Below are positions 1 to 64,000 of a stretch of DNA of 64,000 bases, piece after piece. The notes under the pieces are model-generated. The model was not told the origin of the DNA, did not search any database, and saw only the letters and a program-made list of their open reading frames with translations. The stretch comes from Arthrobacter sp. AQ5-05. Lineage in GTDB: Bacteria > Actinomycetota > Actinomycetes > Actinomycetales > Micrococcaceae. A program made the translations under genes and the position numbers. Each line of letters opens with the position of its first letter. Positions within the stretch are counted from its first letter, which is position 1. The stretch lies in NCBI RefSeq assembly GCF_003287975.1, contig NZ_QMKQ01000005.1, forward strand, positions 62,001 through 126,000, in the 5' to 3' direction.

Positions 1-885
1 GCCGTGGAAGAACTTGTCGCCGAACGCGGCATCTGGTCGGGGACAGTGCTGGCGCTCTTCCAACCCGCCGAGGAACAAGGCGGCGGGGCCCAGGCGATGG
101 TCGTTGACGGGCTCTACGCGAAGGTGCCGAAACCCGACGTCGTGCTCGGCCAGCACGTCGCGCCGTTCCCCGCCGGCTGGCTCGGGCTGCGCCCGGGAGT
201 GGCCATGGCCTCGGCCGATTCGCTGAACATCACCCTGCACGGGTCCGGCGGGCACGGCTCACGTCCGGAGACCACCGTCGACCCGGTGCTGCTGGCCGCG
301 GCCACCACCATGCGCCTGCAGGGCATCGTCTCGCGGGAGCTTGCCGCCGCCGACCAGGCGGTGCTGACCGTCGGCCAGATCCACGCCGGCACCAAGAACA
401 ACATCATTGCCTCGCAGGCCACCCTGGGGCTGAGCATCAGGACCTTCGATGAATCGGTCCGCGCCAAGGTGCTTGGTTCCATCGAACGCGTGGTGCGCGG
501 CGAGGCCATGGCCTCCGGGTCGCCCACGGAACCGGTGATCACCCTGGAGGAGCATTTCCCGTTGACCGTCAACGACACCGCGGCGTCGGCGCGGGTTGCC
601 TCGGCGTTGGCCGGGCGCTTCGGCACGGAGCATGTCATTGATCCAGGCCCGGTCTCGGGCAGCGAGGATGTGGGCGTCCTGGCCACTGCCGCCGGGGTGT
701 CGCTGGTGTACTGGTTGCTTGGCGGGTCCGACCCAAGCCTGTTCACGGACTTTGCCGCAACGGGCAGGATGCCGGAGAACATTCCGTCGAATCATTCGCC
801 GCGGTTCGCCCCGCGCATCCAGCCGACACTGGACGTGGGAGTCGATGCCCTGGTCGCTGCCGCCCGCGCGTGGCTGGCCCAATAG
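1..885 (+). CDS. M20 family amidohydrolase, 3' part
   Basis: This is the C-terminal 294 residues of a metal-dependent amidohydrolase of the M20D (hippurate/N-acyl-amino-acid hydrolase) type; the 5' end lies before the window. The motif LFQPAEEQGGGA, a following GQHVAPFPAG stretch and the dimerisation-domain signature GSGGHGSRPE are typical of the family, which removes acyl groups from amino acids or indole conjugates with a di-metal centre. The remaining reading frame is uninterrupted and ends in an ordinary amphipathic helix. The GTG at 4 is in frame but internal to the family alignment, so it is not taken as the start. Substrate cannot be told from sequence. Confidence 0.88.
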   Translation, partial: AVEELVAERGIWSGTVLALFQPAEEQGGGAQAMVVDGLYAKVPKPDVVLGQHVAPFPAGWLGLRPGVAMASADSLNITLHGSGGHGSRPETTVDPVLLAAATTMRLQGIVSRELAAADQAVLTVGQIHAGTKNNIIASQATLGLSIRTFDESVRAKVLGSIERVVRGEAMASGSPTEPVITLEEHFPLTVNDTAASARVASALAGRFGTEHVIDPGPVSGSEDVGVLATAAGVSLVYWLLGGSDPSLFTDFAATGRMPENIPSNHSPRFAPRIQPTLDVGVDALVAAARAWLAQ

Positions 886-1039
886 CGACGCGGCCGGTCG
901 GCGGGCCCCGGCATGGTGCCGTGAGCGGAATCCGGCTGGTCCAGCCAAATGCCCAGCAATACAGGCTAGGGTTTTCCGGTAGGGGTACTTTCCCCTAAAT
1001 TTTGGGATTGCCGAGCGATCCCAGCTAGGACGGCACATC

Positions 1040-1168
1040 ATGTCGAAGTCACCGCGTAAGGCAGAAGCCAAGAAACCTTCAAAGTCCATCAAGGAAAAGC
1101 GCGCCGAAAAGCGCACCAAGACGGCGGGGGAATCGGTCCTTGACCCCGTGCGCAAGGTTTCGAAATAA
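1040..1168 (+). CDS. small basic protein, 42 aa, unknown function
   Basis: A short frame runs from ATG at 1040 to TAA at 1168 and encodes a lysine/arginine-rich peptide beginning MSKSPRKAEAKKP and ending LDPVRKVSK. It lies alone between the amidohydrolase and a strong terminator at 1217, which is what a small autonomous gene would look like. Very short, highly charged proteins of this kind occur in other actinobacteria as conserved hypotheticals; I know of no function. The composition would suit nucleic-acid or ribosome binding, but that is inference. The upstream GCTAGGACGGCACATC has only a weak ribosome binding site. Confidence 0.6.
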   Translation: MSKSPRKAEAKKPSKSIKEKRAEKRTKTAGESVLDPVRKVSK

Positions 1169-1216
1169 CCGCCATGCGGTGTGGCTGATCTAGATGGCCA
1201 CCTCGAATACACCTGA

Positions 1217-1263
1217 AAATGCCTGTTCGGCGGAAGGAAGACCTTCGCCGAACAGGCATTTTT
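1217..1263 (+). terminator. intrinsic terminator after the 42-aa gene
   Basis: A long stem, AAAATGCCTGTTCGGCG pairing with CGCCGAACAGGCATTTTT, closes on a short loop and ends in a T run. The repeat is nearly symmetric, so it can also serve the reverse-strand gene that ends at 1289. Confidence 0.88.
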
Positions 1264-1288
1264 GTGTCTGCAGCCGTTCCGTGCGTTC

Positions 1289-2173
1289 CTAGCGGAGGCC
1301 GGAACCCCGGTAGACCCGCACCCAGGTGTCCGCGGTGACGCCCAGCGCGCGGCGCTGGCCGGCGACCTCAACGGTGAGGGTCACCCGCCACTCGGGGCTC
1401 GGCTGGAAGGCCTTGAGCAGGGGACCATGCAGCGTCTGGTTGCCGTCGCTGACCTCGATCACGCGCTTCAGGTGCTCGGGACCAAGATCCGCGGCACGCA
1501 CCATCGATTCGCGGCGGGGTCCTGCCGGACCGCGGGGGACCTTCACGATCGTGCGGGCCTCGCGCATGGCCTCGGATCGGCGGGCAATGCGCTGCTCGCG
1601 CTGGGCCGTGGTGCCGCTCAGCGACAGCGGGGCTGGCGAGAAGCTGGGAATGGCGGTGATCCGGGTGATTGCCTGCGGGTATTTCTTGGTCAGCTTGGCC
1701 CAGAATTCCTCGGGGCCCTTGCCCATGAGAATGACCGCGCGCAGGTTGGGAACCAGGCGCAACAACCTGCCCATGGGGTCGAGTCCGGCATTCGTCTCCG
1801 CGCCGGTCAATCGCCCGGCAGCACCCTCGGCCCGGTACCAGGGGTAGGCGTGCCAAAGCACAACTTCCTTGGCATCGATTCCGGCCTCGGCCAACAACGT
1901 GGCCAGTGCCTCGGCCGCCGCATCGTCGTCCTCGGTGGAGAGGATGTCCTCGCCGTCCTCGGCACGGTTGGCGGCATCGGGGGCCGGCATCAGGCACAAG
2001 ATGGTGGCGTCGGTGCCGCCATGAAGGGGTGCGAAGAACGGGACGGACGCGGGGTTCCCGGGTGCTTCGGCGCGCAGGTCCTGGACCAGTGAATTGAGGG
2101 GTGCAACGTGTTCGGCCCACAACTCCGATTCCTGCGAGTTCCTGAATTCGGGGTCGATCATTTTGCGGGGCAT
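1289..2173 (-). CDS. uracil-DNA glycosylase superfamily-like protein, copy 1
   Basis: 294 residues. The first 200 residues match the general pattern of the actinobacterial UDG-superfamily proteins: an N-terminal HVAPLN helix, a PLHGGTDATILCLMPAP strand-loop in place of motif A, a LWHAYPWY segment and VILMGKGPEEFW. The canonical HPS motif is not clear; the region reads IPSFSPAPLSL. About 90 further residues form a C-terminal extension absent from copy 2. I chose the ATG at 2173 because homology to copy 2 starts there; ATG 2188 and a long upstream extension to 2266 are possible but the latter runs into the tRNA-like sequence. Function in base-excision repair is inferred from the family only. 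Copy 2 lies directly upstream on the same strand. Confidence 0.72.
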   Translation of the reverse strand: MPRKMIDPEFRNSQESELWAEHVAPLNSLVQDLRAEAPGNPASVPFFAPLHGGTDATILCLMPAPDAANRAEDGEDILSTEDDDAAAEALATLLAEAGIDAKEVVLWHAYPWYRAEGAAGRLTGAETNAGLDPMGRLLRLVPNLRAVILMGKGPEEFWAKLTKKYPQAITRITAIPSFSPAPLSLSGTTAQREQRIARRSEAMREARTIVKVPRGPAGPRRESMVRAADLGPEHLKRVIEVSDGNQTLHGPLLKAFQPSPEWRVTLTVEVAGQRRALGVTADTWVRVYRGSGLR

Positions 2174-2217
2174 GAAGGTTTCTCTCATGTAACTTTCGAG
2201 GGGTCTAGCCACAAGCA

Positions 2218-2303
2218 TGGCACGCGCCGGAGTCGAACCCGCACCCCGGGTACCACGACGTATCAAGCGTCACTGGGTTGTTCGAGCCGAACCCGCGGGT
2301 TCC
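2218..2303 (-). tRNA. tRNA-like relic, probably not functional
   Basis: On the reverse strand a sequence carries a perfect B-box-like T loop (GGTTCGACTCC) followed by GCGTGCCA, a hairpin with stem GACG/CGTC and loop CTTGATA (anticodon position reads TGA), and a D-arm-like stem GGGT/ACCC. The T stem has one G-G mismatch, the acceptor pairs in only 5 of 7 positions, and position 37 would be T. It overlaps the last 34 bases of the upstream coding region. A decayed serine-like tRNA or a chance similarity both fit; a working tRNA is unlikely. Confidence 0.2.
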
Positions 2304-2944
2304 GGGACCGTCAAACCCACTGCCTTGCCCTCTCGAAGCCGGTCGGCAATCCCTGCCCAGACGCGTTTTTGTTCCTCCCGGTCGACGGTCCGCTTGGCAC
2401 CCAGCGGATGGAGGGAACGCACCAGGGACAGCCCGGGGAACGCGGATTGGATTTGCGGAAGCACCGCATCCGCTGCCTCCTGCGCCTTTTTTCCCAGGAG
2501 CAACAACATCTTCAGGTCCGTCATCAGTCCCATGACCTCCAGCAGTGCCCGGCCGCCCTCGACCGACTGCTCGGGCGTCAGGTCGCGCTTGGGGTCGTTG
2601 CGCGGCCACGGATAGCCGTTCCAATGGCAGAAGTCCGCCGGGTCGATGCCGAATTCGGTCATCAAGTGGCGTTGGCGATCCGCGGCCCGGTCCGGGTTCC
2701 TGATGCACAGGAACGTGGTTTCGTCGCGGGGTTCGCCCGCGTCGTTCAGGACGATCAAGGCCGGGGCGTGGATCCCGCCGTGCCACGGGGCAGCCAGCGG
2801 CAGGCGGACTCCGCCCCGGGTCTGGCCAAGCCGCACGATCAGTTCATTGAGTGGAGCCACATGCGCTGCATTCAAGCCCGCCGCCTGCTCGTCCCAGAAG
2901 AGGTCCCCGGGACGGGCGCGTTTCCAGTTGTCCTGCGGTGCCAT
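2270..2944 (-). CDS. uracil-DNA glycosylase superfamily-like protein, copy 2
   Basis: 224 residues, paralogous to the gene at 1289: both share HVAPLN near the N terminus, a HGG tripeptide (APWHGG here, APLHGG there), a HWNGYPW / WHAYPWY segment and a strand of the type LLLLGKKAQE / VILMGKGPEE. A motif-B-like SLHPLGAK occurs near residue 192. The start ATG at 2944 is preceded by GGAGGGCCC, a good ribosome binding site. Family members act on uracil or related lesions in DNA, but several key motifs are diverged in both copies and activity cannot be assumed. The two genes run in the same direction with about 100 bases between them. Confidence 0.72.
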   Translation of the reverse strand: MAPQDNWKRARPGDLFWDEQAAGLNAAHVAPLNELIVRLGQTRGGVRLPLAAPWHGGIHAPALIVLNDAGEPRDETTFLCIRNPDRAADRQRHLMTEFGIDPADFCHWNGYPWPRNDPKRDLTPEQSVEGGRALLEVMGLMTDLKMLLLLGKKAQEAADAVLPQIQSAFPGLSLVRSLHPLGAKRTVDREEQKRVWAGIADRLREGKAVGLTVPEPAGSARTTQ

Positions 2945-3053
2945 GGGCCCTCCGTGTTGCCTATGCCCGGCGTCCGGGTGCGGAAGTGCCGGCGGGGCTT
3001 CGACCATACCAACGGCACGAGCGGGGGATCCGCCGGCTGTCGGAGGAGTCCTG

Positions 3054-3833
3054 CTAGATTGCCGACCAGCCTGCGTCGGACGGCAGGATGGCGCCGTTGA
3101 GGTTGGTGCCGTCCTTGCTGAGCAGGAACGTGATTGACGCGGCCAGCTGCGCGGCCGTTGCCGGGGTCGGGATGTTCGCCGCCATCAGCGGTCCCAGGAC
3201 TTGTTGGGCGTGGACGGAGTCCATGGGGGCCTCGATATTGGTGATCGTCGCACCCGGGGCGACCGCGTTGAAGCGTAGCCCCGTCTTGCCGTACATAACG
3301 GCGCAATTCCTGGTGATCCCGTTGACCGCGTGTTTGGATGCGGTGTAGGCGACTCCCGCCGCAGACCCGCGAAGTCCGGCCTCGGAGGAAATGTTGACCA
3401 CCGAGCCGCTGCCGGAACGAAGCATCAGCGGGACCACCTCCCGGGTCAGGCGCATGATGGACTTGACGTTGACCTCGAAAACGCGCTCCCAGGTGGCATC
3501 GTCGACTTCGTGGATCGGTTCGAACCGGTCCATGATGCCGGCGACGTTGGCGAGCCCGTCAATCCGGTTCCCCGCCGCCGCGACGACCCGGGCGGCTGCT
3601 TCCGGGGTGGAAAGGTCCGCGGCGACGGGAACGAGGTCCAGTTCCGGGTTCTCGGCCAGCAGGGAGTCCAAGCGCGGGGAACTGATATCCACGGCGACCA
3701 CGCGACCCCCTTCCTTGGCGATGCGGAGGGCGGTGGCACGGCCGATGCCTGATCCCGCGCCCGTGACGATCACGGTGTTTCCGGCGAAGCGTCCGGGGGT
3801 GGTTTCTTCGTTCCAGTCAGGATCGGTGCCCAT
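3054..3833 (-). CDS. SDR family oxidoreductase
   Basis: 259 residues with a classical short-chain dehydrogenase fold: cofactor motif TGAGSGIG near residue 23, a D in the second strand (VAVDIS) favouring NAD(H), NVAG in the third strand region, and the catalytic pair Ser in NISSEAG and Tyr/Lys in YTASK. The C terminus ends in the usual substrate-binding and dimer strand. ATG 3833 is preceded by GAGGAG at a spacing of 11. It stands alone between the UDG-like genes and the rpsP promoter region, so the substrate cannot be inferred from neighbours. Confidence 0.88.
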   Translation of the reverse strand: MGTDPDWNEETTPGRFAGNTVIVTGAGSGIGRATALRIAKEGGRVVAVDISSPRLDSLLAENPELDLVPVAADLSTPEAAARVVAAAGNRIDGLANVAGIMDRFEPIHEVDDATWERVFEVNVKSIMRLTREVVPLMLRSGSGSVVNISSEAGLRGSAAGVAYTASKHAVNGITRNCAVMYGKTGLRFNAVAPGATITNIEAPMDSVHAQQVLGPLMAANIPTPATAAQLAASITFLLSKDGTNLNGAILPSDAGWSAI

Positions 3834-4079
3834 GGTGTTCTGGTCTCCTCGGAAAGTGAATGGTCGACGCACCCACGGTATGGCCCCCGAGGCTGCAATT
3901 CAATGGCGGAGGCTCGGCTCCGTCACCGTTCGATCCCTGCCCGTCCGCCCCTCGTCGTTCCGCATTCGGATCCGCGAGGACGGGCGGAACCCGGTCGGGA
4001 AGCGGAACCGGCCGAAAATGTGTGATCTGACACGGGGCTGGGAAAAAGTCCTGGCATGTCCGGACCGGGCAAATCTTTC

Positions 4080-4088
4080 TGGCATAAT
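4080..4088 (+). promoter_or_regulatory. candidate extended -10 promoter for rpsP
   Basis: TGGCATAAT matches an extended -10 element, with no convincing -35. It would give a leader of about 130 bases before rpsP. The 390-base gap from 3834 to 4223 otherwise holds no gene I can support. Confidence 0.4.
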
Positions 4089-4223
4089 GGACAGGTACTC
4101 GATTTGAAGTGGCCCCTCTCTCCGCCTTGAATCCTGTCCTTTTGAAGAACTGCGGTATGGCCCGCCCCACGGGTGCAGAAACAGGACTTCGCACATGTTG
4201 AGAAAACAGGAGTGACCACTACC

Positions 4224-4637
4224 GTGGCCGTTAAAATTCGTCTGAAGCGTTTCGGCAAGATTCGCGCACCTTACTACCGCATCGTCGTCATGGATGCTCG
4301 CGCCAAGCGCGACGGCCGTGCCATCGAAGAAATCGGCAAGTACCACCCGACCGAAGAGCCTTCGTTCATCGAGGTCAAGTCCGACCGCGCCCAGTACTGG
4401 CTCTCCGTCGGCGCACAGCCGACCGAGCAGGTTGCCGCTCTCTTGAAGATCACCGGTGACTGGCAGAAGTTCAAGGGCATCGAAGGCCAGGAAGGCACCT
4501 TGCGCGTCAAGGAAGCCAAGCCTGCGTTCGTCGTCCCGGAGAAGGGCTCGGTCATCTTGCCCGAGGCCATCACCAAGAAGGCTGAAAAGCCTGCTGCCGA
4601 GGCCGAGGTCGAGGCAGAAGCAACCGAGGCTGAGTAA
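4224..4637 (+). CDS. rpsP: 30S ribosomal protein S16
   Basis: 137 residues starting at GTG with [12 protein letters not shown], the conserved S16 N terminus. The core (about residues 1-85) is followed by an Ala/Glu-rich acidic tail, as in other actinobacterial S16 proteins. The ribosome binding site AGGAG lies 11 bases upstream; an in-frame GTG at 4212 and ATG at 4173 would only add non-homologous residues. S16 stabilises the 5' domain of the small ribosomal subunit. It opens the rpsP-khpA-rimM-trmD block, and the next gene begins 3 bases after its stop, so the two are translationally close. Confidence 0.96.
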
Positions 4638-4640
4638 CCA

Positions 4641-4880
4641 GTGCTCGTTGAGGCGCTGGATCACCTGGTACGTGGCATCGTAGACACCCCCGAAGACGTG
4701 CAGGTTGCGTTGAAGGCAAATCGTCGCGGTGACATCCTTGAGGTGCGCGTGCACCCCGAGGATCTCGGTCGGGTCATTGGCCGCCAGGGTCGCACCGCCA
4801 AGGCGCTGCGCACCGTGGTTGCAGCACTGGCGGAGGAACCGATCCGCGTTGACGTAGTCGACACGGACCGTCGCCGGTAG
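4641..4880 (+). CDS. khpA: KH-domain RNA-binding protein KhpA
   Basis: 79 residues forming a single type II KH domain with the RNA-contacting GxxG loop visible as GRQG at residues 47-50 (VIGRQGRTAKAL). KhpA proteins bind RNA, often as a partner of KhpB, and influence cell division and translation. The gene starts with GTG 3 bases after rpsP, the usual neighbour. A long inverted repeat follows at 4909. Confidence 0.93.
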   Translation: MLVEALDHLVRGIVDTPEDVQVALKANRRGDILEVRVHPEDLGRVIGRQGRTAKALRTVVAALAEEPIRVDVVDTDRRR

Positions 4881-4908
4881 CCAGCCTCACCACACATTTT
4901 TTGTGTAC

Positions 4909-4947
4909 CTTTGGTCCCACGATCCATGACGGATCGTGGGACCAAAG
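4909..4947 (+). other. long perfect hairpin between khpA and rimM
   Basis: A 17-bp perfect stem (CTTTGGTCCCACGATCC against GGATCGTGGGACCAAAG) with the 5-base loop ATGAC. There is no T run on either side in the right position, so it is not a standard terminator. It may be an RNase processing site or attenuator dividing the operon; the following 170 bases lead to rimM with a separate ribosome binding site. Confidence 0.7.
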
Positions 4948-5120
4948 TGGCTTAACCGCCAAGGTGCGATCCAGTCGTTGGCGGCACGGAACCGACAACG
5001 ACCAACTCGCACGTAAGATTGAACCTAGAAAAGTGCCCTGGCGGATGAGAGTCCCGCCAAGGCACGCCCCTTGCCGGATCTCTCCGGCCACCCACTGATT
5101 TGTATTCAAGGAGAAAACGC

Positions 5121-5666
5121 ATGCGCCTCCAGGTCGCCCGCATTGGCAAACCACACGGCATCCGCGGAGAGGTGACCGTCCAGGTGCTCACCGATGCGCC
5201 GGAAGACAGGTTTGTTCCCGGTGCGGTCTTCGAGGTCGAGCACCCCAGCATCAAGCAACTCACCGTCGAGGGAGCTCGCTGGAACAAGGAAATCCTGCTG
5301 CTGGCCTTCGAGGAGCTGCTTGACCGCAACACCGCCGAGACGGTGCGCGGGGCCAAGCTGTTCATCGACACCGAAGAGGTCGAGGACGATTCCGAGGGCT
5401 GGTATGAGCACGAACTGGTGGACCTCGAGGCCCGCGTGGATGACAAGGTCGTCGGCAAGGTCACCGCGCTGCGCACCGGCAATGTCCAGGACCTGCTGGT
5501 TGTCGAATCCACCGCCGGCGACGAGATCTATGTGCCCTTCGTCGAGGACATCGTCCCCGAGGTCAACATCGAGGGCGGATACATCATGCTGACCCCGCCG
5601 GCCGGCCTCTTCGAGGTCAACCGTGAGGACGGCACGGGCGAGAACGCAGCAGGCAAGGAAGCCTAG
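5121..5666 (+). CDS. rimM: ribosome maturation factor RimM
   Basis: 181 residues. The N-terminal RimM domain starts [18 protein letters not shown], the family hallmark, and a PRC-barrel follows from about residue 97 with [12 protein letters not shown]. RimM binds S19 and helps mature the 16S rRNA 3' domain in the 30S head. ATG 5121 is preceded by AAGGAG at 7-8 bases; upstream in-frame codons at 5100 are not needed. trmD follows after 5 bases. Confidence 0.95.
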
Positions 5667-5671
5667 GCACG

Positions 5672-6487
5672 ATGCGCATCGATGTTGTCTCCATCTTCCC
5701 GGAGTACCTTGCCGCCCTGGACCTGTCGCTGATCGGCAAGGCCCGGCGGGAGAAGCTGCTGGATTTGAACGTGCACGACCTGCGCGACTACACCCACGAC
5801 CGCCACCGCACCGTGGATGACACCCCCTACGGCGGCGGCGCCGGCATGGTCATGAAACCGGAGCCCTGGGGTGCCGCGCTGGCGCGCATCGCCACCGAAT
5901 CCCCGGTCTCCAACGCGCCGCTGGGTGACAAGCCGATCCTGATCGTTCCCTCGCCGGCCGGCGCGGTCTTCGACCAGGAGATGGCCTACGAACTGGCCGA
6001 GGCACAGCACCTTGCCTTTGCCTGCGGCAGGTACGAGGGCATCGACGAGCGGGTCCTGGAATATGCCTCCGAGGCCTTCGACGTGCGACCGGTTTCCATC
6101 GGCGACTACGTGCTCAACGGGGGAGAGGTCGCGGTGCTGGCGATGGTCGAGGCCATTGGCCGGCTGATCCCCGGGGTCATCGGAAACCCGGAGTCGCTGG
6201 TCGAGGAATCACACTCCGACGGACTGCTGGAATACCCGGTGTACACCAAGCCCGGCACCTGGGAGGGCCGCGAGGTCCCCGAGGTGCTGCTCTCGGGCAA
6301 CCACGGCAAGATCGCGCGCTTCCGCCGCAACAAGCAGCTGGAGCGCACCGCCACCCGGCGCCCGGACCTGATCGTGCAGCTGGACGCCTCCACGCTGAAC
6401 CGGCACGACCGCGACACCCTGTGGCACAACGGTTTTGCCATCGTTGATGGCCACGTCGTGCCCAAGGACCAGATCGCGCCCCAGTAG
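5672..6487 (+). CDS. trmD: tRNA (guanine-37-N1) methyltransferase
   Basis: 271 residues with the SPOUT trefoil-knot motifs of Trm[15 protein letters not shown] near residue 50, [12 protein letters not shown] near residue 113 and [11 protein letters not shown] near residue 137. The enzyme methylates G37 of tRNAs reading CNN codons, preventing +1 frameshifting. It is preceded closely by rimM and followed by a strong terminator rather than rplS, because thiC sits between them on the other strand. Confidence 0.96.
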
Positions 6488-6509
6488 TACGGCAAGCGGC
6501 AAAGCCTCC

Positions 6510-6564
6510 GGGGCTGCCCCGCACTTTCCCCTGACCGGGGGAAGTGCGGGGCAGCCCCTATTTT
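6510..6564 (+). terminator. terminator between trmD and thiC
   Basis: A 21-bp GC-rich stem (GGGGCTGCCCCGCACTTTCC and its complement) with a small loop, followed by TATTTTG. It lies between two convergent genes and can stop transcription from both sides. Confidence 0.88.
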
Positions 6565-6582
6565 GTGGGCCGGCCGGTGGCG

Positions 6583-8482
<1,900 letters not shown>

Positions 8483-8982
8483 CGTAAGCGAAACTATCAC
8501 ATGATCCGGTTCGACACCGTTTGTGACCTTGGGCACCGGCAGGTTGCGCCGGGCGGCGCGGACCGGTACTCGTTCGATATGTTCCTGATGTCCGGTTTTG
8601 ATCGAATCGACCCTTCCTCCCTGCGGAATCCGGCCCCTTGGGTGCGCCCGGGGCCATGGCCGCGGCGCGATTCCGACCGCCCCCACGTTGCTGGTACCCG
8701 GCATCATCCGGCGGATCCCTTCCGCGCAGGTCCGCCGGCGGGTGCGGAACTTCGCGCCATGCCCCGGAGTGTGGCAAAATGGATTCTTGGGTCTACTGGG
8801 TTCTGCTCCTGCCGCAGGGGGAACGAGTCAACAGTTGGACCGGCCGTCGATCCGCAAACGGATCGCGGTACCAAGCTTCGGACCGCCACATCTTTTTCCG
8901 AGCGCACTCGTGCGCCCCGGGGAACAATTACGGTCCGTGTCTAAGATAGGTGACCTGCGGCGTCTATCTAGGAGATGCATTC
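8483..8982 (+). other. 500-base intergenic region, no supported gene
   Basis: This gap separates thiC (leftward) from rplS (rightward) and must hold both promoters. Short frames are present but have no start context or recognisable product. A small stem GCGCACTCGTGCGC lies near 8903. I see nothing else that I can name. Confidence 0.5.
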
Positions 8983-9342
8983 ATGCATATTCTCGACTCT
9001 GTCGATGCAGCCTCGCTGCGCAACGATGTTCCCGACTTCCGCCCGGGCGATACCGTCAAGGTCCACGTCAACATCATCGAAGGCAAGAACACCCGTGTTC
9101 AGGTTTTCCAGGGCTTCGTCCTTGGTCGCCAGGGCCGCGGCGTGGGCGAAACCTTCACCGTTCGCAAGGTCTCCTTCGGCGTCGGCGTAGAGCGTACCTT
9201 CCCGGTGCACTCCCCGGTCCTCGAAAAGATCGAACTGGTCTCCCGCGGTGACGTTCGCCGTGCGAAGCTGTTCTACATGCGCGATCGCCACGGCAAGGCC
9301 GCGAAGATCCGCGAAAAGCGCGACTTCCGGACCGCCAAGTAG
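8983..9342 (+). CDS. rplS: 50S ribosomal protein L19
   Basis: 119 residues matching L19 along its length: [12 protein letters not shown] near residue 18, [13 protein letters not shown], and the C-terminal [19 protein letters not shown]19 sits at the 30S-50S interface. ATG 8983 is preceded by TAGGAG at 8 bases. In related genomes rplS follows trmD directly; here thiC intervenes. A signal peptidase gene follows 60 bases later. Confidence 0.96.
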
Positions 9343-9402
9343 CCAGAAAAACGAGAGCCTTCATCTTCTCGGCCTCCTGGGCTGCGGGGATGGAGATCCA
9401 TC

Positions 9403-10074
9403 GTGGATCGATCTACTGAATCGGAAAGTTTTTCCGCTTCGACAAAGCGCCGGTCCCCTTCGAGGGGCTGGCGCTTTGTCGTTGGCGCGCTTGCAGCGGC
9501 GGCGCTGATCACCCTGGTTGTTCGGGCCACCGTCGTTGACTTTTTCTACATCGGTTCCACCTCCATGGAATCCACGTTGAACCCGGGTGATGGGCTGCTG
9601 GTGAACCGGCTTGCCTACAAGGACGCCGAGATCCAGCGGGGAGACGTGGTCATCTTTGACGGCCGCGGTTCTTTCCTGCCCTACGAGCGCCCCGGTGCCC
9701 TCGATTCCTTGGCCTGGGCGCTGCGCCTTGCCGGCAAGGATGCGGTGTACGTCAAGCGCGTCATTGGCGTCGGCGGCGACACCGTCAGCTGCTGCAGCCC
9801 CGATGGACGCCTGCTCGTCAACGGCGTCCCGCTGGACGAGCCCTACGTTCTTGACGGCAACAAGCCAAGCGACCTTGAATTCGACGTGAAGATCCCAGAG
9901 GGGCGCTTGTGGGTCATGGGGGACCACCGTTCGGTGTCCGAGGACTCGCGTGCGCTTCTTGGTGCACCGGGCGGCGGCATGATTGCCGTCGATCGAGTCA
10001 TCGGCAAGGTCACCGATGTGATCTGGCCGCTGGATCGCCGGCACCCCGTCGAGGGCCACCCGCCGGCCCCATAG
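9403..10074 (+). CDS. lepB: signal peptidase I, copy 1
   Basis: 223 residues. One membrane segment spans about residues 24-41, followed by an extracytoplasmic catalytic domain. The catalytic Ser is in GSTSMESTL (Ser54) and the general-base Lys is in VYVKRVIGVGGD (Lys118); GDHRSVSEDSR is the usual box E. The enzyme removes signal peptides from secreted proteins. The GTG start has GGAGATCCATC before it. A second copy lies 5 kb downstream, with a secreted protease and a lipoprotein between them. A terminator follows at once. Confidence 0.94.
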   Translation: MDRSTESESFSASTKRRSPSRGWRFVVGALAAAALITLVVRATVVDFFYIGSTSMESTLNPGDGLLVNRLAYKDAEIQRGDVVIFDGRGSFLPYERPGALDSLAWALRLAGKDAVYVKRVIGVGGDTVSCCSPDGRLLVNGVPLDEPYVLDGNKPSDLEFDVKIPEGRLWVMGDHRSVSEDSRALLGAPGGGMIAVDRVIGKVTDVIWPLDRRHPVEGHPPAP

Positions 10075-10081
10075 TTTGGAA

Positions 10082-10112
10082 CCCGCCACTGTTGCAGTGG
10101 CGGGTTTTTTGT
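10082..10112 (+). terminator. terminator after signal peptidase copy 1
   Basis: CCCGCCACTG, loop TTG, CAGTGGCGGG, then TTTTTT: a textbook intrinsic terminator. Confidence 0.95.
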
Positions 10113-10117
10113 TGCGC

Positions 10118-11072
10118 ATTCCGAACACTCACCCTGCGGGCGCCGGATCCATTTCCGCTTGCACAAATCATTGGATTCCCTTGGGTCGGGGGGCCGTCAT
10201 TGAAGTCGAGCTGCCTGCGACGGATGATGCCGCGTAATTTGTGGCTTCCCTCCAGGCTGGTACCTGCCACGCGGCAGGCCCACCGAGCGAGGCCGACAGA
10301 TCCTTGGTAGCTGCTCGTTGCACATGCCGGCGGCGTGCTTGCTTCAACTTCCAGGCGAGAGCCGTCGTGTTCCTTGAGGTTCTCCTTCGTCCCGACACGA
10401 AGCCCGATTGCATCTTGGGCCGGGATCGAGCCTGGCCGCCGTCTCCAATGGATTGCATGTTGCTGCAGGCATCGACATGTGCGCCATGCGGGACGGCTGT
10501 CTGCGGCCGATGGCAGGGGCTCAAGCGGCGGCGTGGTGCGGCATCACACCTTAGTGGTGATAGATCGTTGGGGCATCCCGGGAAGCAGCCTGCAGGGTGC
10601 AATCATTCCCGTTGTGCGCCATCAAAGTTGCTGGAAAGAGACAGTGCACTGTTTTGGTTGCAGATTCAAGTATCTACATTTAATGTTTAAATCAGCAGGC
10701 GTGCAGCGGGTGCATCCGGTGCCGAGCAGCAGATTGCTTCGGACGCACATCATCCTGCGCAGGAGCTGGGAATTTCGAGAAAATTACGTGAGTGTGCCTT
10801 GGAAATTTTGCTCGGGCGTGTCGCGGGCGATAGGAGGCCGCCCTTCCCGTCCTGCCCCGGAATTGCGCGGATGTCACTTAAATGATTGATACGTCAAATT
10901 ATCCAATGGGTGGAGAATGGGTCTCTTGACGTTTGTCTCTGGATATCTACAGAGGTTAGGGTTTCATTTTGGTAACACTCATTGCTCGCGGTATGCCCAA
11001 TCGGATGTCCCCAACGACAGACGAGGCGCACACAAAAGCGAGGTACCACACCTTGAATTGGGAGAATTCCAT
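10118..11072 (+). other. 950-base region upstream of the protease, no supported gene
   Basis: Frames of up to 184 codons exist on both strands but none has a recognisable product, a clear ribosome binding site or consistent codon use. From about 10640 the sequence is AT-richer than its surroundings. A possible promoter for the protease is TTGACG at 10926 with TACAGA 16 bases later; a 120-base leader would follow. The stretch may be degraded accessory DNA. Confidence 0.45.
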
Positions 11073-14066
11073 ATGCACGATTCATCACGTGCTCTACTAA
11101 AGCGGGGCAGCATCGCCGCCGCGACCACGGCGTTGGTGATCGGCAGCAGCTTCGCTGCGCCGGCGATCGCCACCACCACGGCAAGCCCCGTACCTGTATC
11201 CACGGAAACTTCGGCGGCCCCCACCACCGAGGCGTCGAGGGGCGACAGCAAGGCTGATCTTCCTGCCGGCTTGGAAGAAGCCGTAACGCGGGATCTCGGG
11301 AAGTCTCTTGAAGAGTTCAACGAGAACGGTAAGCTGAACGCGCTCGTTGAAACGCTCGCCAAGGAATTGAAGCAGTCCAAGCTTGACGCTGAATTTGTAA
11401 TAGCTGATGAGAAGATCAACGTTAGGGTTTCTGCATCAGCACTGGAAGCCGTCACCAAAAAGCTGGATGAGTTGACCCAGGGCATCGACGTTGAATTAAA
11501 AATTGCGGCTGAGCCTGAGATCGTGCCTTCCGCAGACTCTGACGGTGTGGAGATCAGCGAGTCTCCGGTTCCCAAGATTGTTGAGCCCGAGGCTAAAGAC
11601 TTAGATGCCGCTGAAAGCCCCAAGAACGTGGAAACCCTAAGGCCGTCGGCTCCGAGCCTCAAGGCCAAGGGAACTCCCAAGAGTGTAAACGCTTTGCTTG
11701 ACGAGTACGTCAAGAACGTTGAGCCAGACGCAGTTTCTGAACTCCAAGCAATCATGAAGACCAACAATGGCTTCGTCATTCGCACCGGTGGGGCAGCCCA
11801 GGTTGAGAAGCGTGGAACTGCGTTGCCAAATCCCGGTGATGCGTTGCCGGCCGAACCATCTGACGAGCTGAAGCTAACACCAGCCGAATTCGCTAGCCAA
11901 TACACGAAGGTTACTGTCGAGATCGCGGACGGTCCGGCGGAGCCAGCCGCGACCAACGATGTTCTTGGAGGCATGGGCTACGGTGCGGTAGTTGGCCAAG
12001 GTGTTGCTCTTTGTTCAATCGGGTTCTCAGGGTTTGACCCAGAGGGTGCACCGGCAGTTATTTCTGCAGGCCACTGTGAACAAGATGGCGACATCTCAAA
12101 AGTGAAGATCATTGAACACGACGGACCGAACAATCCAACGGCGTTGGGCGATGATCTGGGCACCTTCGGATTCTCGCAATTTGGCGGTCCGGGGAATTCT
12201 GCCGTCACTACAGATAAATATGACGGCAAGAACTTGGACACCCTTGGCAATGTTGGAACTGATATCTCCGTCATCGACGGCATCAACGAAAAGCTAAACC
12301 TCAAAGCTCTTGTCACGGACTGGAAAGGTGCCGACGAGCGCGATTCTGGGACCAAGGTCACTGGTGTTGCAAGTGCTGTCGTCGGAGCGGACATTTGCAA
12401 ATCCGGACGAACAACCGGGTGGACATGTGGAACGGTAGACGCAGCTGGAATAGTGTTCGTGGTTGGTGGATTTAACGGAACCAACGACATTCGTGGCGTT
12501 CGCGGTTTCAGCATAGCTAACCCGTATTCCATGATCGACGATCCGGATAACCCGGGTACCAAGATTCCGAAGTTTGAGAAGGCCGACCGTGGTGACTCAG
12601 GTGGGTCTGCCATCTCCGGCGGAACTGCGGTGGGCATTACCAGTGCTGTGTCGACAAGCGATAAGGGCTATGCCTACTTCACCGACATCAAGGACGGCCT
12701 GAAGCACACCAGGGGCTACTCCATCGCGTTGTTCCTGAACGCTCCGGCCGTTTCGACTCCGGCAAGAGGCTCGGATATCTCCGCGGGCCAGACTATCAAC
12801 GGAACCGTGGCCAGCGCTCCCGCCGGATCGACCGTGAAGATCAAGTCGGCCGGCCAGAAGGACATTTCCGCCAAGGTCGCCAACGGCAAGTTCAGCTTCA
12901 AGGCCCCGGCCAAGTTCGGCAAGTTCGGCAAGTTCGACTTCACCCTGCAGACGATTAACGGACACAACGAGTCCACGATCACCGCAGGATCGTTCAACGT
13001 CGTCATCGGCGCCCCGGCCATCACCACCCCGAAGAACGACGCCACGCTCAACGCACCGGTGTCCACCATCTCGGGCACCGGCGTTGTCGGAGCCACCGTG
13101 ACCCTCACCGGCGATGCCACCGGCACCGCCACGGTCGCGGCCGATGGCACCTGGAGCATCAAGCTCGCCGAGGCACTGCTCTACGGCGAACACTCGATCT
13201 CCGCCACCCAGGCGCGAGACGGCCAGACCTCGAAGGCAGCCACCAGCGCCTTCAAGATCCAGCTTGACGCCCCGGCCATCACCACCCCGGCCAACGGCAA
13301 GACCTACACCGAGGCACGGAAGGTGATTGCCGGTACCGGCGTCGCCGGCGCCGAGGTCAAACTGACCCTGCCCGATGCCGGGCAGGCCTCCGCGGCTGCC
13401 ACGCAGCTGGTCACCGTCGGCAACGACGGCAAGTGGAGCTTCACGCTGGAAGACGATGCTGCCCTGTCCTACGGGTCGCACAGCGTCACCGCCGTGCAGA
13501 GCGTCGGGGAGACCACCTCGGCCGCCGCCAAGTCCAACTTCAAGGTCGTCCCGGTCGCACCGTCGATCGCTTCGCCGACCGATGGCCAGAAGTTCGCCTT
13601 CAACAAGGCCCCGAAGACCGTCAGTGGCTTCGGCGTCAACGGTGCCACCATCAAGGTGACCATCGGCGACACCGAGCTCACCGCAACGGTTGCCGATGGC
13701 GCCTGGACCGTCCTGGTTCCGGCCGATCTCAAGCCCGGAAACCACAAGGTCACCGCCGTGCAGGTCATCGACGAGGTTGCCTCGGCATCCACGTCGATCT
13801 CCTTCACCCTGGCGGCCGAGCCGAAGCCGGAGCCTTCCGAGGCCCCGACCTCGTCGCCGAAACCCAGCCAGGATCCGGAGCCTTCCAAGGCGCCGGTAGC
13901 CCCGCAGGGCAACAGCAACGACGATGACAACGACAGCGACCCGTTGGCCAACACCGGCCCGAACGCCGCACTGCCGTTCATCGCCACCGGCGGCGTGCTG
14001 CTGGTCGCAGGCGGAGCATTCATGCTCTTCCGCCGCAAGAACACCAACGGGCACCACGGTGCCTAA
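11073..14066 (+). CDS. secreted, sortase-anchored S1 family serine protease with Ig-like repeats
   Basis: 997 residues. An N-terminal signal peptide (about 1-34, ending FAAPAIA) is followed by an acidic pro-region whose DLGKSLEEF helix resembles S1E protease propeptides. The chymotrypsin-fold domain has the catalytic triad His334 (ISAGHC), probable Asp397 (GTDISV) and Ser509 (RGDSGGS). Four Ig-like repeats begin near residues 557, 646, 731 and 827, three of them with an AP(A/S)I(T/A) opening; the fourth is followed by a Pro/Ser/Glu spacer. The C terminus is a sorting signal: LANTG at 958-962, a hydrophobic segment and RRK. LAxTG is the motif used by class E sortases. ATG 11073 has GGAG at 8 bases. 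The protease part uses visibly AT-richer codons than the repeats. Confidence 0.9.
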   Translation: MHDSSRALLKRGSIAAATTALVIGSSFAAPAIATTTASPVPVSTETSAAPTTEASRGDSKADLPAGLEEAVTRDLGKSLEEFNENGKLNALVETLAKELKQSKLDAEFVIADEKINVRVSASALEAVTKKLDELTQGIDVELKIAAEPEIVPSADSDGVEISESPVPKIVEPEAKDLDAAESPKNVETLRPSAPSLKAKGTPKSVNALLDEYVKNVEPDAVSELQAIMKTNNGFVIRTGGAAQVEKRGTALPNPGDALPAEPSDELKLTPAEFASQYTKVTVEIADGPAEPAATNDVLGGMGYGAVVGQGVALCSIGFSGFDPEGAPAVISAGHCEQDGDISKVKIIEHDGPNNPTALGDDLGTFGFSQFGGPGNSAVTTDKYDGKNLDTLGNVGTDISVIDGINEKLNLKALVTDWKGADERDSGTKVTGVASAVVGADICKSGRTTGWTCGTVDAAGIVFVVGGFNGTNDIRGVRGFSIANPYSMIDDPDNPGTKIPKFEKADRGDSGGSAISGGTAVGITSAVSTSDKGYAYFTDIKDGLKHTRGYSIALFLNAPAVSTPARGSDISAGQTINGTVASAPAGSTVKIKSAGQKDISAKVANGKFSFKAPAKFGKFGKFDFTLQTINGHNESTITAGSFNVVIGAPAITTPKNDATLNAPVSTISGTGVVGATVTLTGDATGTATVAADGTWSIKLAEALLYGEHSISATQARDGQTSKAATSAFKIQLDAPAITTPANGKTYTEARKVIAGTGVAGAEVKLTLPDAGQASAAATQLVTVGNDGKWSFTLEDDAALSYGSHSVTAVQSVGETTSAAAKSNFKVVPVAPSIASPTDGQKFAFNKAPKTVSGFGVNGATIKVTIGDTELTATVADGAWTVLVPADLKPGNHKVTAVQVIDEVASASTSISFTLAAEPKPEPSEAPTSSPKPSQDPEPSKAPVAPQGNSNDDDNDSDPLANTGPNAALPFIATGGVLLVAGGAFMLFRRKNTNGHHGA

Positions 14067-14100
14067 CCACCTGGTTCTCGGCTAGCCGGGACCCGTGAGC

Positions 14101-14155
14101 GAGGGGGGCCTTTCGTGGAATTGCTTGCAATTCCGGGGGAGGCCCCCTCCGCTTT
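14101..14155 (+). terminator. terminator after the surface protease
   Basis: GAGGGGGGCC...GGCCCCCTC encloses a second stem GGAATTGC/GCAATTCC and is followed by GCTTTT. Confidence 0.85.
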
Positions 14156-14228
14156 TCCCACGACTTTGTCAGCAAACACCCCGGATGGGCCCCTAGACTC
14201 GGCCCCCAGAAGAAGGTGGTCAACACAC

Positions 14229-14789
14229 ATGAAGAACCCCACGACACGCGTTGCCCTGTGCGGGGCCGCCTTGGCGGCGGCGCTGCTGCTTTCGGCTTGC
14301 GGTTCCGATGCCGGCACACCGGCCTCGTCCGATCCCACAGCCCCGACATCCGTCAGCACCGCGCCCGAGCAGAGCCAGGACCCCCAATTGCTCCAACTCA
14401 ATGAAACCCTCAAGGACACCCTGGGGGACAAGTACTCCGAGGCGTGGATCGCCGACAACAAGCTGCACGTCGCGGTCACCGACAAGGCCGCCGAGGCCAC
14501 CGTCACCGAGGCCGGCGCGGTGGCGCACCTGGCCAAGTACTCCGCGGCCGAACTCGATGCCGCCATCGGCAAGATCATGGCCTGGCAGCGCGAGCAGGGC
14601 GGAGCCGTCGCCACCGCCATCCACCGCTACGTCCCCTCCGGGCGCGACGGTTCGATCACTCTGGCCGTGGACCCGGCCCAGCTCGAAACCATCAAGAAGG
14701 GCCTGGCCGCCGCCGATGTCGCCGGCGGCATCTCGCTGGTCTTCCAGGAGTCGGCCGGACCGGCATCCCCGGCGGCGAGCACCAGCTAG
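14229..14789 (+). CDS. lipoprotein resembling a free alpha-lytic-type protease pro-domain
   Basis: 186 residues. The lipobox LLSAC (Cys24) marks a lipid-anchored extracytoplasmic protein. The mature part reads like the pro-domain of S1E proteases such as alpha-lytic protease: LGDKYSEAWIADNKLHVAVT, then a second half with YSAAELDAAIGKI and ITLAVDP. No protease domain follows. In the known family the pro-domain is a foldase and tight inhibitor of its own protease; here it is a separate gene directly after an S1 protease gene. A trans-acting chaperone or inhibitor role is inference. ATG 14229 has GAAGGTGG upstream. Family assignment is from motif resemblance, not a search. Confidence 0.72.
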   Translation: MKNPTTRVALCGAALAAALLLSACGSDAGTPASSDPTAPTSVSTAPEQSQDPQLLQLNETLKDTLGDKYSEAWIADNKLHVAVTDKAAEATVTEAGAVAHLAKYSAAELDAAIGKIMAWQREQGGAVATAIHRYVPSGRDGSITLAVDPAQLETIKKGLAAADVAGGISLVFQESAGPASPAASTS

Positions 14790-14802
14790 ATCCCGCCGCG
14801 GT

Positions 14803-14842
14803 GTGTGGCGCGCCTTGCGGCATTCGCAGGCGCGCCACGCAC
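14803..14842 (+). other. GC-rich hairpin after the lipoprotein gene
   Basis: GTGTGGCGCGCCTTGCG and TCGCAGGCGCGCCACGCAC pair almost perfectly, with a 4-base loop. There is no T run, so termination would have to be factor-assisted or partial. Confidence 0.55.
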
Positions 14843-14975
14843 GGCTCCCACTTGCCCTGCGACGTAGGGTGGTAGCTGAGGGAACGTGATTCGTTCCCGC
14901 TTCCCTCCAGGGGTGGGCGGGCGCGGGTACGGCCCGCATTGCCAGAGACAAGAACTTGAAAGGGCCTGCACCCAC

Positions 14976-15692
14976 GTGAGCCACGCCAGCGACCCAGCCG
15001 CAACACCGGAGCAACCGGGCAAGAAGAGAAATCCCGTATGGGCAGCGGTCCGCGAGGTCCTGATCATCGTCGTGGTCGCCCTGGTGATCTCGCTGGTCGT
15101 CAAGACGTTCTTCTTCCGCGCCTTCTACATCCCCTCGGGTTCGATGGAAGAAACGCTGCAGGTCAACGACCGCATCTTCGCCAACCTCATGGCACCGGGT
15201 CCCTTTGAACTCAACCGCGGGGACGTGGTGGTCTTCCGCGACGAGGAGGGCTGGCTGCCCCCGATCCCGGCCACGGCCACCAACCCGGTGACCGAATTCT
15301 TCACCTTCGTCGGACTGGTCCCGGACCCGTCCAACCAGCACCTGATCAAGCGGATCATCGGCATGCCGGGGGACACCGTGAGCTGCTGCTCCGCCGACGG
15401 GAAACTGGCCGTCAACGGCACGGCAATCACCGAGCCCTACATCTTCCCGGGGGACAACCCCTCGGACTCCGAGTTCACCAAGACCGTGCCCGAGGGCAAG
15501 ATCTGGGTCATGGGGGACCACCGCGCGGCTTCCGCGGACTCCCGCTACCACGAGGACCTGCAGGGCGGCTTCGTGGACATCTCCTCCGTCGAGGGTCGCG
15601 CCGCGGTGATCTCCTGGCCGCTGGACCGCATCGGCGGAATCTCCGGGCACCACGAGGTCTTCGCCAGCGTCCCGGCCCCGGACAGCAAATGA
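14976..15692 (+). CDS. lepB: signal peptidase I, copy 2
   Basis: 238 residues with one membrane segment at about 27-43. Catalytic Ser56 is in IPSGSMEETL and Lys125 in HLIKRIIGMPGD; box E is MGDHRAASADSR. The SGSMEETL site is the more usual form, so this copy is probably the housekeeping enzyme. GTG 14976 was chosen because the cytosolic N terminus begins there and AAAGGG lies upstream. Its stop overlaps the start of rnhB (ATGA at 15689). Confidence 0.95.
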   Translation: MSHASDPAATPEQPGKKRNPVWAAVREVLIIVVVALVISLVVKTFFFRAFYIPSGSMEETLQVNDRIFANLMAPGPFELNRGDVVVFRDEEGWLPPIPATATNPVTEFFTFVGLVPDPSNQHLIKRIIGMPGDTVSCCSADGKLAVNGTAITEPYIFPGDNPSDSEFTKTVPEGKIWVMGDHRAASADSRYHEDLQGGFVDISSVEGRAAVISWPLDRIGGISGHHEVFASVPAPDSK

Positions 15693-16429
15693 GCTCGGTC
15701 CCACCGACCCTGCAACACGAACTGGCCCTGGCCGCTGCCGGCGGCCACCGATTCATCGGCGCAGCCGACGAGGTGGGGCGCGGTTCGCTGGCCGGGCCGG
15801 TGTCCGTGGGCTACGTCGTGATCGACCCGGCGACGGTTCCCGAGCTGCCGGTGGTGCGCGATTCGAAGCTGCTTTCCGATGCCGTGCGCCACGAGCTGGT
15901 CCCGGTGATCAAGTCCTGGGCCGCGGCCTGGGGCGTGGGGCACGCCAGCGCCGCGGAAATCGACGCACTGGGCCTGGTGTCGGCGCTGCGTCTGGCCGGG
16001 TACCGCGCCGCCACCGCCGCGCACCGGGTGCAGCAGGCGGATGCGGTGTTGCTGGACGGGAACCTCGATTGGCTCTCGGCCACCATCCAACCCACGCTGC
16101 TCGATTCCCTGGTGCCCGGTTTCGGGGAACCGGCGGACATCGACGGGCTGTTGATCCCCGTCCGCACCTTGATCAAGGGCGACCTGCTGGCACTGTCCAT
16201 CGCCGCGGCCTCCATTTTGGCCAAAGTCGAACGTGACGACCTCATGGATGGGTACGATCGCGATTACCCGGCGTACGGTTGGATACAGAACAAGGGGTAT
16301 GGCACCACCGCCCACCGGGCGGGCATCCTCGCGCATGGCGCGAGCGAGTACCACCGCAAGACCTGGCAACTGACACCCAAGTCGCCGGGAACAACCACCA
16401 AGGCGAAGGGCGAGGGGAGAACACCATGA
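15689..16429 (+). CDS. rnhB: ribonuclease HII
   Basis: 246 residues. The active-site motif GAADEVGRGSLAGPV (Asp27, Glu28) and later DSKLLSDAVR and LLDGN are the RNase HII signatures. The enzyme cuts RNA in RNA-DNA hybrids and removes misincorporated ribonucleotides. It overlaps lepB copy 2 by 4 bases and is itself overlapped by the DUF2469 gene, the standard actinobacterial order. Confidence 0.95.
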   Translation: MSSVPPTLQHELALAAAGGHRFIGAADEVGRGSLAGPVSVGYVVIDPATVPELPVVRDSKLLSDAVRHELVPVIKSWAAAWGVGHASAAEIDALGLVSALRLAGYRAATAAHRVQQADAVLLDGNLDWLSATIQPTLLDSLVPGFGEPADIDGLLIPVRTLIKGDLLALSIAAASILAKVERDDLMDGYDRDYPAYGWIQNKGYGTTAHRAGILAHGASEYHRKTWQLTPKSPGTTTKAKGEGRTP

Positions 16430-16746
16430 GTGCCGAAGACCTGGAAAACTACGAAGCGGAACTCGAGCTGCAGCTCTACCGCGAATACAAGGACGTGGCG
16501 AACCTCTTCAATTACGTCGTGGAAACCGAACGGCGTTTTTACCTGGCCAACAACGTGGACCTCAAGACCCGCTCGGCCGACGGCGAGGTCTTCTTCGACC
16601 TCACGCTCACCGACGCCTGGGTCTGGGACGTCTACCGCACCGGCCGCTTCGTGCAGTCGGTCCGCATCGTCACGTTCAAGGACGTGAACATCGAGGAACT
16701 GAACCGCGTCGATGACCTGTCCATCCCCAAGGACGGGCTGAACTAG
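16426..16746 (+). CDS. DUF2469 family protein
   Basis: 106 residues, MSAEDLENYEAELELQLYREY at the N terminus and a DVYRTGRFVQSVRIVTFKDVN stretch towards the C terminus, which identify the actinobacterial DUF2469 family. Function is unknown; it is nearly always found between rnhB and yraN. Here yraN is displaced by about 5 kb of accessory genes. The ATG overlaps the rnhB stop codon. Confidence 0.93.
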   Translation: MSAEDLENYEAELELQLYREYKDVANLFNYVVETERRFYLANNVDLKTRSADGEVFFDLTLTDAWVWDVYRTGRFVQSVRIVTFKDVNIEELNRVDDLSIPKDGLN

Positions 16747-16875
16747 GCCGCACCTCTGACAGCCCCCGATGCCGTGCACGCGTTTCGTGCCCGGACTCGG
16801 GGGCATTGTCGTTCGCGGCGACGCTGTTACGCTCGATCGAAACAAGGATCCGGACCCCCGAAGGACGCACCAAAG

Positions 16876-17810
16876 TTGAATGAGCAGCCAGGCACCGAGA
16901 ACCCCAACGGTGAAAACACGGGAGCGCAGGAAACCGGAACGGGCTGCCCTTCCCCAGCACGCTGTCCTTCGAATCCAACGACGGGGCCCCGGACGCCGGG
17001 GCCGGCAGGCAGGCCTTCGAGTCCGCAAACGCCGGCCTGAACGCCGCGCTGCACGACTACGGCCGGGTGCTGGGGACCCGCGCGCCGGACTTTGCTTCCG
17101 CCCTGGGGCAGGGGAATCCAGACACCGAGGTCCTGGCGGCCTCCGACACGGTGCACAACGCGCTCGATGCGTTGGGCCGGGGCCACCGTGCCTGGACCGG
17201 CCACTCGTTCCTGGAAGACCCGCTGTATCGCGAGGTGTCGTTCGAACCCGGGGATCCGGATGACTGGGCGCGGATGCCCGAAGCGGATGAGCTCGCCCGG
17301 GACCAGGAAGGGGAACGCTTCGGGGCGCGGCTCGATGAAGCGGGCGCCACGGTGCTGCTGGGCAGGTTGCTGCACGACGATGCGCACGAGGTGATGCACC
17401 TGGGGACCGCGACGGTGCACAGCACCGGGGTGCTGCTGTCCTTCGACTACCTGAACCTGCGCGGCGCCCACGAGGACACCCTCGCTTGGTACCGGCGCAG
17501 CCACGAGAACCTCGGTGCCGTCGAACTCGCCCTGGAGCTGCTGGACGCCGCGACCGGGACCGGCTACCCCGTTGAGGTGCATGGGGGCGAGGGGAACGTG
17601 GAGCGCCGGTGCTACCGGCTGACCCACCGCTTCTGGCTTCCGCGCGCCCTGGATGCCGGCATGCTCACCGGAACCTTCACGCTCAGCGGTGCGCCCACCG
17701 CCGACGGGGGCACCGAGCCGCTGGCCGTCGGGTTCGAGCTTGACACTGCGGTGCTTCGCGAGTCGGCGGCCGGCATCCGCAGATTCGGGAACCACGCGCC
17801 GGGATCCTGA
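16876..17810 (+). pseudogene. unknown paralog A, frameshifted near residue 22
   Basis: From TTG 16876 the frame reads NEQPGTENPNGENTG, matching the start of paralog B at 20436 (SEQPGNPDPEDPNG). The rest of the family similarity continues from about 16941 in another frame, LPFPSTLSFESN onwards, up to TGA at 17810. One extra G in the GGG run at 16941-16943 would join the two parts into about 311 residues. Shared motifs with paralog B include GATVLL, RG.HED near the centre, a CYRLTHRFW-type strand and a final LDTAVL...IRRFG. No known domain is recognised. Either a true frameshift or a sequencing error. Confidence 0.65.
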
Positions 17811-18069
17811 GGGTCCGCGGTGCGGCATCCCGCCGGTGCGCCGTGCATTTTCGGTGTTCCGCACAGTTGATTACAGAACTTCATAGCTGCTTTTCGCCGT
17901 GCTGGCCACTATCAATGTGTCACCAAAATTAGTACATTGAACCGTAATTATCATGATCAATAGCGAATCGTCCATTCGTCGCACGTATGGTTGATCAAAT
18001 GCCTGCGTTCCGGCCGCCGCCGCGTCCGTGCGCGGCATCGAGCCGAACCAGGACTCATGGGGGATCCGA
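17811..18069 (+). other. AT-rich intergenic region before the SH3b-GGCT gene
   Basis: The middle of this 259-base gap (about 17865-17985) is markedly AT-rich, with runs such as ACCAAAATTAGTACATTGAA. It probably holds the promoter for the secreted protein gene; I cannot place -35 and -10 boxes with confidence. Confidence 0.35.
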
Positions 18070-19725
18070 ATGCAGAAGAAGAGAATCGCAACAGTACTGG
18101 CACTGGCCATTGCCGTAACCGGCAGCAGCACGGGCTTTGTGTCCCCGGCTGCCAACCACGTACTGGCTCCGGCAGCCACAATGTCCTGGTCAACGCCGAC
18201 ACAGCTGGAACCGACCAGCAGTGCGCCACTGGGCATTGCCGCGAAAAAGGTGAACCTGAAGAAGGCCACCACCAACAACCTGAACCTGCGCAAGTCACGC
18301 AGCGCCAAGGCCAAGGTCCTGCTGACGATCCCGAAGCATGCCGCGCTGGCCGTCACCGAGACGATCGGCACCTGGAGCAAGACCAAGTACAAGGGCAAGA
18401 CCGGTTGGGTCGCCTCCCGGTACCTGAAGAATGCTCCGGCGGCGAAGAAGCCGGCACCCCCGAAGGCCGGACCCCAGACGAAGGCCAAGCCCTCGGCCCA
18501 GAAGATCACCAAGAACAACCTCAACCTGCGCCAGGGCAAAAGCACCAAGACCAAGGCGTTGGTGACGATCCCAAAGAACACCACCATCACCGTCACCGCA
18601 ACCAACGGCACCTGGAGCCAGACGAAGTACAAGGGCAAGACCGGCTGGGTGGCCTCCGCGTACCTGAAGAACGCCCCCGCCGCCAAGAAGCCGGCACCCA
18701 AGCCACAGGCCGCCACGCACCGATACACCACCGGGTTCACCACGCTGCGCAAGGGCGCATCCAAGGACAGCGATTCGCTGGGGGCCTACCAACGTCGGGC
18801 CAAGGTCGAACATGTCTCCGTCACCGGGTCCTGGACCAAGGTCAAGGTGTCGGGAAAGACCGGCTACATCGAGTCCGCCCACCTGTCCCGGACCAACCCG
18901 GCCATCGTGAACCGCTGGCTGAAATCCACGCAGGCCGTGTACGCGGGCACCAACAACAAGTCGGCCAAGGTCACCACGGTGAAGCAGCACGCGAAGGTCG
19001 AGTGGCTGCGCACCATTGGCGACTGGACAGGGATCCGGACAGGCAGCGGCAACGGCTGGGTGCCGACCTCGTCGCTGTCCAACAGCACCATCGGCCCCAC
19101 CACCGCCAAGCCCCCGACACCCCGGGCCACCTACCGCTGGACCACGGCACCGGTCAACATCCGCAAGGGGTCGGGCACCTCGCACAGGAGCCTGGGCCTG
19201 GTCCCGGCCAACGAGCGCGTCACCTACCTCAAGACCGCCAACGGCTGGTCGAACGTGGTCTCCTCCAAGGGCATCGGCTGGATCTCCAACAAGTTCCTGG
19301 ACAAGGAAGGCCAGCACTCCTTCGCCGTCTACGGGACCCTGCGCAAGGGGCAATCGGCGTACTACATCCTCAAGGGCAAGACCTCGAAGGAAACCAAGAC
19401 CACGATCGCCTCCCACCGCATGTACCTGCAACCGAACAAGAGCTGGCTCTCCTACGTCATCCCCAGCAAGAGCGCCGCCGACAAGGTGGTTGTCGAGCGG
19501 ATGGAAATCAAGCCGGCCAATTACCGGTCGACGGTGGTGAACATGGACAAGTGGGAGCGCTTTGACCCCAGCAAGCCGCTGGCCGACCAGAACTACAACC
19601 GCGTGCTGGTCACCGACAGGGACGGCCACAGGTCCTGGGCCTACCTGGGATCGAAAAAGATCGGCAGCTACCTGACCAAAAACGGAATCCGTGTGACTTC
19701 CGGCGACTACCTGAAGAGGTTCTGA
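18070..19725 (+). CDS. secreted protein with SH3b repeats and a C-terminal GGCT-like domain
   Basis: 551 residues. A signal peptide covers about residues 1-30. Four to five bacterial SH3-like repeats follow; the first two are nearly identical and share NNLNLR, KYKGKTGWVAS and YLKNAPAAKKPA, then diverged copies (TTLRKGAS, VNIRKGSGTSHRS). From residue 418, FAVYGTLRKG opens a gamma-glutamylcyclotransferase-like (AIG2/GGCT) domain that runs to the end. SH3b repeats usually bind cell-wall peptides; GGCT domains usually act on gamma-glutamyl amines inside cells. An export form with a wall-binding part is unusual. ATG 18070 has TGGGGGA just upstream. The next gene starts 2 bases after the stop. Confidence 0.85.
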   Translation: MQKKRIATVLALAIAVTGSSTGFVSPAANHVLAPAATMSWSTPTQLEPTSSAPLGIAAKKVNLKKATTNNLNLRKSRSAKAKVLLTIPKHAALAVTETIGTWSKTKYKGKTGWVASRYLKNAPAAKKPAPPKAGPQTKAKPSAQKITKNNLNLRQGKSTKTKALVTIPKNTTITVTATNGTWSQTKYKGKTGWVASAYLKNAPAAKKPAPKPQAATHRYTTGFTTLRKGASKDSDSLGAYQRRAKVEHVSVTGSWTKVKVSGKTGYIESAHLSRTNPAIVNRWLKSTQAVYAGTNNKSAKVTTVKQHAKVEWLRTIGDWTGIRTGSGNGWVPTSSLSNSTIGPTTAKPPTPRATYRWTTAPVNIRKGSGTSHRSLGLVPANERVTYLKTANGWSNVVSSKGIGWISNKFLDKEGQHSFAVYGTLRKGQSAYYILKGKTSKETKTTIASHRMYLQPNKSWLSYVIPSKSAADKVVVERMEIKPANYRSTVVNMDKWERFDPSKPLADQNYNRVLVTDRDGHRSWAYLGSKKIGSYLTKNGIRVTSGDYLKRF

Positions 19726-19727
19726 GC

Positions 19728-20384
19728 ATGAAGAAGCAGGGCAAGATCATCACCGGCGTGGTGTCATCCGCCGCGGCAGTGGGCCTGGTGGCGTGGGGCA
19801 TCGGATTCGCCGGTGCGGCGAACAGCAACGAATGGGAGCTTCCCGGCGAGCTGGTCGCCGGTCCCGCGATCGCCGAGGCCAACCCGTCCACCGGCACCGA
19901 GGTGAAAACCGACAGGTTCGACAACGTGCAGAAGAAGGTCGGCGAAAAGGCCGGCCTCATCGACGAAAAGACCAACAAGAGCTACTTCACCATCGAGGTC
20001 ACCAAGACGCAGCTGCTGTCCAGCTGCACCTCGCGCGTGGGAAACCAGCAGTTGGCACCGACCCGCTCCAAGTTCCTGGTGCTGGACGTCAAGGCAACCC
20101 TGGCCGCATCGGTCTCGGACCAGGTCGGCGGCAGCACCCAGGACCTGTTCATGCCGCTGGTCGCAGAGGCGTTCTCGGTGACCACCTCCAGCGGGACACC
20201 CGACCGCAACGTCACCTCGGAAACGGCCTGGGGCTGCTTCGACGACTCCGTGTTGTTGCCCCCGGTGGTCAACCCCGGCCAAAGCGTCAAGGGCAAGGTC
20301 GTCCTGGACGTGGACGCACCCAAGGGCAAGGTCGCCTACGACCCCGAGGACAACGGCGGCTGGTCCTGGCCCTACGGCGGGTAG
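19728..20384 (+). CDS. membrane-anchored or secreted protein, DUF4352-like
   Basis: 218 residues. One hydrophobic segment (about 8-31) suggests an anchor or an uncleaved signal. The remainder has a beta-sandwich pattern like DUF4352/telokin-like proteins: YFTIEVTKTQLLSSC, SKFLVLDVKATL, and LPPVVNPGQSVKGKVVLDV. Two cysteines (in LLSSC and WGCFDD) could form a disulfide outside the cell. It follows the SH3b-GGCT gene with a 2-base gap and is almost certainly co-transcribed. Function unknown; the fold assignment is tentative. Confidence 0.7.
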   Translation: MKKQGKIITGVVSSAAAVGLVAWGIGFAGAANSNEWELPGELVAGPAIAEANPSTGTEVKTDRFDNVQKKVGEKAGLIDEKTNKSYFTIEVTKTQLLSSCTSRVGNQQLAPTRSKFLVLDVKATLAASVSDQVGGSTQDLFMPLVAEAFSVTTSSGTPDRNVTSETAWGCFDDSVLLPPVVNPGQSVKGKVVLDVDAPKGKVAYDPEDNGGWSWPYGG

Positions 20385-20435
20385 CCCGGAACCTGCGTGC
20401 CGGAAAACCGTGCCACCGAAGGAGCCCGCACGATC

Positions 20436-21272
20436 ATGAGCGAGCAGCCAGGCAATCCCGACCCCGAGGATCCCAATGGTTCAGGGGATGCGTACGGGGA
20501 GAAGCCGGATACCGAGGACTTCGGGTCCGTTGCCGGATCCCACATCTACGATGGCTCGCTGTCCCTCGAGTTCGGCGGCGTCGAACACGATCCCGAGGTC
20601 GGCAAGCGTGCCTTCGATGTTTCCATGCCCGCCCTGAACGCGGCACTGCTGCACTACGCCCACGCCTTGGAGGATCGCCAGGGGCGGGTCTCCGACGCCC
20701 TGCGCCGGCCCGAGCTGCTGGCCGCGCACCAGGAGTACACCGGCGAGGGCTTGCCCGAGGTGCCGCCGGAGCGGTCCGTCCCGGACGAGGCAACCTCCCC
20801 GGAGGTCCGGGCGGAACTTGTTGCGGCCAACGTGGCCACCGAGGATGCCGAAGACACGCACTGGCCGCGCCCCACCGAGCTTGGCGCCACCGTGCTCCTG
20901 GACCAAGTCATCCACCACGCACCGGCCGAGTTCCTGCGGCTGGACACCGCGCAGGTCTTCGGCAACGGGGTGCTGCTGATGATCGACTGCGTCATTGTGC
21001 GCGGGGTGCACGAGGACGGTTTGATATGGTTCCGGCGCAGCAACGAACAGCACGGGAACCTGGGGTCGACCTGCTACACGCTGAACCACCAATTCTGGAT
21101 TCATCCCGCACCGGAAGCCGAGGAGCTGGCCGGGACCGTTACCGTCCACGATGCGATCGGATCCGACGGCACTGCCGAACCCTTGGAGGTCCAATTCCGC
21201 CTGGACACCTCCGTGCTGCTCGAGGCAGCACAACGCATCCGCAGCTTCGGCCACCGGGAGCCGGGTACATGA
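20436..21272 (+). CDS. unknown paralog B, intact
   Basis: 278 residues, hydrophilic and acidic, with no signal peptide or membrane segment. It is the intact relative of the broken gene at 16876: aligned blocks include the opening EQPGN, the helix ALNAAL, GATVLLDQVIHH, RGVHEDGLIWFRRSNE and the end VLLEAAQRIRSFGH. I recognise no domain or catalytic motif. ATG 20436 has AAGGAG upstream. Its stop overlaps the start of paralog C (ATGA), so the two are translationally coupled. Confidence 0.75.
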   Translation: MSEQPGNPDPEDPNGSGDAYGEKPDTEDFGSVAGSHIYDGSLSLEFGGVEHDPEVGKRAFDVSMPALNAALLHYAHALEDRQGRVSDALRRPELLAAHQEYTGEGLPEVPPERSVPDEATSPEVRAELVAANVATEDAEDTHWPRPTELGATVLLDQVIHHAPAEFLRLDTAQVFGNGVLLMIDCVIVRGVHEDGLIWFRRSNEQHGNLGSTCYTLNHQFWIHPAPEAEELAGTVTVHDAIGSDGTAEPLEVQFRLDTSVLLEAAQRIRSFGHREPGT

Positions 21273-21763
21273 ACACCGAATCCCCGCTCGATGCCGTCCC
21301 CGCAACCGAGGTGCCGTTCGTGCTCGCCTTCAACCGGGTACTGCACCAGGACCAGCGGCACCGGCTGTCCCTGCGCGAGGCCCGCGTCCACTCCACCGGC
21401 GCCGTGCTGGTCCTGGACCGCGTCTTCCACCGCATGCCCGCCGAGGAGCAACTTGCCTACCGCCAAGCGCTGATGGACTCCTACGCAGCCGGGGAAGGGG
21501 AAATCGTGGCGCTCGACGCGGACGGGACCGAAGCGATCCTCGGCCTTCTCGCCGGAGAAACAGCGGATGACCTCAGCGGAAGCTACGCCCGCCTCGAACA
21601 CTGGGTACCGGGCACCTTCGGGGCCGGGTCCCTGGTGCTGTGCCTGCGCGGCACCGACCTCCCGTGCGAGGTCGACTTCGAGATCGACGGGCACCTTCTT
21701 CGTGGGGCCCAGGCCCAGGTCCATTCGACCGGAACCTCCGAGCTCGGGTTCCCCCTGTCCTGA
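21269..21763 (+). CDS. unknown paralog C, short form
   Basis: 164 residues. It lacks the N-terminal half of A and B but keeps the shared core: FNRVLHQDQ, ARVHSTGAVLVLDRVFHR (compare ATVHSTGVLLSFD in A) and a last strand-helix region DFEIDGHLLRGAQ. It appears to be a shortened family member coupled to paralog B. No known domain; function unknown. Confidence 0.7.
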   Translation: MNTESPLDAVPATEVPFVLAFNRVLHQDQRHRLSLREARVHSTGAVLVLDRVFHRMPAEEQLAYRQALMDSYAAGEGEIVALDADGTEAILGLLAGETADDLSGSYARLEHWVPGTFGAGSLVLCLRGTDLPCEVDFEIDGHLLRGAQAQVHSTGTSELGFPLS

Positions 21764-21793
21764 GCCAGGCGCCGCCGGGGTCCCTGCCGGTGG

Positions 21794-21802
21794 TTATCCA
21801 CA
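21794..21802 (+). other. single DnaA-box match
   Basis: TTATCCACA is a perfect match to the DnaA consensus TTATNCACA. It stands alone before yraN and no cluster of boxes is visible, so it is not evidence of an origin. Confidence 0.3.
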
Positions 21803-21917
21803 CTCCTGCCGACGCCCCCGCGCTCGCCGGACACCGGGGGTGCATCCTTGGAACCAACCGGCCAGCAACCCCGCCAACACCCGGGGGCCCGCGGCCGGAT
21901 GACCCAGGAGTGTGCCC

Positions 21918-22277
21918 ATGAACCACAACCAGGACCTCGGTGCCAAAGGTGAGGAACTTGCCGCGACCTACCTGCTCAACGCCGGCTACAGGGTGCTGGA
22001 TCGCAATTGGCGCTGCAACCTCGGCGAGCTGGACATCGTCGCCGAGACCGACGGCCAGGTGATCGGCGTGGAGGTCAAGACCCGCAGTTCGTTGGGCTTC
22101 GGGCACCCGACCGAGGCGGTGAACCCGGCCAAGCTGCGCAGGCTCTCGCATCTGGTGCGGCGCTGGTGCGTAACCCATCGCCGGAGTCCCCACGCCGTGC
22201 GGGTGGACGTGGTGGCGATCCTGCTGCCGCCGGGTGCCGAACCAAGCATCGAGCACCTGGTGGGGGTGGAGTCATGA
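21918..22277 (+). CDS. yraN: YraN/UPF0102 family endonuclease-like protein
   Basis: 119 residues: LGAKGEELAATYL near the N terminus, then NLGELDIVAETDG and GVEVKTRSS, which carry the E-x-D...E-x-K pattern of restriction-endonuclease-like folds. The biological role is not settled. ATG 21918 has CCAGGAG upstream. The stop overlaps the comM start (ATGA), the usual arrangement. Confidence 0.92.
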   Translation: MNHNQDLGAKGEELAATYLLNAGYRVLDRNWRCNLGELDIVAETDGQVIGVEVKTRSSLGFGHPTEAVNPAKLRRLSHLVRRWCVTHRRSPHAVRVDVVAILLPPGAEPSIEHLVGVES

Positions 22278-23824
22278 GCCTGGCCCGCACCCTCGGCATC
22301 GGGCTCACGGGCCTGTCCGGTGCACTCATCGAGGTGGAGGCGGATGTCGGCAACGGCATCCCGGGCTTCATCCTGCTGGGGCTGCCCGATGCCGCATTGA
22401 ACGAATCCCGCGAGCGCATCCGCTCCGCGGCCCGCAACTCCGGCATCCCGCTGCCCAATCGTCGGCTGACGGTGAACCTCACCCCCGCCACGATGCACAA
22501 GCGCGGCTCTGGATTCGATGTGGCCATCCTGGTGGCGGCACTGGCCGCGGACCGAGCCATCACCCCGGCCCCGGGCGTCGTCTACCTGGCCGAGCTCGGA
22601 CTTGACGGTTCCCTGCGCCCGATCCCCGGGGTGCTTCCCGCCGTCATGGCCGCGGTGCGTGCCGGCTACCCGGATGTGGTGGTCGCCGAGGAGAACAGCT
22701 CGGAGGCACAACTGGTGGCCGGGGCCCGCGTGCGCTCCTACGCGCACCTGTCCCAGGTCCTGGCCGACTGCGGCGCCGACCCGCTCGCGCTTCGCTACAG
22801 GGCCCGACACAACTCGCCCGCGCGCAAGAACGCGGCGTGGTCGGCGACAGGCACGCCGGCGCCGGATCTTTGCGAGGTCCTCGGCCAGGCCCAGGGAAAG
22901 TATGCCCTGGAGGTCGCGGCGGCCGGAGGACACCATCTGCTGTTCACCGGGCCTCCCGGGGCGGGGAAGACCATGCTCGCCCAACGCCTGCCCGGGCTGC
23001 TGCCCGACCTCGACGATGCCCAGGCACTGGAAACCACCGCAGTGCACTCGTTGGCCGCCGGTGGGACGCCCATCGCCTCGCTGCTGCGCCGACCGCCCTT
23101 CGAATCCCCGCACCACAGCGCCTCCATGGTGGCGCTCATCGGCGGTGGCAGCGGCATCCCGCACCCCGGGGCCGCCTCGCGCGCCCATCGGGGCGTGCTC
23201 TTCCTGGACGAGGCGCCGGAGTTCTCCGGCGCGGCCCTGGACGCGCTGCGTCAACCCCTGGAATCCGGGGTGCTGACACTGCACCGGGCGGCTGGCACCG
23301 CCAGCTACCCGGCACGCTTCCAGCTGCTGCTGGCGGCCAACCCGTGTGCCTGCGGGCGCAACCTGGGCAAGGGGACCGAGTGCACCTGCACCCCGATGCA
23401 GCGCCGCCGCTACCTGGCCCGGCTCTCGGGCCCGTTGCTGGACAGGATCGACATGCAACTCTTCGTCCCGCAGCTCTCCGCCCGGGAGCTGGCCGGACGC
23501 GGAACCGGGGAATGCTCCGCGGTGGTGGCCGCCCGGGTGGCCGGGGCCCGTGCCGCGGCCCGCGACCGGCTCAAGCGCTGGGGGACCACCACCAATGCCG
23601 AGGTGCCCGGAGCGATCCTGCGCAACCAGCTGCGGCTGCCGACTGCAACCTTGGCCGGGCTGAATCGGGCCACCGAATCCCTGCGGCTCAGCGCCCGGGG
23701 CCATGACCGGGTGCTGCGCCTTGCCTGGTCGATCGCGGACTTGAACTCCCATGCCTGCCCGACCGCGGACGACGTGGATGTGGCGATCCAGCTGCGCCAG
23801 CACGGCAAGGGGGACGTGGGCTGA
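22274..23824 (+). CDS. comM: YifB/ComM family AAA ATPase
   Basis: 516 residues. An N-terminal ChlI-type domain (MSLARTLGIGL, HKRGSGFDVAI) is followed by a Mg-chelatase-like AAA domain with Walker A GPPGAGKT near residue 227 and Walker B VLFLDEAPEF, then a cysteine motif CACGRN...CTC and a C-terminal domain. ComM relatives act as branch-migration helicases that lengthen DNA integration in natural transformation. yraN lies upstream and dprA, the usual next gene, is 5.2 kb downstream. The 3' end converges with a decayed M23 peptidase gene. Confidence 0.93.
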   Translation: MSLARTLGIGLTGLSGALIEVEADVGNGIPGFILLGLPDAALNESRERIRSAARNSGIPLPNRRLTVNLTPATMHKRGSGFDVAILVAALAADRAITPAPGVVYLAELGLDGSLRPIPGVLPAVMAAVRAGYPDVVVAEENSSEAQLVAGARVRSYAHLSQVLADCGADPLALRYRARHNSPARKNAAWSATGTPAPDLCEVLGQAQGKYALEVAAAGGHHLLFTGPPGAGKTMLAQRLPGLLPDLDDAQALETTAVHSLAAGGTPIASLLRRPPFESPHHSASMVALIGGGSGIPHPGAASRAHRGVLFLDEAPEFSGAALDALRQPLESGVLTLHRAAGTASYPARFQLLLAANPCACGRNLGKGTECTCTPMQRRRYLARLSGPLLDRIDMQLFVPQLSARELAGRGTGECSAVVAARVAGARAAARDRLKRWGTTTNAEVPGAILRNQLRLPTATLAGLNRATESLRLSARGHDRVLRLAWSIADLNSHACPTADDVDVAIQLRQHGKGDVG

Positions 23825-24376
23825 ACCTGGCGGCGTTGAGGTCGCGGATGTCGATGGCTTGGATGTGGACGGGGGTTCGGTGCTGTTGCCGGAGTTTCCG
23901 CAGCGACCGATCATCTGGCCGCTGGTTACGCGCTGGCCCGGCCGGACTGCGATGCTTCCTCGTTGGAGGTGGCAGAGGGCCACCACGCCGCCGTGGCTCT
24001 CGATCAAGAGATGGTTTCCGGCCAGTGCCTTCCAGCCGGTCCGGTTGCGGCGATGCTGGGTCAGCGCATAGCCGATCGAGGGCAGGCCGCGACAAGCGGC
24101 GTGGTCGGGCGCTGTGTCGTGGACGGCTACGACGGTTCCGTCGAGGGGTGCCAGCAGCGGGCGTCCGAAGCCGGGAAAATACTCGGGGGGTTCGGGACGC
24201 ATGAGTGTGGCGAAGGTGATCGGTGCGGTGCCTCCGGCGTCGTTGACCGGCCCGAAGTCGATGGCATAGAAGGTGGCGAACATGTCCGTGCCGTGGCCGG
24301 GCACGCGATTGGCGGGGCTGTTCCGGGTGAGCCAGCGCCCGGTGAACGGGTATTCCAGGTCCATGGAGGCTGCCAT
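23688..24376 (-). pseudogene. M23-type peptidase relic, frameshifted and overlapping comM
   Basis: From ATG 24376 (GAGGAG 5 bases upstream) the frame encodes MAASMDLEYPFTGRW, a TDMFATFYAIDFGP strand, GRPLLAPLDGTV and NHLLIESHGGVVALCH, the LytM/M23 fold. It then reaches GNSGNSTEP, where the catalytic HxH should follow, but the frame breaks at a run of five C/G at 23871-23875. The continuation VHIQAIDIRDLNAA is in another frame and runs into the antisense of comM before stopping at 23688. One base has been lost; the first His of HxH may be lost too. M23 enzymes cut peptidoglycan cross-bridges. Confidence 0.6.
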
Positions 24377-24540
24377 CGGGCTCCTCTCGGCAGACGGTGC
24401 CCGGTCCATGAACGGGTGGCGCCCGTGGCTGGCTCGTGCCCACAGTCTGCCACCGCTTTCACCTTCGCACCCACCGTAGGCTCTCCTTTCGGGAGAACGC
24501 CCGTTGGCCGGGGCGCCAGCTGTTCAAGACCGTTCCATGG

Positions 24541-25037
24541 TCAATGGTGCTCCAGCCGGTACACCGCCAGGCCCTCGGGCGTCGCCCCGTCGGCGCGGAA
24601 GCCGTGGCGCGCCAGGATGCGAACAGAAGCCTGGTTACCGGGATCGACCCGCGCGGAAAGCGGAATCGGGCCGAATTCGGTCGACACCGCGGGATCGCCC
24701 GGGCCACCATGCGCCCGGCCAGTCCCTTGCCCCAATGCTCGGGTGCCAACCAGTAGCCGATTTCGACGACATCGGCCTGGCGGGAGGAGACCACCAGACC
24801 GGCCGGCTCGTCGTCGAGGGAAGCGATGAACCAGCGCTTGGCCTCGGGGTGCTCCGGCGGCAACCCACCCGACGCGGAATCGACCCGTGCGGCGATGAAC
24901 CCGCTGTCCCAGAGGCGGCCGTCGCCCACGAAGCGGGTGACGCGTTCATCGGTGGCGAGACGCGCGAAGAACTCCGTGTCCGTGCGGGTGAATGGGCGCA
25001 GGACGAGATCTGGTTCCGGGTGCGGGGTGGATGGCAT
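24541..25037 (-). pseudogene. GNAT acetyltransferase, frameshifted
   Basis: The frame from ATG 25037 reads LVLRPFTRTDTEFFARLATD, then RWFIASLDDEPAG, VEIGYWLAPEHWGKGLAGRM, a clear RimJ-like GNAT N-terminal and acetyl-CoA-binding part. The last strand and helix, VDPGNQASVRILARHGFR ... YRLEHH, lie in another frame ending at 24541. Adding one C to the CCC run at 24691-24693 would restore about 166 residues. N-acetyltransferases of this type modify protein N termini or small amines. Real frameshift or sequencing error cannot be told here. Confidence 0.7.
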
Positions 25038-25126
25038 GCGAAAAGTACTTCAGGTGGCTTCCCCGGATCTCGTCAAGGGCACGTCGCCTCCCTGCTTTGC
25101 AGCCGCGCTCGCCGACGGGTCCAGGC

Positions 25127-25789
25127 CTAGTTGGCGATCGCGCGCCTGGCCGGGGAAAGCGCCCTGGCCGCCAGGCCCAGCAACCCGTCGAGCACCAGCG
25201 CCAGACCGGTGACCAGCACCGCGCCGACCAGTACCTGGCCGTAGTCGTAGAGCGCGAGCCCGTCGAAGATGTAGCGGCCCAGCCCGCCCAGGTTCACGTA
25301 GGCGGCGATGGTGGCGGTGGCCACGACCTGCAGGATCGCCCCGCGCAGCCCGCCCAGGATCAGCGGCAGCGCCAGCGGCAGTTCGACCTGCAAGATGATC
25401 CGGGAGTCCTTCATGCCGATGGCCCGGGCAGCGTCCACCACCTCGGGATCGACGTTGGCGACCCCGGCGTAGACCCCGGCCAGGATCGGCGGGATAGCGA
25501 TCAGCACCAGAGCGGCCAGCGGCGGCAGCAGCCCGATGCCCATCAAGAGCACCAGCAGCGTCATGATGCCCAGCGAGGGCAGGGCGCGCAGCACATTGGA
25601 GGCCGAAACCAGGAAGACCCTGCCCGTGCCGGTGTGCCCGATGAACACCCCGACCGGGAACGCGACCACCGCGGCGGCCGCAACGGCCAGGAACGAGTAC
25701 CAGAGGTGCTCGCCGAGCCGGGCCGGGATCCCGGACTCCCCGGCCCAGTTGGCGCCCTGGGCGAAGTAGGCAAGCATTTCGTTGATCAT
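25127..25789 (-). CDS. osmoprotectant ABC transporter permease, OpuCD-like
   Basis: 220 residues, five or six membrane segments, with the permease EAA-type loop DAARAIGMKDSRIILQVELP. The family carries glycine betaine, carnitine or choline across the membrane. The start overlaps the stop of the upstream permease gene (ATGA at 25786-25789). It is the last gene of a four-gene operon that encodes a complete importer. Confidence 0.92.
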   Translation of the reverse strand: MINEMLAYFAQGANWAGESGIPARLGEHLWYSFLAVAAAAVVAFPVGVFIGHTGTGRVFLVSASNVLRALPSLGIMTLLVLLMGIGLLPPLAALVLIAIPPILAGVYAGVANVDPEVVDAARAIGMKDSRIILQVELPLALPLILGGLRGAILQVVATATIAAYVNLGGLGRYIFDGLALYDYGQVLVGAVLVTGLALVLDGLLGLAARALSPARRAIAN

Positions 25790-26520
25790 TTGGTCTCCTG
25801 CCCGGGCGCTGCAGTCCCATGTTGTGCCGGAACCTCGGGGGCGTGGGGGCGCGGGCGGAGCTTGGTTCCGTTGGCTGCCGCCGCGGTGCCCAAATGCAGC
25901 CAGGGGGTCAGCAGTCGGGCGGTGACCGCGATGACCCGGTCAAAGACCAGTGCCAGGAGCAGGATCACGATGATTCCGGCCAGGATCTGGTCCGGGTAAT
26001 TGCGCTGGTAGCCCGAGACGAACAGCTGGCCCAGCCCGCCCACGCCGATCACCGCGCCCACCGACACCAGCGACACGTTGGTCACCGCGGCGACCCGGGT
26101 GCCGGCGGCCAGCGGGGCCACGGCCAGGGGCAGGTCCACGAAGATCCGGCGCCGCGCGTGGGAATAGCCCAGGGCCTCGGCGGCATTGAGCACCTCCGGG
26201 GCCACGGCGTCCAGCGCGTCGAACACCGTGCGGACCAGCAACGAGGTCGAGTAGAGGGCCAGCGCGATGAGCACGTTGAGCGGGTCCAGGATCTGGGTGC
26301 CGATGATCGAGGGAATCACCACGAACAGGGCCAACGAGGGGATGGTGAAGATCGCGCTGGCCACCGCGGTGATGATCGCCCGGGCGCGCGGCCGGTTCCC
26401 GAAGGCCAGCCCGAGCCCCAGGGCCACCACGACGCCGACGAAGGTGGGGACCAGGCTCAGGTACAGGTGCTCAACGGTCAGCCCCAGAACCTGCGGGAGG
26501 TTGTCCAGCAGCCAGTTCAT
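25786..26520 (-). CDS. osmoprotectant ABC transporter permease, OpuCB-like
   Basis: 244 residues beginning MNWLLDNLPQVLGLTVEHLY, with several membrane segments and the loop LNAAEALGYSHARRRIFVDLP that docks on the ATPase. A proline/alanine-rich cytosolic tail follows the last segment. ATG 26520 overlaps the ATPase stop by four bases, showing translational coupling. Paired with the permease at 25127 it forms the membrane channel. Confidence 0.92.
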   Translation of the reverse strand: MNWLLDNLPQVLGLTVEHLYLSLVPTFVGVVVALGLGLAFGNRPRARAIITAVASAIFTIPSLALFVVIPSIIGTQILDPLNVLIALALYSTSLLVRTVFDALDAVAPEVLNAAEALGYSHARRRIFVDLPLAVAPLAAGTRVAAVTNVSLVSVGAVIGVGGLGQLFVSGYQRNYPDQILAGIIVILLLALVFDRVIAVTARLLTPWLHLGTAAAANGTKLRPRPHAPEVPAQHGTAAPGQETK

Positions 26521-27584
26521 GCCCGGGCCTGTTCGTTGGGGCGCAGCAGCGGCCCCAGGTCCGCCAGGGTGAAGTAGGAACCGATGTTCCCTGTCCCATC
26601 CACCAACAGGGCTGCGGAGGTCGGGGAGGCCAGCACCGCGTCCAGCCCGGTGCGCAGCGAGGCATCGGCCGGCACCAGCGGGTGCGGACCGAACACGGCC
26701 CCGTCCGCGTCGATCCAGGCGGCGGTGCCTGAATCGCGGTTGACCCGCACGCCCCATCCCGGGGCCAGCGCGGACATGTCGATGAGTCCCTCGGGGCCCG
26801 GCACCGGCAGGGTGGTGGTGCCCAGGCCGGTGAGCGTCTCAAAGGACAGGGTGCGGAACCCGCGGTCCTTGGCGACCAGCGAGGCGACGAAGTCGGTGGC
26901 AGGCCGGGCGAGGATGTCGATCGGGGAGGCGTATTGGTGCAGCACCCCGCCGGGGGCCAGTACCGCGATGCGGTCCCCGAGGGTCAAGGCCTCGTCGATG
27001 TCGTGGGTGACCATCACGATGGTCTTCTTGATTTCGGCCTGCAGGTGGGCGACCTCCTGCTGCAGTTCCAGACGCACGATCGGGTCCACCGCGGAAAAGG
27101 GTTCGTCCATGAGCAGGATCGGCGGGTCGGCGGCCAGGGCGCGGGCGACCCCGACGCGTTGCTGCTGTCCGCCGGAGAGCTGTGCCGGGTACCGGGTGGC
27201 CAGCGAGGCATCCAGCCCGACCCGTTCCATGGCCTCGTGGGCCTTGGTGCGGGCCTGGGCCTTGGATAGGCCCAGCAGGCGTTGGACGGTGGCGATGTTG
27301 TCCAGCACCGTTCGGTGCGGGAAGAGCCCGGCGTTTTGCAGCACGTAGCCGATCCCCAGGCGCAGGGTGACGGCACGGATGTCCGCCACGTCCTGGCCAT
27401 CGATGAGGATCCGGCCGCTGGTTGGTGCGACCATGCGGTTGATCATCCGCATCGAGGTCGTCTTGCCGCAGCCGCTGGGGCCCACCAGAACCGTGAAGGA
27501 TCCGGTGGCGATCTGCAGGTCCAGGTCGGTGACCGCCTGGGTGCCGCCCGGGTAGAGCTTGGACACTGATTCGAAGGTGATCAT
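26517..27584 (-). CDS. osmoprotectant ABC transporter ATP-binding protein
   Basis: 355 residues. Walker A GPSGCGKTT, Q-loop VLQNAGLFPH, signature LSGGQQQR, Walker B ILLMDEPFSAVD and H-loop VTHD are all intact. The last 100 residues form a CBS-like regulatory tail, as in OpuA/OpuC ATPases that sense ionic strength. ATG 27584 gives MITFESVSKLYPGG; the longer frame to 27653 is not needed. A hairpin lies in the gap before it. Confidence 0.93.
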   Translation of the reverse strand: MITFESVSKLYPGGTQAVTDLDLQIATGSFTVLVGPSGCGKTTSMRMINRMVAPTSGRILIDGQDVADIRAVTLRLGIGYVLQNAGLFPHRTVLDNIATVQRLLGLSKAQARTKAHEAMERVGLDASLATRYPAQLSGGQQQRVGVARALAADPPILLMDEPFSAVDPIVRLELQQEVAHLQAEIKKTIVMVTHDIDEALTLGDRIAVLAPGGVLHQYASPIDILARPATDFVASLVAKDRGFRTLSFETLTGLGTTTLPVPGPEGLIDMSALAPGWGVRVNRDSGTAAWIDADGAVFGPHPLVPADASLRTGLDAVLASPTSAALLVDGTGNIGSYFTLADLGPLLRPNEQARA

Positions 27585-27636
27585 TGCGGTTTCTTGGGGT
27601 CCTTGTCGTGGCGGTGCGGCGCGAAAATGCGTTCGT

Positions 27637-27675
27637 GGATGGGTGTGGCCCACCGGCGGGCAAGCCCACCCATCC
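27637..27675 (-). promoter_or_regulatory. hairpin between the binding-protein and ATPase genes
   Basis: GGATGGGTGGGCTTGCC and GGGCCACACCCATCC form an imperfect stem inside the operon, without a T run. It may protect the upstream mRNA or reduce read-through so that more binding protein than transporter is made. Inference from position. Confidence 0.4.
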
Positions 27676-27725
27676 CCGAATCGAACATGCGTTCTAATTC
27701 GGTTGTTTTTGGTCGGAATCCCGCG

Positions 27726-28658
27726 TTACTTGCCCAGCAAACCCTGCTCGGTGAGCCAAGCGATGGCCGCCTGCTTCGGCTCGACCTTCGCATCACCGGA
27801 GACCTGCCCGTTGAGCTTGATCAGTTCCTCGGTGCTCAGCTTCGCGGAGATCGCATCGATCGCCGCAACCGCCTTGTCATCGAGCTTGCCCTCCGCGGCG
27901 ACCGGGACGACCTGCTGGGCCGGGAAGTTGTTCTTCGGGTCCTGGAGGACCACCAAGTCGTTGGCCGGAATCGCAGTGGACGTGGTGAAGATGTTCGCCG
28001 CGGTGACCTTCCCGTCAAGCAGCGCCTTCACGGTTGCCGGGCCGCCGCCATCGGAAATCGGTTCGAACTTCACCGGCGCGAACCCGTAGTTCTGCTCCAG
28101 GCCCGGCAGTCCCACGGCCCGTTCCTTGAACTCGGGGGGACCGGCCATGATGACGTCGTCGTTGTGCGGCACCAGGTCCTCGATGGTCTTCAGGTTCCAC
28201 TTCTCGGCCGTGGCGCGGGTGACAACGACCGCGTCCTTGTCCTCGGCCGGGGCCGCGGTGAGCATCGCCAGCTTCTTGGATGCCAGCGCTGCAGGAAGGG
28301 CTGAAAGTATCGAGGCCGGTGAAGACACATCGGCGTTCTTGTCCAGGAAGAGCAAAAGGTTCCCGGTGTAGTCCGGGATCAAATCGATCGAACCGTCGGA
28401 CAACGCCGGGATGTAGGCCTCGCGGGTCCCGATGTTGAACTTCGTCTCCACGGTGAAGCCCGCATCCTTCAGCGCCTCGGCATAGAGGTTGCCGATGATC
28501 TCGGATTCGGTGAAGTTCGCCGAGGACACCGTCAGGGTGCCGCCGCTTGCCGAATCGCTGGGGGAAGGTGCTGCGGTGGGGTTGGAGCACCCGGACAGGA
28601 TCAGCGAACCGGCCACAACGGACAGGGCTGCGATCAGGGGAAGCTGCTGTTTTCTCAT
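27726..28658 (-). CDS. osmoprotectant ABC transporter substrate-binding lipoprotein
   Basis: 310 residues. The lipobox ILSGC (Cys24) anchors it outside the cell. The mature protein is of the ProX/OpuCC type: FTESEIIGNLYAEALKDAGF, then IDLIPDYTGNLL and ANDLVVLQDPKNNFP. It would deliver betaine, carnitine or related compatible solutes to the permeases. It is the first gene of the operon, transcribed leftward from the gap at 28659-29040, away from dprA. Which solute is bound cannot be read from sequence. Confidence 0.93.
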   Translation of the reverse strand: MRKQQLPLIAALSVVAGSLILSGCSNPTAAPSPSDSASGGTLTVSSANFTESEIIGNLYAEALKDAGFTVETKFNIGTREAYIPALSDGSIDLIPDYTGNLLLFLDKNADVSSPASILSALPAALASKKLAMLTAAPAEDKDAVVVTRATAEKWNLKTIEDLVPHNDDVIMAGPPEFKERAVGLPGLEQNYGFAPVKFEPISDGGGPATVKALLDGKVTAANIFTTSTAIPANDLVVLQDPKNNFPAQQVVPVAAEGKLDDKAVAAIDAISAKLSTEELIKLNGQVSGDAKVEPKQAAIAWLTEQGLLGK

Positions 28659-29040
28659 GTGTGGTGCCTAGTTTCGTTTCAGTTGTTTCGACCGGCGATC
28701 GCCCCCGGAAGCACATGGCCGTCGGTAGGGGCGTAGATTCCATCGTTACCTATTTGCACTCCCACAAGCAACATTTGTGCCATACCGGCAGTGACCACGC
28801 GTCGGTGGGGGCGATCATCCGCCCGCGCTACGCACTTGCCCACACAGCCTGCAAGGCACCGCTCCCGCGGCCCATCCACACGCCGCCTTCCCGCCCGGAC
28901 CCAGAGCACACGGGCAACGCACCATGAGGGGAACACCAAGACACTCCCGGCCTCGCACCAGACCTTCCCGAACCCAAACGGCATGGGCAAGGCGCAATGC
29001 CCGGGATGACGCCAACACACCAGCGGGAAGCAACACCGAC
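28659..29040 (+). other. divergent intergenic region, opu operon / dprA
   Basis: About 380 bases between divergent genes. The part next to the opu operon is mixed in composition; from about 28840 the forward strand turns C-rich and G-poor, the style of the dprA gene that follows. No convincing promoter boxes or small genes are seen. Confidence 0.4.
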
Positions 29041-30327
29041 ATGGACAACACCAACCCGGAGATCCTGGCGCGAGCCGGCCTCACCCACATCATCGAACCC
29101 AACGACCAAACCGGAGCCGCCCTCGTGCAGGTAGCCGGAGCCATCGACGCCTACCGGCTCATCCGCGAACACACCGGACAAGCCCCGGCCAGCGAACAGC
29201 AGCAGGTCGCAGAACTCCTCGACGCCCACGGAGCCTCCCGCTCCGCCCTGCGCCTGGACGCAGGACTCGAACGTTGGCGCCCACGCGCAGCGCTCGCCGA
29301 CCCCGAATCCGCCCTCAAGCTCATGACCCGCCTCGGGGGAGGGCTCATCGCCCCGCAAGACCCCAACTGGCCAGTCGGATTCGAAGCCCTCGGCCTCGCC
29401 GCCCCGCTGGCCCTGTGGTACCGAGGAGAAGGGAACCTGGGCATCCTGCGCGACCCCTCCCGACTGGTCGCCCTCGTCGGCTCACGCGACGCCACCGAGT
29501 ACGGACGAACCATCACCGCAGAACTCGTCCACGGGCTGCGCGCCCACGGCATCTGCATCGTCTCCGGAGGCGCCTACGGCATAGACGCCCAGGCCCACCA
29601 GGCGGCGCTCGCCGAAGACCCGCCCACCGACCAGGGCACCGCGCCCCCAACCATTGCCGTCATGGCGGGGGGACTGGACCGCTTCTACCCCGTGGGGAAC
29701 GAAGACCTGCTCAAAGCCGTCCACCGCCAGGGCCTGCTCATCGCCGAGGTGGCACCCGGGGCAACCCCCAGCCGCTGGAGGTTTTTGCAACGCAACAGGA
29801 TGATCGCCGCCCTGTGCGCCGCAACCATCGTCTCCGAAGCCCGCTGGCGCTCCGGGGCACTGAGCACCGCACACCACGCAGCCGAAATGGGCCGCGAGGT
29901 AGGAGCCGTCCCCGGCTCCGTCTACTCCGCCAACTCCGCAGGCTGCCACCGCCTCATCCGCGAGGGCGCCGCAACCCTGGTCACCGACTCCGCAGAAGCC
30001 ATGGAACTACTCAGCCTCCCGACCCAAGCATCGTGCCCCGCCGATGCAGCCCCCACAACCCGGGGCACCGACACCACTGAACAGCCCGACCGCAGGGACT
30101 ACGACGGACTGCCCATCCAAGACCTGCTCCTGCTCGACGCCCTGCCCGTCCGCATCCCGCGCACCGCCGACCAACTCGCCATCGTCGCCGGACTGGGCAT
30201 GGGCTCAATCCTCGGGGGGCTCTCCCGACTCGCAGCCCGCTCACTGGCCGAACGCACCGGCAACGGTTGGATACGCCGCTTCCCCAACGGACGCGAACCC
30301 CAACGCGGAGCCCCCACCCCCACATGA
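29041..30327 (+). CDS. dprA: DNA-processing protein DprA
   Basis: 428 residues. A Rossmann-like domain with VALVGSRDATEYG, SGGAYGIDAQAH, VMAGGLDRFYP and FLQRNRMIAAL identifies DprA, which loads RecA on incoming single-stranded DNA during transformation. A C-terminal winged-helix-like part follows. ATG 29041 gives a start close to the family norm, with GGGAAG upstream. Codon use is peculiar: third positions are overwhelmingly C and G is avoided on the coding strand. comM and yraN lie 5 kb upstream rather than adjacent. Confidence 0.93.
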   Translation: MDNTNPEILARAGLTHIIEPNDQTGAALVQVAGAIDAYRLIREHTGQAPASEQQQVAELLDAHGASRSALRLDAGLERWRPRAALADPESALKLMTRLGGGLIAPQDPNWPVGFEALGLAAPLALWYRGEGNLGILRDPSRLVALVGSRDATEYGRTITAELVHGLRAHGICIVSGGAYGIDAQAHQAALAEDPPTDQGTAPPTIAVMAGGLDRFYPVGNEDLLKAVHRQGLLIAEVAPGATPSRWRFLQRNRMIAALCAATIVSEARWRSGALSTAHHAAEMGREVGAVPGSVYSANSAGCHRLIREGAATLVTDSAEAMELLSLPTQASCPADAAPTTRGTDTTEQPDRRDYDGLPIQDLLLLDALPVRIPRTADQLAIVAGLGMGSILGGLSRLAARSLAERTGNGWIRRFPNGREPQRGAPTPT

Positions 30328-30397
30328 ACAACACCACGCACCCGCCAAACGGCGTGGCACCATTGCCCCAAGCCCCCGCACGGGAGACAGTAGAGAC

Positions 30398-31381
30398 GTG
30401 CCAGAGCCAATCGAACAAAAAACCGAAGCCCCGCCCACCCCGGCCGAACTCCAAGAAGCCCGCGACGGCTTCCTGCGGCACATGGCCCTGGAACGCGAAC
30501 GCAGCGAACACACCCTGCGCGCCTACGGCGGCGACATCACCAACCTCTACGCCTACGCCACCAAACGCGGCGCCACCAACATGGCAGGCCTCGACCTCAC
30601 CCTGCTGCGCGGCTGGCTCATGGCGCTCCAGGAAGCCGGCCTCTCCCGAGCCACCCTCGCCCGACGCTCCGCCACCATCCGCAGCTTCCTCGCCTGGGCA
30701 GTACGCGAAAACCTCATCACCGCCAACCCGGCCATCCGCCTCCAGTCACCCAAACGCGAACAACGTCTCCCGCACATCCTGCAAAACAACCAAATCGAAC
30801 GAATCTTCCAACCCACGCCCCAACCACCCCGCACCACGGACGAGAAGACCCCGGAACCCAGCGCCGAACAGCTCGCGCTCGCCGACCGCAACAAGCTGAT
30901 CCTGGAACTGCTCTATGCCTCCGCCATCCGCGTGGGGGAGCTGGTGTCGCTGGATATCGGCGACCTCGACCTGGACCGGCGGACGCTGCGGGTCATCGGC
31001 AAGGGCAACAAGGAACGCACGGTTCCGTTCGGCCAGCCGGCGCTGAACGCACTGGATGACTGGCTGCGCCGTGGCCGACCGGTCTTGCGTACCGAGGGCT
31101 CCGACCGTGCGCTGCTGCTGGGCCGTCGCGGAAAGCGGCTCGATGCCCGCCAGGCCCGCCAGGTGGTCTCCGAGGCCCTGGCGGCTCTGGGGGACACCGC
31201 CGCGCGCGGACCCCACGCCCTGCGCCACAGCGCGGCAACGCACCTGCTGGATCGGGGAGCGGATTTGCGTGCCGTGCAGGAGATCCTGGGGCATTCCTCG
31301 CTGGCCACCACGCAGCTGTACACCCAGGTGTCCGTCGAGCGGCTCAAGGACAGCTACCAAAAGGCCCATCCGCGCGCATAA
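30398..31381 (+). CDS. xerC: XerC-like tyrosine recombinase
   Basis: 327 residues. The SAM-like N-terminal domain is followed by a catalytic domain with ASAIRVGEL (Arg), GKGNKERTVPFG (Lys), HALRHSAATHLL (His, Arg), LGHSS (His) and TQLYTQVS (Tyr nucleophile). Xer recombinases resolve chromosome dimers at dif. The GTG at 30398 yields a normal length. Up to about 30900 the gene shares the C-rich, G-poor style of dprA; after that it returns to the usual codon use of the window, a sharp internal break. Confidence 0.9.
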   Translation: MPEPIEQKTEAPPTPAELQEARDGFLRHMALERERSEHTLRAYGGDITNLYAYATKRGATNMAGLDLTLLRGWLMALQEAGLSRATLARRSATIRSFLAWAVRENLITANPAIRLQSPKREQRLPHILQNNQIERIFQPTPQPPRTTDEKTPEPSAEQLALADRNKLILELLYASAIRVGELVSLDIGDLDLDRRTLRVIGKGNKERTVPFGQPALNALDDWLRRGRPVLRTEGSDRALLLGRRGKRLDARQARQVVSEALAALGDTAARGPHALRHSAATHLLDRGADLRAVQEILGHSSLATTQLYTQVSVERLKDSYQKAHPRA

Positions 31382-31394
31382 ACCGAAGTCATGG

Positions 31395-31424
31395 TCGAAA
31401 GTCGCTGGCCGAACGACGTATAAT
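31395..31424 (+). promoter_or_regulatory. candidate promoter of the DUF3145 gene
   Basis: TATAAT at 31419 is a perfect -10 box, with TCGAAA (4 of 6 to the -35 consensus) 18 bases upstream. A leader of about 85 bases leads to ATG 31514. Confidence 0.55.
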
Positions 31425-31513
31425 CATGCACAATACTAAACAGGACTTACTGGACTTCGAATCAGGGTTGTTGACGTTGGGGAAGACGTTCCAACAGCAC
31501 ATCGGAGGAAAGC

Positions 31514-32017
31514 ATGTCTGACGCACTGACACGGGGCGTACTTTTCGTACACTCAGCCCCCTCAGCGCTGTGCCCGCATATCGAATGGGCGATCGGTTCC
31601 GTTGTCGACCAGCGGACCGACCTGCACTGGACGGAGCAGAGCGCGGCCCCCGGCATGTCCCGGGCGGAAGTCAACTGGACCGGCAAGCCCGGGACCGGTG
31701 CTCTTCTGGCGTCCGCTCTTCGCGGCTGGGCCCACCTTCGCTACGAGGTCACCGAGGAAGCAAGCCCCGGCGTCGACTCGAGCCGCTGGTCCCACACCCC
31801 GGAACTGGGCATCTTCCATGCCACCACCGATGCCGCAGGCAACATCATGGTTTCCGAGGAACGCATCCGCTGGGCCTACGAAAAGGGTGCCGGGGATCCG
31901 GCCATCGTGTACCAAGAGCTCTCCATCGCCCTGGGCGAGGCCTGGGACGAGGAACTCGAGCCCTTCCGTTACGCAGCCGAGGGCGCACCCGTCCGCTGGC
32001 TGCACCAGGTCATCTAG
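31514..32017 (+). CDS. DUF3145 family protein
   Basis: 167 residues, MSDALTRGVLFVHSAPSALC to the C-terminal VRWLHQVI, matching the actinobacterial DUF3145 family. Soluble, no signal peptide. Function unknown. A strong ribosome binding site GGAGGAAAGC precedes ATG 31514. It converges on the fab cluster and shares a terminator with it. Confidence 0.92.
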   Translation: MSDALTRGVLFVHSAPSALCPHIEWAIGSVVDQRTDLHWTEQSAAPGMSRAEVNWTGKPGTGALLASALRGWAHLRYEVTEEASPGVDSSRWSHTPELGIFHATTDAAGNIMVSEERIRWAYEKGAGDPAIVYQELSIALGEAWDEELEPFRYAAEGAPVRWLHQVI

Positions 32018-32333
32018 CCGGATCAGCCCATTGGTGCAATGCGCGCCGAACAGCCACGGCTGTCCCCCGCGCCTGGCCGAAAGCACCACAGCGGCAAAGG
32101 CCCGGATTGCTTGGTCACTAATGCAACCAGCTGGAACATCGTTCGGGGATAAGGCAACCGGTGACTTTGCGATTGGTTCCACCACGCCTGGCAGATGGAA
32201 AATCCTGCCCCCGGAATGACCTGGGACTGATCCACAGAGTGCCGTAGAAGCCCGGCGCGGAGCCGCAATACACGCAGCATTTGGCTTTGGAAGTGCCTGC
32301 CGATCCCGGGCTTCCCTGATCCACGTCGTCAAC

Positions 32334-32372
32334 GAAAATTCCCGGGACTCGAATCGAGTCCCGGGAATTTTC
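32334..32372 (+). terminator. bidirectional terminator, DUF3145 / fabF
   Basis: GAAAATTCCCGGGACTCG, loop AAT, CGAGTCCCGGGAATTTTC: an 18-bp perfect stem with A and T runs on its two ends, able to act in both directions. The rest of the 384-base gap (32018-32401) holds no gene I can support. Confidence 0.92.
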
Positions 32373-32401
32373 AGGTCGACGGGTGCTGCCCCGCCAGGGT
32401 G

Positions 32402-33640
32402 CTAGACGCTGCGGATGGCAACGACGGCGTTGTGTCCGCCGAAGCCGAACGAGTTGTTCAGCGCAACGATGGAGCCCTCGGGCAATTCACGCGGGGTGCC
32501 GACAACGACATCCAACGGGATCTCCGGATCCTGGTTTTCCAGGTTGATGGTCACCGGGGCCTTGCGGTGGTAGACGGCCAGCACGGCGAGCACCGACTCG
32601 ACGGCACCGGAGGCACCGAGCAGATGGCCCATCTGCGACTTGGTGGCCGAGACGCAGACCTTGTCCAGGTGCGAGCCCAGTGCCGCACGCAGGGCCGTGT
32701 ACTCGGGCTTGTCGCCAACCGGGGTCGAGGTCGCGTGCGCGTTGACGTGCACCACGTCCTCGGGCTGGATGCGACCGTCAAACATCGCGGCCTTGAGTGC
32801 ACGGGTGGCACCCAGGCCCTCCGGGTCCGGAGCGGTGATGTGGTAGGCGTCGGCGGTGACCGAAGTGCCGGCCAACTCGGCGTAGATCCTGGCGCCGCGG
32901 GCAATGGCGTGCTCCTCGGCCTCGAGGACCAGGGCGCCTGCGCCTTCGCCCATGACGAAGCCGTCACGGTCGATGTCGTACGGACGCGATGCGTGCTCCG
33001 GATCGTCGTTGCGCTTGGACAGCGCCTGCATGGCTGCAAAGGAGGCCATCGGCATCGGGTGGATGGCTGCTTCCGCGCCACCGCAAACCACGACGTCGGC
33101 CTTGCCCGAACGGATCAGCTCGAGGCCGATGTGCATGGCCTCGGTGCCCGAGGCGCAGGCCGAAACGGGGGTGTGGGCGCCGGCTCGTGCGCCGAGGTCC
33201 AACGAGACGGCCGCGGCCGGACCGTTGGGCATCAGCATCGGAACCGTCATGGGCAGCACGCGGCGCGGGCCCTTCTCCTTCAGCGTGTCCCAGGCGTCAA
33301 GCAGCGTCCAGACGCCGCCAATGCCGGTGGCAAAGGCCACGGCCAGGCGGTCGTGGTCGACCGTTTCGATGCCGGAATCCTTCCAGGCCTCGCGCGCTGC
33401 AACCACGGCGAACTGGGTGGATGGGTCCATGCGCTTCATCTCGATGCGCGAGAGGACCTCTGAGGCCGGGGTGGATGCCTTGGCGGCAAATTTCACCGGC
33501 AGGTTGTAGGTTTCAACCCATTCATCGGTAAGCGTATGGGCGCCGGAAACACCCTTGAGGGCGTTGGCCCACAGGGTCGGGACGTCGCCGCCGATGGGCG
33601 TGGTGGCACCAAGGCCGGTGATAACAACTTTGCGAGCCAT
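32402..33640 (-). CDS. fabF: 3-oxoacyl-ACP synthase II
   Basis: 412 residues. The condensing-enzyme triad is intact: Cys162 in VSACASGTEA, His302 in VNAHATSTPVGD, His339 with Lys334 in SATKSQMGHLLG. FabF extends acyl-ACP chains with malonyl-ACP in type II fatty acid synthesis. It is the last gene of the fasR-fabD-fabH-acpP-fabF block on the reverse strand. A 250-base gap with a hairpin separates it from acpP. Confidence 0.96.
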   Translation of the reverse strand: MARKVVITGLGATTPIGGDVPTLWANALKGVSGAHTLTDEWVETYNLPVKFAAKASTPASEVLSRIEMKRMDPSTQFAVVAAREAWKDSGIETVDHDRLAVAFATGIGGVWTLLDAWDTLKEKGPRRVLPMTVPMLMPNGPAAAVSLDLGARAGAHTPVSACASGTEAMHIGLELIRSGKADVVVCGGAEAAIHPMPMASFAAMQALSKRNDDPEHASRPYDIDRDGFVMGEGAGALVLEAEEHAIARGARIYAELAGTSVTADAYHITAPDPEGLGATRALKAAMFDGRIQPEDVVHVNAHATSTPVGDKPEYTALRAALGSHLDKVCVSATKSQMGHLLGASGAVESVLAVLAVYHRKAPVTINLENQDPEIPLDVVVGTPRELPEGSIVALNNSFGFGGHNAVVAIRSV

Positions 33641-33826
33641 GTTGAAACTCTCTACTGGTTGGGGGCGAAACGGCTAGCGATGCTAGCGCGCGATCCAAGC
33701 ATCGGGCCGCGGCACCAAGGGGGTGCGGGATCCGGATTGAATCGAAAATCTGGGGATCGGTTACGAAACCGGTAAAGCGGATTGGCTGGCGTCTGCCGGC
33801 AAACCGGTGAACATCAGGGCCGAGGC

Positions 33827-33882
33827 GATGCCTCCCCTTGAAGCCCGTTCCCGTTACGGGCCGCGCTTCAAGGGGTGGCATC
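33827..33882 (-). promoter_or_regulatory. hairpin between acpP and fabF
   Basis: GATGCC.CCCCTTGAAG on one side pairs with CTTCAAGGGG..GGCATC on the other, with an inner CCCGT/ACGGG element. No T run follows in either direction. It may stabilise the acpP transcript or lower read-through into fabF, since carrier protein is needed in excess. Inference. Confidence 0.45.
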
Positions 33883-33892
33883 AATGCCTTGC

Positions 33893-34138
33893 TTAGGCCT
33901 GTGCGCCGGCGATGAAGTTCACTGCATCGGCAACGGTCTTGAGGTTCTTGACCTCTTCGTCCGGGATCTTCACGTCGAACTTCTCTTCGGCGTTGACGAC
34001 GATGGTCATCATCGAGATGGAGTCGATGTCCAGGTCCTCGGTGAAGGACTTGTCCATTTCGACCGCTTCGGTCTCCAGACCGGTCTCTTCGTTGACGATC
34101 TCGGCCAAGCCGGCCAGAATCTCTTCGTTGCTAGCCAT
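33893..34138 (-). CDS. acpP: acyl carrier protein
   Basis: 81 residues, acidic, with the phosphopantetheine site DLDIDSISMM (Ser40). It carries growing acyl chains for FabD, FabH and FabF, all encoded next to it. ATG 34138 has AAAGGAG upstream; the much longer frame on this strand is an artefact of the fabH antisense-free region. Confidence 0.96.
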   Translation of the reverse strand: MASNEEILAGLAEIVNEETGLETEAVEMDKSFTEDLDIDSISMMTIVVNAEEKFDVKIPDEEVKNLKTVADAVNFIAGAQA

Positions 34139-34236
34139 GATGGCTCCTTTTCTGTGTTTGCCGGTAACAAGCCCGACGACTATGCAGACCACAGGTGTGC
34201 GGTCCGAATGATGGGTTGTGTCCCTGGGGGTTAACC

Positions 34237-35292
34237 CTAGGGCAGGACAACGACCTGTGCGCCAAAGACAAGCCCGGCGCCAAATCCAATTTGCAGGGCC
34301 AGGCCGCCGGAGAGCTCGGGGCTCTCCTTGAGCATCCGGTCCATGGCCATCGGGATGGAGGCGGCGGAGGTGTTTCCGGAGGTGGCGATGTCGCGGGCGA
34401 CAACCACCGAATCGGGCAGCTTCAGCTGCTTGACCATCTCGTCGATGATGCGCATGTTGGCCTGGTGCGGGATGAAGGCCGCCAGGTCCTCGGAGGTGAG
34501 CCCGGCGTCGGCCAGGGCCTTCTTGGCCATCTTGGCCATTTCCCATACGGCCCAGCGGAAGACCGTCTGGCCGTCCTGGCGCAGCGTCGGCCACAACTGG
34601 GCCTCGGTGCCGGCAACCAGTGCCGTCCCTTCGGGGGAGGATTCTGCCTGCAGGACCGCGTCGCGCAGATCCAGCTGGGAGTGGGTCATGCCGATGGCGG
34701 ACCACTTCGAGCCGTCCGAGCCCCACACCGACGGGGAGATCCCGGGGATGTCCGAGGGGCCAATGACGACGGCGCCGGCGCCATCGCCGAGCAGGAAGGA
34801 GATGGTGCGCTCATGGTTGTCGATGACGTCCGAGAGCTTTTCCGCGCCAACGACCAGCACGTATTCGGCCATGCCGGAACGCACCAGGGCGTCCGCCTGG
34901 GCCACGCCGTAGCAGTAGCCGGCGCAGGCGGCCGAGATGTCGAATGCCGGTGCCGGGGTGGCACCGATGCGATCGGCAAGGGCCGAGGCCGCAGACGGGG
35001 TGGCATACGGGAAGGTCACGGTGGAAACGATGACGGCACCGAGCTGGCTGGCCTCGATGCCTGCCGAAGCCAAGGCCTCGCGCGACGCGCCTTCGGCCAT
35101 GTCCAGCAGCGAGGTGTCCTCGCCGGCGCGCGCACGGGTCACGATGCCGGTGCGCTGCTGGATCCACTCGTCGGAGGAGTCGATCCACTGGCAGACGTCG
35201 TCGTTGGTGACGATGACATCGGGGCGGAAGGAGCCCACACCGTGGATGCGGCTGAATTCGCGCGCGGTGGTCTGGTTCATCACTGCAGTCAT
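34237..35292 (-). CDS. fabH: 3-oxoacyl-ACP synthase III
   Basis: 351 residues. Catalytic Cys123 lies in DISAACAGYCYG, with the later PHQANMRI (His) and ATSGNTSAAS (Asn) motifs. FabH starts fatty acid synthesis by condensing an acyl-CoA primer with malonyl-ACP; in actinobacteria it often prefers branched primers. ATG 35292 is chosen; it lies 14 bases after the fabD stop. Co-transcription with fabD is very likely. Confidence 0.95.
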   Translation of the reverse strand: MTAVMNQTTAREFSRIHGVGSFRPDVIVTNDDVCQWIDSSDEWIQQRTGIVTRARAGEDTSLLDMAEGASREALASAGIEASQLGAVIVSTVTFPYATPSAASALADRIGATPAPAFDISAACAGYCYGVAQADALVRSGMAEYVLVVGAEKLSDVIDNHERTISFLLGDGAGAVVIGPSDIPGISPSVWGSDGSKWSAIGMTHSQLDLRDAVLQAESSPEGTALVAGTEAQLWPTLRQDGQTVFRWAVWEMAKMAKKALADAGLTSEDLAAFIPHQANMRIIDEMVKQLKLPDSVVVARDIATSGNTSAASIPMAMDRMLKESPELSGGLALQIGFGAGLVFGAQVVVLP

Positions 35293-35306
35293 GGTTCGGT
35301 GACTTC

Positions 35307-36230
35307 CTATGCTTGGGTGTGTTCGAGTACGAAGGCACGGGCTGCCTCGAGGTCCTCGGGGGACTTCAGGGCGAGCGTCGGGATCCCCTTCAGGCCGCGG
35401 CGGGCCAGGCCCACCAGCGTTCCTGCCGGGGGAAGTTCGATGATTCCGGTGACACCGAGGGCGGCGAGCTCTTCCATGCACTTGTCCCAGCGCACCGGGC
35501 GGGAGACCTGGGCGACGAGCGAGGCAAGGTTGGCCTGTCCGTCGGACACCGCGGCGCCGTCGTAGTTGGACAGCAGCGTGGTGCTCGGGTCCTTGGCCTG
35601 GAGGGACGCGGAGAGTTCCTCCAGCACCGCCACGGCGGGGGCCATGTGGTGGGTGTGGAACGCGCCGGCGACCTTCAGCGGGATCACGCGGGCCTTGGCC
35701 GGCGGATTCGCGGCGAAGCCCTCGATCTGTTCCAGCGTGCCGGCGGCAACGATCTGGCCCCCGCCGTTGGCATTGGCCGGGGTCAGCCCGGCGGCGATGA
35801 TTGACGCGTTGACCTCCTCGGCGTCCCCGCCGAGGACGGCGGCCATGCCCGTGGGTGTTGCGGCGGCGGCCAGGGCCATGGCGTTGGCGCGTTCACGCAC
35901 GAAGACCATGGCATCCTGCTCGGACAGCGCACCCGCCAGTGCGGTTGCGGTGATCTCGCCGACGGAGTGGCCTGCCAGCACGGTGTTGGCCGGCAGCGCC
36001 TCGCCGAACAGGGCGCGCGCGGCGATCAGGCCGGCGGCCACGATCAGCGGCTGGGCCACTGCGGTGTCCTTGATGGTCTCCTCGTCCGAGACGGTCCCAT
36101 GGGCGGTCAGGTCGCGTTCCGTGATGGCGGAGAGTTCGGCGAGATGTTCGGAAACACCCGGGACCTCAAGCCATGGGGAAAGGAATCCGGGGGTCTGGGA
36201 GCCCTGTCCAGGGCACACGATTGCTAGCAC
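35307..36230 (-). CDS. fabD: malonyl-CoA:ACP transacylase
   Basis: 307 residues from GTG 36230. The motifs IVCPGQGSQTPGF, GHSVGE (nucleophile Ser89) and GAFHTHHM (catalytic His) identify FabD, which loads malonate on ACP. The start has GGAAAG 8 bases upstream. It heads the structural fab genes and follows the FasR-like regulator gene by 77 bases. Confidence 0.95.
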   Translation of the reverse strand: MLAIVCPGQGSQTPGFLSPWLEVPGVSEHLAELSAITERDLTAHGTVSDEETIKDTAVAQPLIVAAGLIAARALFGEALPANTVLAGHSVGEITATALAGALSEQDAMVFVRERANAMALAAAATPTGMAAVLGGDAEEVNASIIAAGLTPANANGGGQIVAAGTLEQIEGFAANPPAKARVIPLKVAGAFHTHHMAPAVAVLEELSASLQAKDPSTTLLSNYDGAAVSDGQANLASLVAQVSRPVRWDKCMEELAALGVTGIIELPPAGTLVGLARRGLKGIPTLALKSPEDLEAARAFVLEHTQA

Positions 36231-36307
36231 TACTCCAGCTTTCCAAAGAAGTCGGTCACGACGGCTGTTTTGACACACCGACTTGACGGCATGCTTTTGT
36301 ATGAATC

Positions 36308-37573
36308 CTACAAGGTGGCGGTGCCCTTGCGCGGCACCGGTTGCCGCGTTTCGGGCAAGTTCGCAGAAGTTTCGGTATCCAGCCGGCCGACCACCAGCGC
36401 CGTTTGCAGTACGAAGGCCTCGCGGGGCACCAGCGGATCCCAGCCGGTGACGTCGCAGACCCGCTTGAGGCGGTAGCGCACGGTGTTGGCGTGGACGAAC
36501 AGCTCGCGGGCCGTGCCTTCCAGCGAGTGGCCCAGCGACAGGTAGCTGGAAAGCGTCTCGATCAGTCCGTTTCCGGCCTTGATCAGCGGGTTGTAGATCC
36601 CCGAGACCAGTGCCTCGCGGGCATCGGCGTCGTTGTTCATGACGCGCTCGGGCCACAGGTCATCGGCGTCCACCGGGCGCGGGGCCAGCGGCCAGGCCTT
36701 GGCCGCGGCGATGGCGGCAAATGCGGCCTTGGCGCTGGCGGAGGCCTCCTTGAGCGTGGGGGCCAGCGGGCTGTACACCACCGGGCCCTCGCCAAAGAAC
36801 GAGGCCAGGCGGTCCATTCCGGCACGGTCCGCTTCCACCCCGCCGAGCATCAAGATGGCGCGTTCACCATGGACCCCGACCAGGGAGTCGCGGGCGTAGC
36901 GGGCTGCGGCGCGGCGGAGCTCGCTGACGAATCCAACCGGCGAGGAGGCCGGGGTGGCACCGATCATCACCAGGATGTTCTCGTGCGACTTCCAGCCCAC
37001 GGCGGCAATCCTCGAGCGCAGGGAATCCTGCGACTCGCCGCGCATCACCGCATCGACCACGAGGGCCTCGAGCCTCGAGTCCCAGGCCCCGCGGGTCTCC
37101 GCGGCCCGGGCGTACACGTCGGCCGCGGCGAAGGCGACCTCCCGCGAGTAGCGCAGGACCGCCTCGCGCAGCTGCGTGTGCTCGGATTCCGGGGCGATGT
37201 CCGGGACCTGGGACTCGACGACTTCCACGATGGTGCGGATCAGCTGGAGGGCCTTTTGCAGGCTGATGGACCGGGTCAGTTCCGTGGGGGCCGCGCCGAA
37301 GACGTCATTGAGCACCCACTGGGGTGAGGTGGTGGGCCGCTCGTACCAGGAGACGAAGGAGGCGATGCCCTTCTGGGCCACCAGGCCCAGGGCCGCCCGT
37401 TCCTCGGGGCGCAGGCCGCGGTACCAGGGAAGGGACTGGTCAAGGTGCTTCAGGGCGACGGTGGACAGCACGCCCAGGTGCTGCTTGAGCCGTTTGAGGG
37501 TTTCCGGGCTGGCCTTGGCTTGCCGGAAGGGCCGGATCCGTTGGGCAGGATTCGACGTTTGCTCATCACTCAT
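36308..37573 (-). CDS. fasR: FasR-like transcriptional regulator of fatty acid synthesis (PucR/CdaR type)
   Basis: 421 residues. The C terminus has the PucR helix-turn-helix: LSLGHSLEGTARELFVHANT then VRYRLKRVCDVTG. The central part is a GGDEF-like CdaR region. In Streptomyces the homologous gene upstream of fabD, fasR, activates the fab operon; position and domains match here, so the same role is inferred. ATG 37573 starts MSDEQTSNP; the longer frame adds unlikely sequence. It lies between aceE and fabD on the same strand. Confidence 0.85.
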   Translation of the reverse strand: MSDEQTSNPAQRIRPFRQAKASPETLKRLKQHLGVLSTVALKHLDQSLPWYRGLRPEERAALGLVAQKGIASFVSWYERPTTSPQWVLNDVFGAAPTELTRSISLQKALQLIRTIVEVVESQVPDIAPESEHTQLREAVLRYSREVAFAAADVYARAAETRGAWDSRLEALVVDAVMRGESQDSLRSRIAAVGWKSHENILVMIGATPASSPVGFVSELRRAAARYARDSLVGVHGERAILMLGGVEADRAGMDRLASFFGEGPVVYSPLAPTLKEASASAKAAFAAIAAAKAWPLAPRPVDADDLWPERVMNNDADAREALVSGIYNPLIKAGNGLIETLSSYLSLGHSLEGTARELFVHANTVRYRLKRVCDVTGWDPLVPREAFVLQTALVVGRLDTETSANLPETRQPVPRKGTATL

Positions 37574-37684
37574 AGAACGAGCATACGCACCATCGGCCCG
37601 CCGAACTATTTTGTAGGCTTCGCACAACCGAGCCGCCATGCGGCACGGTTGCGTGGGCGGGTGCCGGAGTCGGGGAATGCCCGC

Positions 37685-37731
37685 AAAAAAGCGGTGGCGC
37701 GGCCCCCGTCAAAGGGGAGCCGCGCCACCGC
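37685..37731 (-). terminator. terminator of aceE
   Basis: On the reverse strand GCGGTGGCGCGG ... CCGCGCCACCGC forms a stem of about 20 bp followed by TTTTTTG, a strong intrinsic terminator just after the aceE stop. Confidence 0.93.
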
Positions 37732-37754
37732 CGGTGCTCACTTGCCCAGAAGGA

Positions 37755-40502
37755 CTAGGCGTCGCCGCCCGCGTTGCCGCTGGTGCCGGCGGTCACGTCG
37801 TCGAGCTTGTACTTGGCAAAGGCGGCGGCCGGCACGGAGGCGTCGACCTCTCCGCGCTTGGCCAGCATCTGCAGCGTACGAACAACCACCGAATGCGCGT
37901 CGATCTTGAAGAAGCGACGTGCGGCGGCGCGGGTGTCGGAGAAACCGAACCCGTCGGCGCCCAGGGTGGCGAATTCGTTGGGCACGAACTGGCGGATCTG
38001 GTCGGGCACCGCCTTCATGTAGTCCGAGACCGCAACGACCGGGCCGGTGGCTCCGGCCAGCTGCTGGGCAACGAACGGCACGCGCGGCTCGGCATCCGGG
38101 TCAAGGAACGACTGCTCCTCGCACTCCAGGCCGTCGCGGCGCAACTCGTTCCAGGAGGTGACGGACCAGACATCGGCCGACACGCCCCAGTCCTCGGCCA
38201 GCATGCGCTGGGCATCGATGGTCCACGGGACAGCCACGCCGGAGGCGAGCAGCTGGGCGCGCGGTCCGTCGATGGTGGCCGGGGAGACCTGGTAGATGCC
38301 GCCGAGGATGCCGGCGACGTCGAGGTTCTCCGGTTCCTTGGGCTGCTGGTAGGGCTCGTTGTAGATCGTGATGTAGTACATCACGTTCGGGTCCTCGTGC
38401 TTGCCGCCGTACATGCGCTCGAGGCCGGCCTTGACGATGTGGCCGATCTCGTAGCCGTAGGCCGGGTCGTAGGTGACAACGGCCGGGTTGGTGGCGGCGA
38501 GGATCGGGGAGTGCCCGTCCGCGTGCTGCAGGCCCTCGCCGGTCAGCGTGGTGCGACCCGCGGTGGCGCCCATGATGAACCCGCGGGCCATCTGGTCGCC
38601 GGCTGCCCAGAAGGCATCGCCGGTGCGCTGGAAGCCGAACATCGAGTAGAACACGTAGATCGGGATCAACGGCTCGTCGTGGGTGGCGTAGGCGGTGCCC
38701 GCTGCGGTGAACGCCGCGACGGCGCCGGCCTCGTTGATGCCCGGGTGGATCAGCTGCCCGGCAGGGGATTCCTTGTAGGCAAGAACCAGCTCGCGGTCAA
38801 CCGAGAGGTAGTTCTGGCCGGCCGGGTTGTAGATCTTGGCGGTCGGGAAGAAGGCATCCATGCCGAAGGTGCGCGACTCGTCGGGCACGATCGGAACCAC
38901 GCGCTTGCCGAATTCCTTGTCGCGCATCAGGTCCTTGAGCAGGCGCACGAAGGCCATGGTGGTGGCCGCCTGCTGCTTGCCCGAACCGCGCGATGCGGTG
39001 TCGTAGGCCTTGTCCTCGGGGAGGTGGATCTCCTTGGACTTGGTGCGACGCGACGGCACGGGGCCACCGAGCTCGTTGCGGCGTTCCATCATGTACTTGT
39101 ACTCGGCCGAATCCTGGCCCGGACGGTAGTACGGCGGCAGGTACGGGTCTGCTTCGAGCTGCTCGTCGGTGATCGGGATGCGCAGGTGGTCGCGGAAGGC
39201 TTTGAGGTCCGCCAGCGTCATCTTCTTCATCTGGTGCGTCGCGTTGCGCGCCTCGAAGTGCGGGCCCAGGCCGTAGCCCTTGACCGTCTTGGTCAGGATG
39301 ACCGTCGGCTTGCCCTTGAACTCGGTGGCTGCCTTGTAGGCCGCGTAGACCTTGTGGTAGTCGTGGCCGCCGCGCTTCAGGTTCCAGATCTGCTCGTCGG
39401 TCAGGTCCGAAACCATTTCCTTGGTCTGCGGGGACTTTCCGAAGAAGTGCTCGCGGACGAAGGCGCCGTTCTCTGCCTTGTAGGTCTGGTAGTCGCCGTC
39501 CGGGGTCTGGTTCATGATGTCGACCAGCGAGTTGTCGGTGTCGGCATCGAGCAGGGCATCCCACTCGCGGCCCCAGACGACCTTGATGACGTTCCAGCCC
39601 GCACCGCGGAAGAATGCCTCAAGTTCCTGCATGATCTTGCCGTTGCCGCGAACCGGGCCGTCGAGGCGCTGCAGGTTGCAGTTGACCACGAAGGTGAGGT
39701 TGTCGAGCTTCTCGTTGGCTGCAAGCTGGAGCAGGCCGCGCGATTCGGGCTCGTCCATCTCGCCGTCGCCCAGGAAGGCCCAGACGTGCTGGTCGGAGGT
39801 GTCCTTGATGCCGCGGTTCTGCAGGTAGCGGTTCGACTGCGCCTGGTAGATGGCGTTCATCGGGCCGATGCCCATGGACACAGTGGGGAATTCCCAGAAG
39901 TCCGGCAGGGAGTGCGGGTGCGGGTAGGACGGCAGGGCGTGGCCCTTGCGGGACTTCTCCTGGCGGAAGCCGTCCATGTCCTCTTCGCTCAGGCGTCCCT
40001 CGAGGAACGCGCGGGCGTACATTCCGGGGGAGGCGTGGCCCTGGAAGAAGACCTGGTCGCCTCCGCCCGGGTGGCTCTTGCCGCGGAAGAAGTGGTTGAA
40101 TCCCACTTCGTAAAGGGTTGCTGCACCGGCGTAGGTGGAAATGTGTCCGCCCACTCCGACGCCCGGGCGCTGCCCGCGGTGCACCATGACCGCGGCGTTC
40201 CAGCGCATGAAAGCTCGGTAGCGTCGTTCAATCTGCTCGTCACCCGGGAACTCTGGTTCCTGGTCCACCGGAATCGTGTTCACGTAGTCCGTGGTGGTAA
40301 CCATGGGGACGCCCACACTCTTGGCGCCTGCGCGCTGTAGCAGTGAACGAACAATGTACTGGGCACGCTCGGTGCCCTGCGTTTCGACCAGATCATCGAA
40401 GGACTCAATCCATTCGGCGGTCTCCTCCGGATCCCGATCGGGCAACTGGCTGGTCAAGCCGCTACGGATGTGAGAAATATGTTCCTCTACAGCCACGTCC
40501 AT
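37755..40502 (-). CDS. aceE: pyruvate dehydrogenase E1 component, single-chain form
   Basis: 915 residues. The thiamine-pyrophosphate motif [10 protein letters not shown] ... [32 protein letters not shown] and [15 protein letters not shown] are those of homodimeric AceE. It decarboxylates pyruvate and passes acetyl groups to the E2 subunit, which is not encoded here. ATG 40502 has GAGGAGAAG directly upstream. Its location beside the fatty acid genes links acetyl-CoA supply and use. Confidence 0.96.
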
Positions 40503-40631
40503 CTTCTCCTCGTTATGGGGGTACAGCGGGGACTGTGCGTTGAGCGCTAGTAAGCATCTCCAACCCACAGTGGCGTTGCTAGCGCCAAAGGTTTGGCCCG
40601 TTCCCCAAGGGTGGTTGGTCGCGGACCGCCG

Positions 40632-40660
40632 ATTACACTCTAATGCGCATGTAGACCCAA
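40632..40660 (-). promoter_or_regulatory. candidate aceE promoter
   Basis: On the reverse strand TTGGGT and TGTAAT are 17 bases apart, a fair sigma-A-type promoter about 130 bases before aceE. The 333-base divergent gap (40503-40835) contains no gene I can support. Confidence 0.45.
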
Positions 40661-40835
40661 AACGTATCCGGGCTAAACACATGCGACGTTTTGAAGTTAC
40701 ATGGCGAATGTGCCGAGAGCCGAATGCGGGTCGAAGTCATCACTATTTCGGCGTGTTGAACGCTTTGCGCTTGATGGGAACGCCAAAAGGGTGTTTGGTT
40801 GTTACCAGACGCTTTACAGCAGCAGGAGGAGTGAC

Positions 40836-41252
40836 GTGAGCGACGCCGCACCGGCAAAGCACGAAGCCGCACAGAAAATGGGCTTCAAAGACGGGGACCT
40901 GATTCAGGAACTCGGGTACGACAACGATGTGGACTTTGATCTGCGCGATTCCCTTGAGGACGCAGTGGGTTCCGAACTACTGACAGAGGAAGATCACGAG
41001 GTAGTCGACGGAATCATCTACTGGTGGCGTGAGAACGACGGGGACTTGATCGATGCCCTGGTCGATTCGCTGGTCAGCCTGGATGAAAAGGGAGTCGTAT
41101 GGCTCTTGACCCCGAAGTCGGGTCGAGACGGATACGTTTCGCCTGCCTCGATCCAGGCCGATGCACCCACCGCGGGCCTCCACGTGACCAACACCGAGGG
41201 TGTTTCCGAGGATTGGTCGGCCACTCGACTTGTTGCGCGCCGCAAGAACTAG
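40836..41252 (+). CDS. DUF3052 family protein
   Basis: 138 residues from GTG with AGGAGGAGTGAC just upstream. The sequence AAQKMGFKDGDLIQELGYDN and YWWREND are typical of actinobacterial DUF3052 proteins. Soluble; function unknown. In related genomes it also lies divergent from aceE. A peroxiredoxin gene follows 4 bases after its stop, so they form an operon. Confidence 0.92.
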   Translation: MSDAAPAKHEAAQKMGFKDGDLIQELGYDNDVDFDLRDSLEDAVGSELLTEEDHEVVDGIIYWWRENDGDLIDALVDSLVSLDEKGVVWLLTPKSGRDGYVSPASIQADAPTAGLHVTNTEGVSEDWSATRLVARRKN

Positions 41253-41256
41253 CGCT

Positions 41257-41748
41257 GTGGAACCATATCAAACGGCGACGGGGAGTCTTTCCTCGGTGCC
41301 GCGGGCCGGTCAAACGGCCCCGGGCTTCGCCCTTCCCAACCAACACGGTGAACTCATCGAGTCCCGGTCCTTGGGGGAGCAGGCCCACTTCCTGGTTTTC
41401 TATCCGTTCGCGTTCTCCGCGGTCTGCGGGTCGGAACTGGAAGAACTGGAAGAAGTGCGCGAAGAATTTGCCGCACGAAACATCCGCATCATGGGTGTCT
41501 CGGTGGATCACAAGTACGCACTGCGCACCTATGCGGACCAATCCCGATTCGGGTTTGATCTGCTGGCCGACTTCTGGCCACACGGTGCCGTAGCAAGCAG
41601 CTACGGCGCATTCAACTTCGAGTCCGGCGCGGCAACGCGGCACACGTTCCTCATTGCAGAGGGACGCGTGGTGGATTCCTTTAGTTCACCCATCCATCAG
41701 GCGCGCGCCATCGCGCGCTACCGAGAGGCGATAGACCTACTCACCTAA
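41257..41748 (+). CDS. AhpE-like peroxiredoxin
   Basis: 163 residues. The peroxidatic cysteine is Cys57 in YPFAFSAVCGSELEEL, the one-cysteine AhpE pattern; no clear resolving cysteine is seen. Such proteins reduce peroxides using mycothiol- or thioredoxin-linked systems. The gene starts with GTG four bases after the DUF3052 stop and has a weak ribosome binding site, fitting coupled translation. Confidence 0.88.
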   Translation: MEPYQTATGSLSSVPRAGQTAPGFALPNQHGELIESRSLGEQAHFLVFYPFAFSAVCGSELEELEEVREEFAARNIRIMGVSVDHKYALRTYADQSRFGFDLLADFWPHGAVASSYGAFNFESGAATRHTFLIAEGRVVDSFSSPIHQARAIARYREAIDLLT

Positions 41749-41867
41749 TTGTTGTCGAAGAATCTTTGCGTCTATTTCGACAGCTCGGGCGGGTACATTG
41801 CCACAGTCATATTCTTGTCACGAACACTTCCGGCGGAATGTCAACCAAAAGAATTCAGTAGTGCCAA

Positions 41868-41943
41868 GGGCCTTTAGCTCAGCTGGTAGAGCGTCACGTT
41901 TACACCGTGAATGTCATCGGTTCGATCCCGGTAGGGCCCACCA
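41868..41943 (+). tRNA. tRNA-Val(UAC), copy 1
   Basis: 76 bases with encoded CCA. The acceptor stem GGGCCTT/AGGGCCC has one G-T pair, the D arm is AGCTCAGCTGGTAGAGC, the anticodon loop is TTTACAC (anticodon TAC) and the T arm ATCGGTTCGATCCCGGT. Identical to the copy at 46280. Confidence 0.96.
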
Positions 41944-41946
41944 ATG

Positions 41947-41992
41947 GATGCCCGCCTCGAGCCAGGAATCTTCCTGGCTCGAGGCGGGCATC
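41947..41992 (+). terminator. long hairpin after tRNA-Val copy 1
   Basis: A 22-bp perfect stem (GATGCCCGCCTCGAGCCAGG and its complement) with a two-base loop begins 3 bases after CCA. There is no T run, but length and position fit a 3' processing or termination signal. Confidence 0.7.
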
Positions 41993-42072
41993 GGTGTCTG
42001 TGCCTTCGGGGCGCAGCCAGGCAACCTGGAGCACCGCGACCAAAAGTCGGCGGCGGCGGGCAGGCTGGGCCC

Positions 42073-43020
42073 ATGGAGAATGTGCGTGACCTCGCAAGTG
42101 GGAACATCCCTACGCGCGAAGACAACCGGGCCGCCGTTCCGCGCGAACCGAACGACAGGCTTCTGGATGCGTTGGCTCATGTCGCATTTTCCTCGTGGTC
42201 CAACAGCTGGGAAAACAATGACGGGAACGGTCTGGTGCGCTGGATCGAGGTCGTCCACGACATCCGCACCGGCGCTCGGATCGCCCCGGGCGCAGCCACG
42301 AATCCGCGGCCCATGGAAGAAATCCTGGCCGACATCCATCGGGTGGTCTCGGACGCCGGGGCACCGGCCCGGGCAGCGGCCCCCGGCAAACGCGGCGGTG
42401 TTGCTGCCCTGTTGCATGAAACCGGAACGTCCGTCGCCCGCGGCTTGGACCCTCTGAACCGTGCCGTGGACATCCTGGTTCCGGAGATGGGGCGCAACAG
42501 CCAGCGGCATGGCCAAGGCGTCATCCGTGCAGGCCTGTTGTGCCCGGATCAACGCGCGGCACTGCGGCAGGCCCAACCGGTCGCCCAGCGCCCGATGACC
42601 GGGAAACATTGCTGGTGGCCGGAATATCTGGATGTCAACGGCATGCACACCAACAAAATGGTGTTCGCTGCCGATGCGTCCCTGGTTCTGCAAGGGGCCG
42701 GCGGAATGGGCGTAGTCAGCAGTCGCGGGGACGTGGGCATCCGGTCCCGGCACAGCGACACGAAGTTCGGCCAGATGGAATTCGAGGCAGTCGTCCTCGC
42801 CCTGGAAATGCCGTACGGTGTTTCAACCCATCATGCGATGGTGCCCAGGGACAGCAAGGTCGCCCCCAAGATGGCGCGAACGCTCGCGGCGAGCAGGGTG
42901 CCGAAACCTGGCTATCGCGGGATCAGCGACGATGCCCGCGCCCGCTTCCTGCAGGTCTGGTCTTTGGGGGAAGCCGAGGTGGAATTCGAATTCCTCAGGG
43001 CGGTGTGGGCCGCCGCTTGA
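42073..43020 (+). CDS. orphan protein with a possible RNase HI-like C-terminal domain
   Basis: 315 residues; no family is recognised with certainty. The N-terminal 175 residues are hydrophilic and unassigned. From residue 196 the pattern resembles RNase HI: VFAADASLVLQGAGGMG (Asp201, then a glycine-rich turn), KFGQMEFEAVVLALEM (Glu236) and MVPRDSKVA (Asp260), the spacing expected for the three core carboxylates. A fourth acid is not obvious. The gene lies alone after tRNA-Val copy 1 with a weak ribosome binding site (ATG 42073). Reading it as a nuclease-like or inactive RNase H fold is inference. Confidence 0.65.
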   Translation: MENVRDLASGNIPTREDNRAAVPREPNDRLLDALAHVAFSSWSNSWENNDGNGLVRWIEVVHDIRTGARIAPGAATNPRPMEEILADIHRVVSDAGAPARAAAPGKRGGVAALLHETGTSVARGLDPLNRAVDILVPEMGRNSQRHGQGVIRAGLLCPDQRAALRQAQPVAQRPMTGKHCWWPEYLDVNGMHTNKMVFAADASLVLQGAGGMGVVSSRGDVGIRSRHSDTKFGQMEFEAVVLALEMPYGVSTHHAMVPRDSKVAPKMARTLAASRVPKPGYRGISDDARARFLQVWSLGEAEVEFEFLRAVWAAA

Positions 43021-43582
43021 ACGAAGCCGCTGATGAACTCGTGAACCTGGCTAGGCTTGCCGCCAAGCCGCCGCAGCACCTTGTCGGGGACGAGCCCTGG
43101 CGTCGAGCTGACGCCGGTCGCGCGGATTTTCGGGGCGTGGACGGCTGCGCGCAGGCGGCGGGGCAGCGCTGAATTTTCCCTGCTCGCGATGGAAGCGACC
43201 CGCCCCCGGAACCCCTGGGTATTGATCCGTTGGACTGCCTGCCGCGTGCGAAGGGCCAACCCGGAGGGGCCCTTCCCTGCCCGCGGACTCCAGCCTCCCT
43301 GCAGGGCGGTCGATCGGGGTAGCGGCCTCCTGGGCCGACGGACTACCGTGGGCCACGGCTTTCTGCGTCGTCCCACGCCGGCCAGTGCACGGCACGGAGC
43401 CAGGGGGCAAGAGTGGAGACCCTCATCACAATAGAGTGGTCAGGTGCTCCAAATGGGCGTTGGTTGTTACGTCGCACATTCATCGTTCGAAGGCCCGAGC
43501 GCGGGCGATGAGAGACTTTTTGCGGCCCAATTCAGTTTTCCCCCTGGCAACCGGGCCTCCGCCACCAACATGAGGAGTAGCA
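43021..43582 (+). other. 560-base gap with no supported gene
   Basis: Only short unmatched frames are seen on both strands. A small stem GGCTTGCCGCCAAGCC lies near 43058. The gap presumably holds the argE promoter near its right end. Confidence 0.4.
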
Positions 43583-44755
43583 GTGCCACAAGCACCCGGC
43601 GCATCGACCATGGCCGAGATCACGAAGCTGATCGGCTTCGACACCACGAGCCGCGACACCAATCTTCCGCTGATCGACTACGTCGTGGCACGGCTCGAAG
43701 CCCTGGGCATCGCCTCGAACCTGGTGCACAACGCCGAGGGCGACAAGGCAAACCTGCTGGCCACCATCCCGGCCGCCGACGGCACCCGCACCGGAGGCAT
43801 CGTGCTCTCCGGGCACACCGACGTCGTGCCTGTCGACGGGCAGGACTGGAGCAGCGATCCGTTCACCCCCCAGATCCGCGACGGCAAGCTGTACGCGCGC
43901 GGCACCTGCGACATGAAGTCCTTCGTTGCGGTGATCATGGCCAAGCTTGACTCGATCGCGGCGGCCAAGCTCAGCGAGCCGATCCACCTGGCCTTCTCCT
44001 ACGACGAGGAGGTCGGCTGCCTCGGCGCCGTCGACCTGGTCGCCGCCATCACCGAGGCAGGCCTGAACCCGCGCGGGTGCATCGTGGGGGAGCCCACCAG
44101 CATGCGCGTGGTCCGCGGCCACAAATCTGTCAACGTGATCCGCGTGGACTTCCACGGCGTGGCTGCACACTCCTCGCTGACCACCCAGGGCGTCAACGCT
44201 ATTTCCGCCGCGGCCGAATTCACCGGCTTCGTCGATTCCCTGGCCCGGGCCTTCAAGCAGGACGGGCCCTTCGATGAGGCCTTCATCGTCCCGTACACCA
44301 CCACCACGGTTAACAAGATCGAAGGTGGCATCGCGGTCAACACCATCCCGGCCGGATGCACGCTGCACTTCGAGTTCCGCTCGATCGGGGCCGATGACCC
44401 AAGCGCGCTCATCGAGCGCTACCGCGCCGAGGCCAAGCGCATCGAAGGGGAGCTGCAGCAGCAGAACCCGGCCGCCCGCGTCGACTTCACGGTGCTGGCA
44501 CAGACCCCGGGACTGGACACCCCGGAAGATGCGGGAATCGTTGCCCTGTCGGCAAAACTGGGTGGTACGCCCAGCCCCGACAAGGCCACCTACGGCACCG
44601 AGGCCGGATTGTTCTTCAATGCCGGCATCCCCACCGTGGTCTGCGGCCCCGGCGACATCGCCCAGGCCCACGCCCCGGACGAATTCATCGAACTCGAGCA
44701 GATCGCCGCGTGCGAGGCCTTCATCGAGAACCTCATCACCGAACTGAGCGCCTGA
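43583..44755 (+). CDS. argE: acetylornithine deacetylase
   Basis: 390 residues of the M20 family with the metal-binding motifs LSGHTDVVPVDG, ARGTCDMKSF and FSYDEEVGCLG, and the dimerisation domain GVAAHSSL. The pattern and length fit ArgE, which releases ornithine from N-acetylornithine; related M20 deacylases cannot be excluded. GTG 43583 has GAGGAG 6 bases upstream. A transporter gene follows after 48 bases and may share the transcript. Confidence 0.85.
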   Translation: MPQAPGASTMAEITKLIGFDTTSRDTNLPLIDYVVARLEALGIASNLVHNAEGDKANLLATIPAADGTRTGGIVLSGHTDVVPVDGQDWSSDPFTPQIRDGKLYARGTCDMKSFVAVIMAKLDSIAAAKLSEPIHLAFSYDEEVGCLGAVDLVAAITEAGLNPRGCIVGEPTSMRVVRGHKSVNVIRVDFHGVAAHSSLTTQGVNAISAAAEFTGFVDSLARAFKQDGPFDEAFIVPYTTTTVNKIEGGIAVNTIPAGCTLHFEFRSIGADDPSALIERYRAEAKRIEGELQQQNPAARVDFTVLAQTPGLDTPEDAGIVALSAKLGGTPSPDKATYGTEAGLFFNAGIPTVVCGPGDIAQAHAPDEFIELEQIAACEAFIENLITELSA

Positions 44756-44803
44756 TTCGCCCCGCGAAATCACGGTGCCACATCCACCCTCAAGGAGAAA
44801 CCC

Positions 44804-46078
44804 ATGGCTGAGACACTAGCCGCCACCCCGCAGCAGCTCGCTGCCGCCAAGAAGGCGGTGATCAGCAGTTCCATCGGTGCCGCCCTGGAATGGTTCGACA
44901 TCATCGTCTACGCGACCTTCGCCGTCGTGATTGCCGAGAACTTCTTTCCGGAGTCCGACGGCACGATCGGGTTGCTCCTGACCTTTGCCACCTTCGCGAT
45001 CTCGTACGTGATCCGCCCGTTGGGCGGCATGGTGCTGGGCAGCTTCGCGGACCGCAAGGGTCGCAAGAATGCGCTGACGCTGACCCTGATGCTGATGATG
45101 GTCGGCACGCTGATCATGGCGGTGGCGCCGACCTATGCCCAGGTCGGCGTGTGGGGTGCGGTCATCATCCTGATCTCCCGCCTGGTCCAGGGCTTTTCCG
45201 CCGGTGGCGAGTTCGGCACGGCAACCGCCTTCCTGATCGAAACGGCCCCGCACAAGAAGGCCTTCTATGCCTCATGGCAGGTCGCCGCGCAGGGTGCCTC
45301 GATGCTGCTGGCTTCGGCCTTCGGCTACGGGTTGACCCAGTGGTTGTCCCACGATGCGCTTTACAGCTGGGGCTGGCGGGTGCCGTTCTTCGTCGGACTG
45401 CTCATCGGCCCCGTGGGCCTGTACATCCGGGCCAGGCTCGATGAGACCGAGGAATTCGTCAAGGGCGAGAAGACCAAGACCCCGCTGACGGATCTGTTTG
45501 TGCACCACTACGGCCGCTTGCTGGCAGGTTCGGCTGTCATCGGCGTGGCAACCATCTCGGTCTACATGATCCTCTACATGCCGACCTTTGCCGTGAAGAA
45601 CCTGGGCATCCCCGCCACCGCCGCATTCCTGGGCGGTGTCGTTGCCGGCTTGGTGGTGCTTGTCGGCGTCCCGTTCGTGGGGCACCTGGCCGACCGGATC
45701 GGTCCGGCCAGGGTCATGACCTATGCCGCGATCGGTGCACTGCTGCTGGCCTGGCCGTTGTTCCAGTTGATGGTCACCAGGCCAACCGTGCCGATGCTGA
45801 TCCTGGTCATTGGCCTGCTGGGTGTGATCATGGCCTTCTACTTCGGCCCGCTGCCGGCGCTGTTGTCCTCGCTGTTCCCATCGGCGATCCGCGGCACCGG
45901 CCTGGCAGTGACCTACAACGTCGGCGTGACGCTGCTGGGTGGCATCGCCCCGCTCGTGCTGACCTGGCTGCTCAGCGTCACCGGCTCGTTGAACGCGCCG
46001 AGTCTCTACTACATGGGAATCGCCGTGATTTCCCTCGTGGGCCTGTATTTCGTGCGCAAGCGCTACCACCAGGCCTAG
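44804..46078 (+). CDS. MHS family MFS transporter
   Basis: 424 residues, twelve predicted membrane segments. GAALEWFDIIVYATFA near the N terminus, GSFADRKGRKNAL after segment 2 and the RLVQGFSAGGEFGTA motif define the metabolite:H+ symporter (ShiA/ProP/KgtP-like) group. Substrate is unknown; the adjacent argE hints at an amino acid or organic acid, which is only inference. ATG 44804 is preceded by AAGGAG. Confidence 0.9.
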   Translation: MAETLAATPQQLAAAKKAVISSSIGAALEWFDIIVYATFAVVIAENFFPESDGTIGLLLTFATFAISYVIRPLGGMVLGSFADRKGRKNALTLTLMLMMVGTLIMAVAPTYAQVGVWGAVIILISRLVQGFSAGGEFGTATAFLIETAPHKKAFYASWQVAAQGASMLLASAFGYGLTQWLSHDALYSWGWRVPFFVGLLIGPVGLYIRARLDETEEFVKGEKTKTPLTDLFVHHYGRLLAGSAVIGVATISVYMILYMPTFAVKNLGIPATAAFLGGVVAGLVVLVGVPFVGHLADRIGPARVMTYAAIGALLLAWPLFQLMVTRPTVPMLILVIGLLGVIMAFYFGPLPALLSSLFPSAIRGTGLAVTYNVGVTLLGGIAPLVLTWLLSVTGSLNAPSLYYMGIAVISLVGLYFVRKRYHQA

Positions 46079-46193
46079 CCGGCCCGGGTCCCGGGTCGAT
46101 GGCACGTTGTCCTTGGGGACGTGCCAACTACCCGGGACCGGCTTCGCGCGTCCGGTGCGGCTTTCGGCGATTCCGGCCGTTCTCGGCGGCGAT

Positions 46194-46222
46194 TTGCCAA
46201 GTCAGGGATGTGTGTATTAGAT
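46194..46222 (+). promoter_or_regulatory. candidate promoter of tRNA-Val copy 2
   Basis: TTGCCA and TTAGAT, 17 bases apart, lie about 60 bases before the tRNA. Confidence 0.45.
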
Positions 46223-46279
46223 TATCTACTTGTTGCAACGCACTGGAACGGAAATCTTCCGAAGAAAGTTGTTGTTTCG

Positions 46280-46355
46280 GGGCCTTTAGCTCAGCTGGTA
46301 GAGCGTCACGTTTACACCGTGAATGTCATCGGTTCGATCCCGGTAGGGCCCACCA
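46280..46355 (+). tRNA. tRNA-Val(UAC), copy 2
   Basis: Identical base for base to the tRNA at 41868, including the encoded CCA; flanking sequences differ, so the repeat ends exactly at the tRNA. Confidence 0.96.
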
Positions 46356-46361
46356 AAACAA

Positions 46362-46402
46362 AGCTCCGCGTCATGGACGAAATCCAGGACGCGGAGTTTT
46401 TT
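46362..46402 (+). terminator. terminator after tRNA-Val copy 2
   Basis: GCTCCGCGTC and GACGCGGAGT form a stem followed by TTTTTTT. Confidence 0.9.
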
Positions 46403-46482
46403 TGCGTCTTGGGTCACCCGGAACCGTCGGTACGCTGGTTCCATACTTACCGTTCCTCGGTGACTGCAAGTATGACCGGTTC

Positions 46483-47701
46483 ATGCCAACGGTTTCACTG
46501 CGGGTGCCGCCATTCGAACTTGAAACCCATCAGTGGATTGCCGAGCAGGACGGGGTGAGTTCGCGGGCGCAGCTTGTCCGTGGATCCGGACCGTACGAAT
46601 CGGCGGTCCCGCCGAAGATCGCCAACCTCCAGCCGGAAGTTCCCGCGCTGCTGGCGGCAGACGTCGAGGATGCCGTTTCGGCATTGGTGCGTTTCGACAA
46701 CCACGCCCCGGATCGGCTTGGACCGTCCTCTCCCATGCCGGGTCCGATGTCCTTGATCCTGTTGCGCACAGAGTCCTCCTCGTCACCGCAGACCGAAACC
46801 CGACGGTGGGCGCGAGGCAGCTTGCCCTGGCCGAGCTCAACCAGGCGACATGGGTCAACGCCATGTCCGTTGCGGCGAACGTCCACGCCATGGAAGCGGC
46901 TCTCGAGCTGGCGGACCGCGTGGATAGGGCGGCCATCCTCACGATGCACGAAAAGCTGCTCATGGGGCAGAGCGGCTGGGAAAGCCACGCTGGAAGATTC
47001 AGGGAGCAGTTGGTGTGGATTGGATCCACCGGAACGAGTCCGCGTGGAGCGACCTTCGTCGCGCCGCGGTAGGTGCTGGTGGAGGATTTGATCGAGGACC
47101 TGCCTGGAATCCGTCGCTCGAGACGACTTGGCGGTGTTGGTGCAGATCGCCATTGCCCATGCCCGGCTTGAAACCATCCACCCGTTCGTGGATGGCAATG
47201 GTCGAAACGGGCGGGCGCTGGTCCACGCCTTGCTGCGCGGCAAGGGGGTGGTGCGTTCGACCACGGCCCCATTGTCCGAGGGCCTGCCCAAGAACACGAA
47301 CCGCTATTTCGGAGCACTGAGGTCGTACCGTGCAGGGGGTGCGGGTCCGATTTGCGAGCAGTTCGCGGTTGCTTCGAGATTCGCGGCGCACCCGGATGCC
47401 GGACTGATCGACAAGCCGGGGCTGGAGCCGGACGCCGCCAGGGGGGCGCTTGCCGGCCTGCGTCCACGGGCCATGGGGTGGGCGCTGCCGCCGCATCTGG
47501 TCTCCCATCCTGTCATGGACGCCGAGCTGTTCACCGGGCTGTTGGGGACATCGCAAACCAGCGCCCTTACGTGCGCTGGCCCGGCTCCAGGATGCCGGTG
47601 TTGTCGTGGAGCGCTCGTGATACAAGCGAAACCGTGTGTGTCAGCACGACGGGATCCTGGCTGTCCTCGACGGTTACGCCGCGGAACTGCTGCGGGCCTG
47701 A
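46483..47701 (+). pseudogene. Fic family protein, multiply disrupted
   Basis: The ancestral protein starts at ATG 46483 (MPTVSLRVPPFELETH) and can be followed through three frames: LALAELNQAT and NVHAMEAALELAD in the second, then IHPFVDGNGRNGR, the Fic active-site loop, and an end in YAAELLRA. At least three frame breaks (near 46795, 47105 and 47560) and two internal stops (TAG 47070, TGA 47618) are needed to read it. Fic proteins transfer AMP or other groups to target proteins. The active-site loop is intact but the gene cannot make a full protein. Located right after tRNA-Val copy 2. Confidence 0.85.
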
Positions 47702-47888
47702 AATCAGGCGTGACGGGGTTCGGCGGGGGAGCACCGGCACCTGGCCCAATCCGGCCGGCCTGGTTGACCGGGACGCGTTCCTCCCGGGAACCGGTCTCCG
47801 TGCCGTGTTGCGCGGACCGTGCCCGGCGCGAAGACCCCCCATCATGATGGGGGCCAGGCCTTGGCATCGTGCGATGGGAGGGTGCATG

Positions 47889-47926
47889 TGGAAGCGCCCC
47901 ACCCCCGCGGGGGTGGGGCGCTTCCA
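47889..47926. terminator. GC-rich palindrome between the Fic relic and csbD
   Basis: TGGAAGCGCCCCACCCCC and its complement form an 18-bp stem. It lies downstream of csbD and of the Fic relic. No T run, so it is a probable rather than certain terminator. A second palindrome, CCCCCATCATGATGGGGG, lies at 47836-47853. Confidence 0.5.
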
Positions 47927-47943
47927 TGGGTCGGTGCCGGGGC

Positions 47944-48129
47944 CTAGCCGCCGGTGATGTCCTTGGCTGCGTCCTTGACGTGCTCCCCGGCCTGCTTGGC
48001 CTTTGCCTCGGCCTGGTCCTTGAGGCCTTGGGCCTGCAGCTGCTCATTGTTCGTGGCCTCGCCAAGCTTTTCCTTGGCCTCGCCGGCTACTTCCTGTGCC
48101 TTGTTGCTGATCTTGTCTCCGAGTCCCAT
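47944..48129 (-). CDS. CsbD family stress protein
   Basis: 61 residues, strongly hydrophilic and Lys/Glu/Ala-rich: MGLGDKISNKAQEVAGEAKE, then LKDQAEAKAKQAGEHVKDAA. This is the CsbD-like fold, small proteins induced by general stress; molecular role unknown. ATG 48129 has GAAGGG 10 bases upstream; the frame upstream to 48171 is not needed. Confidence 0.9.
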   Translation of the reverse strand: MGLGDKISNKAQEVAGEAKEKLGEATNNEQLQAQGLKDQAEAKAKQAGEHVKDAAKDITGG

Positions 48130-48322
48130 GGCGGGTTTTCCCTTCGTTGATCTTGCGTGAACCCTCCCCACGCTAGGAACAGAACCTTGGCACTGGCTGG
48201 GAGCAGCCGCAAAACGGCCCGAAAGGACGTGCCGAATCGGCGAGGGACACCGCTGATTCCGCGCGGTGACGGCGATCCGGAGGTTGCCGAGGTTGTTAAA
48301 AAGAGTGGAGCAATGCCCCCTG

Positions 48323-48352
48323 TTGACACTCCGGCCGCGCGGGCCCTAGTCT
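48323..48352 (+). promoter_or_regulatory. candidate gntK promoter
   Basis: A perfect -35 box TTGACA is followed after 18 bases by TAGTCT. Candidate operators overlap its downstream side. Confidence 0.5.
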
Positions 48353-48398
48353 GTATAAATCATATTTATGCCGAAGATCACGTAGTTATGTCCGACAT
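48353..48398 (+). promoter_or_regulatory. candidate operators upstream of gntK
   Basis: Two inverted repeats lie just downstream of the promoter: ATAAAT-CAT-ATTTAT at 48355-48369, and ATGTC-C-GACAT at 48388-48398. Either could bind the GntR-type regulator encoded at 56039. The link is inferred from position and pathway only. Confidence 0.4.
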
Positions 48399-48424
48399 TA
48401 GCCTGGTTCCACGATGGAGTGACG

Positions 48425-48940
48425 ATGAACAGCCCTGCCTACCCGCCCATGATAGTTATGGGCGTTTCCGGATGCGGAAAATCCACGGTGGGGCGGCTGC
48501 TGGCCGAGAAGCTCGGTTCGGTGTTCATCGACGGAGACGACCTGCACCCCGCATCCAACAAGGAAAAGATGGCTGCAGGACACCCGCTCAACGACGGCGA
48601 CCGCAAGCCCTGGCTCGCAACCATCGGAGAGGAACTCTCCGACAGCGCCCAGGACGGGACGCCGGCGGTCATCGCCTGCTCGGCACTCAAGCGCAGCTAC
48701 CGGGACCTCTTGCGCGGCCACGAGCCGTCCACCGTCTTCATCCACCTGCGCGGCACGGCCGATCTCATCCAGCACCGCCTGGATGAACGCAGCCACGAAT
48801 ACATGCCCCCGACATTGCTGGCCTCGCAGCTGAACACCCTCGAGGCCATCGAGCCGGACGAGGCCGCCATCGAAGTCGATGTCAGCCTCAGCCCCGAGGA
48901 AATCGTGGCCCAGGTGGCCAAGGCCCTGAACACCCCGTAA
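48425..48940 (+). CDS. gntK: gluconokinase
   Basis: 171 residues. The P-loop GVSGCGKSTVG at the N terminus and DGDDLHPASNKEKMAAGHPL are GntK signatures. It phosphorylates gluconate to 6-phosphogluconate, which Gnd (56977) then oxidises. ATG 48425 has GGAG at 5 bases. It opens the gluconate/idonate cluster and is followed by the gluconate permease gene. Confidence 0.95.
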   Translation: MNSPAYPPMIVMGVSGCGKSTVGRLLAEKLGSVFIDGDDLHPASNKEKMAAGHPLNDGDRKPWLATIGEELSDSAQDGTPAVIACSALKRSYRDLLRGHEPSTVFIHLRGTADLIQHRLDERSHEYMPPTLLASQLNTLEAIEPDEAAIEVDVSLSPEEIVAQVAKALNTP

Positions 48941-49004
48941 CACCCCGGAGCCATTCGGTTCCACCCCATCACCCGAGACCACTTACACCTTTCGAAGGAC
49001 AATG

Positions 49005-50408
49005 ATGACCGACGAGTTAGTCATGAACTGGACGCTGGGCACCCCTGCGCTCCTCTCCATCGCCGTGGGCGCGATCCTGCTGCTGCTTCTGTTCATTATC
49101 AAATGGCGCATCCACGCGTTCGTGGCATTGGTCGTCATCTCGCTGCTGACCGCGGTGGCCACCGGGCTCCCGGTGGCATCGGTGATACCGACACTGACCG
49201 GCGGCTTCGGCGGAACCCTGGCCTCCGTGGCCCTGCTCGTCGGCCTGGGCGCCATGCTCGGGCGCATGCTCGAGACCAGCGGCGGCGCCGAGGTGCTGAC
49301 CAATGCCTTGATCAACAAGTTTGGCGAGAAGCGCGCACCGCTGGCACTGTCCATCGCCTCGCTGCTCTTCGGCTTCCCGATCTTCTTCGACGCCGGCCTG
49401 GTCGTCATGCTGCCGATCATCTTCACCGTGGCACGCCGCCTGGGCGGCTCCTTCCTGGGCTACGCCTTCCCGGCAGCCACCGCCTTCTCCGTCATGCACA
49501 TCTTCGTGCCGCCGCACCCGGGCCCGGTGGCGGCCTCCGGCCTGCTCGAGGCCAACGTCGGCCTGGTCCTGCTGCTGGGCCTCGTTGTCGCGCTGCCGAC
49601 CTGGTACTTCGCAGGCCACCTCTACGGCAAGTACGTGGGCCGCAAGTTCAACATCGCCATCCCCGACATCCTCGCCGGCAGCAAGCAGGAACAGCACGAC
49701 TTCGCCTCCACGCCGAAGCTGGGCACCGTGGTGACCCTGCTGCTGCTGCCGCTGGTGCTGATCTTCATGAACACCGGACTGAACACGCTGGCCTCGGCCG
49801 GAATCGTGGACAAGGGAGCCCAGTGGGTCCAGATCCTGCGCCTGGTCGGCGAAACCCCGATCGCCCTGCTCATCACCGTCCTTCTGGCCATGTACCTGCT
49901 GGGCTACAAGCAGAACAAGGACAAGACCCTCGTCGAGACCGTGGTCGATTCCGCGCTCGGCCCGGTCTGCTCGATCATCCTGATCACCGGCGCCGGCGGC
50001 ATGTTCGGTGCGGTGCTGCGCGCCAGCGGCATCGGCGATGCCGTGGCCGACTCGCTTGACGCCCTGGGCCTGCCGATCATCGTCGCCGGCTTCATCATCG
50101 CCGCCGTGGTGCGCGTCGCCCAGGGTTCGGCCACCGTGGCCCTGACCACCGCCGCGGCCATCATCCAGCCCGTCGTGGTGGGCAACGCCGACCTGAACCA
50201 GATCGAGGTCGTGGCCATCGTGCTCGCCCTGGCCGCCGGCTCGGTGTTCGCCGGGCACGTCAACGACTCCGGCTTTTGGCTGGTCTCCCGCTTCTTCGGC
50301 ATGGACGTCAAGACCACGCTGAAGGTCTGGACCGTCGGACAGGCACTGGTCGGTGTCATCGGCTTCGCCATCGCGTACCTGATCTACGCCATCGCCACGG
50401 CCTTCTAG
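49005..50408 (+). CDS. gntP: GntP family gluconate:H+ symporter
   Basis: 467 residues with 12-14 hydrophobic segments; FGFPIFFDAGLVVMLPI, FVPPHPGPVAASGLL and GHVNDSGFWLVSRFFG are GntP-family signatures. It imports gluconate or a related sugar acid for the kinase and dehydrogenases beside it. Two ATG codons occur at 49002 and 49005; the second has better spacing from GAAGGA. Confidence 0.93.
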   Translation: MTDELVMNWTLGTPALLSIAVGAILLLLLFIIKWRIHAFVALVVISLLTAVATGLPVASVIPTLTGGFGGTLASVALLVGLGAMLGRMLETSGGAEVLTNALINKFGEKRAPLALSIASLLFGFPIFFDAGLVVMLPIIFTVARRLGGSFLGYAFPAATAFSVMHIFVPPHPGPVAASGLLEANVGLVLLLGLVVALPTWYFAGHLYGKYVGRKFNIAIPDILAGSKQEQHDFASTPKLGTVVTLLLLPLVLIFMNTGLNTLASAGIVDKGAQWVQILRLVGETPIALLITVLLAMYLLGYKQNKDKTLVETVVDSALGPVCSIILITGAGGMFGAVLRASGIGDAVADSLDALGLPIIVAGFIIAAVVRVAQGSATVALTTAAAIIQPVVVGNADLNQIEVVAIVLALAAGSVFAGHVNDSGFWLVSRFFGMDVKTTLKVWTVGQALVGVIGFAIAYLIYAIATAF

Positions 50409-50455
50409 ATAGACTCCACCTGCGTACGACTCGCACCCCCAACCAAGGAAGATCC

Positions 50456-51229
50456 ATGGGCAGCAACCTCTTTGACCTCACCGGCCGCATCGCGCTGGTC
50501 ACCGGTTCCTCGCGCGGCATAGGCAAGCAACTTGCCGCGGGCCTGGCGGATGCCGGCGCGACCATCGTGCTGCACGGGCGCAACGCCGAGACGCTGGCGG
50601 CAACCGCCGCCGAGTTCGCGCAACGCTTTGGGCAGGCACGCATCTTCTCCTACGCGTTCGACGTGACCGACGCCGCGGCCGTGGCCGGCGGCATCGCAGC
50701 GATCGAGGCCGAGGTCGGTCCGATCCGCATCCTGGTGAACAACGCCGGCATCCAGCACCGGGTCCCGCTGCTCGAGCTCGATGTTGCCGACTGGCAGCGC
50801 GTGCTGGACACCAACCTGACCAGCGCGTTCCTGGTGGGCCGCGAGGCCGCCCGGGGAATGCTCGAGCGCGGGGCGGGCAAGATCATCAACATCTGCTCGG
50901 TGCAGACGGACCTGGCCCGCCCCACCATTGCCGCCTACACCGCGGCCAAGGGCGGGCTGCGCAACCTGACCCGCGCGATGACCGCGGAATGGGCGGGGGC
51001 AGGTCTGCAGATCAACGGCATCGCCCCGGGCTACATCCACACCGAAATGACCCAGAACCTGGTCGATGACAAAAAGTTCAACTCCTGGATCCTGGGCCGC
51101 ACCCCGGCCGGGCGCTGGGGCACGGTGGCCGATTTGGCCGGACCGGCCGTGTGGCTGGCCTCGGACGGCTCGGACTACGTCAACGGCCAGACCATCTTCA
51201 TCGACGGAGGAATGACAGTTGTCGTCTAA
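50456..51229 (+). CDS. gluconate 5-dehydrogenase, SDR family
   Basis: 257 residues with TGSSRGIG, NNAGIQHR, catalytic Ser in NICSVQTDLARP and YTAAKGG. NNAGIQHR and the overall pattern fit IdnO/Gno enzymes that interconvert gluconate and 5-ketogluconate. Genes for the gluconate permease and L-idonate dehydrogenase are adjacent. ATG 50456 has AAGGAAG upstream. The next start codon lies inside its 3' end. Confidence 0.88.
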   Translation: MGSNLFDLTGRIALVTGSSRGIGKQLAAGLADAGATIVLHGRNAETLAATAAEFAQRFGQARIFSYAFDVTDAAAVAGGIAAIEAEVGPIRILVNNAGIQHRVPLLELDVADWQRVLDTNLTSAFLVGREAARGMLERGAGKIINICSVQTDLARPTIAAYTAAKGGLRNLTRAMTAEWAGAGLQINGIAPGYIHTEMTQNLVDDKKFNSWILGRTPAGRWGTVADLAGPAVWLASDGSDYVNGQTIFIDGGMTVVV

Positions 51230-52256
51230 CACCACCGCCACCGCCGTCGTCGCCCACGCGGCGGGCGACCTGCGCGTTCAAACCATCGAGGTTCCGGCAC
51301 CCGCGGCGCACGAGGCGCAGATCGCCATCGCCTACGGCGGGATCTGCGGCTCGGACCTGCACTACTGGAGCCATGGCGCGGCGGGGGAGTCCATCCTCAA
51401 GGCACCCATGATCCTGGGCCACGAGATCGTCGGCACCGTCACGGTGGCAGCGGCCGACGGCACCGGGCCCGCCGCGGGCACCGCCGTGGCGGTGCACCCC
51501 GCCACCCCCGACGGCACCGGGGCGCGCTACCCGGAGGAGCGGCCCAACCTGTCCCCGGGCTGCACCTACCTGGGCTCCGCGGCCCGCTACCCGCACACCG
51601 AGGGCGCGTTTGCCACCACCGTGAACCTGCCGGCCCGGATGCTGCGCGAACTTCCCGCCGGGCTCTCGCTGCGCGATGCCGCGCTGGCCGAGCCCGCCGC
51701 GGTGGCCTGGCACGCCGTGGCCCGCGCCGGCGAGGTTGCCGGCAAGCGCGTCATGGTGATCGGCGCCGGTCCCATCGGCGCGTTGGCCGTAGCGGTGCTC
51801 AAGCGCGCCGGGGCTGCCGAGATCATCGCGGTTGACATGTTTGACTACCCGCTGGAAATCGCCGCCGCGGCGGGCGCCACCGCCACCCTGAAGGCCGACG
51901 ACGTCGAAGCCATCGCCGCGGTGGAAGCCGACGTGGTCATCGAGGCCAGCGGCAATCACCGCGGCCTGGCCTCGGCCATCCGCGGCGCGATGCGCGGCGG
52001 GAGGGTCGTGATGGTCGGGCTGCTGCCCTCGGGCGAACAGCCCGCGCTGATCTCCCTGGCCATCACCCGCGAACTCGAGCTGGCCGGTTCCTTCCGCTTC
52101 AACGACGAGATCGATCAGGTGCTCACCGCGCTGGCCGACGGCACCCTGGATGTCGCGGCCGTCGTCACCCACGAATTCGGCGTTGACGACGCCCTGGCGG
52201 CGTTTGAAACGGCGAGGAACTCCGCCGAATCCGGAAAGGTCCTGCTGAGGTTCTAG
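51219..52256 (+). CDS. idnD: L-idonate 5-dehydrogenase-like zinc dehydrogenase
   Basis: 345 residues of the medium-chain dehydrogenase family. Catalytic zinc ligands are visible in GGICGSDLHYW and LGHEIVG, cofactor motif GAGPIG in the Rossmann fold. IdnD oxidises L-idonate to 5-ketogluconate, which the neighbouring SDR reduces to gluconate. The structural zinc loop is altered: where four cysteines are usual only one (PGCTYLG) is present. The TTG start at 51219 overlaps the previous gene by 11 bases and has GGAGG at 7 bases. Confidence 0.82.
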   Translation: MSSNTTATAVVAHAAGDLRVQTIEVPAPAAHEAQIAIAYGGICGSDLHYWSHGAAGESILKAPMILGHEIVGTVTVAAADGTGPAAGTAVAVHPATPDGTGARYPEERPNLSPGCTYLGSAARYPHTEGAFATTVNLPARMLRELPAGLSLRDAALAEPAAVAWHAVARAGEVAGKRVMVIGAGPIGALAVAVLKRAGAAEIIAVDMFDYPLEIAAAAGATATLKADDVEAIAAVEADVVIEASGNHRGLASAIRGAMRGGRVVMVGLLPSGEQPALISLAITRELELAGSFRFNDEIDQVLTALADGTLDVAAVVTHEFGVDDALAAFETARNSAESGKVLLRF

Positions 52257-52299
52257 CCGGACCGTATCGGGAAAATTCCCGGTTGCACCCGCAAGATGC

Positions 52300-52345
52300 A
52301 AGGCGCCGTCCAGGTCTCCCCCAGGGGGGAACAGGACGGCGCCTT
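52300..52345. terminator. bidirectional terminator, idnD / pyruvate oxidase
   Basis: AAGGCGCCGTCC and GGACGGCGCCTT form a 12-bp stem with an inner C/G element, between convergent genes. Confidence 0.75.
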
Positions 52346-52388
52346 CGCTTTCCCCTGGCTTTCCGCGGCCCGGCCGTGTGCCCGCGGG

Positions 52389-54116
52389 TCAGGAACCGGA
52401 ACGGTTTGCCAGGGACTCCTTGAGCCTGGCGCTCGCGTACCCCAACGCCTGGCCGATCTTGGTGTCCGGCGGGATCGAGACCTCGTCGGGGTTTGTCACA
52501 ACATCCAGCAGCACCGGCCCGTCGTGTGCCAGTGCCTCGGAGATCGCGGCCTCCAGCCCGCCCGGATCCGCCACCCGGATGCCGTGCAGCCCGCAGGCCC
52601 GTCCCACCTCGGCCAGATCGGGATTCGCCAGCACCGTGCCGAATTCGGGCAGTCCGGCCTGCTCCTGCTCCAGCTTCACCATGCCGAGCCGGCCGTTGTT
52701 GAACACCACCAGCTTCACCGGCAAATCGTAGGCCACGGCGGTGAGCAGGTCGCCCATCAGCATGCTCAGCCCGCCGTCCCCGCAGAAGGCAACCACCTGG
52801 CGCGTGCGGTCAAGCGCGCTGGCCCCGAGCGCCTGCGGCATGGCGTTGGCCATCGAGCCCAGGTTGTAGGAACCCAGCAGCCGCCTGGTCCCGCGCATCG
52901 TGACGTAGCGTGCCAGCCACACCGTGGACATGCCGGTGTCCGAGGTGAAGATGGTGTCCTCTCCGGCGAGCCTGTCGACGGCGGCGGCCACGGCCTCGGG
53001 CCGGATCGCGTGCCGCGGGTTGTCCGCGATGGCCCGCACCCGCCCGGTGAGGTGCGTGTCGTGCTCCGGATCCGCCAGCGAGAGGTGCCGCTTGGTCCAG
53101 GCCAGGTAGCGGGTCCGTGCATCGAGCACGTGGCTCTGGTCGGTCTTGGTTTCCAGCAGCGGCAGCAACCCCGCCAGGGCGAGCCCGGCATCGCCGACGA
53201 CCCCCACATCCACCGGTGTGCGCCGCCCGATGTGTGCACCGGCCGCATCGATCTGGATGACCGTCTTGCCCGACGGGTAGGAGTCCCGGTACGGGAAGTC
53301 GGTGCCCACCATCAAGAGCACCTCGCAGCGCTCCAGCGCGTGGGCGGCCGCCGGGTTCCCGATCAGCCCGGCCTGGCCCACCTGGAACTCGTTCGCTTCC
53401 TCAAGCCCCTCCTTGGCCTTCAGCGTAAGCACCATCGGGGAGGCGAGTTTCCGTGCGGTGGCCAGCACCAGTTCCCGCGCGCCGCGTGCGCCGGCGCCCA
53501 CCAGCATCGTGATGCGGCGCGCCTCGTTCAGTTCCGTCACGACGCTCTCCAGCACCTGGGGGTGCGGGGCGACGGGAGCCGCGACGTCGACGAACCGCGG
53601 GATCGCCTCCTTCGGCAGTTCCGCGCCGCCGATGTCCCCGGGGATGCTCAGCACCGCGACGCCGCGGCCGGCCAGCGCGGCGTTGACGGCCTGTTCCAGC
53701 AGGTACGGCATTTGTGCCACGGAGGTCACGGTGTGCGCGAACAGCGCCACGTCGGCGAAGATCACATCGTTGTTGACCTCCTGGAAGAAATCGGACCCGA
53801 TTTCCCCGCTGGGCACCTGCCCGCAGATCGCCAGCAGCGGCGCATGGGATTTCTTCGCGTCGTAGAGGCCGTTGAGCAGGTGGATCGATCCGGGTCCGAC
53901 GGTGCCCGCGCACACCCCCAGGGTCCCGGTCAGTTGGGCCTGGGCGCCGGCGGCAAACGCGGCGACCTCCTCGTGCCGCACCCCTATCCATTCGATTCCC
54001 CCGTGGGTGCGGATCGCATCGGTCAGGGGATTGAGGGCGTCTCCCACCACGCCCCACACGGTCTTCACGCCCAGGCAGGCCAGCGCCTCGACAACCATCG
54101 CTGCGACGGTGCTCAT
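52389..54116 (-). CDS. poxB: pyruvate oxidase / pyruvate:quinone oxidoreductase, TPP-dependent
   Basis: 575 residues. Three domains of the acetolactate synthase/POX type: GVVGDALNPLTDAI at the N terminus, the FAD/nucleotide domain, and the TPP motif FCGDGGLSMLMGDL ... VVFNNGRLGMVKLEQ. PoxB-type enzymes decarboxylate pyruvate to acetate and pass electrons to quinone at the membrane. ATG 54116 has GGGAGG 8 bases upstream and overlaps the stop of the glutamate-synthase-like gene by 4 bases, so the two are coupled. A related TPP enzyme cannot be ruled out. Confidence 0.85.
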   Translation of the reverse strand: MSTVAAMVVEALACLGVKTVWGVVGDALNPLTDAIRTHGGIEWIGVRHEEVAAFAAGAQAQLTGTLGVCAGTVGPGSIHLLNGLYDAKKSHAPLLAICGQVPSGEIGSDFFQEVNNDVIFADVALFAHTVTSVAQMPYLLEQAVNAALAGRGVAVLSIPGDIGGAELPKEAIPRFVDVAAPVAPHPQVLESVVTELNEARRITMLVGAGARGARELVLATARKLASPMVLTLKAKEGLEEANEFQVGQAGLIGNPAAAHALERCEVLLMVGTDFPYRDSYPSGKTVIQIDAAGAHIGRRTPVDVGVVGDAGLALAGLLPLLETKTDQSHVLDARTRYLAWTKRHLSLADPEHDTHLTGRVRAIADNPRHAIRPEAVAAAVDRLAGEDTIFTSDTGMSTVWLARYVTMRGTRRLLGSYNLGSMANAMPQALGASALDRTRQVVAFCGDGGLSMLMGDLLTAVAYDLPVKLVVFNNGRLGMVKLEQEQAGLPEFGTVLANPDLAEVGRACGLHGIRVADPGGLEAAISEALAHDGPVLLDVVTNPDEVSIPPDTKIGQALGYASARLKESLANRSGS

Positions 54117-55726
54117 GTCTTTGTCCTCCCGTTTGTTCCGTAGCGTGCGCCAAAGGCATCCGGCGATGCCGTCGCCCAGTCCTGGGCCCATGTTTCGGGG
54201 ACCTCGGAGAGCAGTTCCCCCGGCTCCATCCAGTCGTAGAGCTCGGCATACGACTTGGTGTCAAGGTGCCCGATCCTGCGTCGAAGCATCTCCGGGGTGA
54301 GTTCCCCGGGGCCGTTGGCGCCCATCGACGCGATCATGCGCAGCGCCTCGCTGACCGTGGCCTCCTGGAAGCGTTGCACCCGGTGGCTCTTGAGTTCCAC
54401 GTCAAGCGCCTTGGCGCGGCGGGGATCCTGCGTTGCCACGCCCACGGTGCACTTGTTGGTGTGGCACCGTTGTGACTGGATGCAGCCGGTGGCCATCATC
54501 ATGGCGCGGGCGGCATTGGTGTAGTCCGCACCCTGGATGATCCGCTTGACGATGTCGGTGCCTGTGGCGACCTTGCCAGAGGCGCCCACCCGGATCTTGC
54601 TGCGCAGCCCGGTGCCGACCAATGCGTTGTGGACCATCATCAGTCCTTCGGTCAGCGGCGTTCCCATGTGGTCCTCGTATTCCATGGGGGCGGCGCCGGT
54701 GCCGCCCTCGGAACCGTCGACGATGATGAAGTCCGGGGTGGTTCCTTCGGCGAGCATTGCCTTGCAGATGGCCAATAGGTCGCTGCGCGAACCGACACAC
54801 AATTTGAAGCCAACGGGCTTCCCCTGGGCCAGTTCCCGCATGCCGGCCACGAACGTGATGAGTTCGCGCGGCGTCGAGAACACCCGGTGCGCGGCGGGAC
54901 TGACGCACTTCACTCCCTGGGGCACGTTGCGGGTTTCGGCGATCTCCGCGGTGACCTTTCCTGCGGGCAAGACTCCGCCGATGCCGGGTTTGGCTCCCTG
55001 GCTGAGCTTGAGTGACACGCATTTCACCGACGTGTGCGCCGCGTTGTCGGCAAAAAGCTGCGGGTCGAAGTGCCCATCCTTGGTCCTGGCGCCAAAGTAG
55101 CCGCTGCCGATTTCCCAGACGAGGTCCCCGCCATGGCGCAGGTGGTACTCGCTCAGTCCGCCTTCGCCGGTGTCGTGGGCGAATCCACCCATGGCCGCAC
55201 CCTTGTTCAGGGCCAGCAAGGCGTTGGCGGAAAGTGCCCCGAAGCTCATCGCGGAGACGTTAAGCAACGACATGTCATAGGGCTGCCTGCATTCGGGTCC
55301 TCCGATATGCACCCGGGGGGATTCCTGCGGCGGTTCAAGAGGCGCGGTGGAATGCACCAGGTATTCGTATCCGACCTCATTGACATCGCGTTCCGTGCCG
55401 AATGCCTGTTCCTCGTTTGTGCCCTTGGCCCGTTCGTAGATCAGCGACCGGGTATCCCTGTCAAAGGGACGGCCGTCATAGTTGCGCTCGATGAAATACT
55501 GCTGCAACTCCGGCCGGATATATTCCAGCATGAAACGCAGGTGCCCGATCACCGGGTAGTTGCGCAGGATCGAGTGTTTCCTCTGCACCACGTCCCGGAA
55601 GGCGAGCAGCAAGAGCACTCCGAATACGCCAACCGCAACCCACCAGCCTGCCCCGACCAGCACGGCCAACAGCACCGACAGCGCCGTCAGGATGGATAAT
55701 CCGGTAACCACAAGGAACCTGACCAT
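54113..55726 (-). CDS. membrane-anchored FMN glutamate-synthase-like protein
   Basis: 537 residues. Two hydrophobic segments occupy about residues 4-43. The rest is the FMN-binding domain of glutamate synthase: LNVSAMSFGALSANAL, KLSQGAKPGIGGVLP, FIIVDGSEGGTGAAP, and the iron-sulfur-type cysteines MATGCIQSQRCHTNKC. No glutaminase domain is present, so it is not a full GOGAT. Function is unknown; a membrane redox role is inferred from the anchor and the coupled pyruvate oxidase. ATG 55726 was chosen at the first hydrophobic segment. Confidence 0.85.
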   Translation of the reverse strand: MVRFLVVTGLSILTALSVLLAVLVGAGWWVAVGVFGVLLLLAFRDVVQRKHSILRNYPVIGHLRFMLEYIRPELQQYFIERNYDGRPFDRDTRSLIYERAKGTNEEQAFGTERDVNEVGYEYLVHSTAPLEPPQESPRVHIGGPECRQPYDMSLLNVSAMSFGALSANALLALNKGAAMGGFAHDTGEGGLSEYHLRHGGDLVWEIGSGYFGARTKDGHFDPQLFADNAAHTSVKCVSLKLSQGAKPGIGGVLPAGKVTAEIAETRNVPQGVKCVSPAAHRVFSTPRELITFVAGMRELAQGKPVGFKLCVGSRSDLLAICKAMLAEGTTPDFIIVDGSEGGTGAAPMEYEDHMGTPLTEGLMMVHNALVGTGLRSKIRVGASGKVATGTDIVKRIIQGADYTNAARAMMMATGCIQSQRCHTNKCTVGVATQDPRRAKALDVELKSHRVQRFQEATVSEALRMIASMGANGPGELTPEMLRRRIGHLDTKSYAELYDWMEPGELLSEVPETWAQDWATASPDAFGARYGTNGRTKT

Positions 55727-56038
55727 GGCCCCAGCATAACCCCGCAGGGAGCAACACCCACCCCCTTGTCTCTGGCCGGGGCGGGAACACCAAGCCGGCC
55801 GCCGTGGTTGCCTAAGGCCCGGTTGTGCCCGTGCCGGGATCGGTTCCCCGCGTTCCGCCGGGTTGCACACCGCCCAAACGGCCTGTCCGACGAGCTCGGC
55901 GACTGCTGGATCCGATGGGTGCAGTGCTCCGGCGGCCCTGCCAGCTGGACCAGAGGCCTGGGGCCATCCCCATTCATCGCATTGTTCCTGCCTCGTTCAT
56001 TCCACCGCCAGCTTCACTGGCTGGGGCGCGGGGGCAAG
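55727..56038 (+). other. 310-base gap, no supported gene
   Basis: It lies between the glutamate-synthase-like gene and the end of the GntR gene, both on the reverse strand. It probably carries the promoter of the former; I see no clear boxes, terminator or small gene. Confidence 0.4.
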
Positions 56039-56764
56039 CTAGGCGCGCGGCTGCGGGAAGAGGCGCGGGGCGTGCGCCCAGACCCCGCAGATCTCCTCGT
56101 TGGTGCGGCGCATGATCAATTCCATGGACTTGCGTGCCAGGTGCGGCTCATGCGCCGAGATCGCATCGGCCACAGCCTGGTGCCAGGCCAGCGCCTCCTC
56201 GTGCGGGCGCTCGGGCATCAGGCCCAGTTCGGTGCGCCCGCGCAGCGTCTCGGCGATCGGGTTGGCCAGGTTCGCGAACATCTCGTTGCCCGAGGCCGCC
56301 AGCACCATCGCGTGGAAGCGGATGTCCAGCTCCAAGAAGGACTTCAGGTCCCCGGAGCGCCCGGCATGGCGCATCCGCGCAGCCAGGTTCAGCAGCTCGC
56401 CGCAGAATTCCGGTGGCGCATGCTCCGCGGCAAGTTCCGCGGCCATGGGTTCGACGGCGACGCGCAGTTCGGTCAGTGAACGCAATTGGGCACCCTGGCC
56501 GTCCCCGGCCAGCCGCCAGCGGATCACCAGCGGGTCAAAGGGGTTCCAGTCCTCGGCGCCCAGCACCCGGATCCCGACGCGCTTGGTGGAAACCACCAGC
56601 CCGGCCGAGGCCAGCACGCGTACCGCCTCGCGGATGACCGAACGCGAGACGCCCAGTTCGCTTTCCAGCTCGGCGGCAAGGATCACCTCGCCGGCGGGTA
56701 TGGAACCGTCGACGATGCGGCTTCCGACGTGTTCAACCGCGCGTTGGTGCAAAGACTTGGGCAT
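56039..56764 (-). CDS. GntR family regulator, FCD (FadR-type) subgroup
   Basis: 241 residues. The N-terminal winged helix-turn-helix has SELGVSRSVIREAVRVLASAG; the C-terminal FCD domain shows ELDIRFHAMVLAASGNEMF and a further helix set with probable metal-binding histidines. Divergent from gnd and close to the gluconate genes, it is a good candidate for their repressor, with gluconate or 6-phosphogluconate as ligand (inference). ATG 56764. Confidence 0.9.
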   Translation of the reverse strand: MPKSLHQRAVEHVGSRIVDGSIPAGEVILAAELESELGVSRSVIREAVRVLASAGLVVSTKRVGIRVLGAEDWNPFDPLVIRWRLAGDGQGAQLRSLTELRVAVEPMAAELAAEHAPPEFCGELLNLAARMRHAGRSGDLKSFLELDIRFHAMVLAASGNEMFANLANPIAETLRGRTELGLMPERPHEEALAWHQAVADAISAHEPHLARKSMELIMRRTNEEICGVWAHAPRLFPQPRA

Positions 56765-56976
56765 GTTCCAACCTTATCGGTATTCCGTGGCACAAACTCG
56801 CCGGTGACCACGGACAAAAGCGCGTATTTCCGGGGCAACTTAAGGCAACGGCGCGTGTTCGTCTGGCAATGGGCACACCGGACAAACTAAAGTGGAAAGA
56901 AGTCACGGAGCCGTGCCCGGTGCTCTTTCGTGCCGGTATCCGCCCGGCCCAGCAAAATCGCAACGATGGAGACTTC

Positions 56977-58416
56977 ATGCCTGCACAGATTGGCGTCACC
57001 GGCCTAGCCGTCATGGGCGCAAACCTCGCCCGGAACTTCGCCCGCAACGGATACACCGTCGCACTGCACAACCGCTCGGTCGCCAAGACCGACGCCCTGC
57101 TGGCGGCCCACGGCGACGAGGGCGACTTCATCCGCACCGAGACCATGGAGGAACTGGTCGCGAGCCTCGAGGTTCCCCGCCGCGTGCTGATCATGGTCAA
57201 GGCCGGCGGCCCCGTCGACTCGGTCATCGACTCCCTGGTGCCGCTGCTCGAGGAGGGCGACATCATCATCGACGGCGGCAACTCCAACTTCGTGGACACC
57301 CGCCGCCGCGAGGCAGCCCTGGCGACCAAGGGCCTGCACTTCGTGGGCGTCGGGGTCTCCGGTGGCGAGGAGGGCGCCCTGCTGGGCCCCTCGATCATGC
57401 CCGGCGGCTCGAAGCAGTCCTACGACGCGCTGGGACCGATGCTGGAAAAGATCTCCGCCAAGGCCATCGACGGCGCCCCCTGCTGCGCCTGGATCTCCAC
57501 CGACGGTGCCGGGCACTTCGTGAAGATGGTCCACAACGGCATCGAGTACGCCGACATGCAGGTCATCGGCGAGGCCTACGACCTGCTGCGCAGCGGCGCA
57601 GGCCTCGAGCCCGCGGCCCAGGCGGAAATCTTCACCGAGTGGAACAAGGGCGAGCTGGCCTCCTTCCTCATCGAGATCACCGCCGAGGTCCTGGCCCATG
57701 TCGACGCCAAGACCGGGGCGCCGCTGGTCGATGTCATCGTCGACTCGGCGGGCCAGAAGGGCACCGGCCGCTGGACCGTGCAGTCCGCCCTGGACCTGGG
57801 CTCCCCGACCTCGGCCATCGCCGAGTCGGTGTTCGCCCGCGGCCTGTCCTCGCAGCGCGACCAGCGCGCCATCGGCCAGGAGGTGCTCATCGGCAACGAG
57901 ATCGCCGTGGAACTGGGCGAGAACTTCGTTGAGGACGTGCGCCAGGCGCTCTTCGCCTCCAAGCTGGTTTCCTACGCCCAGGGCCTGGACATGCTCACCT
58001 CCGCGGGCAAGGAATACAACTGGGACCTGAAGCTCGACGAGATCGCCTCGCTGTGGCGGGAGGGCTGCATCATCCGCGCCGCACTGCTGGCCGACATCAC
58101 CAAGGCCTACGCCGCCGATGAGAAGCCGGCGAACCTGCTCTTCGCCCCGGCCTTCGCCGAGGCCATCGCCGCCGCGGTTCCGGCCTGGCGCCGCGTGGTC
58201 GCCACCGCCGTCCAGCTGGGCGTGCCGGTGCCGGTGTTCTCCTCCTCGCTGGCCTACTACGACGGCCTGCGCCGCAAGCGCCTGCCGGCCGCGTTGACCC
58301 AGGGCCTGCGCGACCTTTTCGGTGCGCACACCTACAACCGGGTTGACACCGCCGGCTCGTTCCACACCCAGTGGAGCGGCGACAAGACCGAAATCGAGGC
58401 CGAAGACACCCACTAG
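56977..58416 (+). CDS. gnd: 6-phosphogluconate dehydrogenase, decarboxylating
   Basis: 479 residues. The NADP-binding motif GLAVMGANLARNFARNGY, the substrate motif GVGVSGGEEGALLGPSIMPG and GAGHFVKMVHNGIEYADMQ identify Gnd. It converts 6-phosphogluconate to ribulose 5-phosphate, the step after GntK. ATG 56977 has GGAG at 5-6 bases. The gene is divergent from the GntR regulator and is followed by a terminator. Confidence 0.96.
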   Translation: MPAQIGVTGLAVMGANLARNFARNGYTVALHNRSVAKTDALLAAHGDEGDFIRTETMEELVASLEVPRRVLIMVKAGGPVDSVIDSLVPLLEEGDIIIDGGNSNFVDTRRREAALATKGLHFVGVGVSGGEEGALLGPSIMPGGSKQSYDALGPMLEKISAKAIDGAPCCAWISTDGAGHFVKMVHNGIEYADMQVIGEAYDLLRSGAGLEPAAQAEIFTEWNKGELASFLIEITAEVLAHVDAKTGAPLVDVIVDSAGQKGTGRWTVQSALDLGSPTSAIAESVFARGLSSQRDQRAIGQEVLIGNEIAVELGENFVEDVRQALFASKLVSYAQGLDMLTSAGKEYNWDLKLDEIASLWREGCIIRAALLADITKAYAADEKPANLLFAPAFAEAIAAAVPAWRRVVATAVQLGVPVPVFSSSLAYYDGLRRKRLPAALTQGLRDLFGAHTYNRVDTAGSFHTQWSGDKTEIEAEDTH

Positions 58417-58433
58417 CCTTCACCTGCTTCCCC

Positions 58434-58483
58434 CAGGGGGCGGTGCTCCCGGTTCTCCCGGAAGCGCCGCCCCCTGCTTTTTG
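58434..58483 (+). terminator. terminator of gnd
   Basis: CAGGGGGCGG and CCGCCCCCTG pair around an inner CCCGG/CCGGG element, followed by CTTTTTGG. Confidence 0.88.
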
Positions 58484-58553
58484 GGGAACCGTGGAGGTGC
58501 CTGGAGGGAATGCTGACCTGTTTTGGGACGGGTGAACGCCGTCGAAAAGACGG

Positions 58554-58581
58554 GACAATGCATCTATATGCAAACATTGTC
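58554..58581 (+). promoter_or_regulatory. palindromic operator candidate upstream of hipB-like gene
   Basis: GACAATG and CATTGTC are perfect inverted arms 14 bases apart, with a second nested pair TGCAT/ATGCA. They overlap a TATA-like CTATAT. The position, 40 bases before an XRE regulator, fits antitoxin autoregulation. Confidence 0.6.
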
Positions 58582-58620
58582 AACGCCAAGGTTTGTCCAT
58601 GGCTACGTTAGGTGGTTGAG

Positions 58621-58896
58621 GTGACGGAAATGGAACGGCTCGGTGTGCACCTGCGCGATTGGCGCATCATCCGTGGGCTTTCCCAGGAGCTGGTCGCCGA
58701 ACGGGCCAACATCTCCCGATCCACCTTGATCAAGCTGGAGCGGGGCACGGGGGCCAAATTGGAAAACTTTCCGATGGTCGCCAGGGTCCTTGGTGTCAAT
58801 GACCGGATCGATGCTGCGGTTGATCCGCTGAACACGGATCCTGGTCGAGCGCGTGCCTCCATGCCCAGCCGACAACGAGCTCCCAGGAGGAGCTGA
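58621..58896 (+). CDS. HipB-like XRE family DNA-binding protein
   Basis: 91 residues. The helix-turn-helix is visible as LRDWRIIRGLSQELVAERAN then ISRSTLIKLERG. The C terminus DPGRARA...RQRAPRR is the pattern seen in actinobacterial HipB-type antitoxins. GTG 58621 is used (AGGTGG upstream); GTG 58612 is possible. The next frame, a HipA-like fragment, starts at the last base of its stop, as in hipBA operons. Confidence 0.8.
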   Translation: MTEMERLGVHLRDWRIIRGLSQELVAERANISRSTLIKLERGTGAKLENFPMVARVLGVNDRIDAAVDPLNTDPGRARASMPSRQRAPRRS

Positions 58897-59162
58897 TGGC
58901 CTCTCGGTCGCGCAGGGATATTCGGACCATCGACGTCATTGTCAACGACACCACGGGCGGCACCATGCCGGTGGAATCCGAACGCCATTCTCCGCCGGAA
59001 CACCTCACTTTCAACGACGCCGATGCATGGCTGGCCAATGGGCCTTCCTTCGAGATTTCCCCGGATATGCGGCCAGGTTCCGGCCATCCGGAATCTCCGG
59101 TTCCGCGGCAGGACCTGAGAGCCCTCGACCGCGTTTCCCCTGCCGACGATCCCCGACCGTAA
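58896..59162 (+). pseudogene. HipA-like toxin fragment
   Basis: 88 residues. It opens like a HipA N-terminal subdomain (RTIDVIVND) and then shows FNDADAWLANGPSFEISPDM, the phrase that in HipA kinases precedes the catalytic core; the frame then ends. Nothing recognisable as the kinase core follows in any frame before the next gene at 59381. The toxin is therefore lost or truncated; normal HipA has about 400 residues. Confidence 0.6.
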
Positions 59163-59380
59163 GAGGTATCCGTCTGCCGTGCCCGGCCCGGACAGCCGGA
59201 GTCCCGTGAAGCAGGTATCCAAGGGTGGACCGGGTGCGAAAAACTCCCGCCATGCCGCCACTCCCACCGATCCATTGACCAAGCACCCCGGCAGGCATAG
59301 ATTCGGGGCATGAGTCGGTGCCCGCAGCACGCAACACCAGTGATGACTGCGCCCGGAAACGAACCCGGGGCCGGCCCCCG

Positions 59381-61000
59381 ATGATCGGCATCGACGAGTT
59401 GCGCACGGTCAAGACCTTCGCCCCGCTGCCCCCGGAAGTGCTGGGCTACCTGGCCGGGGCCGTGGAAGACATCCACCTGCTGGACGGGGAATACTTCCTG
59501 CACGAGGGCGATGAACGCGCCCTGATCGTGGTCATCGAGGGCCTGGTGGAGATCACCAAGGTGGTCGCCGGCATTGAACGGGTCATCGGCACCCGCAAGC
59601 CCGGCCAGTTCTTCGGCGAGGTCCCGCTGACCCTGAGCACCAACTTCCCGGCCAGCGGACGTGCTTCCGGGGCGGCGAGGATCATCAAGCTCGACGTGGC
59701 CGGCTACTTCACGCTGGCCGCCATGGCACCGGCGGTCCCGGAGAAGATCGGTTCGCTGGCCAGGCGCTACCTCGACTCCCTGCAGGAGCTCGCGGCCGAA
59801 AAACCCGATGCGGTGGCCCGCGTGATCGGTCCGCGGCGCCATGCCAAGGTGCGCGAACTGTCCACCTTCCTGACCCGCAACCACGTCGCCTTCGAGAACA
59901 CCACGCTCGAGGCCCCGGAGGACGGGCAGGTGTACCCGGTGCTCGAGCTGCGCGACGGCACCCGGTACGCGGACCCGCCGATGCGCATCGCGGCCAAGGC
60001 GGTGGGGCTTGAGGTGGTGCCGGCCGCGACCGACTACGACGTGGTGATCCTTGGAGGGGGACCGGCCGGGCTGACCGCCGCCGTCAACGCCGCGGCCGAG
60101 GGCCTGCGCGCCGTGGTCATCGAGCAGCTGGCACCCGGCGGGCAGGCCGGGACCTCCACCCGCATCGAAAACTACACCGGCTTCCCCTACGGGATCTCCG
60201 GGGACGACCTGGCCTCGCGCGCGCTGATCCAGGCCAACCGGCTGGGTGCGGAAATCGTCGTCACCCGAACCGCCTGCGGCATCGACGCCGACACCCGCCG
60301 GGTCGTGCTCGACGGGGGAGACACGCTGCTGGCCCGGGCGCTGATCGCGGCCACCGGCGTGGCCTGGCGCACGCTCACCATCCCAGGGGCCGAGCGTTTC
60401 CTGGGCAACGGCCTGTACTACGGGGCGGCGCACAGCGACGCGCCGCTGGCCCAGGGCCAGGACATCTTCATCGTCGGGGCGGGAAATTCGGCCGGACAGG
60501 CGGCGATCTTCTTTTCCCGGCATGCCCGCACCGTCACGATGCTGCTGCGCGGGCCCTCGCTGGCCTCCCGGATGTCCAGCTACCTCATCGAGCAGATCGA
60601 GGCCACCGCCGCCATCCACGTGCAGCCCAATTGCCAGATCGCCGCGCTGGAGGGGGACAAGACCCTGCACGCCATCGAGGTCCTGGACACCGCAAGCGGC
60701 ACCAGCACGCTGCGGCCGAGCCCGGCGGTGTTCGTGATGATCGGCGCCGATGCCGTCACCGGGTGGATGCCTGCGCACATCGTGCGCGACCGCCACGGTT
60801 TCATCCTCACCGGGCCGGACGCCGCCGACGCCGCGGCGTGGGACCAGGCGCGCCGCCCGTTTGCCCTGGAAACCAGCGTGCCGGGGATCTTCGCGATCGG
60901 GGACGTGCGCTCGGGTTCGGTCAAGCGCGTGGCCGCGGGCGTCGGGGAGGGCGGCATGTCCATCGCCTTCACCCACCAATACCTCGCCCTGGCCGACTGA
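59381..61000 (+). CDS. flavoprotein with cNMP-binding-like domain and thioredoxin-reductase-like domain
   Basis: 539 residues. Residues 1-130 resemble a cyclic-nucleotide-binding domain (FAPLPPEVLGYLAGAV, FLHEGDERALIVVIEG, GQFFGEVPL). A linker precedes a thioredoxin-reductase-like half: FAD motif VVILGGGPAGLTAAV, APGGQAGTSTRIENYTGFP, NAD(P) motif FIVGAGNSAGQAA and final GIFAIGDVR. The redox CxxC of thioredoxin reductase is missing; the equivalent place reads GLYYGAAHSDA. Its electron acceptor is unknown. ATG 59381 chosen; GTG 59318 is possible. Confidence 0.85.
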   Translation: MIGIDELRTVKTFAPLPPEVLGYLAGAVEDIHLLDGEYFLHEGDERALIVVIEGLVEITKVVAGIERVIGTRKPGQFFGEVPLTLSTNFPASGRASGAARIIKLDVAGYFTLAAMAPAVPEKIGSLARRYLDSLQELAAEKPDAVARVIGPRRHAKVRELSTFLTRNHVAFENTTLEAPEDGQVYPVLELRDGTRYADPPMRIAAKAVGLEVVPAATDYDVVILGGGPAGLTAAVNAAAEGLRAVVIEQLAPGGQAGTSTRIENYTGFPYGISGDDLASRALIQANRLGAEIVVTRTACGIDADTRRVVLDGGDTLLARALIAATGVAWRTLTIPGAERFLGNGLYYGAAHSDAPLAQGQDIFIVGAGNSAGQAAIFFSRHARTVTMLLRGPSLASRMSSYLIEQIEATAAIHVQPNCQIAALEGDKTLHAIEVLDTASGTSTLRPSPAVFVMIGADAVTGWMPAHIVRDRHGFILTGPDAADAAAWDQARRPFALETSVPGIFAIGDVRSGSVKRVAAGVGEGGMSIAFTHQYLALAD

Positions 61001-61048
61001 CACCCGGGGTCCTTGTCCGGCCCGCGGCGCGGGCATAGGCTCTGCCCC

Positions 61049-62053
61049 ATGGACTACCGCTTCCTCGGGGCCTCGGGGCTCAAGATCACCGAAATCACCT
61101 TTGGCAACTGGCTGACCCACGGCTCCCAGGTTGACAACGACGTGGCCACCGCCTGCGTGAACGCGGCCCTGGAGGCGGGCATCACCACCTTCGACACCGC
61201 CGACGTCTACGCCAACGGCGCCGCCGAGCAGGTGCTCGGAGCGGCGCTGAAGAACCGGCGCCGCGAGTCCCTGGAGGTCTTCACCAAGGTCTACTGGCCC
61301 GTGGGACCCAAGGGGCCCAACGACACCGGGCTTTCGCGCAAGCACATCATGGAGGGCATCAACGGCTCGCTGCGGCGCCTGCAAATGGACTACGTCGACC
61401 TCTACCAGGCCCACCGCTTCGACCACCAGACGCCCCTGGAGGAAACCATCTCGGCCTTTGCCGACGTCGTGCGCTCCGGCAAGGCCCTGTACATCGGGGT
61501 CTCCGAGTGGAACGCCGAGCAGCTGCGCGCGGGCCAGGCGCTGGCGAAGGAAGAGGGGTTCGCCCTGGTGTCGAACCAGCCGCAGTACTCGGCCATCTGG
61601 CGCGTGATCGAGGCGCAGGTCGTCCCGGCCTCACGGGCACTGGGCATGTCGCAGGTCGTCTGGTCGCCCATGGCCCAGGGGGTGCTGTCGGGAAAATACC
61701 TCCCGGGCAAGCCCGCGCCGGCCGGAAGCCGGGCCACGGACGAGAAGGGCGGGATGAACACCATCGCCCGGCTGATGGATGCCACGGTGCTCGAACGCGT
61801 GCAGAAGCTCCGTCCCATCGCCGCGGAGCTGGGCCTGGCGATGGGGCAGCTGGCCATCGCCTGGGTGCTGCAGAACCCCAACGTGGCTTCCGCCATCATC
61901 GGCGCCTCGCGCCCGGAACAGGTTGCCGAGAACGTGTTGGCCTCGGGCGTGGTGATCCCGCCGGAAATGATGGCCGACATCGATGCGGCGCTGGGGGACT
62001 CCATCGAGCGCGACCCGGCCAAGACCACCAGCCCGGAACAGCGACCGGCCTGA
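61049..62053 (+). CDS. aldo/keto reductase
   Basis: 334 residues, TIM-barrel type, close to the potassium-channel beta-subunit-like AKRs: MDYRFLGASGLKI, FDTADVYANGAAEQVLG (Asp, Tyr), FTKVYWPVG (Lys), YQAHRFD (His) and VSNQPQYSAI. All four catalytic residues are present. NADPH-dependent reduction of aldehydes is the likely chemistry; the natural substrate is unknown. It follows the flavoprotein by 48 bases on the same strand. Confidence 0.92.
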   Translation: MDYRFLGASGLKITEITFGNWLTHGSQVDNDVATACVNAALEAGITTFDTADVYANGAAEQVLGAALKNRRRESLEVFTKVYWPVGPKGPNDTGLSRKHIMEGINGSLRRLQMDYVDLYQAHRFDHQTPLEETISAFADVVRSGKALYIGVSEWNAEQLRAGQALAKEEGFALVSNQPQYSAIWRVIEAQVVPASRALGMSQVVWSPMAQGVLSGKYLPGKPAPAGSRATDEKGGMNTIARLMDATVLERVQKLRPIAAELGLAMGQLAIAWVLQNPNVASAIIGASRPEQVAENVLASGVVIPPEMMADIDAALGDSIERDPAKTTSPEQRPA

Positions 62054-62070
62054 GCCGCAGTCCCCGCCGG

Positions 62071-62656
62071 CTACCGGGTCCCGGGCACCGGCACGATCTT
62101 CCCGCCGATCTCGTGCAGGGGCAGCCGCCCAAGCCTCCGGTGGGCGGCCAGATAGCCAACCGTGGCGTTGCCCAGTGCAAACCCGTGCAGGGAACCGTCC
62201 CGGCGGTACACCGTCCCGGTGCCGGTGCCGGGTTCCCATGGAGCCCCGCGCTGTGCACGTTCTTTCCGCCGATGCGCGGCAAACGGGACTGTTCGTTGAC
62301 CGGCATGCTCCCCGGGCAATCCCGGAACACCGATCCTGCAACCCCGGTTGCCCCGCCCGGGTTTCGGCGCCCAGCCCCGCAACCCAGGCGGCCTCCCGGG
62401 CACCGGTCCCAGGTACGCCGTCGCCGCGCCCTGGCGCACCGAGACGGCCGCCGAGCGGGTCCACCGCCTGCCCGACCCGGAACCCGCCGGTGCCCCCGCC
62501 GCGTCCCAGCACGGAACCGAGCACGTCGCGGCCCACCATGAACGGGAAGCCGATCTCGGTGGCGTAGGTGCCCGTGCGCACCGGCCGGACCACGTACTCG
62601 ATCGCGACTGCCCCGCCCAGGGCGCGGATGAACGCGGCGTGCCTGGTTTCGGGCAC
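62071..62656 (-). pseudogene. MDR-type zinc-free dehydrogenase/quinone reductase relic
   Basis: From GTG 62656 one frame reads HAAFIRALGGAVAIEYVV, FPFMVGRDVLGSVLGRG and GFRVGQAVDPLGG, the N-terminal domain of a quinone-reductase-like enzyme. A second frame ends GFALGNATVGYLAAHRRL, like the C terminus of the same family, at 62071. The cofactor-binding middle is missing and the frames do not join, so a deletion plus frameshift is inferred. About 190 codons remain of the usual 330. Confidence 0.6.
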
Positions 62657-62874
62657 GACCTCGGCCGTGTGTCGGCGGCGTTCCACCGGCTCTCCCTTCC
62701 CCGTGTCCCGGGAATCCCCGGCGTCCTCCCGGCCCTGTTCCCAAGCCTCGACCACACCCTGGAACCCCAGGCAAGAACCTTGCGCTTAACGCACGCGGCG
62801 GTCGGAACACGATCCCCGTAAAGGGGAACGTTCCGCCCGCCGCGCGGGAGTTGCTGCCGGGGGCCGGGGTGGAG

Positions 62875-63459
62875 CTAGATCCACATGGCCGGGTCGATGT
62901 ACTCGGCCGGGTCCACCGCGGGTGCGTGTTCCTCCGCGGTGCGCGGACGGTTCTTCGCCGGGATCCCGGTGATGATCGAATCCGCCGGGGCGTCCTTGAC
63001 CACCACGGCATTGGCGCCGATGGCCGAGTCCGCACCGATCACGATCGGGCCCAGCACCTTCGCGCCGGCACCGATGACCACGCGGTCCCCGATGGTCGGG
63101 TGGCGCTTGACCTTCGCCAGCGACCGCCCGCCCAGGGTCACCCCGTGGTAGATCATCACGTCGTCGCCGATCTCCGCGGTCTCCCCGATCACCACGCCCA
63201 TGCCGTGGTCGATGAAGAAGCGCCGCCCGATGGTCGCCCCGGGGTGGATCTCGATCCCGGTCAGGAACCGGCCGGCCTGGGAAATCAGCCGCGCCGGGAA
63301 ACGCAGGCGCGGGTTTTGCCACAGCCGGTGCGTCAGCCGGTGGATCCAGATCGCATGCAGACCGGAGTAGGCCAGGAAGTTTTCGGTCTTGCCGCGTGCC
63401 GCGGGATCATGCGCACTTGCCCCGCGCAGGTCTTCGGCTAGTCGGGAAAGGAATCTCAC
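62875..63459 (-). CDS. cysE: serine O-acetyltransferase
   Basis: 194 residues, the short SAT form. Left-handed beta-helix repeats run from about residue 66 ([20 protein letters not shown]) to 150 ([20 protein letters not shown]); the HG and HP motifs supply catalytic and CoA contacts. It acetylates serine for cysteine synthase, encoded 126 bases upstream on the same strand. GTG 63459 has AAAGG at 8 bases. Confidence 0.95.
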
Positions 63460-63585
63460 ACCTTGGCCTTTGTTTGTGCGGCGTCCCGGCCACCGGCCGG
63501 CCCACCGCGGGTGAAACCCGCGTCGGCGCCGGGGCCGGCGGCGGTTTCCCGCGCCCGGCCCCCGGCGCTGCCCGGATCAGCTGTC

Positions 63586-64000
63586 TTAGCCACGGATGTC
63601 GTCGAAGAGCAGCGTGGAGATGTAGCGTTCGCCGAAGTCGGGGATCACCGCAACGATGAGCTTGCCGGCGTTTTCCTCGCGCTTGGCGATTTCCAGGGCG
63701 CCCCAGACGGCGGCGCCGCCGGAGATGCCGCCCAGGATGCCTTCCTGCGTGCCCAGCGCGCGGGCAATGGCGACCGAGTCGTCGATCGAGGCGTCGAGCA
63801 CCTCGTCGTACAGCTCGGTGTCCAGCACCTCGGGGATGAAGTTGGCGCCCAGGCCCTGGATCTTGTGCGGGCCGGGCTTGCCGCCGTTGAGGATCGCCGA
63901 GTCCTTCGGCTCCACCGCGACGACCTGCAGTCCCGGCTTTTGCTCCTTGAGGTAGCGTCCGGCGCCGGTGATGGTGCCGCCGGTGCCGATGCCGGCAACG
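63586..64000 (-). CDS. cysK: cysteine synthase A, 3' part
   Basis: The window holds the last 138 codons; the 5' end lies beyond it. [19 protein letters not shown] is the phosphate-binding loop of PLP enzymes of this fold; [18 protein letters not shown] and [13 protein letters not shown] follow. The enzyme makes cysteine from O-acetylserine and sulfide. cysE follows in the same direction and the two probably form an operon. Confidence 0.95.

Follow-up and report, generated by a model that had tools for sequence, protein, structure and literature searches.

A stand-alone, lipobox-bearing S1E-type pro-domain encoded beside a wall-anchored S1 protease, a candidate trans-acting partner of its neighbour

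S1E pro-domains are single-use folding catalysts built into their proteases. In the stretch of DNA analysed here (64,000 nucleotides in full, called the window), a sequence-only reading had picked out a lipoprotein that resembles the pro-domain of alpha-lytic-type proteases, has its own lipobox and no protease, and directly follows a wall-anchored S1 protease; a membrane-held foldase or guard acting in trans was suggested. The locus raises the question of whether a pro-domain of this class exists as a protein of its own and, if so, what it does to the protease next door. The two genes and their parts are the following.

11073-14066, + strand: S1 protease gene, wall-anchored, 997 aa (domain and motif matches)
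11172-11957, + strand: pro region of the protease itself, diverged, with an insert modelled at low confidence (hhalign, element order of the model)
11958-12731, + strand: S1 catalytic domain (conserved triad columns; Foldseek)
12777-13812, + strand: Ig-like repeats, limits approximate (Big_13, Big_6 and Ca_tandemer matches)
13944-14063, + strand: LANTG sorting signal, hydrophobic stretch and basic tail (NF058582 LAVTG-type domain above cut-off)
14104-14147, + strand: terminator-like hairpin between the genes (long hairpin, T-rich tail)
14229-14789, + strand: lipoprotein gene, 186 aa with an ATG start, predicted stand-alone alpha-lytic-type (S1E) pro-domain
14229-14297, + strand: lipoprotein signal peptide, residues 1-23, LSA followed by Cys24 (sequence, genus alignment)
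14298-14300, + strand: Cys24, lipid-modified by motif prediction, invariant in 11 members of the genus (g1)
14301-14381, + strand: linker, residues 25-51, flexible, of low model confidence (pLDDT <50 at mature residues 1-26)
14382-14750, + strand: folded pro-domain, residues 52-174 (pLDDT; Foldseek to 4pro, 3pro and 2pro)
14751-14786, + strand: C-terminal tail SAGPASPAASTS of the lipoprotein, resembling the last residues of the pro region inside the protease

We searched 295 genomes of the window's family and found a strong match to the lipoprotein (E <= 5e-15) in 63 of them, in 6 of 32 genera: 11 genomes belong to the window's genus, g1, and 52 to g21, g23, g24, g25 and g32. Weaker matches (E 4e-8 and above) occurred in 62 other genomes at E<=0.01; six of these loci were fetched (L102-L107), and the lipoprotein HMM found no member in them. 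L102 and L103 encode lipoproteins of about 610 aa that we take, from their motifs, to resemble glycoside hydrolases. A tblastn search of plasmids gave no match.

The lipobox of the window's lipoprotein is L-S-A-C with Cys24, followed by a short linker rich in Ser, Thr and Pro and a domain of about 125 residues, whose folded part has the element order H-E-E-H-E-H-E-E-H-E. The reading frame stops after the pro-domain; there is no catalytic domain, nor is the domain N-terminally fused to an S1 protease, so the description of a lipobox without a protease was borne out. A lipobox was predicted by motif in 61 of the 63 family members, the tally resting on a pattern in 58 of 62 loci and on inspection by eye for L099, L100 and the window rather than on a dedicated predictor. 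Among the 63 members inspected, a recognisable lipobox was absent from L090 and L097; the former could be a soluble version and the latter looks truncated or frameshifted. The 58-row family alignment is no test of the conservation of the cysteine because its rows were trimmed to start there. Comparing the window with its g1 relatives gave dN/dS values of 0.12-0.30 for the lipoprotein gene (8 comparisons, with dS near saturation in one), which means that it is under purifying selection.

Used as a single sequence, the window lipoprotein retrieved no Pfam family at E<=10 and no sensible match in the PDB. An NCBIfam scan gave nothing useful, its matches lying far below their cut-offs; one of them, NF053527 (WKL family lipoprotein), was set aside, as it is far under its cut-off and its best stretch covers residues 10-65 only. 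With a profile of 58 family members, the PDB search returned the alpha-lytic PRO chain (2pro with 3pro and 4pro) at E 6.2e-6 in one stretch, profile positions 31-156 of 165 aligning to residues 29-160 of 166 in 2pro. A 14-row subset profile found 2pro at E 0.0012, ranked under armadillo repeats. Profile-profile comparison by hhalign against 11 S1E pro regions, picked by the PF02983 model independently of the lipoprotein, gave a probability of 98.2 (P 4e-14). None of 11 controls exceeded a probability of 0.5; eight of them were profiles of other protein families at these loci, and three were reversed profiles. A plain HMM of these 11 pro regions gave more than 21 bits to every one of the 63 lipoproteins and 48.9 bits to that of the window. 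The hhalign probability with 22 fused relatives was 99.0, a biased value because these relatives were found using the lipoprotein profile. The AlphaFold2 model of the mature lipoprotein had a mean pLDDT of 84, with block means of 94-98 across most of the domain, and Foldseek matched it to seven PDB chains at E<=1e-3, all of them alpha-lytic PRO (TM 0.49-0.66). Hence, by profile, profile-profile comparison and predicted fold, the mature lipoprotein is an S1E-type pro-domain, as the sequence-only reading had suspected and as structure prediction, one of the checks it proposed, agreed. The profile search that it also proposed, against PF02983, succeeded with family profiles and failed as a plain Pfam match: by family profile and by predicted fold the lipoprotein falls within the S1E pro-domain family, and by the Pfam cut-off outside it, PF02983 matching 1 of 58 members at E 0.013.

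Scanned one by one, the 58 members matched 34 Pfam families at E<=1 in some member. Secretin_N (8 of 58 members, best E 0.0086) and 2_5_RNA_ligase2 (5 of 58, best E 0.00027) were judged to be noise of such single-sequence scans, a weak test in which each family appears in few members, and we relied on the profiles and the fold. Designed armadillo repeats scored above 2pro in both the 58-row and the 14-row PDB profile searches. An armadillo identity was rejected, since, in the alignments displayed, these scores are sums of repeats of about 3-8 bits each, while 2pro passes on one stretch; in the 58-row search no stretch of an armadillo chain passes alone save one 84-residue fragment (E 0.037).

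We then looked for the domain beyond the family. A search of the order (396 genomes) yielded 24 matches in addition to five known lipoproteins, and 23 of the 24 have S1 motifs downstream in frame; all 24 loci were fetched, L174 overlapping L157. In the class search (394 genomes), all 29 fetched loci, taken from well over 100 listed matches, carry the domain fused to an S1 protease. Outside the lipoproteins, the domain is therefore fused to an S1 protease in 52 of the 53 order and class loci checked and, of the open frames among the matches listed for class and phylum, the window's own was the only one below 349 residues. In these searches the free form of the pro-domain was thus seen only in the window's own family. 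The one order locus without S1 motifs in frame, L170, from g31 of that same family, has a 108-aa frame with a partial profile match that is unfused in that frame.

The proposed linkage of the two genes in relatives was confirmed. An S1 protease gene lies directly upstream on the same strand in 59 of the 62 fetched loci, or 60 of 63 with the window, and the remaining three loci (L043, L069 and L073) are interrupted by contig ends; two of these three cut genomes have their own protease at another contig end (L133 and L134). The gap from protease to lipoprotein spans 14-216 bp in the fetched loci, with start codons as chosen by the analyst. The surroundings of the pair vary: it sits between lepB genes in g1 and g23, and at other loci in g21, g24, g25 and g32. 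Counted from the side of the protease, 88 of the 295 family genomes have it: 60 paired, 2 split by contig ends, 25 solo with no adjoining lipoprotein, plus L135. The solo proteases come from g10 (16), g1 (3), g24 (2), g32 (2), g9 (1) and g21 (1). In the two g24 cases, L131 and L132, decayed remnants of the lipoprotein, with a recognisable C-terminal piece, lie downstream of proteases that keep their full triad motifs and anchor. On the catalytic-domain tree, a quick tree with long-branch warnings, genomes switch between paired and solo a minimum of five or six times. Pairing in 60 of 63 cases set against 25 solo proteases thus suggests that the lipoprotein depends on the protease and not the protease on the lipoprotein. 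Mirror-tree distances of the lipoprotein, the catalytic domain and the protease's own pro region correlate at 0.82-0.85 (58 of 60 pairs, L090 and L097 omitted), which we do not count as evidence because shared ancestry explains it. Downstream of the window's lipoprotein are a signal peptidase I gene and then rnhB, both named from our reading of the sequence. Two signal peptidase I-like genes (window positions 9403-10074 and 14886-15692) flank the pair, as they do in many g23 loci.

The end of the protease gene and the start of the lipoprotein gene are 162 bp apart, and the entire 162-nt gap has a folding z of -3.2. A hairpin of at least 12 pairs with a T-rich tail is present in 43 of the 60 gaps, which are related sequences; the average over 10 Markov resamples was 0.9. 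A terminator scan of the window did not list the hairpin at 14104-14147. Given a hairpin of this kind between the genes, the protease and the lipoprotein are probably not a simple operon. The statement that the lipoprotein directly follows the protease therefore stands for position and not for transcription.

The protease opens with a signal peptide. An alignment of 60 proteases shows the H, D and S of the catalytic triad conserved in every one, and the best Foldseek matches of its catalytic domain are NAPase, L5 protease and alpha-lytic protease. By motif, a wall anchor is present in all 60 paired proteases and in 22 of the 25 solo ones. The latter count does not support the idea that a wall-anchored protease always requires the lipoprotein. 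In g1, three solo genomes of one clade (L108, L109 and L110) lack the anchor and 10 paired genomes have it, which looks like a single joint loss or gain of anchor and lipoprotein in this genus; the association is weak, because it amounts to one clade and one event on the tree and because 22 of 25 solo proteases are anchored. In these three genomes the protease has no sorting signal, and about 160-250 bp separate it from the next signal peptidase frame, with no lipoprotein gene.

The neighbour protease does not lack a pro region: by hhalign and the element order of the model it has a diverged one of its own. The protease's own region matched PF02983-type pro regions with a probability of 85.5 in its N-terminal part and a biased set of fused relatives with 95.6. 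Against the lipoprotein, the N-terminal ~260 residues gave 71.6 in an alignment reaching the last residues before the catalytic domain. Its model shows, by eye, a similar order of helices and strands with one extra helix and a disordered insert. The plain S1E profile (11 PF02983-found sequences) scored none of the 60 paired and none of the 25 solo own pro regions above 10 bits, and Foldseek of the protease model gave no PRO chain among the 50 listed matches. We conclude that the own pro region is strongly diverged; that it folds the enzyme alone is an assumption, because the plain S1E profile and Foldseek miss it. The N-terminal regions of all 25 solo proteases match the profile of the paired own pro regions. 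The sequence-only reading had missed both the own pro region and these 25 related proteases without an adjoining lipoprotein.

Of the two domains in a pair, the lipoprotein is much the closer to canonical S1E pro regions. With the canonical 11-sequence profile the medians were 35.3 bits for the lipoprotein and -3.6 bits for the paired own pro region, and with the fused-relative profile 55.9 and 11.75 bits; the latter profile is biased because its sequences had themselves been retrieved with the lipoprotein profile, and the unbiased 11-sequence repeat agrees with it. The own regions of solo proteases are no closer to the canonical form (medians of 4.0 bits with the fused-relative and -5.0 bits with the 11-sequence profile). 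We rejected the lipoprotein as a recent copy of its neighbour's own pro region, given how much nearer it stands to canonical S1E pro regions.

The two proteins also resemble each other at one short site. Contacts of the tail reportedly matter for the folding of alpha-lytic protease, going by the titles of Peters 1998 and of PDB entry 1boq. The window lipoprotein ends in ESAGPASPAASTS and the protease's own pro region in EIADGPAEPAATN (ADGPAEPAATN), followed by DVLGGMGY. In the g21 pair L091 the corresponding ends are PTGGPAEAY in the lipoprotein and VSGPAEPFGEN in the own pro region. Among the 63 lipoproteins, 53 carry a motif of [ST], an optional residue and G-[LPIMV]-[AGTL]-[TSARKE] within their final 20 residues, compared with 2.7 after shuffling; among the 60 own pro regions, 40 carry G-[PTV]-[AVG] within their final 16, compared with 10.0 after shuffling. 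These counts speak of conservation and not of function, because the patterns were devised after viewing the tails and the rows are related. In alpha-lytic protease the processing junction lies across the active site (PMC2829044). By analogy, we infer that the lipoprotein tail may bind the active site as this junction does.

What, then, would the lipoprotein do? As both genes stay together across several genera, it probably acts on its neighbour from outside, and we are highly confident that it is a trans-acting partner of some kind. That this partner is a membrane-tethered inhibitor, a guard of the neighbouring protease, is a more specific claim, to which we give about an even chance. The lipid would hold the free-standing S1E-type pro-domain at the outer face of the membrane, and the protease would fold using its own pro region. 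With the folded protease still close to the membrane, the lipoprotein would bind the C-terminal half of the enzyme, with its tail in the active-site cleft, in the manner of the alpha-lytic pro region. Tethered and reusable, it could silence the protease there, before the enzyme is anchored in the wall or while this happens. Once sortase had fixed the protease farther out in the wall, the enzyme would escape the tether and cleave outside substrates. Sequences and models show what the domain is, the fold predicted for it, its lipobox, how closely the two genes are paired, and that the protease contains an additional pro region, itself diverged. That every paired protease carries a wall anchor by motif, and that the one g1 clade without the lipoprotein has none, points weakly to a guard. 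The likeness of the tail to the protease's own junction, a short resemblance, would also count for a guard, and a terminator between the genes fits its independent expression. Against a guard, the two genes look transcriptionally separate, whereas SpeB-Spi and two Bacteroides pairs are co-transcribed (PMC2873492). Because wall-anchored proteases exist without the lipoprotein (the 22 of 25 solo cases), a guard would not always be needed.

We favour a guard over an obligatory foldase in view of the solo relatives and of the pro region within the protease itself; the 25 of 88 protease genomes without an adjoining lipoprotein speak against an obligatory foldase. The strongest rival is nevertheless a natural trans-acting foldase, a membrane-held pro-domain that catalyses the last folding step of its neighbour at the exit of the Sec channel, much as a lipase-specific foldase does; the diverged pro region of the protease would then have partly or wholly given up its folding ability. 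We consider it rather doubtful. Its best argument is how strongly the own pro region has diverged, the lipoprotein standing much nearer the canonical S1E form; the location at the membrane and the pairing of the genes suit it as well, and so does the retained C-terminal tail, if tail contacts matter in alpha-lytic folding as the titles say. However, the 25 solo proteases all match the own-pro profile with no lipoprotein beside them, and their own regions are no nearer the canonical form. Moreover, the 2pro match starts at residue 29 of that chain, and the lipoprotein therefore seems to be without the N-terminal part. Trans-acting alpha-lytic pro regions are known from laboratory constructs. 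A two-gene S1E foldase, in which the catalyst has moved to the lipoprotein and can serve many protease molecules one after another while the own pro region is a partial helper, is a tentative possibility that we place below an even chance; if it were true, the trans-acting design of those constructs would be one used by nature.

The alpha-lytic pro region also inhibits its protease in cis. Its role in folding is likewise exerted in cis (PMC2829044). The lipoprotein could do both, first folding the protease and then staying bound as its inhibitor, and the same structural evidence would apply to it. The objections to a foldase (the 25 solo proteases and the match from 2pro residue 29) hold here too, and we judge such a double role improbable. 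It is more improbable still that the domain has drifted to another job, for instance as a sensor, or as an inhibitor of proteases from outside or of other proteases of the cell itself, the adjacency being historical. The protease can exist without the lipoprotein, and kinship of fold alone is no proof of function; but none of the 63 lipoprotein genomes has been shown to lack an adjoining protease, the pair stays joined across differing genomic surroundings, and in two genomes the lipoprotein has decayed behind the protease rather than moved. Hardly credible, finally, is a resemblance by chance, with no S1E-type pro-domain at all: the empty single-sequence Pfam and PDB searches, the Pfam families that match members as often as or better than PF02983 and the armadillo repeats ranked over 2pro would speak for it, but those Pfam families, Secretin_N and 2_5_RNA_ligase2, appear in few members of a weak one-by-one scan, the armadillo scores are repeat sums (at most about 8 bits each) against a single stretch of 2pro, and hhalign, HMM and Foldseek concur with negative controls.

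By descent, to judge from the sequences, the lipoprotein belongs with the S1E pro-domains (PF02983; 2pro, 3pro and 4pro), without their defining fusion. It is like them in its predicted fold, in profile homology over nearly the whole domain and in having a C-terminal tail where the processing junction sits. It is unlike them in being encoded by a separate gene, with a predicted lipid anchor and no catalytic domain, and unlike the alpha-lytic pro region in that the match begins at residue 29 and the single sequence falls below the Pfam model. In its way of working it may be compared with Spi, SUB1-ProM or a membrane-held steric chaperone, and it shares descent with none of these. The fold of Spi is unrelated to that of the S1E pro-domain and the fold of Lif/LipH differs from it; we know of no lipid anchor on SUB1-ProM. 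With Spi and SUB1-ProM the lipoprotein shares propeptide homology to the target class without a catalytic domain, and a gene beside such a protease. A Lif-type client has no pro-domain of its own and depends on its partner; in the present case the protease contains a diverged pro region of its own, and 25 relatives are solo.

Spi of Streptococcus pyogenes is a stand-alone analogue of the SpeB propeptide and an inhibitor, with its gene beside that of the protease (PMC2873492); in this it is like the lipoprotein, and it differs in its target, a cysteine protease of family C10, and in being co-transcribed with it. SUB1-ProM of Plasmodium is a stand-alone, propeptide-like, potent and selective inhibitor encoded beside protease genes (PMC6993865); unlike the lipoprotein, it is a subtilisin-type propeptide in a eukaryote. 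The Bfi inhibitors of the C10 proteases of Bacteroides fragilis, two of three of which are predicted lipoproteins, are protease-adjacent and proposed to protect the cell, and they differ in being Staphostatin-like rather than propeptide-like, with a C10 protease as target (PMC2873492). Lif/LipH is a membrane-held folding partner grouped as a steric chaperone with the alpha-lytic and subtilisin propeptides (PMC3352829); it works in the Gram-negative periplasm on a dependent lipase, whereas the protease here has its own pro region.

Our search of the open-licence literature, with subscription literature outside its scope, found no report of a free alpha-lytic-type pro-domain. To our knowledge, no natural S1E pro-domain acting in trans has been described earlier. 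Stand-alone, propeptide-like protease regulators are already known, and the S1E case appears to be new. If the lipoprotein does act on its neighbour, it would be the first natural S1E case in trans, lipid-anchored and kept beside an S1 protease in six genera. It would offer a natural system in which genetics could separate folding catalysis from inhibition by one fold, and it suggests how a Gram-positive cell may protect its membrane proteins from a protease anchored in its own wall.

Farther along the window, positions 18028-19725 encode a secreted-looking protein with several SH3-like repeats, whose frame length differs among relatives. Its C-terminal stretch reads like a gamma-glutamylcyclotransferase, which we presume from a YGTLR motif.
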